DNA of 36,909 bases from Chloroflexales bacterium ZM16-3 (GTDB lineage: Bacteria; Chloroflexota; Chloroflexia; Chloroflexales; Chloroflexaceae): positions 1-36,909 of the forward strand of contig RYFE02000049.1 in assembly GCA_004138175.2 (NCBI GenBank). The letters are read 5' to 3'. The position numbers and the translations under genes were made by a program. Under the pieces are notes generated by a model. The model searched no databases, was not told the origin of the DNA, and was given only the letters and a program-made list of their open reading frames with translations. Numbering within the stretch: the first letter of the stretch is position 1; every line of letters begins with the position of its first letter. Below are positions 1-36,909 of the stretch, piece after piece.

Positions 1-37
1 TCAGGCCAATGGCGACCCAGCGGATCGCATCGCGCAT
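1..37 (-). CDS. Start of a divergent gene cut by the window edge
   Basis: On the minus strand an ATG at 37-35 follows a good ribosome binding site (GAGGAG, six bases before the ATG) and the frame stays open to the edge, reading MRDAIRWVAIGL. Only 12 residues are visible, so the product cannot be named. The hydrophobic run WVAIGL could begin a membrane segment or signal peptide. The gene is divergent from the restriction-modification gene at 243, so the roughly 200 bases between them should hold both promoters; I see no convincing -35/-10 pair there. Confidence 0.5.
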   Translation of the reverse strand, partial: MRDAIRWVAIGL

Positions 38-242
38 GGGGTTCTCCTCTGCTGCGTTGGTGCCCTGCACAGATTGCTATGCTATACTCCGCAGAGCAAC
101 ACAAAACCCACTCTGTTGCCGCCAAGCTGCGAGTGGGTTCTGCACTACCATATTCGATTGTCCGGTGTGCTCCACCGAGCATTGATTGTAGCACCCCGGC
201 AATGTGTGTGCAAGGTAGCCTCATCTCTGTTGGAGACACCCT

Positions 243-3200
243 ATGCCTGCGCTTGCCCTTGGCGCATTTGCCCTCCGCCTTGCGTCAGCCTTCCGCTCTT
301 GGAGCGATCCCGTCCACGGCCAGGCCCTGACCTACTTTGCGGGCAACTGTGCCCATCACGGCGGCGATGAGCTGCGTCTTCGCGCCTCCCTGATCAAAGA
401 TCACCTCCTGGAGCAGGGATTCGGCTATGCCCGTCCCAATATTGAGATCGAGGCCGTCGACCGCTCCGATGTCGTCCTCTATGCCGGATCGGCTACCGAC
501 CGTCGTCCCGTTGCTATTGTTGAGACAAAGCGGTCTGGCTTTCCCGACCTGCTCAACACTCGCCTTGCCACCGGGGAGACGGCACCCCAGCAACTTGCCC
601 GCTACGTTCGTCTGCGCGGCTTGTATCTCGGTGCGCTCACCGATGGCAATACCTGGCACTTCTTCGACTTCGGCGTGAGTCTCCAGCCTCGTGCGTCGAT
701 CACGCTGACGACGCTGACCGAACTCCTCACGGGCAGCACCACGCCCGCGCAGGCCGAGGCCGCGCTGACGACAAACGCGGCGATCCAGAACGCACTGGTG
801 GTCGCACAGGACATGATGGAGGCCGACAAGTGGACTGCCGTTGATGGCTACCTTGGCGAACTCAACGATCCCCGTCAATTTAAGTCTACGACCCTGACAA
901 CCGCAGATGCACGGGCGGGCCTCGTCACGCAGATCAACGAGCGCCTGGGCCTCTTGCGCGACACGATTGTGGCCCAGTTCGCCGTGCTGAAACGTGATCT
1001 TGATACCTACAACGCCCTCCGGGTGCAGGTGAGCGCTACCGATACACGCCCCTACGCGGAAGAGTTGGATGAGCACCTTGATCTCCTGACGAGTACGATT
1101 GCCGATGCGGATCGCCGCGCCGCCTTCCTCGACTTCACACGCAATTTGGTCGTCGAATATGCGGAGACGGGCGACGCCGACTGGTTCTATGCCACCTATA
1201 TGGTCAAAGCCCCTGATGTGCTGGCGTATCATCAGGCTGCGCTCCCTGGCATCGCCGCACCTACGGCCAGCGGCCCCGTGCCGGTGCCGAACGCAGATCG
1301 ACTCTTGGCACTCATCACCACCCACTTTGCCTACGTGACCCAGCTTGCGGAAGCCTACGAGGCATCGGTGCGGCTCCAGCGCGCCTATGCGGAGTGGCAG
1401 CGTCGCGTGCGCGGGGTGTACGCCGACCCGGCGCGCGAGTTCTGCCTTCAGACCGGCTACATCCACTTCGTCCGACTCTTCTTCGTGCGCGTCTGCGAGG
1501 ATTACGAACTCATCCAGCGCCGTATCTCCAACGGCCCGTTCGGGCGGTTTAATGAATACCGGCGAGCGCTGTTGACGGGGGTGAGCGATGTCTACACCCG
1601 GCTGCTTCAGGAAACCTTTGATCGCGCTGCCAACGTCTATCACAATTTCTTCAACCGCGCCGACCTATATGACTGGTTCAAGCTGGATGAGCGCAGCATC
1701 CTGGGCATCCTCGCGGTGATGAACCGTTACGACTTCAGCAAGCTCGACTTTGACCTGCTCGGCAATATCTATAACGAGGGCTATATCGAGGCACAGCGCC
1801 GCAGTGAGCACGGCCAGTTTTACACGCCCCACGCGGTGGTGCAGTATATGGTCAATAGCCTGGGCCTGTTTCCCTCCCGCGACCCTGCCGACCCCAGCCC
1901 GTTGACCGACGCGGAGCGGGCGAGTGTCAATCGCTCGGTGATCGACATCTCGTGCGGCAGCGGCTCCTTCCTGGTGGAGATCGCCGCACGCAAAGCGACC
2001 ATCTTGCAGCGCATGGTTGACAGTGGGCTGATCAAGCCCGTTGATGCCATTGAGCGCATCGTGGACACGCTGGCGGGGATCGACCTCAGCCCGTTCGCCT
2101 GCTATCTCGCGGAGATTAACCTAATCATCCGCTGTATGCCGTTCCTGCGCGAATCGGTCGGTCGGACGCTCATCCCTCGCAGCATCGACCGTATGCACGT
2201 CTACTGCGGTGATGCGCTGGAGCCGACCCGCCGTGAGCGCGTGCAGTTTCACGAGGGGGCAAGTGCCGCCGCGCTGGGCACGATCATCGCGGTGGCAGAG
2301 CCGGTACGGCTCTCCGACGAGGAGCGTTTGCTCCAGTTCCTCAAAGACCGTAAGGCCACGCCTGGCCGTCTGATGAAGGATACGCGCGGATTCGCTGTGG
2401 TGATCGGCAACCCGCCGTATGTGAAGGCAAACGAGAGCCAGGAGAATAGCACCTACCGCGACCAGATCCGCAGTTGGGGTGTCTATCCCATACGGGACAA
2501 GTGGGATCTCTTTATCCCCTTCGTGTACCGCAACCTGGAGTTTCTCGCCGACGATGGGTGGATGATCCTGACCACCACCAGTGCCGTTGAGACAGAGGGC
2601 TACGCCAAGCCGCTGCGTGCGGAGTTGGCTCGCCTCTGGGTGGAGCAGATCGACTTCTTCCCCCGCCTAAAGCTGTTTGGCAAGGATGTCGGCGTGTTCA
2701 GCACGATTTTCCACGTCCAGAAGCGAGAGGCCAGCAACCCAGCGATCCGGCGGCGCACCCACACGGAACCAGACGCCACCGCCTACGCCGAGACGACGAT
2801 GGATCAGGCGCTTGGCCCCGATGCGTTCTTTCGCGCCACCTACGCCCCGCCGCCCCCCGGCATCGCCACCTGCTGCGTGCCCCTTTGCGCGATTACCTAT
2901 ATCGGCACGGGATTAGTCGCGCATAGCCAAGAGCGACTTGATACAATCGTGAGCGGCAAGCGGGTCAAAGCGTTTGGCATTGATGACAGCTTTCGGCTAA
3001 GTCGAGACGGTCTTGCACCAGCCGAAGCCGCCCACTTCACTGATCGGGGGGTACTGGGGGCAGAGGTACAGCCGTATCATCTTACGCAGAAGCGGTATGT
3101 GGCCTATGACCATATGCAGAGTCAGCTCTATCGTGCTCGCATCCCTGAGCTCTTCCGCACGCCGCAGAAGCTCCTGCTGGGCGAGACATCGGGCGGCTAC

Positions 3201-4106
3201 TATGACACCGACCAGCTCTTTGCCAACCATAGCGTGCAGGTCGTCGTCCCCTGGCAGGCGCTCACGGTGGATGAGCCAGGCGTGAAGAAGGTGCGCAAAA
3301 CCTCGATGGCCATGTCGGGCTATGACGACCTCGACACCATCGCTGCGGTATTTGACCTGCGCTACGTGCTGGCGGTGATCAACAGCGACTATATGCGGCG
3401 CTACCTGCTGGCGAACCAGGCCCAGGGCACCCGCGAGGGGCGCATCTACCCCGATGTGTGGAAGCAGATGCCGGTGAAGGTCGTAGACTCGACCCGGCAG
3501 GCGACGATTGGCACGCTGGTAGATGAGATCCAATCGCTCCAGCAGGCGCTTCAGGGCAAACGGCACGAGCGCGATGTGTTCGACATCTGGCAGCGCGACG
3601 GCAAGCTCACCGGCAAGCTCACCGACTACACCATCAGCGGCATGCTGACCGTGATCGGCGCACTCGCGCAAACCCGCAAGCGCCCCTACACGCGCAGCGG
3701 CCAGCGGGTGATCCTCTTTGAGCACACGGGCATCGAAGTCACCGACCCCGCCGCGATCCCCCTGCTGGACTACTTCTGCTGGTACTGCAACATGGTTCAG
3801 GAAGAGATGCGCGGCTACCCGTGGGAGACAATGCGCGACAACATCCCGCTGCCGGGGAGCCTCACGGATATTGCCGCCTGTATGGCGGAGGTGGCAGCAG
3901 TGCGCCAGGATCGGGCGAATGCAGCAACGGCGATAGCCGCGAAGCAGGCGGAAATTGAGCAGGCAGTGATTGATGCGTATGATAGCGGCTGCGCCGAATC
4001 GCTCTGGCAGACCATCCAGGGGCTGCGCAGCGCGACGGACACGGCGGTAGCCCTCCCGGTAGCCGATACGATAGACGCTGATGATGCGGACGAGGAGCAG
4101 GAATGA
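243..4106 (+). CDS. Type IIG restriction enzyme/methyltransferase (single chain)
   Basis: A 1,287-residue protein that should cut unmethylated DNA and methylate the same target. The N-terminus has a PD-(D/E)xK-type nuclease pattern: D76 in the strand SDVVLY, then E94-T-K96 in AIVETKR. A helical connector follows. The N6-adenine methyltransferase core has GQFYTP near residue 523, motif I DISCGSGSF at 568-576 (AdoMet binding) and the catalytic motif NPPY at 723-726. The last third, with the QGTREGRIYPDVWKQMPV stretch, fits a target-recognition domain plus C-terminal helices. Length and order match the Eco57I-like class. The ATG at 243 is preceded by GGAG at a normal distance. No separate R, M or S gene lies nearby. 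PglX of BREX is a distant alternative, made unlikely by the nuclease motif and missing BREX partners. Confidence 0.88.
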   Translation: MPALALGAFALRLASAFRSWSDPVHGQALTYFAGNCAHHGGDELRLRASLIKDHLLEQGFGYARPNIEIEAVDRSDVVLYAGSATDRRPVAIVETKRSGFPDLLNTRLATGETAPQQLARYVRLRGLYLGALTDGNTWHFFDFGVSLQPRASITLTTLTELLTGSTTPAQAEAALTTNAAIQNALVVAQDMMEADKWTAVDGYLGELNDPRQFKSTTLTTADARAGLVTQINERLGLLRDTIVAQFAVLKRDLDTYNALRVQVSATDTRPYAEELDEHLDLLTSTIADADRRAAFLDFTRNLVVEYAETGDADWFYATYMVKAPDVLAYHQAALPGIAAPTASGPVPVPNADRLLALITTHFAYVTQLAEAYEASVRLQRAYAEWQRRVRGVYADPAREFCLQTGYIHFVRLFFVRVCEDYELIQRRISNGPFGRFNEYRRALLTGVSDVYTRLLQETFDRAANVYHNFFNRADLYDWFKLDERSILGILAVMNRYDFSKLDFDLLGNIYNEGYIEAQRRSEHGQFYTPHAVVQYMVNSLGLFPSRDPADPSPLTDAERASVNRSVIDISCGSGSFLVEIAARKATILQRMVDSGLIKPVDAIERIVDTLAGIDLSPFACYLAEINLIIRCMPFLRESVGRTLIPRSIDRMHVYCGDALEPTRRERVQFHEGASAAALGTIIAVAEPVRLSDEERLLQFLKDRKATPGRLMKDTRGFAVVIGNPPYVKANESQENSTYRDQIRSWGVYPIRDKWDLFIPFVYRNLEFLADDGWMILTTTSAVETEGYAKPLRAELARLWVEQIDFFPRLKLFGKDVGVFSTIFHVQKREASNPAIRRRTHTEPDATAYAETTMDQALGPDAFFRATYAPPPPGIATCCVPLCAITYIGTGLVAHSQERLDTIVSGKRVKAFGIDDSFRLSRDGLAPAEAAHFTDRGVLGAEVQPYHLTQKRYVAYDHMQSQLYRARIPELFRTPQKLLLGETSGGYYDTDQLFANHSVQVVVPWQALTVDEPGVKKVRKTSMAMSGYDDLDTIAAVFDLRYVLAVINSDYMRRYLLANQAQGTREGRIYPDVWKQMPVKVVDSTRQATIGTLVDEIQSLQQALQGKRHERDVFDIWQRDGKLTGKLTDYTISGMLTVIGALAQTRKRPYTRSGQRVILFEHTGIEVTDPAAIPLLDYFCWYCNMVQEEMRGYPWETMRDNIPLPGSLTDIAACMAEVAAVRQDRANAATAIAAKQAEIEQAVIDAYDSGCAESLWQTIQGLRSATDTAVALPVADTIDADDADEEQE

Positions 4107-4309
4107 ACGTAACCTACGATGCCGAGGTGGACATGCTCCGCATCGTCTTCAGCAACACGCTGGTGGAAGAAAGTGACGAAGATCGCCCTGGCGTGATCAT
4201 TGACTACGACAAGGATGGCAACATCGTGGGGATGGAGATTCTGGACGCCTCGCATCGTACCGAGAACCCGCTGGCGGTGGAATATTCGGTGGTTGGCAAG
4301 GCGGCGTGA
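4103..4309 (+). CDS. DUF2283 family small protein
   Basis: A 68-residue acidic protein with the DUF2283 pattern: N-terminal MxVxYDxExDxLxI, a central acidic GVIIDYDKDGNIVGMEIL and a short tail. Its ATG overlaps the stop of the type IIG gene by four bases (ATGA), so it should be translationally coupled to it. The family's function is not established; members often sit beside toxin-antitoxin-like or DUF4258 genes, and no DUF4258 gene is present here. The coupling suggests a role linked to the restriction enzyme, such as control of expression or activity, but that is inference only. Confidence 0.8.
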   Translation: MNVTYDAEVDMLRIVFSNTLVEESDEDRPGVIIDYDKDGNIVGMEILDASHRTENPLAVEYSVVGKAA

Positions 4310-4356
4310 GTGGATGGCTAACGCCCATCGACAGCTTGACGCTTCTGTGGCAGCTA

Positions 4357-4381
4357 CTGGCGATGACCATCAGGCCAACGA
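4357..4381 (+). repeat. 25-bp imperfect direct repeat, copy 1 (before mntA)
   Basis: This stretch matches 5100-5124 at 20 of 25 positions (shared core GATGA-C-TCAGG--ACGA). The two copies lie just before and just after the mntA-hepT pair, both in gaps between genes. Confidence 0.45.
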
Positions 4382-4399
4382 CCGTACCGGAGGGCTGGA

Positions 4400-4726
4400 A
4401 TGACCACCGTGACGCGAACCGCACCGCCGCAAGCGTGGCCGGTGCATAGCTACATCGAACGTCTGCGCGCCCATCGCGCCGCGCTCGTCGCCCGCTACCA
4501 CATCGCCGAGCTGGGGGTCTTTGGCTCGTATGTCCGCAACGAGCAGCGCCCAGAGAGCGACCTGGATGTGCTGGTGGCGTTCAGCGAGACGCCGAGCCTC
4601 TTCACGCTGGTGGCGCTGGAAGACGATCTCAGCGCCCTGCTCCAGATCACGGTCGATCTGGCGGTGAAGACGGCGCTGCGCCCGCGCATCGCCACCCGCA
4701 TCCTGCGCGAGGTGGTGATGGTATGA
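4400..4726 (+). CDS. mntA: MntA-type minimal nucleotidyltransferase antitoxin
   Basis: A 108-residue protein of the MNT/KNTase superfamily. It carries the exact signature GSX10DXD: G42-S43, ten residues, D54-L-D56. D86 in ITVDLAVK fits the third metal-binding carboxylate. In characterised HEPN/MNT systems the MntA protein blocks HepT by adding AMP groups to a tyrosine near the HEPN active site, and it acts as the antitoxin. The stop overlaps the hepT start by four bases (ATGA), the usual antitoxin-first arrangement. A short gap of about 90 bases separates it from the DUF2283 gene, so it may be read from the same transcript or have its own promoter; none is obvious. Confidence 0.87.
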   Translation: MTTVTRTAPPQAWPVHSYIERLRAHRAALVARYHIAELGVFGSYVRNEQRPESDLDVLVAFSETPSLFTLVALEDDLSALLQITVDLAVKTALRPRIATRILREVVMV

Positions 4727-5091
4727 GTCAACGCACCTATCTGGACTACCTTGACGATATTGCCGCCGCGCTCGATAGCGCCCTCGCCTTTGCCCAGGGC
4801 ATGGATGCGGCGAGCTTCAAGGCCGATCTGAAGACGGTCTATGCGGTGACACGTGCCCTAGAGGTGATGGGTGAGGCGGCCAAGCGCATTCCCGAGACGG
4901 TGCGTGCGGGCGCTCCCGCCGTACCCTGGCGGTTGATGACGGGGATGCGCGACCGCCTGATCCACCAGTATGATGTGGTCGATCTGGACATCCTCTGGCA
5001 GACGGTGATGCGCGATCTTCCAGCGGTGCAAGCTCCGCTCGCGGCGGTGATTCAGCGCGAACGGGCAGCAGCAGGCGAGTCGGAGGCATGA
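4723..5091 (+). CDS. hepT: HepT-like HEPN ribonuclease toxin (DUF86)
   Basis: A 122-residue, mostly helical protein of the HepT/DUF86 family. The HEPN active-site motif RX4HXY is intact: R76, H81, Y83 in RDRLIHQY. In related pairs the arginine and histidine support RNA cleavage and the tyrosine is the site modified by MntA. The N-terminal half carries the typical long helices and the conserved RALEVMGEAAKRIP segment. It overlaps mntA by four bases and is followed by a strong hairpin terminator, so the pair ends a transcription unit. All catalytic residues are present, so the toxin looks functional. Confidence 0.87.
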   Translation: MSQRTYLDYLDDIAAALDSALAFAQGMDAASFKADLKTVYAVTRALEVMGEAAKRIPETVRAGAPAVPWRLMTGMRDRLIHQYDVVDLDILWQTVMRDLPAVQAPLAAVIQRERAAAGESEA

Positions 5092-5099
5092 TATATCGG

Positions 5100-5124
5100 C
5101 TGGTGATGATCGTCAGGCTGACGA
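5100..5124 (+). repeat. 25-bp imperfect direct repeat, copy 2 (after hepT)
   Basis: Partner of the copy at 4357-4381 (20 of 25 identical). It begins nine bases after the hepT stop and its end runs into the first bases of the terminator hairpin. Confidence 0.45.
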
Positions 5125-5171
5125 AATAGCCCCGGATTGGGTATACTACCCTCATCCGGGGCTATTTCTTT
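5123..5171 (+). terminator. Strong hairpin terminator after hepT
   Basis: Perfect 15-bp stem: GAAATAGCCCCGGAT at 5123-5137 pairs with 5154-5168. A second inner stem (GGGTA at 5139-5143 with TACCC at 5147-5151) lies inside the loop, and TTT follows the outer arm. It sits 12 bases before the end of the spacer upstream of fic, so it should separate fic from the toxin-antitoxin transcript or act as an attenuator. The loop also contains TATACT, which resembles a -10 box, but no good -35 is placed for it. Confidence 0.75.
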
Positions 5172-5183
5172 GGGAGATGTTCA

Positions 5184-6152
5184 ATGGCACCAACGCTAGA
5201 TCGCCGCCTCCTGGAGCGCATGCAGGCCAAGCGGCACCGCCTTGATACCTTCCGCCCGATGCACCCCATCCTCGTGCGTCGGCTGCACGATGACCTGCGG
5301 CTGCTGCTCACCTACCACTCGAACGCGATTGAGGGCAACACCCTCAGCCTCGCCGAGACCCAGATGGTGCTGGAGCATGGGATCACCGTGGGCGGCAAGA
5401 CCATGCGGGAACACCTGGAGGCGACGAATCACGCGGAGGCGTTCACGCTGGTCAGCGCCTTCGCGGATCACGCGGAGCCGATCACCGTGGAGGCGATTCT
5501 TCGCCTCCACGGGCTCGTGATGGACAAGATCGTCCCCGATGCGGGGGTGCTCCGCACCATCCCGGTGCATATCCGGGGGGCATCGGTCACGCCGCCGCAC
5601 CCGCGTGACGTGCCGGACTATCTGCGCCAGTGGCTCGCATGGATCGACTCCGCCGAGACGGCGGCGTATCACCCGGTCGTGCGGGCGGCCATCGCGCATC
5701 ACGGCTTCGAGGCCGTCCACCCGTTCAGCGACGGGAACGGGCGCGTGGGCCGGCTGCTGCTCAACCTGATGCTCATGCGCGCGGGCTACCCGCCCGCGCT
5801 CATCCTGCGCGAGTGGCGGCTGGGCTACATCCATGCGCTGGAGGCCGCCAACGGCGGCGACTATCGCGGCATCCTGACCGTGATCGGGCGTGCGGTGGAA
5901 CACGGCCTGGATCTGTACCTGGAGTCGTGCGAGGCCGAACCCGAGGCCGCGTATCTCCCGCTCGCCGAACTCGCGGCGCAGACGGAGTATGAGGCGGACT
6001 ACCTGGGCTGGCTCATCCGCAAGGGGCGGCTCCCGGCCATCAAGCGTAGCGGGCGCTGGCAGACCACGCTGGCCGCCGTGAGCCGGTACCGCGATGAGGT
6101 GGCGCAGGGCGTGTACCCGCCGGGCCGACCCGGCAGGACAGCAGGATCATGA
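5184..6152 (+). CDS. Fic family AMPylase-type protein (class II, self-inhibited)
   Basis: A 322-residue Fic protein. Fic enzymes transfer AMP or another nucleotide group from a nucleotide substrate to a target protein. The catalytic motif is complete at 179-190: HPFSDGNGRVGR, with H179, D183, N185, R187 and R190. The inhibitory motif [ST]xxxE[GN] is also present near the N-terminus: S46-NAI-E50-G51, whose glutamate blocks productive ATP binding. This makes it a class II protein that carries its own brake. The C-terminus (about 245-310) looks like a winged or excisionase-type HTH. The ATG follows GGGAGA at a good distance. Its last six bases overlap the end of the convergent recombinase gene. 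Confidence 0.9.
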   Translation: MAPTLDRRLLERMQAKRHRLDTFRPMHPILVRRLHDDLRLLLTYHSNAIEGNTLSLAETQMVLEHGITVGGKTMREHLEATNHAEAFTLVSAFADHAEPITVEAILRLHGLVMDKIVPDAGVLRTIPVHIRGASVTPPHPRDVPDYLRQWLAWIDSAETAAYHPVVRAAIAHHGFEAVHPFSDGNGRVGRLLLNLMLMRAGYPPALILREWRLGYIHALEAANGGDYRGILTVIGRAVEHGLDLYLESCEAEPEAAYLPLAELAAQTEYEADYLGWLIRKGRLPAIKRSGRWQTTLAAVSRYRDEVAQGVYPPGRPGRTAGS

Positions 6153-7043
6153 TCGCCTCGGCCCGCCCTCCAGCGCGGCGCGCACCGCCGCGTCGCTCAC
6201 CTCGGCGTAGCCCATGGTCGTCCTGATGTCGCGGTGCCCCAGCCTGCGCTGCACTGTCTCGATCTGGTGGCCCGCCTCCAGCAGCTCGGTGGCCGCCGTG
6301 TGGCGGAGCTGGTGGATGGTGTAGCGCGGCGTGCCGTCGGGGTCGCGCAGGCCCGCGCCGGCGCACAGCTTGTTCCAGTGCCACACGACGGTGGTGTAGC
6401 GCACGCGGGTCTTGCGGTTCGAGCAGAACAGGGGGTGTGTCGGCGGCATGTCCGGGCCAAGCGCCTTCAGATGCCGCCGCAGGAGCCGCATGCTCTGCTC
6501 GGTGCTGTTCGGCCCGAGGATGACGACGCGCTCCACGCGGTTCTTCGGGTCGCGCACATGCAGCCCCTCCTGGCCGGGGGCCAGGTTCACGTCCCCGACG
6601 TTGAGCGCCAGCACCTCGCCCACGCGCATGCCCGCCTCGCGCAGCAGGGTGAACATGAGCCGGTAGGCGACGGTCGGGTATCCCGCAATGGCCGCGTCGA
6701 GGATGCTGCGGTCGCCGTCGCCCTTGACGGGGCGGGGCAGGCGTCGGGTGGCGCTGCGCGCCTCCAGGCCCAGGGTCGGGTCGCCGGTGATCAGCTCGCG
6801 GGCCAGGCACCAGGCGAAGAAGGTGCGCAGGCTGGCCAGCTTGCGGGCCTGGGTGCTCGCGGTCGGCACCTCGGCCAGCCACGCCTCCAGTGCGGCGCGC
6901 GGTATCGCGCTGATGTCCTGCGGGAATGCCTCGGCTGCGGCGCGCAGGTCGCAGGCGTAGGCTTTGATCGTGGCCGCCGTGCGCCCCTTGTGGCGCAGCG
7001 TGAGGATGTACTCATTCAGCAGGGTGGAGATCGTGGTGGGCAT
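6147..7043 (-). CDS. Tyrosine recombinase / phage-type integrase
   Basis: XerC/D-type site-specific recombinase of 298 residues from the preferred start. Counting from an upstream ATG at 7073, all catalytic residues are present: R150 in MRVGE, K177, H254-Q-L-R257-H258, H280 in LGHRDI, and nucleophile Y289. A SAM-like core-binding domain precedes the catalytic domain. I prefer the ATG at 7043: it has GAAGG before it, whereas the ATG at 7073 has no ribosome site and lies at the predicted transcription start of the promoter at 7079-7107. It is convergent with fic. It could mobilise this island, but no attachment sites were found, so its substrate is unknown. Confidence 0.9.
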   Translation of the reverse strand: MPTTISTLLNEYILTLRHKGRTAATIKAYACDLRAAAEAFPQDISAIPRAALEAWLAEVPTASTQARKLASLRTFFAWCLARELITGDPTLGLEARSATRRLPRPVKGDGDRSILDAAIAGYPTVAYRLMFTLLREAGMRVGEVLALNVGDVNLAPGQEGLHVRDPKNRVERVVILGPNSTEQSMRLLRRHLKALGPDMPPTHPLFCSNRKTRVRYTTVVWHWNKLCAGAGLRDPDGTPRYTIHQLRHTAATELLEAGHQIETVQRRLGHRDIRTTMGYAEVSDAAVRAALEGGPRRS

Positions 7044-7078
7044 GGGTTCGCCTTCGGTACGCGCGGGAGACATGACTC

Positions 7079-7107
7079 AGTATAACACGGTACAGTGTAA
7101 TCAGCAA
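7079..7107 (-). promoter_or_regulatory. Sigma-70-like promoter of the recombinase gene
   Basis: On the minus strand: TTGCTG at 7107-7102, a 17-base spacer, and TATACT at 7084-7079. Transcription should start near 7072, which supports translation from the ATG at 7043 rather than 7073. Confidence 0.65.
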
Positions 7108-7219
7108 GCCCGTGCGCACGCCGCCCCAAAGCGCGCCGCAATAACTGTAGATAATTCCGCCAAACGCGCACACACGCAGGGGCGGCGGATGGCGCTGGTA
7201 TCAGGGGGTGATCGGCGAA

Positions 7220-7249
7220 AATTGGAGATAAGGCGCATTATCTCCAATT
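7220..7249. repeat. 12-bp perfect inverted repeat
   Basis: AATTGGAGATAA at 7220-7231 pairs with 7238-7249 across a six-base loop. It is AT-rich in a GC-rich surrounding and lies between the recombinase promoter and the Uma2 remnant. It could be a regulatory or recombinase-binding site; there is no direct evidence. Confidence 0.5.
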
Positions 7250-7267
7250 CGGCGGAGGCTGAAAGAC

Positions 7268-7302
7268 GCCCCTGGGCCGCGCAAATCGCGCAGGCCAGGG
7301 GC
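7268..7302 (-). terminator. Possible terminator after the Uma2 remnant
   Basis: GCCCCTGG at 7268-7275 pairs with CCAGGGGC at 7295-7302, and GCGC inner pairs extend the stem. On the minus strand a short GTCTTTC follows. It is downstream of the HTH/Uma2 operon, so a weak terminator is plausible. Confidence 0.45.
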
Positions 7303-7350
7303 ATTCTGGTCATCGGTGACACGGAGGAAGTCGGCATCGTGAGAAGGCCG

Positions 7351-7724
7351 CTACGGGATCTGACAGTGACACCCACATGTCAAGCTGAGGGTTGCCGGCG
7401 TCGGCTGGGTTTGCACCCCCGTCTGCGTGTAGTGCGTGACGCGCTGGGCGTGAGGGTCTACCACCACCACATCCTGAAGTCGGGACGTTTGAGCGAGCCG
7501 TCCGGGAACCGCACCGCTACATCTGCGAGGTGATAACACCCGCAGGTTGCCGCGCCGCCGCTCGTCGTGGTGATCGTGGCCCGAATCTGATCGACCACCA
7601 TCTGATGCCGGGAACTTGGCAACGCCTCCCATGTCGGGATCCCGGCGGTGCGCTCCAGCTTGATCGCACCGATCCGCATCAGGTGTTCGAGATCATCATT
7701 TGAAGGCTGGTAGGGGTTGGACAT
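7351..7724 (-). pseudogene. Uma2 family nuclease gene, internally deleted and frameshifted
   Basis: The frame starts at the ATG at 7724 with AAGGAG before it (MSNPYQPSNDDLEHLM) and runs to PDGSLKRPDF, the Uma2 PD strand, then reaches a stop at 7458. In the next frame the sequence continues at once with LQDVVVVDPHAQRVTHY and ends SLTCGC, the usual end of this family. The middle part, which in intact Uma2 proteins carries the remaining acidic and lysine residues of the PD-(D/E)xK site, is missing. I read this as a deletion joining the two halves near 7476 with a frame change. The start overlaps the stop of the HTH gene by one base (TGATG). Confidence 0.65.
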
Positions 7725-8023
7725 CAGGACTCGCTCCTTCTCGGTTCGGCAGCATCCCGTTTGGCCGGTGCCGCTGGCGAGGCGGCTTGCCCTCCGGGGC
7801 GACCCATCGCCGGTGGCGTGAACGTCTCCAGCTCGTCCTGGTCGCCAAGGTAGTAGCCGCGCTGCCGCCCGCCGATTCGCTGGGTCTGCGTCAGGACTCC
7901 CCGCTGACACCAGACTTTGACGGTCTGCGGCGTGGGAGCCTGCCGCCCCTGGCGGCTCACCACGGTGACGCCGCGAGATGCGAGGAACGTCGCCGCTTGG
8001 GTCGTGGTCAGCCAGGTGATCAT
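7724..8023 (-). CDS. MerR/excisionase-type helix-turn-helix protein
   Basis: A 99-residue protein. The first 70 residues fit a small winged HTH of the excisionase/MerR type: LTTTQAATFLA, then PTPQTVKVWCQRGVL and a basic wing IGGRQRGYYL. The tail is proline- and alanine-rich and probably disordered. It overlaps the 61-aa gene upstream by four bases (ATGA) and the Uma2 remnant downstream by one, so the three are translationally coupled. It may control its own operon or the neighbouring recombinase, but nothing in the sequence proves a target. Confidence 0.65.
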   Translation of the reverse strand: MITWLTTTQAATFLASRGVTVVSRQGRQAPTPQTVKVWCQRGVLTQTQRIGGRQRGYYLGDQDELETFTPPAMGRPGGQAASPAAPAKRDAAEPRRSES

Positions 8024-8205
8024 CGTGGTGAAACCGTTTTACGGTGCAAGGCTAAATCAATGGCAGCACGGATCTCTTCCGTGGTATAGCCCACTCGCTC
8101 CGCCGCGTCGATCACGTCCTCAATACGGTGTGAGAGGCTCCCGATCACATCGATGATCACCAACATGACACTCGCAATTGCCCCACCAACGATCAGCAGC
8201 TCCAT
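8020..8205 (-). CDS. Small membrane protein of unknown function
   Basis: A 61-residue protein. Residues 3-25 (LLIVGGAIASVMLVIIDVIGSL) form a likely membrane segment, followed by a helical, charged tail with VGYTTEEIRAAIDLAL. I recognise no family. GAGGGG directly precedes the ATG and a promoter/operator lies upstream. Its stop overlaps the start of the HTH gene by four bases, which supports it as a real first gene of a micro-operon. Confidence 0.55.
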   Translation of the reverse strand: MELLIVGGAIASVMLVIIDVIGSLSHRIEDVIDAAERVGYTTEEIRAAIDLALHRKTVSPR

Positions 8206-8235
8206 CCCCTCATCCCTCTATGCTGGTATTGTTAT

Positions 8236-8266
8236 GAAGTATACCTCTAGTGATATACTTCTTCCA
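8236..8266 (-). promoter_or_regulatory. Promoter with palindromic operator for the 61-aa/HTH operon
   Basis: An inverted repeat GAAGTATA (8236-8243) / TATACTTC (8254-8261) has a 10-base spacer. On the minus strand TATACT at 8243-8238 can be a -10 box, with a weak TGGAAG -35 at 8266-8261 and a 17-base spacer. The palindrome therefore covers both promoter boxes, as expected for an autoregulator site. An outer TGCTGG/CCAGCA pair (8221-8226 and 8264-8269) also exists. Confidence 0.5.
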
Positions 8267-8297
8267 GCACATCCATACATGTCACCTGTGATCTGTA

Positions 8298-8351
8298 CAC
8301 ACACGAACGGGCGCGCGCGGTTAGGGTGCCGCGCGCGCCCGTTCGTGTGTG
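8298..8351. repeat. 23-bp perfect hairpin
   Basis: Arms 8298-8320 and 8329-8351 are perfect inverted copies (CACACACGAACGGG then alternating GC) with an eight-base loop TTAGGGTG. No T-run follows on either strand, so it is not a standard intrinsic terminator. It may still stop or insulate transcription between the minus-strand gene candidate at 8356 and the operon promoter at 8238-8266, or be a structural site. Confidence 0.65.
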
Positions 8352-8355
8352 CTGC

Positions 8356-8562
8356 CTATGCGACCACCGGCTGCTTCAGGCCGAGGCCGAGGCAGAGCGC
8401 ATCGCGCAGTGGAGGCCGTGCCAGAACGCCCACGGCGAAGCTGTGGCATTGCATGGCCTGCGCGATCACCTTCCCGCCCTGCCAGAGCTGGGCCTGCCCC
8501 GGCTGCCACGCGATCCCCGTGCCCGTCTCCGGCCTGTAGACGCTGCCCATGTCAAGCGGCAT
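8356..8562 (-). CDS. Hypothetical small protein (doubtful)
   Basis: A 68-residue frame reading MPLDMGSVYRPETGTGIAW and ending LGLGLKQPVVA. No family is recognised. In its favour: GGGAGAG lies just before the ATG (better spaced for the second ATG) and the 23-bp hairpin begins five bases past its stop. Against it: the opposite strand is open too in this GC-rich stretch. The rest of 8563-8663 shows no gene. Confidence 0.3.
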   Translation of the reverse strand: MPLDMGSVYRPETGTGIAWQPGQAQLWQGGKVIAQAMQCHSFAVGVLARPPLRDALCLGLGLKQPVVA

Positions 8563-8663
8563 CTCTCCCGTTATTGACGACAGCGGTCATCGCTACGCGG
8601 GCCGGGTCGCGCTTCTCGTCGTCCATCGCCTTAGGAATAGTCTAAACATCAAAGCGGCAACGG

Positions 8664-9407
8664 CTACCCCTTCACCCCCGTCATCGCAATCCCCTCGATG
8701 AAGAGCCGCTGGGCGAGCAGGAACACGATCACCACCGGCAGCATCGTGATTAGCGCAGCAGCCATGAGATACCCCCAGCTGGTCGTGTAGCTGGTGCGGA
8801 AGAACTGGAGCCCGAGCGTCACCGTATAGTTCTGCGGGTTCTGTAGGTAGATCAGCGGGGCCAGGAAGTCGTTCCACGACGTCTGGAAGGTGAAGATTGC
8901 CACCGTCGCGAGGGCCGGGCGGGAGAGCGGCAGGATCACATGCCAGATGATCTGGGCTGTGTTGGCACCGTCGATGCGCGCCGCGTCCTCCAGGTCGGTC
9001 GGCAGGGTCAGAAAGAACTGGCGCAGCAGGAAGATGTAGAGCGGGCTGCCGAAGAAGGCCGGTACGGTCAGCGGCAGGAAGGTGTTGATCCAGCCCAGCG
9101 CCCGGAAGAGCACGTACAGCGGCACCATCGTGACCGGGTAAGGCAGCATCATCGTCGCCAGCACCACCAGGAACAGCGCGTCGCGTCCAGGCGCGCGCAG
9201 GCGGGCGAAGGCGTAGGCGACCACCGTACACGAGAGCAGATGGCCGACGATGGTCACGGCGCTGATGAGCAGCGTGTTGAGCGTGTAGCGCCCGAAGGGC
9301 ACGAAGGTCAGCGCCTCGGGGTAGTTGGCCCAGCGCGGCGGGTTGGGGATGAGCTGCGGCGGCACGGCGAAGATCGCGTAGTCGGGCTTGAGCGACGACG
9401 AGATCAT
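8664..9407 (-). CDS. CUT1 ABC sugar permease, MalG-like
   Basis: Inner-membrane permease of a carbohydrate ABC importer. The EAA loop that docks the ATPase is clear: LEDAARIDGANTAQIIWHVILPLSRP spans the EAA, G and LP positions. Five or six membrane helices can be seen and the end FIEGIAMTGVKG is typical of the family. The first ATG is at 9407, but the same frame upstream encodes RALALALLLVVAALFLVPLLW, the expected first membrane helix. No ATG, GTG or TTG exists in that extension; a CTG at 9518 overlaps the stop of the upstream permease (CTGA). The true protein therefore probably begins near 9518 with a rare start. The substrate cannot be told from sequence. Confidence 0.85.
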   Translation of the reverse strand: MISSSLKPDYAIFAVPPQLIPNPPRWANYPEALTFVPFGRYTLNTLLISAVTIVGHLLSCTVVAYAFARLRAPGRDALFLVVLATMMLPYPVTMVPLYVLFRALGWINTFLPLTVPAFFGSPLYIFLLRQFFLTLPTDLEDAARIDGANTAQIIWHVILPLSRPALATVAIFTFQTSWNDFLAPLIYLQNPQNYTVTLGLQFFRTSYTTSWGYLMAAALITMLPVVIVFLLAQRLFIEGIAMTGVKG

Positions 9408-9514
9408 CCACAGGAGTGGGACGAGGAACAGCGCCGCGACGACGAGCAGCAGCGCCAGGGCCAGGGCGCGGCCGACGGTGCTGCGGCGGCGCGGCGGCGC
9501 GGGGTGAGCGGTGT

Positions 9515-10408
9515 TCAGCGGCGTGCCCCCTCGTAGTAGACCCAGCGGTCGGACGATCGCACCACCAGCAGCGTGAGCGCCAGGATGATCAGCAGCAGCA
9601 CCCAGGCCAGGGCGGCGGCGTAGCCCATACTGAAGCGCTCGAATGCCTGGCGGTAGAGGTAGAGCACGAAGAAGAGGGTCGAGTCGAGCGGGCCGCCGTT
9701 GGTGGCCACAAAGGCGCTGGTGAAGGTCTGGAAGGTGGCGATCAGGCTCAGCACCAGGTTAAAGAAGATCGTCGGCGTGATCAGCGGGATGGTGACGTGG
9801 CGGAACGCCTGCCAGGCGTTGGCGCCGTCGATGATCGCGGCCTCGTGCAGCTCCTTGGGCACGCCCTTGAGCCCGGCCAGGTAGATCACGGCGGCGCGGC
9901 CCAGCCCCCACAGGCTCATCATCCAGAGCGCCGAGAGCGCGGTGTGCGGGTCGGTCAGCCAGCGCGGGCCGTCGATGCCGACCTGGGCCAGGGCCAGGTT
10001 CAGCAGGCCGGCCTCGGGGTGGAAGATCCACATCCAGACCACCACGAAGGCCACGCCCGAGATCACCGATGGCAGGTAGAAGATCGTGCGGAACACGGCG
10101 ATGCCGGGCACGCGCTGGTTCATCAGCAGGGCCAGGGCCAGGCCGCCGACCAGCTCGGTGGGGACGTAGAGCATGGTGTAGATGGCCGTCACCTTGAGCG
10201 ACTGCCAGAACAGCGGGTCGCCGAGCATACGCTCGTAGTTGCGCAACCCCACGAAGCGTGGCGGGCTCAGCAGATCCCAGCGCGTGAAGCTGATGCCGAG
10301 CGAGACCAGCATCGGCCCGAGCACAAAGATCAGCAGGCCCGCCAGCCAGGGCGAGATGCACAGGTAGAAGTTGAGCGCCTCGCGGCGCGAGGCGGAGAGA
10401 TGAGGCAT
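9515..10408 (-). CDS. CUT1 ABC sugar permease, MalF/UgpA-like
   Basis: A 297-residue permease from the ATG at 10408 (MPHLSASRREALNFYLCISPWL). It has six predicted membrane helices and the EAA motif LHEAAIIDGANAWQAFRHVTIPL. The end, SSDRWVYYEGARR, overlaps the presumed CTG start of the second permease. No good ribosome site precedes the ATG; a perfect hairpin lies just upstream. The frame is open further upstream into the binding-protein gene, but nothing there resembles permease sequence. It should pair with the MalG-like protein to form the channel. Confidence 0.88.
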   Translation of the reverse strand: MPHLSASRREALNFYLCISPWLAGLLIFVLGPMLVSLGISFTRWDLLSPPRFVGLRNYERMLGDPLFWQSLKVTAIYTMLYVPTELVGGLALALLMNQRVPGIAVFRTIFYLPSVISGVAFVVVWMWIFHPEAGLLNLALAQVGIDGPRWLTDPHTALSALWMMSLWGLGRAAVIYLAGLKGVPKELHEAAIIDGANAWQAFRHVTIPLITPTIFFNLVLSLIATFQTFTSAFVATNGGPLDSTLFFVLYLYRQAFERFSMGYAAALAWVLLLIILALTLLVVRSSDRWVYYEGARR

Positions 10409-10416
10409 AGAGTGTT

Positions 10417-10451
10417 GGTTGAAATTGCCAGCTTCGCTGGCAATTTCAACC
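10417..10451 (-). promoter_or_regulatory. Intercistronic hairpin between binding protein and permeases
   Basis: GGTTGAAATTGCCAGC at 10417-10432 pairs perfectly with 10436-10451 around a three-base loop. It follows the binding-protein stop (10468) and precedes the permease ATG (10408). In such operons a stem-loop here often stabilises or terminates part of the transcript, giving more binding protein than permease. There is no strong T-run, so partial processing is the better guess. Confidence 0.6.
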
Positions 10452-10467
10452 GTATAAACAACGGTGG

Positions 10468-11883
10468 CTACTGCTGATCCGCCATAGCCGCCTGGGCGTC
10501 CGCTGCGGCGGTCTTCAGCGCCGCAGCGACATCGGTGTTCGGATCGATGATCACCTGCTCGAGCACCTTGCGCAGCGCCGGGTCGGCCGTGGCCCCCCAG
10601 TACGGCGTGGAGACGTAGGCCCGGGGCGCGAGATGGTTCAGCTCGCCGATCCAGACGCCCTCGATCGGATCGCTGGCCTGGCCCGACGCCTCGGCCACCG
10701 ACTTGACCGTGGGCAGCGCCCAGTCCTTCCAGACCTCTGCGCCCTGCGCGCCGACATAGTAGCGCAGGAAGCGCCATGCCGCATCCTGGTGCTTGCTGAT
10801 CGCCGAGATGCCGAAGCCGCCCCAGAACAGTACGTTGGCCCGCTTGGCCCCGACCGGCGGCCCAACCACCCCCAGGTCGATGTTCGGGTTCGTCTTCAGG
10901 CCGGACTGCGGCCAGCGCCCGAAGAGGCGCAGCGCAGCCTTTCCGCTATCGAACTCGCTGTTGCCGCCACCAAAGGCGTTGAGGTCGGCCGGAGGCGGCG
11001 CGACCTTGTACTTGTGGTACAGGTCGGCGTAGAACTGCACCGCCGTGGCGGTCTCCGGCGAGTCGAGGTAGCCCGTGAAGGTTGTGCCATCCTCGCTGAT
11101 CAGCCGGCCGCCGGCCGCAGCGACCCAGTACTCGAAGCCGGTCGTCCACGGCCCGGGGAGCTGCACGCCCCAGACATCGGTCTTGCCGTCGCCGTTGGTA
11201 TCCTTGGTCAGCGCCTGGGCGGTCTGAAGAAAGTCGTCCCAGGTCCAGCCGTCGGTAGGGTAGGGGATCTTGTACTGGTCGAAGAGCTTCTTGTTGTAGT
11301 AGACCGCCAGGGGCGAGAAGTCCTTCGGCAGCAGGTACTGTTTGCCCTCCCACTGGCCGGGCTCAAGCACGCCGGGCAGGTAGATGCCTGTGTCGAGCGG
11401 GTTCTCGTTGCTGGCGATGAACGGCGCGAGGTCGACGAAGGCACCCTTGCTCACGAAGTTGGGTACTGCGTCGTCGCCGATCTGTAGGATGTCGGGCGGG
11501 TCGCCGGCGGCGATCTGGGTCAGGATGCGGGCGTAGTAGTCGCCGCTGCCGACCGGCTCAAGCTGAACCTGGATGTCAGGGTTCTCCTTCTCGAACTGCT
11601 CGATGATCGTGAGGTGCGGCGTGAGGCCCTCGCCGCTATCGCCGGTGCCGACCCGTAGCACTATCTTGGCATCTGCGGCCTGCGGCGCAGCTGTCGGCGT
11701 GACCACGACCTCACGCGGCACCTCGACCGTCTGCGCGACGACGACGGTGCGCTCAACAACCACGGTGCGCTCGACGGGCGCGGGGGGTGGGGAGTTTGCG
11801 GCACCGCTACATGCGGCGAGGATGCTGGCCAGAGTGGTGAGCAAGATAGCGAACGATGCGTGTTGAAGGAGCGGTCTCTGCAT
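10468..11883 (-). CDS. ABC sugar-binding lipoprotein (family 1 solute-binding protein)
   Basis: A 471-residue extracellular binding protein. The signal peptide ends in a lipobox, LAAC with C25 as the lipidated cysteine, so it is membrane-anchored on the outer face. A linker with repeated ERTVVV units and prolines follows. The rest matches family 1 sugar-binding proteins: DPPDILQIGDDAVPNF, AVYYNKKLFDQYKIP, GWTWDDF and a C-terminal WRFLRYYVG. The ATG at 11883 has GAGAGG eight bases before it and gives the expected signal peptide, whereas the frame continues upstream without sense. It heads the three-gene importer operon; the ATPase must be encoded elsewhere, as is common for CUT1 systems with a shared ATPase. 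Confidence 0.92.
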   Translation of the reverse strand: MQRPLLQHASFAILLTTLASILAACSGAANSPPPAPVERTVVVERTVVVAQTVEVPREVVVTPTAAPQAADAKIVLRVGTGDSGEGLTPHLTIIEQFEKENPDIQVQLEPVGSGDYYARILTQIAAGDPPDILQIGDDAVPNFVSKGAFVDLAPFIASNENPLDTGIYLPGVLEPGQWEGKQYLLPKDFSPLAVYYNKKLFDQYKIPYPTDGWTWDDFLQTAQALTKDTNGDGKTDVWGVQLPGPWTTGFEYWVAAAGGRLISEDGTTFTGYLDSPETATAVQFYADLYHKYKVAPPPADLNAFGGGNSEFDSGKAALRLFGRWPQSGLKTNPNIDLGVVGPPVGAKRANVLFWGGFGISAISKHQDAAWRFLRYYVGAQGAEVWKDWALPTVKSVAEASGQASDPIEGVWIGELNHLAPRAYVSTPYWGATADPALRKVLEQVIIDPNTDVAAALKTAAADAQAAMADQQ

Positions 11884-11941
11884 GGATGTGTCCTCTCGAT
11901 TCGCTGCAATGGCTGTGGCGAACGTATGCGGGTGTGTACAT

Positions 11942-11970
11942 AAGCTAACAAAAATGATTGAAATGGTCAA
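11942..11970 (-). promoter_or_regulatory. Possible promoter of the sugar importer operon
   Basis: On the minus strand: TTGACC at 11970-11965 (good -35), 17-base spacer, TAGCTT at 11947-11942 (weak -10). It lies about 60 bases before the lipoprotein ATG. Confidence 0.4.
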
Positions 11971-11998
11971 ATACTTGCACCCAGAAGGCACATGCTGC

Positions 11999-12051
11999 AC
12001 TGATTGTGCTGCGGCGTGGCTACGCCACGCCGCAGCACAATCAGTTTTTTT
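11999..12051 (+). terminator. 22-bp perfect hairpin with T-run
   Basis: Arms 11999-12020 and 12024-12045 pair perfectly around TAC, followed by seven T on the plus strand. It is directed against the importer operon. No plus-strand gene ends here, so it either blocks transcripts entering from the left or is part of a repeat element. Confidence 0.65.
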
Positions 12052-12075
12052 GTGGGAGAGCGAAGCTCTCCCACA
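12051..12075. repeat. 11-bp hairpin abutting the terminator
   Basis: TGTGGGAGAGC at 12051-12061 pairs with 12065-12075 around GAA. It follows the previous hairpin directly. Confidence 0.5.
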
Positions 12076-12122
12076 CCCTCGTTGCTGGCAACAACAACCA
12101 TGCGCTCAGCATGACAATAGCT

Positions 12123-12148
12123 CACAGCGTAACTTCTGCGGTATTGCG
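12123..12148 (-). repeat. MITE right-end sequence (relative of the element at 35215-35330)
   Basis: These 26 bases match the right end of the MITE at 35305-35330 with one mismatch (CACAGCGT, ACTTCTGCGG, TATTGCG in order). The bases before it (CTCAGCATGACA) also resemble that element's interior. No matching left end was found close by, so this is a partial or decayed copy. Confidence 0.6.
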
Positions 12149-12193
12149 TATTGGGCCTATGACACGGCTCAATCCTGCTTGACCGTCTGCCCG

Positions 12194-12234
12194 ATCACGT
12201 GATAACCCTTACGCTGTCAGGGATACTCCTGACA
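12194..12234. promoter_or_regulatory. Two operator-like palindromes upstream of csbD
   Basis: ATCACGTGAT at 12194-12203 is a perfect palindrome. At 12215-12234 TGTCAGG pairs with CCTGACA across six bases. Both lie in the gap before the CsbD-like gene and may bind regulators. A further TAGCCC/GGGCTA pair at 12273-12291 encloses TATACT (12279-12284), a possible -10 box without a clear -35. Confidence 0.35.
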
Positions 12235-12376
12235 CGGCATGCGGAGTTCACATGCTACCAGCCCCGGCGGCCTAGCCCTATACTGAGGGCTACGCCTGCT
12301 CATATCGCATATGGTCGTGTATCTAGCGGCTTGTGCCATTGAGAGGACAGCTCTATGAAAGGGAGTACTCTTTATT

Positions 12377-12673
12377 ATGGCAAAGAATAGCCGTGCGCGC
12401 GGTCGCAGCAAGGTGATTGCCGGGAATGTGAAGCAGGGGTTTGGCAAGCTGATTGGCGATCAGCAGCTAGAGGCGGAGGGCGTCGCCGAGGTGGCCCAGG
12501 GGCGGGCGGCTGAATCCGCCGCGAAGGCGTCTGGGCAGATGATCGGCGCGGCCCAGGAGCTGACCGGCACGATTAAGCATGTGATGGGCGATGTGATTCA
12601 GAGCCCCGGCTTGTCGGCTGAAGGCCAGGCGGAGATCGATGCGGGTGAGCGCCGCCAGAAGGCCAGCGGGTGA
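12377..12673 (+). CDS. CsbD-like stress protein
   Basis: A 98-residue hydrophilic helical protein. The segment KVIAGNVKQGFGKLIGDQQLEAEGVAEVAQG follows the CsbD pattern (GKxKQxxGKxxxDxxLEAEGxxxxxxG). A second, weaker unit with a similar pattern, IGAAQELTGTIKHVMGD and then SAEGQAEIDAGERRQ, follows, so this may be a tandem CsbD. The family is induced by general stress in Bacillus and others, with unknown biochemical role. GGGAG lies 11 bases before the ATG. Confidence 0.75.
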   Translation: MAKNSRARGRSKVIAGNVKQGFGKLIGDQQLEAEGVAEVAQGRAAESAAKASGQMIGAAQELTGTIKHVMGDVIQSPGLSAEGQAEIDAGERRQKASG

Positions 12674-12717
12674 GGGATTCGCCCGCTGTGCGCTGCGGCG
12701 CATACGCTTATGCCTCC

Positions 12718-12810
12718 ACGCATAATACCGCAAATGTCACCCTGTCATCCTGAGCGCCCGGCCCGTAAACGGGCGGGCTAGGTCTACGAAGCCCGCCTTC
12801 GCGGGCTGGC
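12718..12810. repeat. REP/MITE-like element with two hairpins
   Basis: Starts with CGCATAATACCGCA, then TGTCATCCTGAGCG; both blocks recur in the MITE at 35215-35330. Two hairpins follow: GCCCGT/ACGGGC at 12761-12774 and AGCCCGC/GCGGGCT at 12790-12807, and GGCGGGCTA can also pair with the second. It fills the gap between the CsbD-like and zinc-ribbon genes. Confidence 0.55.
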
Positions 12811-12866
12811 CGAGGCCGCGCAGGGCTTATTCGCAGGTGCCCCGCGTGCCTGCGCCCAGAAGGTGT

Positions 12867-13250
12867 ATGATGCATACTCTTTCATCACTACGCTGTGCTA
12901 ACTGTGGCATGCCGCTTGATCTGCCCGGCAAGGATGCTCCTGGCGTCACCTGCCCGGTGTGCCAGCTCTTTAACCCGTTGCGCGATTCCGCCCCTGAGCC
13001 TGCGCTCACCCTTGAGGCACTCGAAGTGCGGCTTGGCGACCTGCTCGCCCAGTCCCGCGCCAGCGGGCTCCCGCTCGACTCCATCGTCCATATACTGCGC
13101 GATGAGCTGGAGTTTACCGCAGAGCTTGCGAGCAAGGGCCGCGATCTGTGTGTCCAGATCATCGATCTTGGCCCGCGTGTGGGTGAGCCGATGCGGCGAT
13201 CAAGCCGGGACGAGAGCTTGATGCTGCGTGGGCGCGCCGTCGGGGGCTAA
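12867..13250 (+). CDS. Zinc-ribbon protein of unknown function
   Basis: A 127-residue protein. Two CxxC pairs near the N-terminus (C10/C13 and C29/C32: RCANCGMPL, VTCPVCQL) form a likely zinc ribbon. The rest is helical, with LPLDSIVHILRDELEFTAEL. No family is recognised. AGAAGG lies four bases before the first of two adjacent ATGs (12867 and 12870). It ends just before the giant glucan synthase gene, in the same direction, so it may be co-transcribed with it. Confidence 0.65.
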   Translation: MMHTLSSLRCANCGMPLDLPGKDAPGVTCPVCQLFNPLRDSAPEPALTLEALEVRLGDLLAQSRASGLPLDSIVHILRDELEFTAELASKGRDLCVQIIDLGPRVGEPMRRSSRDESLMLRGRAVGG

Positions 13251-13328
13251 TGGTATGTTCGGGAAGGGGCACGCTCTTCCCGAGCCCCTCCCCGCAAGGA
13301 GCCCATCATCTTTCAGCACACCCGCGCT

Positions 13329-16300
13329 GTGCTTGCGGGCGGCTTTCGGTCGCTCACCACACGCCTTCGTCCCCCGCCCGACCAAGCCCCGCTCACTGAG
13401 CCCACCTTCGCCCCTTTGATCGGCGATCTGTTGAGCGCCGCGCAGCTTGATGCCTATGCTGGCGCTCTCGCCGCCGAGCACCGCGATGCCGTGGTGCTGC
13501 CCAGGGGCGGCGATCCCCTGCGCGCCGCACTTGAGCGCGACGGGCGGCAGATCGCTGCTGCCCATCAGATCCTCGGCGAGGATATTCGGCGGCGCACGCC
13601 GATCAGCCCGGCCGCCGAGTGGCTGATCGATAACTTTCACGTCGTCAATGACCAGATTCGTGCGATCCGCCACGACTTGCCGCCGGGCTACTACCGCCAG
13701 CTGCCGAAGCTGCGCACCGGCCCGCTCGCCGGGCTCCCCCGCGTCTACGCTATCGCGCTGAACCTGATCGGCCACACCGATGGGCGTGTGGACGCTGAGA
13801 CGCTGCTGCGCTTCCTTAATGCCTACCAGTCGGTCGCGCCGCTGCGCATGAGTGAGCTGTGGGCTGTCGCTATTATGCTGCGGATCGGGCTGGTGAAGAA
13901 CCTTAGTCGGCTGTCGACTCAGGTGCTCCAGGTGCGCGCGCTGCGCCACGAGGCCGATATGTGGGCCGAGCGGCTGCTCGGCACGCCGGGCGAGGATGTC
14001 CACGAGGCGGGCGTGCTGCACGATCTGACGCGGCTCCACCCGGTTATGCCCCTCACCCTGGCCGCCCAGATCCTGCGCCGCCTGCGCGCCCACGAGGGTG
14101 AGCACGACATCGGCCGGCTGGTGACCTGGCTGGAGACCCAGCCCTTCACGCCGCACCAGACGGTCGAGTCGCTCGTTCACGAGGAGCACCAGCGCCAGGC
14201 GGCCAACCAGGTCTCGGTGGGCAATACGATCGGCAGCATGCGGGCGATCAGCGCCCTTGACTGGCCGGACTGGTTCGAGCGGGTGAGCCAGATCGAGCAG
14301 ATCCTGCGCCGCGACCCGGCGGGGGCCTATGTCCGCAGCACCTTCGCCACCCGCGACCGCTACCGTCACGCGGTTGAGGATCTGGCCCTCCGCGCGAAGC
14401 TGGGTGAGGACGAGGTCGCCCGACGCCTGATCGCTCGCGCGGCGGCTGCGCCTGATGATGACTTGCGCGGACGCCATATCGGCTACTACCTGGTGGCCAC
14501 GGGCCGCGCCGCCTTTGAGGCCGAGCTTGGCTATCGCCCGACGCTCGCCGATGCCGCCGTCCGCGTCGCTATGGATCACCCGACGGCGCTGTACCTGGGC
14601 GCTATCGGCGGGGCCACGGCGGCCACGGTGGCCGTCGGCATACGGCTGGCGGTGGGTGACAGGAGGGATACAATCCGACTCCCGACTCCCGACTCCCGAC
14701 TCCCGACTCCCGACTCCCGACTCCCGGCCCTCCTCGGCCTCGCCCTGGCGCTGCTCCCGGCGAGCGCCCTTGCCGCCGAGCTGGTCAACCGGGCGGTGAC
14801 GAGCCTGCTGCCGCCGCGCGTGCTGCCGCGCCTGGATCTTGTTGAGGGCATCCCCGCCGAGCTGACGACGGTGGTCGTTGTGCCGACGCTGCTGCTGACC
14901 CCGGATAGTGTGAGTCGGCTCCTCGATGGCCTGGAGGTGATCGCCCTGGCCAACCAGGACCAGCACCTGCACTTTGCGCTGCTGACCGACTTTGCCGACG
15001 CGCCTGAGGAGAACATGCCCGAGGATGCCTCGCTGCTGGAGGCGGCTGCCGAGCGGCTGCGGCTGCTCGCCGAGCGCCACGGGCCTGATCGCTTCCTGCT
15101 CCTGCACCGGCACCGTATCTGGAATAGTCGGCAGGGCCGCTGGATGGGCTGGGAGCGTAAGCGCGGGAAGCTGGAGGAGTTTAACGCGCTGCTGGCCGGC
15201 GACCGTGAGACATCTTATGCGGCTATGGTCGGCGAGCTTGGCCTGCTGGAGCGGGTGCGCTATGTGATCACCCTCGATGCCGACACGCAGCTGCCGCGCG
15301 ATGTGGGCCAGGCTCTGATCGGCACCCTGGCCCACCCGCTCAATCAGGCCCGGCTCGACCCAGAGACGGGCCGCGTGGCCGAGGGCTACGGCGTCCTTCA
15401 GCCGAGGGTAGGCATTGATCTGCCCAGCGCCACGGCCAGCCGCTTCGCGCGCGTATTCGCCGGTAATGTCGGCGTCGATCCGTACACCACGGCTGTCTCG
15501 GACGCCTACATGGATCTGTTCGGCGAGGGCATCTACGCAGGCAAGGGCATCTACGACCCGGTGGCGTTGCGAGCGGCCTTGCGCGGGCGCTTCCCCGAGA
15601 ATACGCTGCTTAGCCACGACCTGATCGAGGGTCTCTACGCCCGCGTCGGGCTGCTCTCCGATGTGGAGGTGGTGGACAGCTACCCGACGACCTATGCCGC
15701 ATGGGCGGCCCGCCAGCACCGCTGGGTGCGCGGCGACTGGCAGATTGCGGCGTGGCTGCTGCCGCGCACGCCTGGCCGCGACGGCTGGCAGCCGAATGTG
15801 CTGCCGATCATCGCCCGCTACAAGATCTATGATAACCTGCGGCGCAGCCTGACCCCGTCGGCGACGGTTGCCCTGCTCGTCGCGGGCTGGCGCTGGCTAC
15901 CCGGTCGCCCGGCGGCATGGACGGGGCTGGCCCTGGCGCATCTGGTCGCGCCTCTGGCCTTCGACCTCGCCGCCGCCGCCCGCGCCATTGCCCTAGACCC
16001 CGCCAACATCGGTGCGCTGCGGGCCAGGGGGCGCGAGCTTCAGCTGAGCGCGCGGCGCCTGGCGCTGAACACGGCCTTCCTGCCGGATCAGGCAGTGCTC
16101 AACATCGACGCGATCACCCGCTCGCTGACGCGGATGCTGGGCACGCGGCGCAACCTGCTGGAGTGGGAGACCGCCGCTCAGTCGCAGAGTCGGCTCCAGC
16201 GCTCGCACGCGCCGGTGCTGCGCCGGGGTGCGCCGCTGGTTGTCGTGGGCGCAGCGCTTGTCGTCCTGCCTGGCCGGAGCTATGTCGATGCACTGGCCGC

Positions 16301-19300
16301 ACTGCCGGTGCTGGCCACCTGGCTCGCCGCGCCGGCCCTCGCCGCATGGCTCGACCAGCCCCACGTCGATGCGCCTCTCCCGATCAGCGCCGAGGACGAG
16401 CTGCTGCTGCGGAATCTGGCGCGCGCCACATGGGCCTTCTTTGAGCGCTTCGTGCGCGCCGAGGCTAACTTCCTCGCGCCCGATAACTTTCAGGAGACGC
16501 CGCAGCCGGCGATCGCGGATCGCACCTCGCCAACGAACATTGGCCTCCAGCTGCTCACCGACGTGGCCGCCCACGACTTCGGCTATATCGGGGCGCTGGA
16601 GCTGACGACGCGCACCGAGCGGGTTCTTGCGACGATGGGGCGGATGGAGCACCACGAGGGCCACCTGCTGAACTGGTACGATACGCGAACCCTGCGCCCT
16701 CTGCCGCCTGCCTATGTCTCGACGGTGGACAGCGGTAATCTGGCCGGCACCCTGCTCACCCTGCGCCAGGGCTACCTCGCCCTGCGCGAGGTGCCGCTGA
16801 TTGGCCCGCATGCCATCGTCGGCCTGATGGACACCCTCGCCCTGCTGGAGGGGCACCTCGCCAAGGCAATCGGATCGCGCAGGGCTATCGCTGATATGGT
16901 GGAGCTGCTTCAGGATGTCCCCGAGACGGTGGGCGGCTACCGTGAGCTGCTGGATGAGGTGGTTGCCTGGGCGGGTGATCTCCATGTGGCCGGGCCTGCT
17001 GCCGAGTGGGCCGAGCGGCTGGGCCGACAGGCGCGCGGCTTTCTGGAGGACATCGACACCCTGGTGCCTGCGGCGCTGCACCAGGACGCGCCGCCGACCC
17101 TGGATGCGCTCGCCGACGCCGGTGTGCCCGACGCGGTCGAGCTGGTGGCCCGCCACGAGCGCATCGCCCGCGCCTGCGCCGAGCAGGTCGAGGCGATGGA
17201 GTTCGACTTCCTCTACGACGACCGGCGTCACCTGTTCGCCATCGGCTACAGCGTGGCCGATGGTCGGCGCGACGGATCGTACTACGACCTGCTGGCCTCC
17301 GAGGCGCGCCTGGGCAGCTTCCTGGCCATCGCCAGGGGCGATGTGCCGCAGGAGCACTGGTTCCGCATGGGCCGCAGCCTGACGGCGGTGGGGCTGGGCG
17401 CGGCGCTGCTCTCGTGGAGCGGCACGATGTTCGAGTACCTGATGCCGCTGCTGCTGATGCGCCGCTACCACGAGACGCTGCTTGATACGACCTACGCCGC
17501 CGCCGTTGCGCGCCAGATCGCCTACGGCAAGGAGCGCGGCGTGCCCTGGGGCATCTCCGAGTCGGCCTACAACGCCCGCGACCTGGCGATGAACTATCAG
17601 TACCACGCCTTCGGCGTGCCTGGCCTGGGCCTGAAGAGTGGCCTCGACGATGACCTGGTGGTGGCCCCCTACGCAACCGTGCTGGCGCTGCCGGTGCGCC
17701 CGACCGAGGCGCTGGCTAATCTGCGCGTGCTGATCGCCGACGATATGCTCGGTGACTATGGGCTCTACGAGGCGGCGGACTACACCCCGAGCCGGCTGCC
17801 GCCCGGCCATCACCGCGCGATCGTCCGCTCGTTTATGGCCCACCACCAGGGCATGAGCCTGCTCGCTCTTGCTAACGCACTACATAACGACGTGATGCAG
17901 CGGCGCTTCCACGCCGAGCCGCTCGTCCAGTCTGCCGAGATGCTGCTCCAGGAGCGCGTGCCGCAGACCCGACCGGCCCAGACGGTGCGGGCCACTGCGC
18001 GTGATCCCCAGGTCGCCTTCGCCGCGCCGCCGTCGCCCCGCCAGTTTGCCACGCCCTTCACCTCTGTGCCCTACACCCACCTGCTTTCCAACGGCCGCTA
18101 CAGCGTGATGCTGACCACCGCCGGTGGCGGCGGCAGCTCCTTCGACGATCTGGCCGTCACCCGCTGGCGCTCCGATGTCACCTGCGACAGCTGGGGCAGC
18201 TTCATCTATGTCCGCGACGCCCGCAGCGGCGCTGTCTGGTCCACCGGCTACCAGCCGACCCGCCACAAGTCCCAGAGCTACCAGGTGACCTACGGGCTCG
18301 ACCGGGCCGAGTTTCACCAGCGCGTGGCGGGCATCGACACCCGCCTGGAGGTGGTGGTCTCGCCAGAGGAGCAGGCCGAGATCCGCCGGGTGACACTGAC
18401 TAACCTGACCGCCGCGCCGCGCGAGCTGGAGCTGACCAGCTACAGCGAGGTGGTGCTGGCCCCGCCCGCCGCCGACGAGGCTCACCCGGCCTTCTCTAAC
18501 CTGTTCGTTGAGACCGAGTTTGTGCCAGAGCACGACGTGCTGCTGGCCTCGCGTCGGCCGCGCGCCGAGGGCGGCGTCCGCCTCTGGGTCGCCCATAGCG
18601 TGAGCGTGCGCGGCCACGCCGTCGGCGCGACCCAGCACGACAGCGACCGGGCATCCTTTGTGGGGCGCGGCCGTCACCTGAGCGACCCCCAGGCGCTGCA
18701 CGGGCCGCTCGGCGGGCATACCGGAGCAGTCCTCGACCCAGCGCTGAGCCTACGGCGGCGCGTGCGGATCGCGCCCGGCGCCAGCGCCCAGATCATCTTC
18801 GTCACCGGCGTGGCCGAGGGCCGCGCCGAGGCGCTGGCCCTGGCCGCCCGCCTGCGCGACCCGGCGGCGGCGGCGCGGGCCTTCGAGCTGGCATGGACCC
18901 AGAGCCAGGTGGAGCTGCGCGACCTGGACATCGACGCCGACCAGGCCCACCGCTTCCAGCGCCTGGCCAGCGCCGCGCTCTTCCTCGACGTGCGGCGGCG
19001 CGCGAAGGCGGCTACGGTCACGGCCAACACGAAGGGCCAGACGGGCCTGTGGGCCTACGGCATCTCTGGCGATTTCCCCATGATGCTGGTGCGCGTGGGC
19101 GTGAATGATGAGCTGGGCCTGGTGGCCGAGCTGCTGCGCGCCCACGAGTACTGGCGGCTCAAGCGGCTGACGGTGGACCTGGTCATCCTCAACGAGGACG
19201 CCGGCGGCTACGCCCAGGGCCGCCAGGATCAGATCATGAGCCTGGTGCGCAGCAGCCGCGCCGGCGCCCTGCTCAACCAGCGCGGCGGCATCTTTGTGCT

Positions 19301-21866
19301 GCGCGGCGACCTGGTGCCCGAGGCCGACCGGGTGCTGCTGGAGACGGTGGCCTGCGCCCTGCTCGCCACGCGCCGGGGCGATCTGGCCCAGCACCTGCGC
19401 CGCCGCGAGGCTGATGTGGGCCAGGCGCCCGCCGAGCCCATGATCTCCGAGCTGCCCGACGCGCCGCTCCCGCAGATCGACCTCGTCCTGCCCTCGCCCT
19501 ATGGCGGCTTCACGCCCGACGGGCGCGAGTATGTGATCGACCTGGCCCCCGGTCGCACGACGCCCGCGCCCTGGACGAACGTGGTGGCAAACCCGAGCTT
19601 CGGCTTCATCATCACCGAGGGCGGCGGCGGCTACACCTGGGCCGGGAACAGCCGCGAGAACCGGCTCACCCCCTGGTCGAACGACCCGGTGCGCGATCCG
19701 CTGGGCGAGGCGCTCTACCTGCGCGACGAGGCGACCGGCGCGATCTGGTCGCCCACGCCGCGCCCCGCCGGCGCGGGGCACGTGCGCGTGCGCCACGGAT
19801 TCGGCTACAGCGTGTTCGAGCGCCGCCGAGGCGATATTGAGAGCGCGCTGACCCTGTCCGTCCCCGCCGACGACCCGGTGAAGATCTTCCGCCTGCGGCT
19901 GCGCAACCATGGCGACCAGCCCGCGCGGCTCACGGCGACGCTCTACGCCGAGTGGGTGCTGGGCGTCTTCCGACCCCAGATGGCCCCCTACATCGTCACC
20001 TCGTATGACGAGGAGGCCGCCGCGCTGCTGGCCCGCAACGCCTACAACGTCGAGCTTGGCGGGCGGGTGGCCTTCCTCGCCGCCAGCGAGCGCATGGTGA
20101 GCTACACCGGCGACCGGACGGAGTTTATCGGGCGCAACGGCGACCTCAGGCGGCCGGCAGGCATGGCCGCGCGCAGCCTCTCTGGCCGGGCCGGTGTGGG
20201 GCACGACCCCTGCGGCGCCATCCGCTGCGCCGTGGATCTGGCCCCCGGCGAGGAGCGCGAGGTCGTCTTCCTGCTCGGCCAGGGGGCCGACGCCGACGAG
20301 GCCCGCCAGCTGGTGGCGCGCTACCGCGAGCCCGCCGATGCCGCCCGCGCCCACGAGTCCGCCGTCGCCGGCTGGCGCGCGCTGCTCGGGGCGACCCAGG
20401 TGCGCACGCCCGACCCGGCCCTGGATGTGCTGCTGAACGGCTGGCTGCTCTACCAGACCCTGGTCTGCCGGGTGTGGGCGCGCTCGGCCTTCTACCAGTC
20501 GGGCGGAGCCTACGGCTTCCGTGACCAGCTCCAGGATGTGATGGCCCTGGCCCACGCCGCGCCCGAGGTGGCCCGCGCCCAGATCCTGCGCGCCGCCGCC
20601 CGCCAGTTCGTCGAGGGCGACGTGCAGCACTGGTGGCACCCGCCCACCGGGCGCGGCGTCCGCACCAGCTTCTCCGACGACTACCTCTGGCTGCCCTATG
20701 TCGCGCAGCACTACTGCGAGGTGACGGGCGACGCGGCGGTGCTGGACGAGACGACGCCCTTTCTAGAGGGGCGGCTCCTGCGGCCCGGCGAGGCCGAGTA
20801 CTACGACCTGCCGGTTGTCTCGTCACGCGAGGGCACGATCTACGCGCACTGCGCGAAGGCGATCGACTATGGGCTGGGGCGCATGGGCCCCCACGGCCTG
20901 CCGCTGATGGGCGCGGGCGACTGGAACGACGGCATGAACCTGGTGGGCGCGGGCCAGGGCGAGAGCGTCTGGGTCGGCTGGTTCCTGATCGCGCTGCTGC
21001 TGCCCTTCGCCGATCTGGCCGAGCGGCGCGGCGACGGCGAGCGGGCCGAGCGCTACCGGGCCGAGGCCGAGCGGCTGCGGGTCGCCATCGAGGCCCACGC
21101 CTGGGACGGCGACTGGTACCTGCGCGCCTTCTATGACGATGGCACGCCGCTCGGCTCGCATATGAGCGAGGAGTGCCGGATCGACTCGCTTGTCCAGTCC
21201 TGGGCTGTGATCGCGGGGTCGGGCGCGCCGGCGCGAGCGCGGGCGGGCATGGAGGCGGTTGACGCCCAACTCGTCGACCACGAGGCCGGGCTGATCCGGC
21301 TCTTCACCCCGGCCTTCGACAAGACCGACCACAACCCCGGCTACATCAAGGGCTACCTGCCGGGGGTGCGCGAGAACGGCGGCCAGTACACCCACGCCGC
21401 GATCTGGGCGATCTGGGCCTGGGCCATGCTCGGCGAGGGCGGGAAGGTGGCCGAGCTGCTGCGCCTGATCAGCCCGGTGCGCCACGCCGCCGAGCACTCC
21501 GAGCGCTACATGGTCGAGCCTTACACCATCGCCGCCGACGTCTACACCGCGCCGGGCCACGCCGGTCGCGGCGGCTGGACGTGGTACACCGGCTCGGCGG
21601 GCTGGCTCTACCGCCTGGGCATCGAGCAGCTGCTCGGCCTACGCCGCCGGGGCGACACGCTGACGGTGCGCCCATGCCTGCCGCCAGAGTGGCCGGGCTA
21701 CACGGCGACCTACACGTTCGGCGCGGCCAGCTACCGGATCACGGTTGAGCGCGGGGATGGCGCGGGCTCGGTGCGCCTCGACGGCGTGGAGCTAGGCGAT
21801 GGGCAGATCCCGCTCAGCGCCGACGGCGGCGCGCACGAGGTGCGCGTTGTCATCGGCCTATTGTAG
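13329..21866 (+). CDS. ndvB: Cyclic beta-1,2-glucan synthase-type protein (NdvB/ChvB family)
   Basis: A 2,845-residue membrane protein, the usual size for NdvB/ChvB, which build cyclic beta-1,2-glucan from UDP-glucose. Order: N-terminal helical part; membrane segments near 415-490; GT84 glycosyltransferase with D650-A-D652 and QHRWVRGDW from Q796; more membrane segments (about 850-1010); glycoamylase-like domain (about 1110-1515, with DSGNLAGTLLTL and YGKERGVPWGISESAYN); then paired beta-sandwich parts and a GH94 phosphorylase-like domain with GDWNDGMN, D2534 being the likely acid. The start is uncertain: the GTG at 13329 is the only standard codon after the in-frame stop at 13248, yet a strong AAGGAG at 13296-13301 precedes in-frame ATC codons at 13305/13308. 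An in-frame heptamer tract lies at 14675-14727. No exporter gene is near. Confidence 0.9.
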   Translation: MLAGGFRSLTTRLRPPPDQAPLTEPTFAPLIGDLLSAAQLDAYAGALAAEHRDAVVLPRGGDPLRAALERDGRQIAAAHQILGEDIRRRTPISPAAEWLIDNFHVVNDQIRAIRHDLPPGYYRQLPKLRTGPLAGLPRVYAIALNLIGHTDGRVDAETLLRFLNAYQSVAPLRMSELWAVAIMLRIGLVKNLSRLSTQVLQVRALRHEADMWAERLLGTPGEDVHEAGVLHDLTRLHPVMPLTLAAQILRRLRAHEGEHDIGRLVTWLETQPFTPHQTVESLVHEEHQRQAANQVSVGNTIGSMRAISALDWPDWFERVSQIEQILRRDPAGAYVRSTFATRDRYRHAVEDLALRAKLGEDEVARRLIARAAAAPDDDLRGRHIGYYLVATGRAAFEAELGYRPTLADAAVRVAMDHPTALYLGAIGGATAATVAVGIRLAVGDRRDTIRLPTPDSRLPTPDSRLPALLGLALALLPASALAAELVNRAVTSLLPPRVLPRLDLVEGIPAELTTVVVVPTLLLTPDSVSRLLDGLEVIALANQDQHLHFALLTDFADAPEENMPEDASLLEAAAERLRLLAERHGPDRFLLLHRHRIWNSRQGRWMGWERKRGKLEEFNALLAGDRETSYAAMVGELGLLERVRYVITLDADTQLPRDVGQALIGTLAHPLNQARLDPETGRVAEGYGVLQPRVGIDLPSATASRFARVFAGNVGVDPYTTAVSDAYMDLFGEGIYAGKGIYDPVALRAALRGRFPENTLLSHDLIEGLYARVGLLSDVEVVDSYPTTYAAWAARQHRWVRGDWQIAAWLLPRTPGRDGWQPNVLPIIARYKIYDNLRRSLTPSATVALLVAGWRWLPGRPAAWTGLALAHLVAPLAFDLAAAARAIALDPANIGALRARGRELQLSARRLALNTAFLPDQAVLNIDAITRSLTRMLGTRRNLLEWETAAQSQSRLQRSHAPVLRRGAPLVVVGAALVVLPGRSYVDALAALPVLATWLAAPALAAWLDQPHVDAPLPISAEDELLLRNLARATWAFFERFVRAEANFLAPDNFQETPQPAIADRTSPTNIGLQLLTDVAAHDFGYIGALELTTRTERVLATMGRMEHHEGHLLNWYDTRTLRPLPPAYVSTVDSGNLAGTLLTLRQGYLALREVPLIGPHAIVGLMDTLALLEGHLAKAIGSRRAIADMVELLQDVPETVGGYRELLDEVVAWAGDLHVAGPAAEWAERLGRQARGFLEDIDTLVPAALHQDAPPTLDALADAGVPDAVELVARHERIARACAEQVEAMEFDFLYDDRRHLFAIGYSVADGRRDGSYYDLLASEARLGSFLAIARGDVPQEHWFRMGRSLTAVGLGAALLSWSGTMFEYLMPLLLMRRYHETLLDTTYAAAVARQIAYGKERGVPWGISESAYNARDLAMNYQYHAFGVPGLGLKSGLDDDLVVAPYATVLALPVRPTEALANLRVLIADDMLGDYGLYEAADYTPSRLPPGHHRAIVRSFMAHHQGMSLLALANALHNDVMQRRFHAEPLVQSAEMLLQERVPQTRPAQTVRATARDPQVAFAAPPSPRQFATPFTSVPYTHLLSNGRYSVMLTTAGGGGSSFDDLAVTRWRSDVTCDSWGSFIYVRDARSGAVWSTGYQPTRHKSQSYQVTYGLDRAEFHQRVAGIDTRLEVVVSPEEQAEIRRVTLTNLTAAPRELELTSYSEVVLAPPAADEAHPAFSNLFVETEFVPEHDVLLASRRPRAEGGVRLWVAHSVSVRGHAVGATQHDSDRASFVGRGRHLSDPQALHGPLGGHTGAVLDPALSLRRRVRIAPGASAQIIFVTGVAEGRAEALALAARLRDPAAAARAFELAWTQSQVELRDLDIDADQAHRFQRLASAALFLDVRRRAKAATVTANTKGQTGLWAYGISGDFPMMLVRVGVNDELGLVAELLRAHEYWRLKRLTVDLVILNEDAGGYAQGRQDQIMSLVRSSRAGALLNQRGGIFVLRGDLVPEADRVLLETVACALLATRRGDLAQHLRRREADVGQAPAEPMISELPDAPLPQIDLVLPSPYGGFTPDGREYVIDLAPGRTTPAPWTNVVANPSFGFIITEGGGGYTWAGNSRENRLTPWSNDPVRDPLGEALYLRDEATGAIWSPTPRPAGAGHVRVRHGFGYSVFERRRGDIESALTLSVPADDPVKIFRLRLRNHGDQPARLTATLYAEWVLGVFRPQMAPYIVTSYDEEAAALLARNAYNVELGGRVAFLAASERMVSYTGDRTEFIGRNGDLRRPAGMAARSLSGRAGVGHDPCGAIRCAVDLAPGEEREVVFLLGQGADADEARQLVARYREPADAARAHESAVAGWRALLGATQVRTPDPALDVLLNGWLLYQTLVCRVWARSAFYQSGGAYGFRDQLQDVMALAHAAPEVARAQILRAAARQFVEGDVQHWWHPPTGRGVRTSFSDDYLWLPYVAQHYCEVTGDAAVLDETTPFLEGRLLRPGEAEYYDLPVVSSREGTIYAHCAKAIDYGLGRMGPHGLPLMGAGDWNDGMNLVGAGQGESVWVGWFLIALLLPFADLAERRGDGERAERYRAEAERLRVAIEAHAWDGDWYLRAFYDDGTPLGSHMSEECRIDSLVQSWAVIAGSGAPARARAGMEAVDAQLVDHEAGLIRLFTPAFDKTDHNPGYIKGYLPGVRENGGQYTHAAIWAIWAWAMLGEGGKVAELLRLISPVRHAAEHSERYMVEPYTIAADVYTAPGHAGRGGWTWYTGSAGWLYRLGIEQLLGLRRRGDTLTVRPCLPPEWPGYTATYTFGAASYRITVERGDGAGSVRLDGVELGDGQIPLSADGGAHEVRVVIGLL
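14675..14727 (+). repeat. Heptanucleotide tandem repeat inside the glucan synthase gene
   Basis: Six exact copies of CCCGACT (14681-14722) with partial copies at both ends. Three units make 21 bases, so the tract reads in frame as RLPTPDS twice and then RLP. It lies between two predicted membrane segments. Confidence 0.9.
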
Positions 21867-21961
21867 GCATACCTGCTGATCGATCCCCTGCCCCTCGCTA
21901 TTCCTACTCCTCGGCCTCGTCATTCTAATTGCCTGCCCTGTAGACGAAGCGGCTGCCGCCC

Positions 21962-22747
21962 CTACCTCCGCCCCCCCGGCGCGATCAGCCGCAGGAAGGC
22001 GAAGCTCACCAGTTCGAACCATGCCAGGGAGGCGCAGAGGAAGAGCCCGAGCGGGCCGTCGCGCCAGCCGCCCAGGGTGATGTAGCGCCGGTAGAGCTCG
22101 CGGGCGGGCGCGCCCACGAAGTTGCGGGCGCGGGCGCGGCGGCCCTCGGTCGTCATTGTGCGGGCCTGCGCGAGGGCGTAGGCCGTCTGCTTGCGCCAGA
22201 ACTCGCCGAGCCCCTCGATGTTGTGGTGGGTGAAGTGTCCGCGCAGCGCGCCGGAATCGCCCACAAGCCCGGCGAACTCGTGGATGAGTCGGCCCTCGTC
22301 GTAGCGTGCGGCGGCGCGGCGCAGCAGGCGCAGCTGGTGGTCGGGGTACCAGCCGCCGCCGCGCAGCGTCTGGCCGAAGAAGATGTTGTGGCGAGGGATC
22401 CAGTAGCCGTCGCAGGCGCTGGGGCCGGCCAGCGTGGCCCGGATCTCGGTCGCCAGATCCGACTCAACCCGCTCGTCAGCGTCGATAAAGAGCACCCAGG
22501 GCGCCCGACAGATCTCCAGGGCGCGGTTGCGCTGGGCGGGGAACCCACGCCATGGCTCGATCAGCACGCGCGCGCCCCGCTCGGCACAGAGGGCGGCCGT
22601 CTCGTCGCAGGTGCGATCATCGAGCAGCACTACCACCTCGTCGGCCAGGCCGACGAGGCTGTCGATACACCCGCCGATGTGGCGGGCCTCGTCGCGGGCA
22701 ATAATGGCGGCGGAGAGCTGCATGATTGAAATGTCCCATCGTGCCAT
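21962..22747 (-). CDS. Family 2 glycosyltransferase (WaaE/KdtX-like)
   Basis: A 261-residue GT-A type glycosyltransferase. It starts SAAIIARDEARHIGGCIDSL, has the first aspartate pair in VVVLLDDRTCDET, and the metal-binding DxD in VLFIDADERV (residues 89-91). The middle, HHNIEGLGEFWRKQTAYA, and the C-terminal hydrophobic stretch LGLFLCASLAWFELVSFAFL match enzymes that add a sugar to lipid-linked or cell-surface glycans. The ATG at 22747 has GGAGAGG before it; an ATG at 22723 is a weaker alternative. It lies 27 bases after the nucleoside hydrolase gene and is probably last in that transcript. Confidence 0.85.
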   Translation of the reverse strand: MARWDISIMQLSAAIIARDEARHIGGCIDSLVGLADEVVVLLDDRTCDETAALCAERGARVLIEPWRGFPAQRNRALEICRAPWVLFIDADERVESDLATEIRATLAGPSACDGYWIPRHNIFFGQTLRGGGWYPDHQLRLLRRAAARYDEGRLIHEFAGLVGDSGALRGHFTHHNIEGLGEFWRKQTAYALAQARTMTTEGRRARARNFVGAPARELYRRYITLGGWRDGPLGLFLCASLAWFELVSFAFLRLIAPGGRR

Positions 22748-22774
22748 TGCTGTGCCTCTCCAACCCGCCGCGCG

Positions 22775-23794
22775 TCACCTGGCTACAGCCAACAGATCTG
22801 CCATGGTGCCGCCATCGATCTGTAGCACCACCCGCGTGTTCCTCGGCAACTGCGCAAGCAGCGCCCCCATCGCCGCGCCGACATCAAACCCCGGTGTGCC
22901 CATCTGCGACGCCATCTGGCTGATCCCGGTCGCCCCAATGCTCAGCACCAGCTGATGCTGCGGCGTCAGGGCGATCACCGTCTGGCCACGGGTGTACTCG
23001 CCATCGACGACCACCTGCACCGTGGCCGGCAGTGCGTCACCCAGAACCGGGCGCAGCGCAAAGATCGCCGCCACCGCGTCGGGTATGCCTAGCATCCCAG
23101 AGCCATCGCCCCCCTCGGCCTGTCCGTACCCGGTGAGCAGCTGTGTGAATAGACGGGCTAGAGCCTCGTTCTCTCCGGCGAGCCGCTCCGCAAGGCCCGC
23201 CCGCTCCATATGGAGCAGCGTGAAGGCATCGCGGGTGATCAGCTCGATCTGCATGGGGCTGGCGATCACTGCGGCGAGGGCGTGCGGGTCGGCGAAGGCA
23301 TTGAACTCAGCCGTCGGGGTGATGTTCCCCTCGGCGCGGGCGCCCGCTAGGGCCACCAGACGCACGCCAGCGAGATCTGCGGGGTATTCCTGCACCGCAC
23401 GAGCGATATTCGTTAGCGGGCCCAGGGCCAGCACTGTTAGGTTCGGGTGAGCACGGGCGGCCGCAGCGATCGCCCCCGGCGCATCTCCCCCAAGCGCAGT
23501 CAGGTCGTGCGGCACCTGGGCACCCCAGAAGCCATCAGGCCCGTGGATGAATGCGCCGATCGGCGCGTACGGGTAGGTCAGTGGCGACTCGGCACCCATT
23601 GTGACTGGTACCTCGACGCCAATAGTGTCGAGCAAGGTCAGCACGTTCGCCGTAGTGTTCTGCACCGAGCTGTTGCCAAAGACGCTGCTTATGCCGACAA
23701 CCCGCGCCTCTGGCTGGCGCAAGAGCCAAGCGACGGCTATGGCGTCATCGCAGCCCATATCCGTGTCGATGAAGATCGGGGTGATGTTTTTCAT
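22775..23794 (-). CDS. Inosine-uridine preferring nucleoside hydrolase family protein
   Basis: A 339-residue protein of the IunH/RihA family, which cleaves nucleosides to base and ribose and binds calcium. The signature DxDxxxDD is intact at D10, D12, D16 and D17 (FIDTDMGCDDA). Further family features are VVGISSVFGNSS, LALGPLTNIA and FNAFADPHAL. GCGAGG precedes the ATG at 23794. It is somewhat longer than typical members. The gap of 115 bases to the exonuclease gene contains a small palindrome (GGGAGGGTATATCCCTC, about 23829-23845) and a short heptamer-like run CAATCTGCAATCT. Confidence 0.88.
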   Translation of the reverse strand: MKNITPIFIDTDMGCDDAIAVAWLLRQPEARVVGISSVFGNSSVQNTTANVLTLLDTIGVEVPVTMGAESPLTYPYAPIGAFIHGPDGFWGAQVPHDLTALGGDAPGAIAAAARAHPNLTVLALGPLTNIARAVQEYPADLAGVRLVALAGARAEGNITPTAEFNAFADPHALAAVIASPMQIELITRDAFTLLHMERAGLAERLAGENEALARLFTQLLTGYGQAEGGDGSGMLGIPDAVAAIFALRPVLGDALPATVQVVVDGEYTRGQTVIALTPQHQLVLSIGATGISQMASQMGTPGFDVGAAMGALLAQLPRNTRVVLQIDGGTMADLLAVAR

Positions 23795-23909
23795 TTGAGC
23801 CTCGCAAGTATGAGAGAGAGGAGATCGGGGAGGGTATATCCCTCTCCAAAATCAGATAGCCCTGCGTCGTTCAGCACAGGATCGCCACCATTACAATCTG
23901 CAATCTTGG

Positions 23910-24791
23910 TTAGCGCAACTCTGCCTCCTCGATCTTGTTGATCGCGAAGGCACGCACATCCTGGCGCAGCTCGCAGTAAGCGCGCAGGTAGGTGCCGTTT
24001 GTCTCACTCGTCAGGTAGATCGGCCTGATGGTTCGCGTTATCGACTCAGGGCTGCTCCGCGAGCGGTAGCGGATGCTGAGCGGGCGGCCCTCGGCTAGGG
24101 CGCGGGCGATCAGGGGCGGGGCATCTGGCTCGGGCGCGCCTGGCAAGAGGCCGCGCTCTAGCCGCATCGCGTCGCCGAGGGTCTCAATTCCCCGCTCGGA
24201 CATGGCTGCCTGGAGATAGGTGAAGAGGTCGCGCAGGGACAGCACATCGGCCAGGGCACGGTGGGTTGGCGCGGTGAGCTTAAGGTCACTGGCGAGGGCC
24301 GCCAGACTGTAGAACTGCCGCCGCAGTAGGCGGCGCGCCAGGGTCAGGGTATCGAGGGTTGGCCCGATGAGCGACGGCTGGTCGATATGGGCTAGCTCGG
24401 CGTTGAGGAAGGCCATGTCGAAGGGTAGGTTGTGGGCGATCAGCACCGCGCCTCTGGCCAGCGCGGCCACCCGACCGGCCGCGGCGTAAAAGGGTGCTGC
24501 TGCCGCCAGCTCCTCGTCATCGAACCCATTCACCGCCGCCGCCTGCGGGTCGAGCTTGCGGCCCGGCCGCACCGTGGTGCCCAGGTAGTCCTCGACCATG
24601 CCGCCGCGCACCCTGAGCAGTGCGATCTCGCAGACCCGGTGCCCTTCCCGCAGGTCGAGCCCGGTGGTCTCCAGGTCGAAGAAGGACAGGGGGATGTCGG
24701 TGAGTCGGGAGTCGGGAGTCGGGAGTTGGGAGTCGGTGAAGCAGCCCTCGACTCCCGAATCCTGACCCCCGACTCCCGCGCTACGGCGCAA
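23910..24791 (-). CDS. DnaQ-type 3'-5' exonuclease fused to a WYL domain
   Basis: The N-terminal domain is a DEDDh exonuclease: ExoI FFDLETTGLD, ExoII AHNLPFDMAFLN, ExoIII HRALADVLSLRDL. The C-terminus, from about nt 24115 to the stop, matches a WYL ligand-sensing domain: LSIRYRSRS, then GTYLRAYCELRQDVRAFAINKI (TYL in place of WYL). The fusion suggests an exonuclease controlled by nucleic-acid or nucleotide binding. The start is uncertain: I prefer TTG at 24791, which has AAGGTG four bases before it and overlaps the SH3b gene by 11 bases. An ATG at 24887 would need a long overlap. The N-terminus before the nuclease domain is encoded by heptamer repeats (SQLPTPDSRL). Confidence 0.8.
   Translation of the reverse strand: MRRSAGVGGQDSGVEGCFTDSQLPTPDSRLTDIPLSFFDLETTGLDLREGHRVCEIALLRVRGGMVEDYLGTTVRPGRKLDPQAAAVNGFDDEELAAAAPFYAAAGRVAALARGAVLIAHNLPFDMAFLNAELAHIDQPSLIGPTLDTLTLARRLLRRQFYSLAALASDLKLTAPTHRALADVLSLRDLFTYLQAAMSERGIETLGDAMRLERGLLPGAPEPDAPPLIARALAEGRPLSIRYRSRSSPESITRTIRPIYLTSETNGTYLRAYCELRQDVRAFAINKIEEAELR
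24707..24777. repeat. Heptanucleotide repeats in opposite orientations
   Basis: GGGAGTC at 24707-24713, 24714-24720 and 24728-24734 with one GGGAGTT (24721-24727). After a short gap GACTCCCG occurs twice (about 24750 and 24770) in the opposite sense. The copies can pair as a hairpin. The tract overlaps the start of the exonuclease gene and encodes the same LPTPDSRL peptide as the tract in the glucan synthase. Confidence 0.8.
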
Positions 24792-26046
24792 CGGGCACCT
24801 TGGCCGCCACATCTGCGGGGATGCCGAGCAGGTCGGCGGACACCCAGCCGCTTTTGCCTCGCACATTCTCGACCTCGTACCAGTCACCGGCAGCTGTCTT
24901 CTGCTTGAGGTTCACGACCTCATCGACGTTGACCCGGTCGATCTCAGTGCTGGTAGAGTCTGGGTTCTCGTGGATGGCACCATTCTTGAAGACGCTGACG
25001 ATTGTGGCGACCGGGATCTGGGCCTGCACATCGGCGGGGATGGCCAGCAGGGATGCGCTGATCCAGCCGACCTGCTGCTGTCCGTCGTCGGTGTTGGCAA
25101 ACCTGATCCGGTACCACAGGCCGTTAGGTGTCCGCTCGATCAGCTGAATTGCATTCCCCGCGTCCACACCGCCGACCCGGTTGTTGGCGGTGACGATCGG
25201 CAGGGCGCGGACATTGCCGCCATTGGTCACGCTTACCTCGGGGCCGCTGGGCAGGGTGGAAGTGGGCTCAGCCGTCGGCTCGACAGCCTCGGCGGGCGCT
25301 TCCGTCGGCGCAGCTGTGGCCTCCGGCGTGGCTGTCGGCGGGGTGACAGCGACATCCTTGCTAAAAAATTTGTCGGCGTAGCTCGGCGGGACGGCCAGGT
25401 CGAGCTCGCCGGTGGCCCCCCCGTCTGTGGTGCTCACGCGCACGCGATACACAGGACCCTCTTCCGGCGACGGAGCCTCATCGAGCTTGCTGGCCTTGAT
25501 CTCAACGCGTCCGCCCTGAACTTGGCCTAGCGAATCTTCGGGCCGCAGGAAGGGGAAGGGTTTCCCGTCAGCTAGCAGTTCCACCGTCACCTTGGTGCCG
25601 TCGGGGAGGCCGGTTGTCTCTGCGGCGACGCTCACCGTTACCGGGCTGACCCGGATCACATCGGCCTTAGTGACTGTCAGGCTCACCGGCTCGGGGGTAG
25701 GCAGCGGGTTGGCCTGCGGCGTTGGGGTGCTGCCCGGCATCAGGGTGAGCACGAGCACCAGGACACCCAGGATCGCCAGGATCGGCACGAGAACGACGAG
25801 GATCTTGCCAGCGAGCGAGAGGTTGACGAACCGCTCGCGCCAGCCACTCGGCTCATCGTCGAGAGGAATCGAGGTGTAGTCCACAGGGCCGCTGAGGCCG
25901 GGTGATCCCCCCATCGGATCGTCGGTCGGGGTTTGGCGTCGCCGCAGACGCCTGGTGAGGATGACGACAATCACCAGCGCAAGCACGCCGGCCACAATCA
26001 GGATGATTGCGATCGTCGGGTCGAGGCGGCTGAGCAGATCTTGCAT
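24781..26046 (-). CDS. Membrane-anchored protein with two bacterial SH3 domains
   Basis: A 421-residue protein. Membrane segments lie at about 12-34 (IAIILIVAGVLALVIVVIL) and 80-104 (ILVVLVPILAILGVLVLVL). A beta-rich region follows (LTVTKADVIRVSPVTVSVA), then a low-complexity Thr/Pro/Ala/Glu linker, then two SH3b repeats: GNVRALPIVTANNRVGGV to GWISASLLAIPADV, and GAIHENPDSTSTEIDRV to GWVSADLLGIPADV. SH3b domains commonly bind peptidoglycan or proteins outside the cell. It is first in a minus-strand block with the exonuclease, hydrolase and glycosyltransferase genes and has a good promoter at 26099-26127. Confidence 0.85.
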   Translation of the reverse strand: MQDLLSRLDPTIAIILIVAGVLALVIVVILTRRLRRRQTPTDDPMGGSPGLSGPVDYTSIPLDDEPSGWRERFVNLSLAGKILVVLVPILAILGVLVLVLTLMPGSTPTPQANPLPTPEPVSLTVTKADVIRVSPVTVSVAAETTGLPDGTKVTVELLADGKPFPFLRPEDSLGQVQGGRVEIKASKLDEAPSPEEGPVYRVRVSTTDGGATGELDLAVPPSYADKFFSKDVAVTPPTATPEATAAPTEAPAEAVEPTAEPTSTLPSGPEVSVTNGGNVRALPIVTANNRVGGVDAGNAIQLIERTPNGLWYRIRFANTDDGQQQVGWISASLLAIPADVQAQIPVATIVSVFKNGAIHENPDSTSTEIDRVNVDEVVNLKQKTAAGDWYEVENVRGKSGWVSADLLGIPADVAAKVPVAP

Positions 26047-26098
26047 GCGGGCGAGGTTCCTTGTTCAGATGCGGTATAGCCGCAACAGTATCTACCGT

Positions 26099-26127
26099 AT
26101 AATATGACAATGGGGAGCGCTTTGCAA
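26099..26127 (-). promoter_or_regulatory. Sigma-70-like promoter of the SH3b gene block
   Basis: On the minus strand: TTGCAA at 26127-26122, 17-base spacer, TATTAT at 26104-26099. Transcription should start near 26092, about 45 bases before the ATG. Confidence 0.65.
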
Positions 26128-26173
26128 GCGGCGGGATAGGCGAAAGCTATGGTGTTGTGTAACCTGTTTAGCT

Positions 26174-26201
26174 GGGAGGCGGGAGGCGAGAGACGAGAGG
26201 C
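26174..26201. repeat. Heptamer repeat tract (GGGAGGC type)
   Basis: Four consecutive seven-base units: GGGAGGC, GGGAGGC, GAGAGAC, GAGAGGC. A perfect TATAAT (26210-26215, plus strand) begins nine bases later; the repeats occupy its -35 region. Confidence 0.65.
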
Positions 26202-26251
26202 GGATATGCTATAATTCAAAGACCTCAGTGTACAGATCAGTTAAGAGGACG

Positions 26252-26362
26252 ATGATCGTGATGAGCCTCCTCCCACAGCTCACCGCCCCCTCCCCCGCGC
26301 CGCGCCGGGCCTCGCCCTGGCACTGGTATGGCCTCCTGCTCACCACTCGCGGCTTCATGTGA
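26252..26362 (+). other. Short open frame upstream of metG (leader or gene remnant)
   Basis: A 36-codon frame (MIVMSLLPQLTAPSPAPRR, ending LLTTRGFM) follows a perfect TATAAT at 26210-26215 and an AGAGGA close to the ATG. WHWYGLLLTTRGFM resembles the start of a membrane protein that breaks off where the GAATG heptamers begin. It could be a leader peptide, a truncated gene or chance. Confidence 0.3.
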
Positions 26363-26489
26363 ATGCTGAATGGTGAATGGTGAATGCTGAATGGTACCTT
26401 TCTTTCAGCATTCTCCGTTTAGCGTTCAGCACTTCTGCCTGTCCACCTCTGTCCGGCATTCAACATTCAATATTGATCATTCAACATTT
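26361..26489. repeat. Inverted heptamer repeat arrays upstream of metG
   Basis: Five exact units of GAATGST fill 26361-26395 (GAATGCT, GAATGGT, GAATGGT, GAATGCT, GAATGGT). Reverse-complement units follow at 26407-26434 (AGCATTC, then degenerate copies) and at 26455-26489 (GGCATTC, AACATTC, AATATTG, ATCATTC, AACATTT). The arrays can pair into a long imperfect hairpin ending 14 bases before the metG ATG. No T-box motif is present. Confidence 0.75.
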
Positions 26490-26503
26490 AGATAGGGGGT
26501 TCT

Positions 26504-28294
26504 ATGCCCGAGCATATCCTCGTGGCCGTGGCGTGGCCCTACGCCAACGGCCCGCGCCATATCGGCCATGTGGCCGGCTTCGGTGTCCCGTCCGATATCT
26601 TCGCCCGCTACCACCGCCTGCGCGGCAACCATGTGCTCATGGTTTCTGGCACCGATGAGCACGGCACGCCGATCACGCTGGCCGCTGATAAGGAGGGCAT
26701 CACCGCGCGTGATATCGCCGACCGCTACAGCAAGGTGATTGGCGACGACCTGTTCAACCTGGGGCTGAGCTATGACACCTTCACCCGCACGACGACCGAG
26801 AACCACTACGCTGTCACGCAGGATCTTTTTAAGACGCTCTACGACAAGGGCTATATTCTGCGTCAGGAGACGCTTGGTGCCTTCTCGGCCACTACTGGCC
26901 GTACGCTGCCCGACCGCTATGTTGAGGGGACATGCCCGATCTGCGGCTATAAGGACGCTCGCGGCGACCAGTGCGATAACTGCGGCAACCAGCTTGACCC
27001 GGTCGATCTGATCGACCCGCGCTCGAAGGTCGATGGCACCACGCCGATCTTTAAGGAGACTGAGCACTTCTTGCTCGACCTACCGGCCTTCGGCGAGCGC
27101 CTGCGCGCGTGGATCAGCGCCCAGGAGCACTGGCGGCCGAATGTGCGCAGCTTCTCGCTTAACTTCATTAAGGAGCTCAAGCCGCGCTCGATCACCCGCG
27201 ACCTTGACTGGGGCGTGCCCATTCCGCTGCCTGAGTATGCCGACCGCGACGATAAGAAGATCTATGTCTGGTTCGATGCAGTGATCGGCTACCTCTCGGC
27301 GAGCATCGAGTGGGCCAACAACCGTGGCACGCCCGAGGCATGGCGCGACTGGTGGCAGAACCCGGAGGCCCGCCATTACTACTTTATGGGCAAGGATAAC
27401 ATTGTCTTCCACACCGTGATCTGGCCGGGGATGCTGCTCGGCTATGGCGCGGGCGGGGTCTATGGCCAGGCGGTAGAGGCGTATCGCGATACGCCCCTAC
27501 AGTTGCCGTACAATGTGGTGTCGAGCGAGTTCCTGACCATGGAGGGCAAGAAGTTCTCCAGCTCGCGCGGGGTTGTGATCTATGTCCATGAGGTGCTCAG
27601 CCGCTACGACGCCGACTCGCTGCGCTACTTCCTGACAATCGCCGGCCCGGAGAACCAGGATACTGACTTCACCTGGGCCGAGTTTGTGCGGCGCAACAAC
27701 GATGAGCTGGTGGCCACATGGGGCAACCTGGTGAACCGCACGCTCACCAATGTGTATAAGAACTTCGGCAGCATCCCGCAGCCCGGCGCGCTGGCCGAGT
27801 CCGACAGCGCGCTGATCTCCCATGTGGAGGGCGGCTTCGCGAGTATCGGCGATCTGCTGGCGACCGCCCGCTTCAAGGCGGCGCTGACCGAGGCGATGCG
27901 GCTGGCTGGACTGGTGAATATCTACCTGAGCGAGCAGGAGCCCTGGAAGGTGATCAAGGTCGACCGTGATCGCGCCGCGACGATCTGGTACACCGTCCTG
28001 CGCTGTGTGAATAGCCTGCGGATCTACTTTACGCCCTTCCTGCCTTTCAGCAGCCAGAAGCTCCACGAGTACCTCGGACACGATGGCTACATCGCCGGGC
28101 CGCTGGAGTTCAAGGAGTATACCGAGGCGAGCGGTCGCAGCCATCGCGTGCTCACCGGCGACTACACCGGCTGGGTGGGTCACTGGGAGGTGAGCGAGCT
28201 ACCGGTGGGCCAGGCGCTGCGCGAGCCGAAGGCGCTCTTTAAGAAGCTCGATGAGAAGGTGATCGAGGAGGAGTTGGCCCGCCTCGGAGGCTAG
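26504..28294 (+). CDS. metG: Methionyl-tRNA synthetase
   Basis: A 596-residue class I aminoacyl-tRNA synthetase that charges methionine tRNA. The HIGH motif is H19-I-G-H22 after PYANGPR. One zinc knuckle is complete: C144, C147, C157, C160 ([17 protein letters not shown]). The KMSKS-type loop is K350-F-S-S-S354 (GKKFSSSRG). The anticodon-binding helical domain follows, with [12 protein letters not shown]. There is no C-terminal tRNA-binding EMAP-like domain, so this is the short form. AGGGGG precedes the ATG. A strong terminator follows directly. Confidence 0.96.
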
Positions 28295-28314
28295 GGCTGT
28301 CGCGCCTATTGGCG

Positions 28315-28350
28315 AGGTGAGGGGCGGCGAAGCCGCCCCTCACCTTTTTT
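28315..28350 (+). terminator. Intrinsic terminator of metG
   Basis: GGTGAGGGGCGGC (28316-28328) pairs with 28332-28344 around GAA, followed by six T. Confidence 0.9.
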
Positions 28351-28366
28351 GTCTGCGCAGCCCCAC

Positions 28367-28394
28367 TTGCGAAAAAAGCTGACATATATACAAT
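28367..28394 (+). promoter_or_regulatory. Promoter of the membrane protein gene at 28442
   Basis: TTGCGA at 28367-28372, 16-base spacer, TACAAT at 28389-28394. It is AT-rich against the background and lies about 50 bases before the ATG. Confidence 0.6.
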
Positions 28395-28441
28395 AGACAT
28401 ATCCTGAATGAAAACCTAATAGCAGCAAGGAAGCAACAGCC

Positions 28442-29125
28442 ATGCAGTACACGGTGCCCCTGGCCCTCCAAGACTACATGACGGTCGTGTTCTCGGGTAT
28501 TGGCATGGTCCTGCTCACGCGGATGGTCGCGCAGATGGACCGGAATCTCGGGCGCATGGCAATGATCGGCATGGTTCTGACGATCGCCGGCGGGGCGCTG
28601 AAGGCCACTGGCAAGCTGGTGCTTGCCCTCGGCGGGCCAGACATCGCCGTCATGAATCTAGGCCTGTTCCCGCTGATCGCGCCGGGATTCACCTTGCTGG
28701 CATGGTCGCTCTACCAGGTGCGGCGGATCTTCCGCAACCAGCCGGTGCAGGGTCGGCCATGGCTAGTGCCCTCCGTGGTGATCGGCCTGTTTGCGGCGGG
28801 CTGCTTGGCCCTCGGCTTTGTCGGCGGCCCCTGGCGCGTCCCGCTGATCCTCCTGAGCAGCATCGCGAACATCGCCATGCTGCTTATGCTGGCCCTGGCA
28901 GCCTGGGGCCGCAAAATGTGGCTCTCCGGCGCGCTGTTCCTGATCACCTTGGTCGTTGTGGTGGCTATGTCGCAGATGGCCCAGATCCCCAACCAGACGA
29001 TTGCGATGGTCTGGGGCGAGCAGCTGAGCCAGACAGTCGCGCAGGCGCTCTTCGCCTTCGCCGCATGGCATTACGGACAGGTTGCGGTGGCCACCTACCG
29101 GAGCATGGTGCCACAGATGGCGTAG
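28442..29125 (+). CDS. Polytopic membrane protein of unknown function
   Basis: A 227-residue protein with about seven predicted membrane helices, for example YMTVVFSGIGMVLLTRM, LGLFPLIAPGFTLLAWSLY, WLVPSVVIGLFAAGCLALG, ILLSSIANIAMLLMLAL and GALFLITLVVVVAMS. Short basic loops such as RRIFRNQPVQGRPW should face the cytoplasm. No family is recognised. AAGGAAG lies eight bases before the ATG. With its own promoter and terminator it appears to be a single-gene unit. Confidence 0.7.
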   Translation: MQYTVPLALQDYMTVVFSGIGMVLLTRMVAQMDRNLGRMAMIGMVLTIAGGALKATGKLVLALGGPDIAVMNLGLFPLIAPGFTLLAWSLYQVRRIFRNQPVQGRPWLVPSVVIGLFAAGCLALGFVGGPWRVPLILLSSIANIAMLLMLALAAWGRKMWLSGALFLITLVVVVAMSQMAQIPNQTIAMVWGEQLSQTVAQALFAFAAWHYGQVAVATYRSMVPQMA

Positions 29126-29144
29126 CTGTGGTGTCGGGGGAGGT

Positions 29145-29190
29145 GAGGGCTGCGTGGTGGCATATGCCCGCCGCGCAGCCCTCTTTTTTT
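29145..29190 (+). terminator. Intrinsic terminator after the membrane protein gene
   Basis: GAGGGCTGCG (29145-29154) pairs with 29174-29183, followed by seven T. Confidence 0.8.
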
Positions 29191-29313
29191 ATGCGCGCCG
29201 ATAATCCGTCCTGAGCCCGATCTGAGATCCGCCTGATAGCCCGTCCGGGAATGCTCCTGTTGGCGCGTGCATCTGCGTGGCCCTGCGCGTATCCTAGACG
29301 CAGAGGAAGAGCT

Positions 29314-29862
29314 ATGGCGCGGGAGCTATCGATGGGTTCACACTCCACATATGTTGATCGTCGGCGCGAGGAGGGGCTTCGTAGTCGGGAGCGCACGATA
29401 GCGCAGGCGAATGAGGCGCGCATGCTCTTCAGCAAGGTGCGCCTCTCTGCGCAGCTGCGGCGGCTCTGGGGGATCATCTCCGGTGGGTCGATTGAGCTGC
29501 CGAGCGGGCATGATCTGCTGCGCGGGGCTATCCCCCTCACCCCGCGCCCGAGCGGCGTGGAACATATCGATCTGGCGCGCGTGGTCGGCAGTGAGGGCCG
29601 CTCGCGCGACTTCGACCGGGCCTTCGCGCCGACCCGCAGCTACACCCGCGAGCGATGGCAGCGCATTGCTATAGCCTGGATGGATGGCACGCCCCTGGAT
29701 CCGGTGCGGCTCATTCAGCTAGGCGACCGCTACCTTGTGCGCGATGGACACCACCGCATCTCGGTTGCGCGCAGCTTCGGCGCAGTCATGATCGAGGCGG
29801 TTGTTGAGCAGCGCTTTGCTCTACCGGAGACAGTGCGCGCGGGGGCGCTGGTGAGCGCGTGA
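29314..29862 (+). CDS. ParB-like domain protein
   Basis: A 182-residue protein. The C-terminal part has the ParB/Srx-type motif YLVRDGHHRISVARSFG (D144-G-H-H-R-I-S), which in ParB-like nucleases and CTP-binding ParB proteins forms the catalytic or nucleotide-binding site. The preceding IDLARVVGSEGRSRDFDRAF and PVRLIQLGDRY also fit. The N-terminus is a charged helix with many Arg/Glu. No HTH domain follows, so it is not a classic chromosome-partition ParB. The ATG at 29314 has GAGGAAG before it; an ATG at 29251 is less likely. Function is unknown. Confidence 0.7.
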   Translation: MARELSMGSHSTYVDRRREEGLRSRERTIAQANEARMLFSKVRLSAQLRRLWGIISGGSIELPSGHDLLRGAIPLTPRPSGVEHIDLARVVGSEGRSRDFDRAFAPTRSYTRERWQRIAIAWMDGTPLDPVRLIQLGDRYLVRDGHHRISVARSFGAVMIEAVVEQRFALPETVRAGALVSA

Positions 29863-29889
29863 CGCGTGAAAAAGTGCAGACCTACATTC

Positions 29890-32319
29890 CTACCCTCGCA
29901 GGGCCGCGCTCCGGCTGAGGGCGCGGCGCAGCTCGATCGGCCATGACTCCGCCTCGGCGGCCAGCCCGGCGAAGTCTGCGTCGCCGGGGAGCCAGCGCAG
30001 GCACTCCAGGGCCGTGCGGCGCAGGTAGACCACCCCGGGGTCGTCGGCTTCGCGGTCGAGGGGTGGGATGGGGCCGAGGGGCGGGGGCGGGGCGAGCTCG
30101 CCGAGGGGGGCGCGCCCAAGCGCGCGGGCGGCGGCGAGCAAGGCCGGGGCGAGCGGCGCACCGGCCAGGGTCAGCGCGGGCTCGCCGCCGACGATCCAGG
30201 CCAGCGAGCGCAGCGCCGTGGCTCGGATCTGCGGGTCGGCGTGGGACATCAGCTGAGCGGCCAGCCAAGCTAGGGTGGCGGGGTCGCTGGCGCGGACGCG
30301 GCCGGCGATGTAGATCAGCTGGGCGACGGCCTCGTCGCGCAGGTGCGGCGGGCGACGCAGCAGGTGGCCGATCAGGGCCGCGACCTTGGATGCGTCGCAG
30401 AGGGTAAGGGCGTCGGCGGCGGTGCGGATGAGTGCTTCCCAGTCGTCGGGGCGGCCAGGGGGCGGCGGCGCGATGATCTGGCGCATGAGGAACAGCAGGT
30501 CGTGCCCATCGGCGGCCATGTCGGCCAGGGCGAAGAGCGCGATAATGCGGGCCTCAATGGGCGTGCCAGGCCCCTGGGCAATGAGACGTATGCTGGCCTC
30601 ATCGCCGTCGCCTGCGGCCACCCATGCCCGCAGGGCGGCCACCGTGGGCGGGGCGACATTCGTCCAGAGGGCGACGCCGGCGGGTTTGGTCGGCGGGCGG
30701 AAGAGCATCAGGTTGCGCAGGCCGAGGGCGGCGCTGAGCCGGACGCTGGTGTACTCGTAATCGAGGCGGCGGGCGATGGCGGGGCGGATGCGTTCGCAGG
30801 CCAGGCGCAGCAGGGCGCGCACGCTGACGGCGTCGGGCAGGCAGCCGAGGGCATCGGCGATCTGGGCGCGGCGCACGCCGGACGGCTCGCGGGCCGGGTC
30901 GGCCCACGCCGCGCAGGCGTCGAGCAGCGCGCCGCGCTCTCGTGGGGAGAGCTGCTCGAACATGCCGCGCGGGAGCGCCTGGAGGCAGCGGGCCAGCAGC
31001 ACCATATAGAGCCCGTTGTTGGTGGCCCGGGCGGCCTGGGAGATAGGCATCAGCGGAGTGTAGTCGGCGACCATCCCAGCGAGACTGATCAGCACCGGCT
31101 CCCAGCGATCCTGGCGCTCGACGACGGCGCACTGGGGCAGGAGGTCATCGAGCGCGTCGGGGAGGCTCTCGCGCTGGATCAGGGCGAGGGCGGCGCAGTA
31201 GGCGCGCTGGCCGGGGCGCTGAAAGGTTGCCTGTCGCCGGTCGACATCGTGCAGCACGCCAGCAGCGCAGAGCTGTTCGTAGAGATCCTCCAGGTTGTAG
31301 CTGCGCTCGCGGCGGATCTCGCCGAGGATGGCGAAGACCCGGTTGATATCGAGCGCCTCATCGGGCTGCCAGCTCATCTCCCAGGACAGGGCGATCAGGC
31401 TCTGGCGGGCCACATCGCCGCGCTGGAGGTAGGCGGGCAGGTCGGCGAGCTGGGCATCCAGGTTGTCCTGGAGGAGTTGGTTGCGGGTGAGGGCTCCGCT
31501 GTGACGATCCTCAAGGCGGCTGAGGATGTTGGCGAGCAGCGGCGGGAGGGCGGCTAGGTCGAGCAGCTGGGCGTCGAGGATCTGGCCGAAGCGAGTGTTG
31601 GCCTGGGCTGGGCTGCCCCGCCGGGCGCGCAGGTAGCGCAGCACCTCGCGGCCGCTGAGGTACTGAAGCAGCAGCAGCCGCGCACGCGGGGCGATGGCGG
31701 GCGGCAGGGACTCGCGTCGACAGCTGAGCACGAAGCGCTGCGCGGCCAGGCGCGGGTCGCCGACAAGGCTGAGGAGCTCGCGGGCGAGGTCGTCGCGCAG
31801 CTGGCGCTGGACGCTGTCGAGCCCATCGAGGATGAAGACGATCTGGGCGTCGGCGAGGGCAGGCGCGCCCTGGGGCGGGGCACCGGCGAGCAGGTCGTCC
31901 ACCTCATCGGCGAGGGCGGATACATAGGCTCTGGCGGCCTCGCTTATGGTGCGGCACAGACGCCGACCGCCGGCGGGCTGCGCAGCGTAGCGTACCAGGT
32001 CCACGAAGATCGGCGCGCCCAGGGCGGGGCGCTCGGCGAGCTGCCAGGCCAGACGGCGCATAGCACTCGTTTGGCCAGAGAAGGGCGGGCCGAGGACGCC
32101 GACCAAGCGCCTGTCGCCTCGGGCGAGCGCCTTGCGCACTGCGGCGACGGCCTCCTCGGCGGGGGGCGCGTCGTCGATCTGGCTGAGAACGGCGACCCAG
32201 GGCAGGTCAGGCGGCGCGGCGATGGCGCTGAGCGGGATGTACTCGCTGGTGTCCCATCGGCGGAACTCCGGGTCGTCGCGCAGCGCCTGGCAGTGCTGGA
32301 GCAGAGCGTCTCCCGACAT
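29890..32319 (-). CDS. STAND/NACHT-like ATPase with degenerate P-loop and helical repeats
   Basis: An 809-residue protein. Near the N-terminus lies a P-loop region GPPFSGQTS at 77-85; the Walker A lysine is replaced by Q83 (codon CAA). The Walker B-like strand IVFILDGLDS (160-169) and the following FVLSCRRESL match NACHT/STAND ATPases. A winged-helix region (about 300-400) and a long C-terminal array of helical HEAT-like repeats follow (about 440-800, for example DPQIRATALRSLAWIVGG). STAND proteins sense a signal through the repeats and signal by oligomerising; here no effector domain is fused. AGGAGG precedes the ATG and a perfect TATAAT lies at 32358-32353. Confidence 0.72.
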   Translation of the reverse strand: MSGDALLQHCQALRDDPEFRRWDTSEYIPLSAIAAPPDLPWVAVLSQIDDAPPAEEAVAAVRKALARGDRRLVGVLGPPFSGQTSAMRRLAWQLAERPALGAPIFVDLVRYAAQPAGGRRLCRTISEAARAYVSALADEVDDLLAGAPPQGAPALADAQIVFILDGLDSVQRQLRDDLARELLSLVGDPRLAAQRFVLSCRRESLPPAIAPRARLLLLQYLSGREVLRYLRARRGSPAQANTRFGQILDAQLLDLAALPPLLANILSRLEDRHSGALTRNQLLQDNLDAQLADLPAYLQRGDVARQSLIALSWEMSWQPDEALDINRVFAILGEIRRERSYNLEDLYEQLCAAGVLHDVDRRQATFQRPGQRAYCAALALIQRESLPDALDDLLPQCAVVERQDRWEPVLISLAGMVADYTPLMPISQAARATNNGLYMVLLARCLQALPRGMFEQLSPRERGALLDACAAWADPAREPSGVRRAQIADALGCLPDAVSVRALLRLACERIRPAIARRLDYEYTSVRLSAALGLRNLMLFRPPTKPAGVALWTNVAPPTVAALRAWVAAGDGDEASIRLIAQGPGTPIEARIIALFALADMAADGHDLLFLMRQIIAPPPPGRPDDWEALIRTAADALTLCDASKVAALIGHLLRRPPHLRDEAVAQLIYIAGRVRASDPATLAWLAAQLMSHADPQIRATALRSLAWIVGGEPALTLAGAPLAPALLAAARALGRAPLGELAPPPPLGPIPPLDREADDPGVVYLRRTALECLRWLPGDADFAGLAAEAESWPIELRRALSRSAALRG

Positions 32320-32352
32320 AGGGCGTCCTCCTGGCTGGCAAGGGAATGCCCT

Positions 32353-32358
32353 ATTATA
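32353..32358 (-). promoter_or_regulatory. -10 box upstream of the STAND-like gene
   Basis: Perfect TATAAT on the minus strand, 34 bases before the ATG. The matching -35 region is poor. Confidence 0.45.
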
Positions 32359-32364
32359 CGGTCA

Positions 32365-33696
32365 CTATGCGCGGAGTGCTCGAACCAGATCAGCTCTTTG
32401 CCGCCTGCCCAGGTGACTCATGGCCGCGAAGGTGCCAAGGCCGGCGGCCAGCCCGATCGTGATCAGCGCGGCACGGACGAAGTCAGCCGTGCCGGCGGTG
32501 TAGTCTTCATTGACATAATTAAGGATGGTACGAAAGGCCAGCACGCCAGGCACGAGCGGGATGAAGCCGGGGATCGAGAAGAGCGAGGTGGGCACCGTAA
32601 AGGCGCGGGCCAGGATCTCGGCACAGACGCCGATCATCAGGCCGGCGACGAGCGCGGCACCCTCGGGCGGCATACCCTGGGCCATCACAAGTTGCCTGGT
32701 GCCATAGGCCACCGCCCCCACCAAGGCGGAGAACAGAATATAGCGGCGGGGCACATCGAAGAGCACGGCGAAGCCGCCTGCGGCGAGGTAGGCCGCGAGC
32801 AAGGCCAGCGGCACATCGGGCTGCGGGGTGGTGCCCACGGACACCGGGACTCCGCTGGCCCCCAGAACCATCCACATGCCGATGCCGATCGAGAAGATTG
32901 TCAGCAGGGCCATGGTCGCGCGGGCCATGCCGGCCAGCGTATCGCCACGGAAGAGGTCGGAGATCGAGCTGACCATGAGCAGGCCGGGGACGAGCAGGAC
33001 GGCCGAGGCCGCCACACAGATCGCCACCGAGGGGTGCGGCCCCGGCAGCCAGGGTAGGGAGGCCGTCAGGAGCGGCGCGAGCCAGGGCACGCCGAGCGCG
33101 AGGATCAGCGCCACAAAGGTAGCCACCCCCGACACAACCGCCGTGATGAGCAGGCGGTTGAGCCCGAGGCGGGTTAGCCGCTCACGCACATACTGGCCCA
33201 GCCCGGCGGCGACCAGCACCACCAAGAACTCCCAGAGCTGGCCGCCGAAGAGCACCGAGAAGCAGGCGGCGGCCAGGGCGACGGCGATAGTGGTGATCCA
33301 CCGGCCGTAGCAGCGCGGCTGCGCGGCGATCTGGTCGAGTGCATCCGTGGTTCCGCTGCGGTCGAGCTCACCCCGCTCGATGCGCGCGGCCACCTCCACC
33401 ACGGCGGCCATACGGCTAAGATCGACGCCCTGGGCGGCGATGCGCAGGATGCGGGTGCGGTGCTCGTCGTGCGCGTGGATCGAGGCAATAATGCCGCTGG
33501 GGGTGACGTAGCTATTAAGCTCCTCGGCGCCCAGGCCGCAGCCAATTCGGCGCACGGTATCCTCGGTGCGCGCGGTGTTCGCCCCGCTCTCCAGCATAAT
33601 CTTGCCGGCGTGCAGGGCGATCGCCAGCACCTCGCGCAATTGTGCGCGGACGTGTCGGCGCTGATCAAGCAGCATCTCGTCGTGTTCGTTGTGCAT
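32365..33696 (-). CDS. ThrE-type threonine/serine exporter family protein
   Basis: A 443-residue protein of the ThrE/YjjP-YjjB family, carrying both halves in one chain. The N-terminal hydrophilic part has SGANTARTEDTVRRIG and SYVTPSGIIASI, typical of the DUF1212 half; about ten membrane helices follow, with the second half ending FIPLVPGVLAFRTILNY. Members export threonine, serine or related small acids across the membrane. The ATG at 33696 follows AAGGAG at a normal distance. The frame remains open upstream, but that part reads intergenic repeats. The gene starts 257 bases from the divergent MIP18-type gene. Confidence 0.87.
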   Translation of the reverse strand: MHNEHDEMLLDQRRHVRAQLREVLAIALHAGKIMLESGANTARTEDTVRRIGCGLGAEELNSYVTPSGIIASIHAHDEHRTRILRIAAQGVDLSRMAAVVEVAARIERGELDRSGTTDALDQIAAQPRCYGRWITTIAVALAAACFSVLFGGQLWEFLVVLVAAGLGQYVRERLTRLGLNRLLITAVVSGVATFVALILALGVPWLAPLLTASLPWLPGPHPSVAICVAASAVLLVPGLLMVSSISDLFRGDTLAGMARATMALLTIFSIGIGMWMVLGASGVPVSVGTTPQPDVPLALLAAYLAAGGFAVLFDVPRRYILFSALVGAVAYGTRQLVMAQGMPPEGAALVAGLMIGVCAEILARAFTVPTSLFSIPGFIPLVPGVLAFRTILNYVNEDYTAGTADFVRAALITIGLAAGLGTFAAMSHLGRRQRADLVRALRA

Positions 33697-33953
33697 CCCC
33701 TGACTCCTTCCTTCATTGGAGATGGGAGACTGCTGATTGGCCGTGCCAATCAACAACCCGCAACCTACAATGTGCAATCTGCAATGCGACCATCGGCCAT
33801 CAAGACACATCGCAGCGGAGCGAGCGAAGGGCGACGTAGCCCGGGGGACGTGGCAGGGAGCGCTAAAGGAGGGCTTGTCTGCCATCCTGTGCGAATACCG
33901 CCGTCTATGGTATCATGGTATTGCAATATAATCGTTAAGGATGAGGTTGTGCT
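33697..33953. other. Divergent gap with heptamer-like repeats and a TATAAT box
   Basis: Between the ThrE-type and MIP18-type genes. It holds seven-base periodic runs (GGAGATG GGAGACT near 33718; AACCTAC AATGTGC AATCTGC AATGCGA near 33766-33793). A perfect TATAAT at 33927-33932 probably serves the MIP18-type gene on the plus strand; no clear -35 is seen. Confidence 0.45.
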
Positions 33954-34271
33954 ATGATCACTGAAGAGATGGTGCGCGCCGCTCTGAGGAACGTCATCGA
34001 TCCTGAGATCGGCCTCGATATCGTGAACCTCGGGCTGATCTACCGCGTGGACGTGCTGGACGATGGCCGCACGGTGGACATCGACATGACCCTGACCACG
34101 CCGGCATGCCCGGCCGGTCCGCAGATCATCGACCAGGCCCGCCGCGAGGTACACGCCCTGGCTGATGTCTACAAGAGTCTGGAGGACGTGAAGATCAACC
34201 TGGTCTGGACGCCCTTCTGGAACCCGTCGCTGATGTCGGAGGACGCCCGCGAGGAGCTGGGATTCTACTAG
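33954..34271 (+). CDS. MIP18/SufT-type iron-sulfur cluster assembly factor
   Basis: A 105-residue protein of the MIP18 (DUF59/PaaD-like) family, which helps place iron-sulfur clusters in target proteins. It has the family signatures IDPEIGLDIVNLGLIY (15-30) and TTPACPAG with the conserved C52, and the tail VWTPFWNPSLMSEDAREELG. GAGG lies seven bases before the ATG. It has no other Fe-S genes nearby, and the absence of phenylacetate genes argues against a PaaD role. Confidence 0.88.
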   Translation: MITEEMVRAALRNVIDPEIGLDIVNLGLIYRVDVLDDGRTVDIDMTLTTPACPAGPQIIDQARREVHALADVYKSLEDVKINLVWTPFWNPSLMSEDAREELGFY

Positions 34272-34278
34272 GGGCAGC

Positions 34279-34345
34279 TGTCAGTTCTCAGTAATCCCGC
34301 GACGTTGTCCAGTAATCCCGCGACGTTGTCCAGTAATCCCGCGAC
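34279..34345. repeat. Transposon-like end with three 21-bp repeats
   Basis: After TGTCAGTTCT, the 21-base unit CAGTAATCCCGCGACGTTGT-C occurs at 34289-34309 and 34310-34330, with a partial third copy at 34331-34345. A 5' TGT end followed by several roughly 20-bp repeats is typical of Tn7-, Tn5053- and IS21-type ends, where they bind the transposase. The nearby truncated TniB/TnsC-like ATPase supports this reading. Confidence 0.55.
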
Positions 34346-34390
34346 AGCGTAACAGATTTCGCGCGACGAGGGGTGATGGGGCGCAGGACG

Positions 34391-34449
34391 ACAAAGACCC
34401 CAGGTTGCGGAGGCCGAATTAAGGCTCCGCAATCTGGGGATATCTTTGT
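34391..34449. terminator. Long hairpin after the ATPase fragment
   Basis: ACAAAGACCCCAGGTTGCGG and following bases (34391-34415) pair with 34423-34449, with a three-base bulge and one mismatch. A TTTGTTT run follows on the plus strand, so it could end transcripts from the MIP18-type gene; it also lies downstream of the minus-strand ATPase fragment. Confidence 0.5.
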
Positions 34450-34498
34450 TTCTGCCATCATAAGGCCACCAGTTAGCTGTCTTGCCACTGACCCGAAG

Positions 34499-35101
34499 TC
34501 AGAATGGCAGAGGCTTCCCGAGAACCTGCATCAGCACTGCACGTGTTAACAGACGCACCTTGTCATTACACGGTCCAAGTTCTCTGTTAAGTGGACCGGC
34601 AAGTTTCTCGTGAATGAGAGACCAGTCAGAGCCCGTTAGTCTCCACAGCAGGTCGTCGACCTGCTTCTCGAAAGGCTCAAGCTCGGGCGCCAGATCGTAG
34701 TTCAGCTCTTGCATAAGGTGGTCGAGAACCTCTGCCTGGAAACTGTCCTTCGTCAGTTGCCTTACCTCCACTCGCCGACAGATCTCCTTAGCTGCGGGGA
34801 CGCGCTGGAACTCGGCCTCAAGGGGCTCGTCCAGCCTGGCGTTCGTTTGAAGCCGGGTTACGAGGACAATGCCCAGCCTGTTCTTGCAGTGGCGCCGCAG
34901 GAGCATCAGCCGTTGGAGAGCGCAGTGATCGAGCCATTGAGCATTGTTGATGATGAGGAGCTTGATACGAAGGCGCTTCACCTCAGATCGAACGAAGGCA
35001 AACAACGATGCGAATTGAACGTCAGTGGCGAGAGACTTCGGTTGCCGATACCAGGTTCGGTCAGCGAACGAAGGGCCTAGCGATAATGAGACCTCGCCCA
35101 T
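34499..35101 (-). pseudogene. Truncated TniB/TnsC-like transposition ATPase
   Basis: A 200-residue frame that fits the C-terminal two thirds of an AAA-type transposition ATPase. The Walker B region is KLLIINNAQWLD (48-58) with N where an acidic residue is expected, followed by LVTRLQTN (sensor-like) and a helical C-terminus. There is no Walker A motif: upstream of the ATG at 35101 the frame runs into the divergent XRE gene and stops at 35168. I read it as the 5'-truncated remnant of a mobile element whose end is the 21-bp repeat array at 34279-34345. No transposase gene remains. Confidence 0.5.
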
Positions 35102-35426
35102 TGCAAATGCGTTATCTGCGCTTACAACGCGGCATGACGATGCGCGAATTGGCCGATGCGCTAGAGTTCAAGTCGCACGGCTTTATCGGCGATCTGGAGA
35201 GTGGAAGGAAATACCGCAATAGAACATAAGTAACGCTGTCACCCTGAGCGAAGCGAAGGGTCCCGGCCGGGATTCTTCGCTTCGCTCAGAATGACAGGAC
35301 ACCTCACAGCGTTACTTCTGCGGTATTGCGAAATACCCTTCGCTTGACCTAGCTGTCAAGGTTGCGGACTATTTCGGGGTGACGGTTGATCAGCTTGCGC
35401 GGGATGATCTCAATGTAGAAGACTAA
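35086..35426 (+). pseudogene. XRE-type regulator gene split by a MITE
   Basis: The first part (ATG 35086) reads MRPRPLQMRYLRLQRGMTM and continues ELADALEF...GDLESGRKY, a Cro/C1-type HTH, then hits a stop at 35227-35229 inside the inserted element. After the element the same frame resumes: KYPSLDLAVKVADYFGVTVD and ends QLARDDLNVED at the TAA at 35424. Removing the 116-bp element plus one copy of the AAATAC duplication restores a continuous protein of about 72 residues with the usual XRE layout. As it stands the gene can only give a truncated HTH. Its target was probably itself and a neighbour. Confidence 0.8.
35209..35336. mobile_element. 116-bp MITE with 6-bp target duplication
   Basis: The element spans 35215-35330. 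Its ends are inverted: CGCAATA at the left, TATTGCG at the right, and the outer 25 bases agree at about 20 positions including AAGTAACGCTGT. The inside is a second inverted repeat, CTGAGCGAAGCGAAG against CTTCGCTTCGCTCAG. The target duplication AAATAC is at 35209-35214 and 35331-35336. It encodes nothing, so it must have been moved by a transposase encoded elsewhere. Related pieces lie at 12123-12148 and 12718-12810. Confidence 0.8.
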
Positions 35427-35432
35427 ATCTGC

Positions 35433-35720
35433 CTACTCAGGTTCGGCATCATGCCAGCGATGCCAAGACGCGCCGAGTTGCTCCTGCACCACATCACCGA
35501 ATTGATGCGCGAATGCGTTTGCCTGAGCTGGGTTGTCTTTCGCACTGAGCCACTCATCATAGGAAATCTCAACATACACGGTTATCCAATCGAAGATAAG
35601 CGCTTCCGGCTCCTGGTATGTGTCAGTCGCAAGAAACACCTTTGGGGTCTTGACTTCAATAGACAAGACTTTCATCCCAGGCGGAGGGCGATCAATCCGG
35701 TTTCGGTTAACCTCATGCAC
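35433..35720 (-). CDS. Hypothetical protein beside the XRE gene
   Basis: A 95-residue frame with a GTG start at 35720; a shorter start at the ATG of MKVLSIEVKTPKVFL (35675) is also possible and gives about 80 residues. The sequence, with ALIFDWITVYVEISYDEWL and a C-terminal WHRWHDAEPE, looks like a folded alpha/beta protein, but I recognise no family. It is convergent with the XRE gene, their stops only six bases apart. It could be part of the same small regulatory or toxin-like pair; that is a guess. Confidence 0.5.
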   Translation of the reverse strand: MHEVNRNRIDRPPPGMKVLSIEVKTPKVFLATDTYQEPEALIFDWITVYVEISYDEWLSAKDNPAQANAFAHQFGDVVQEQLGASWHRWHDAEPE

Positions 35721-35781
35721 ATGGGGCTTCAGCCCCCGGCGAGCGTCGACACACCGTGTGACGTCTGCGGCATTGCCTTGA

Positions 35782-36402
35782 TCACGACTGCCTACGGGCG
35801 ATCGCCACCTGATAGATACCGCCCATGCCGGCAGGCGCGCGTGATGCCAGCTTCAACCCGGCGGTCGCGAGAATCGGGTTCAGCTGTCGGTTGATGTCCG
35901 AGAAAGCCGTAGCGGTGACGGCATTCAGCGCCCGCCGCGCGGGCGATGGCGTGCCCCCCTCGGGTAGCCACTTGTCGAAGATCGCGGCCCGCCCGCCCGG
36001 GCGCAGCACGCGGGCGACCTCGCGGGCGCAAGCAATTGGGTTGGGCACCACGGCCAGCACCAGGTGGAGTAGCACCACATCGAAGGCTGCGTCCGGGAGT
36101 GCCAGCTGCTGCCCATTCATCACCGCCGCACGGAGCGGTCGCCCGATGGCCGCAGCGCGGGCCAGCGTGCGACGCACCATCGCGGGCGTCAGGTCGATGG
36201 CGGTCACAGCGAGACCGGCGGGCAGCAGCGGCAGATCCAGCCCCGTGCCGCAGCCAAGGATGAGCACCCGCTCGCCAGCGCGCAGATCCAGCGCCGTGAT
36301 CGCCTGCCGACGGCCCGCCTGAAACGGGGCGGCGACCAGGTCGTAGATCGGCACATAGGCGCGGTAGCGTATCCGGTTCCAGCCGAGGGTGTTGATCCCC
36401 AT
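35782..36402 (-). CDS. Class I SAM-dependent methyltransferase (UbiE/PmtA-like)
   Basis: A 206-residue methyltransferase. Motif I is VLILGCGTGLDLPLL (G50, G52, G54), the acidic residue binding the ribose of AdoMet is D70 in VTAIDLTPAM, and motifs FDVVLLHLVLAVVPNP and EVARVLRPGGRAAIFDKW follow. The N-terminal RYRAYVPIYDLVAAPFQAGRR and the overall length fit enzymes like PmtA (phosphatidylethanolamine methylation) or UbiE-type, but the substrate is uncertain. GAGG lies nine bases before the ATG. It sits 38 bases after the DUF366 gene in the same direction and is probably co-transcribed. Confidence 0.85.
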   Translation of the reverse strand: MGINTLGWNRIRYRAYVPIYDLVAAPFQAGRRQAITALDLRAGERVLILGCGTGLDLPLLPAGLAVTAIDLTPAMVRRTLARAAAIGRPLRAAVMNGQQLALPDAAFDVVLLHLVLAVVPNPIACAREVARVLRPGGRAAIFDKWLPEGGTPSPARRALNAVTATAFSDINRQLNPILATAGLKLASRAPAGMGGIYQVAIARRQS

Positions 36403-36440
36403 TTCAGTGCCTCAGTGGCTCATGTGTTGTGCTCAGTGCT

Positions 36441-36909
36441 CTACCCCACCGCCCGCACCTTGCAGCGGGCCAGCCAGATGTCGTCCACTTCTTCTGCATA
36501 CCGGCGCAGCAGCTCGGCCCCGAAGGCCGCCGGGTCGACGCCGAGCTCGGTCAGGCCCACCGTTTGCACCGGCGTCCCCTCGGTCACGATGTTCAGCCCA
36601 GTGTGAATAAGCGTCGATGTGGCGCTGGCCGTGGCGATCGAGACCGAGAGTTTGCCGGGGCTGCCGTCGGCGCGCGGCAGGTAGAGGTCATCGCCCGTGC
36701 GAGTCACGGGGCGATCTGTCAGCCGCTCCAGGATCTCCTTCGCCGTCACGATCAGCAGCCGCTGGCGGTACACCGTCGTGTGCAGGTCGCTGGAGAAGAA
36801 CTCCGCGATGACGTGGAGCATCCTGGGGCTGAAGATCGGTGCCTGGGCCTTCACATCCTCAATGTCCACCGGTGTTGGAGGCGACCACCGCGCCGAGCCA
36901 GCTGCGCTG
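36441..36909 (-). CDS. DUF366 family protein, 5' end outside the window
   Basis: The visible part reads TPVDIEDVKAQAPIFSPRML, then LHVIAEFFSSDLHTTVYRQRLL, and the strongly conserved KLSVSIATASATSTLIHTGLNI followed by GTPVQTVGL, all features of DUF366. The frame is open to position 36909, and in this family the segment VDIEDV lies well inside the protein, so about 55-60 N-terminal residues are probably missing. A GTG at 36869 is therefore not the true start. The biochemical role of DUF366 is not established. Confidence 0.82.
   Translation of the reverse strand, partial: SAAGSARWSPPTPVDIEDVKAQAPIFSPRMLHVIAEFFSSDLHTTVYRQRLLIVTAKEILERLTDRPVTRTGDDLYLPRADGSPGKLSVSIATASATSTLIHTGLNIVTEGTPVQTVGLTELGVDPAAFGAELLRRYAEEVDDIWLARCKVRAVG

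Follow-up and report, generated by a model that had tools for sequence, protein, structure and literature searches.

Short tandem arrays of seven-base units are scattered through the genome that carries the window (the whole stretch of DNA analysed here, 36,909 nucleotides), and these arrays, although they belong to many families of different sequence, have a common geometry. Read 5'-to-3', the purine-rich strand leads away from the nearer gene and into the intergenic gap, an inward rule that is followed by 116 arrays and broken by 14 in the source genome (G000), with counts of 57 to 8 in a congener (G004) and 90 to 23 in a member of another genus (G007). The first-pass annotation of the window had noticed several families with one period and supposed a shared mechanism. 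The former observation extends to the sampled genome, where 158 of 228 arrays lie outside open reading frames (ORFs), and the latter is likely, since several families share both the period of seven and the geometry.

What is left to explain is whether a directional process writes the arrays or selection favours the same geometry. In the literature consulted (PMC4692102, PMC4679880, as far as these sources were available), the bacterial heptamer excess comes without an established function or mechanism. The presence of array-rich G000 and array-free Candidatus Oscillochloris fontis in one genus makes the question accessible to comparison and experiment.

Genomes and gene borders

G000 is a draft Chloroflexales genome of 6.27 Mb in 127 contigs, with the window as contig C72, and it falls in the genus of Ca. 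Oscillochloris fontis; the window's metG product is 86% identical to MetG of that species. The congeners compared are G001, G002, G003, G004 and G005, among which G002, with a metG leader as in O. fontis, serves as the O. fontis sample. The genomes were sampled in part (about 13% of G000, 6% of G004 and 4% of G007). Gene borders were taken from a home-made gene caller, exact for stops and approximate for starts, and unit types were counted by consensus, near-identical units (some one base apart) entering separately.

Genome-wide excess of heptamer arrays

Period-7 repeats are clearly in excess beyond the window, contrary to the result that would have refuted the first-pass annotation: 400 kb of the same genome contain 85 perfect tracts, where three order-3 Markov sequences lead one to expect 0.66 on average. 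With mismatches allowed, 400 kb outside the window give 82 arrays at period 7, against none in one order-4 Markov sequence, and 8, 8 and 9 at periods 6, 8 and 9. Over 837 kb of G000 the numbers are 228 at period 7 versus 29, 15 and 26 at the same three control periods, and over 400 kb of G004 they are 102 versus 5, 8 and 14. Called ORFs contain 70 of the 228 arrays in G000 and 21 of the 102 in G004; several of these ORFs may be spurious calls. Several GGGAGTC and GGGGG(T/C)T arrays cluster within called ORFs over a few kb of G000 contig C13 (about 93.5-99 kb).

The commonest units in the 837 kb of G000 are AATCTGC (43), ACTCCCG (43), AACATTC (23), AACCCCC (21) and ACTCCTG (10), and those of G004 are AACATTC (21), AATCTGC (18) and ACAGGGG (17). 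G-tracts are repeated in GGGAGTC, GGGGGTT and GGGGACA arrays, and AATCTGC, AACATTC and AATGCTG units have no G-tract. Within arrays the number of units varies, and variant units differ mostly by transitions.

The load is patchy and species-specific among relatives. At the density found in G000 (27.8 per 100 kb; 222 arrays in 800 kb), the whole genome would carry about 1,700 heptamer arrays by extrapolation, and about 85 would be predicted for the 304 kb sampled from O. fontis, which contain no period-7 array. Threefold CAATCTG occurs in 11 of 61 genomes, with 146 overlapping matches in G000, 521 in G004, 121 in G007, 200 in G016 and none in G002. Threefold CARCATT occurs in nine of the 61 (171 in G000, 385 in G004, elsewhere at most 4). 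For threefold CRACYCC, also in 11 of 61 genomes, the 642 matches of G000 and 111 of G004 compare with 210 and 97 for reversed-pattern controls, the latter presumably coming from other C-rich heptamers that fit the reversed pattern. G007 has 212 arrays of 50 unit types in 244 kb of contigs partly picked for having hits, and 64 arrays in the 104 kb of 13 contigs taken by number (without C2 and C14).

Arrays of the window and the leader of metG

The following features of the window are referred to below.

14675-14726, minus strand: perfect GGGAGTC array of 7.4 copies (CCGACTC on the plus strand), found with TRF
24691-24778, no strand assigned: GGGAGTC array (TRF, 24691-24736), then its inverted CTCCCGA partner, to 24778
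26174-26203, plus strand: degenerate GGGAGGC-type array (TRF, 4.3 copies, 82% matches)
26261-26362, plus strand: small ORF of 33 amino acids upstream of metG, with matches in its own and other genomes
26360-26395, plus strand: five exact GAATGST units from the stop codon of the small ORF onward, the purine-rich strand being the sense strand
26406-26433, minus strand: inner reverse-complement arm of degenerate CAGCATT-type units, read by eye from the sequence; pairs in the predicted fold
26457-26489, minus strand: outer reverse-complement tract of CATTCAA-type units, directly before the metG ribosome-binding site (TRF 26457-26488, 76% matches)
26504-28294, plus strand: metG, methionine--tRNA ligase, 596 amino acids (TIGR00398, 489 bits against a cut-off of 336)
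33760-33786, minus strand: degenerate CAATCTG-type array, pyrimidine-rich on the plus strand (CAACCTA, CAATGTG, CAATCTG, CAATG), from TRF and reading

Most of the tracts named in the first-pass annotation were recovered. Its GGGAGGC-type tract, placed at 26174-26201, reaches 26203; five exact GAATGST units are present at 26361-26395, and the ACTCCCG tracts correspond to 14675-14726 and 24691-24736. The reverse-complement units up to 26489 are real, but they are degenerate, and a period of exactly seven was too strong a wording. Two AATCTGC runs had been proposed as well; the one at 33.77 kb is a degenerate array, and the one at 23.9 kb amounts to about 1.7 units and is not an array.

The array at 14675-14726 lies inside a long plus-strand ORF whose downstream part matches GH94 families. 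In the pair at 24691-24778, which has many similar matches of 70-90 bp elsewhere in the genome, the first array falls within the called 5' part of ORF 23910-24887, and 2 bases separate the outer end of the CTCCCGA partner from the stop codon at 24781-24783, which belongs to the minus-strand ORF 24781-26046. The window also holds a perfect 21-base repeat of 2.7 copies at 34289-34345, CAGTAATCCCGCGACGTTGTC, whose unit length is divisible by seven although the repeat is of a different type.

Upstream of metG, the GGGAGGC-type array sits between the divergent upstream gene and a promoter-like box, TGCTATAAT, read from the sequence. This array breaks the inward rule, its nearer border being the small ORF, 52 bp away; at the same point O. 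fontis has no array and a shorter spacing. The small ORF, which ends in ..WHWYGLLLTTRGFM, follows the promoter-like box and precedes metG, and its place in front of that gene is conserved across several genera: matches were found in its own genome and in 5 of the 60 others searched, with metG downstream at all six loci and in L032. Its product may be a leader peptide, the last codon or one close to it coding for Met. Its TGA stop doubles as the first bases of the GAATGST array.

The inverted arrays in front of metG had been proposed to form a long hairpin, and they do so in the predicted fold of the leader (-55 kcal/mol, z -4.6), but a function is unsupported. The leader of G004 has the same GAATGST hairpin in diverged form; among its 42 pairs, 34 are unchanged, three keep pairing after a one-sided change, one is compensatory and four are broken. 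Other leaders carry other units (CAACGCG-type in G003, by eye; GCATTTT-type in G001; AATCTGC-type in G005), and the leader of O. fontis has no heptamer units. No known RNA family was found in the window at gathering score.

A common polarity relative to neighbouring genes

The counts given at the outset for the inward rule leave out four ties, the arrays within ORFs (70, 21 and 41 for G000, G004 and G007), a few at the ends of pieces, and those that either have no border within 60 bp or lie at equal distance from two (26, 15 and 52). The rule is kept by 23 of the 25 unit types having three or more arrays, the types mainly against it being ACGCAGT (1 for, 7 against) and AAAATCC (0 for, 3 against). 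It holds beside gene starts as beside gene ends and in every gene arrangement, that is, between convergent (39:4), divergent (35:5) and codirectional genes (189:36).

Neighbouring arrays follow the same order. Within 250 bp of each other, G000 and G004 together have 92 inverted same-family neighbours, 10 direct ones and 9 of unrelated families, and 88 of the 92 inverted pairs open with the purine-rich arm, across loops that vary in sequence and length. A complementary partner is, however, not needed. G007 has 48 cases in which arrays of unrelated families stand no more than 60 bp apart; 20 have the purine-then-pyrimidine order and 3 the reverse (12 are both purine, 11 both pyrimidine and 2 other), and complementarity is therefore dispensable for polarity. 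Likewise, solitary arrays of G000 and G004, which lack a complementary partner and have no second array within 250 bp, are 47 for the rule and 10 against, with 2 ties; an earlier count of 61:14:2 (77 arrays, called intergenic borders) had included some with a partner inside a called ORF.

Several controls bear on this result. The background polarity of array-free intergenic regions is low (0.01-0.05 versus 0.14-0.17), and 69 arrays in the middle of ORFs are without polarity (32:37). As a check on bias of the gene caller, counting the arrays that fall within ORF ends raises the tally by 17 in favour of the rule and by 5 against it. Intergenic hairpins of non-heptamer sequence are also mostly purine-first, if more weakly (76:26, 47:7 and 45:23), and part of the polarity may for that reason have another cause. 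In 350 kb of plasmid A of the cyanobacterium Trichormus variabilis, 13 period-7 arrays were found; of the 7 outside ORFs, a small sample, 2 follow the rule and 5 oppose it, which, as far as it goes, speaks against its generality in cyanobacteria. All four AATTCGC arrays of that plasmid are opposite in sense to the inward rule.

One explanation would take the arrays as G-quadruplex elements, as has been considered for Xanthomonas and Nostoc, and the repeated G-tracts of GGGAGTC, GGGGGTT and GGGGACA arrays agree with it. Nevertheless, AATCTGC and AACATTC/AATGCTG types, which are among the most frequent, lack a G-tract and show the same polarity (53:3, 23:3 and 5:1), so that we regard G-quadruplexes as a very improbable origin of the arrays; they may add an effect for G-rich families.

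Borders and end phases

Arrays are concentrated at stop codons. In G000 and G004 together, a distance within 10 bp is found at 92 of 139 borders on the 3' side of genes, where arrays placed at random in these regions would give 51.3 +- 3.6, and at 24 of 193 gene-start borders, where they would give 34.1 +- 3.8; 26 further borders with overlapping gene calls are omitted. In the two genomes, 25 arrays keep their period right from the base that follows a stop codon. Their register overlaps the stop by a mean of 1.48 bases, whereas random stops give 0.73 +- 0.16 and shuffled stops 0.82 +- 0.14 (0 of 2000 trials in either case).

Arrays also have preferred ends. Of 70 GATTGCA arrays, 55 begin at the G or the first A of the unit and 27 are 31-33 bases long, and gene ends (20 of 24) and gene starts (21 of 30) have a similar preference for where the array begins. 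The phase preference of GAATGTT is weaker at gene starts (7 of 20) than at ends (17 of 24), and that of GGGGGTT is weak throughout. Dispersal of whole arrays would produce such preferences too.

In REP and BIME elements the unit is an imperfect palindrome that a Y1 (RAYT) transposase moves. A dispersed mobile element of this kind, consisting of arrays some 32 bp long whose ends are fixed, would account for the preferred end phases and lengths, the extragenic position, the occurrence of singles and inverted pairs with variable linkers, and the species-specific load. Unlike REP units, however, those described here are tandem heptamers; pair loops differ in sequence and length, families of different sequence have the same polarity, and Y1_Tnp was not found in array-rich G004. 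We thus consider such an element unlikely.

Turnover between congeners and likeness of arms

In 140 orthologous intergenic regions of G000 and G004, arrays are present in both genomes in 23, in one only in 15 and 15, and in neither in 87. Several of the 23 hold different families in the two genomes: at A_C1 17485, G000 has a CAACCCC array and G004 a CTGTCCC array in the same place, beside an identical 23-base flank and the stop codon, and the family also differs at A_C1 16362, 50462, 202830 and 264526. In five array regions of G000 or G004 with an ortholog in the O. fontis sample, that ortholog has no array, and the few array-free orthologs give no picture of how arrays entered. At A_C1 295297, G000 carries an insert, about 85 bp long and including a GATTGCA array, that is missing from G004; CTTA stands at both of its ends and may be a short target duplication.

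Where one species has no array at a slot, it often has a different palindrome there. Non-heptamer palindromes of the GTAAGGGCGCAGCAG...CTGCTGCGCCCTTAC and GTAGGGGCG types occupy the same after-stop slots in orthologs of A_C1 196673, 208736 and 152794.

The two arms of a pair belong to one family but match no better in register (7.7% mismatch) than when shifted by one unit (7.6% and 8.4%). Arms of the same locus are nonetheless more alike than arms of different loci in three of five families (mismatch 0.066 vs 0.098, 0.043 vs 0.056 and 0.021 vs 0.061), and the arms are therefore not wholly independent; in the other two families the likeness is reversed. Copying of one arm into the other by fold-back was rejected, given that arms are not mirrored unit by unit, even if somewhat alike per locus in the three families.

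These data bear on a second explanation, in which inverted arrays after stops are interchangeable 3'-end hairpins, terminators or leader attenuators, selected at the RNA level. The placement after stop codons, the palindromes that replace heptamers, the stable predicted fold of the metG leader and the purine-first order of hairpins of other sequence are all consistent with it. However, in 82 hairpins with 2148 aligned pairs, the 62 hairpins between codirectional genes have 32 G-U, 49 A-C and 29 other mismatches on the sense strand, so that, G-U mismatches not being in excess, selection for RNA pairing is not indicated. Nor do convergent regions have more than their share, with 19 array clusters in 121 regions (15.4 kb) versus 45 in 140 divergent regions (41.7 kb), which is similar per length. 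Solitary arrays share the polarity, non-complementary families stand side by side in G007, and the metG hairpin loses four pairs in G004. We hold selection of RNA hairpins to be an unlikely explanation. In fact, hairpins and G-quadruplexes alike drop out as the general cause because the polarity spans nearly two dozen unit types, with or without a partner.

Directional writing or slippage

A serious rival to directional writing is replication slippage with filtering, in which slippage makes heptamers and selection removes the harmful ones, leaving border positions and the tolerated orientation. The variable unit numbers and the prevalence of transitions among variant units fit this explanation, and the absence of arrays from the O. 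fontis sample indicates that rates can differ between species. On the other hand, unrelated local seeds would not make a few units recur at many loci, as AATCTGC and ACTCCCG do (43 each in 837 kb). Slippage with filtering also needs separate reasons for sense purines after stops and pyrimidines before starts, and it leaves unexplained why convergent gene ends follow the rule too (39:4) and why families are swapped in one slot. Slippage with filtering accordingly appears possible, if somewhat doubtful, as the main origin of the arrays.

Our tentative preference is directional accretion, in which arrays would be written from gene-side DNA 3' ends into the gap and evolve by slippage afterwards; we think this quite possible, short of probable, on the observed polarity, borders, phases and family swaps, from which the directional writing is inferred. 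An interruption would arise in an intergenic region, and the gene-side DNA 3' end, at one or both sides of it, would grow into the gap. Growth would be primed by a match of 1-3 bases, and a short pyrimidine-rich template would be copied repeatedly into a heptamer array, the two sides being joined later and the array then changing by slippage. Folding of RNA, G-quadruplex formation and any influence on nearby genes would then follow from the arrays and not be what causes them. We infer 3'-end growth by template copying because the polarity is independent of sequence and partner, the overlap with stop codons resembles priming, and the ends are preferred. More specifically, an undescribed activity with telomerase-like logic and many templates could extend gene-side 3' ends with heptamers, the gaps thus recording healed interruptions as purine-inward arrays, but this version is rather unlikely.

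Counting against accretion are 2 of the 25 unit types, the GGGAGGC tract of the window, the Trichormus plasmid and the weak phase of GGGGGTT and, at gene starts, of GAATGTT. The likeness of arms per locus in three families, the weaker purine-first lean of non-heptamer hairpins and the array-free orthologs count against it as well. None of three enzyme families tested in 61 genomes tracks the arrays. The RVT_1 reverse transcriptase was rejected as the obvious writer: it is found in 42 genomes and does not follow array load, the profile having no match in array-rich G007 (88% complete) or in G001, and one copy in G000. A REP/RAYT-type mobiliser was set aside as well, with Y1_Tnp in 41 of the 61 genomes and none in G004, and so was Ku-dependent end joining, with Ku in none of the 61.

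Comparison with known heptamer repeats

The STRR, short tandemly repeated repetitive sequences of filamentous cyanobacteria, are heptanucleotide repeats. Like them, the arrays described here form several heptanucleotide families in one genome, in another lineage, a comparison made on family number alone. Three heptanucleotides of Calothrix are mentioned in PMC4692102. The likeness to STRR drawn in the first-pass annotation is fair, but a closer case is that of the G-rich heptamers of Xanthomonas and Nostoc (PMC4692102, in the portion available).

Rehm et al. 2015 (PMC4692102) describe one G-rich heptamer type per genome in X. campestris, X. axonopodis and Nostoc sp. PCC 7120, dispersed and mostly intergenic, with a preference for four units and with 70 and 75 convergent inverted pairs in the two xanthomonads. 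These repeats are nearer to the 5' neighbouring ORF whatever its direction, they overlap stop codons, and G-quadruplexes are considered for them. The arrays reported here are similarly dispersed intergenic tandem heptamers with convergent inverted pairs (88 of 92 purine-first) and stop-codon overlap, and the G or purine strand near the 5' neighbouring ORF has its counterpart in the inward rule (116:14 in G000). In contrast to that account, as far as it was available, there are here many families per genome, several without G-tracts, and families are exchanged at the same slot between species. The unit given there, GGGANTN (GGGAATC at least once), which is able to form G-quadruplexes, is not that of the present arrays: GGGAGTC fits it loosely, and AATCTGC and AACATTC/AATGCTG lack a G-tract. 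The arrays of the G000 type thus read as a multi-family version of a heptamer geometry largely described, in the portion of PMC4692102 available, for one G-rich type.

Other heptamers are more distant. MacGregor 2015 (PMC4679880) reports TAACTGA heptamers in Maribeggiatoa, Bacteroidetes and some cyanobacteria; most stand directly ahead of start codons, one inverted repeat occurs in 170 sets, and a translational role is suggested. Arrays of both kinds are intergenic, of few units, patchy among relatives and in some cases overlap stops; the repeats there have a single unit (according to the portion available of PMC4679880), and that unit, TAACTGA, is not among the 25 most frequent units of G000 or G004. 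In Chloroflexus aurantiacus, (GATAGRA)n heptamer satellites of one unit, 22 in number, are scattered over the genome (PMC6749651); they share with the present arrays the phylum, the heptamer unit and the scattering, and differ in having, in the part of that report available, a single unit. Among the matches listed for the open-licence literature, no earlier report describes many heptamer families sharing one polarity; that literature yielded nothing on intergenic heptanucleotides in Chloroflexi, nor on tandem repeats in Oscillochloris genomes.

Tandem-repeat cDNA synthesis with an A-B-A' template logic has been described for DRT10, whose antiviral product is protein-primed (PMC12632851). Such a logic would be expected to give arrays with the same bases at both ends, as in many of those seen here. 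RVT_1 reverse transcriptases do not track array load here.

Finally, an element with forms of AAACTGTAAAGC...CTTGTCTTA is repeated near heptamer arrays in several genomes (L134 and several loops of G000 and G004), and it looks like a separate dispersed repeat.
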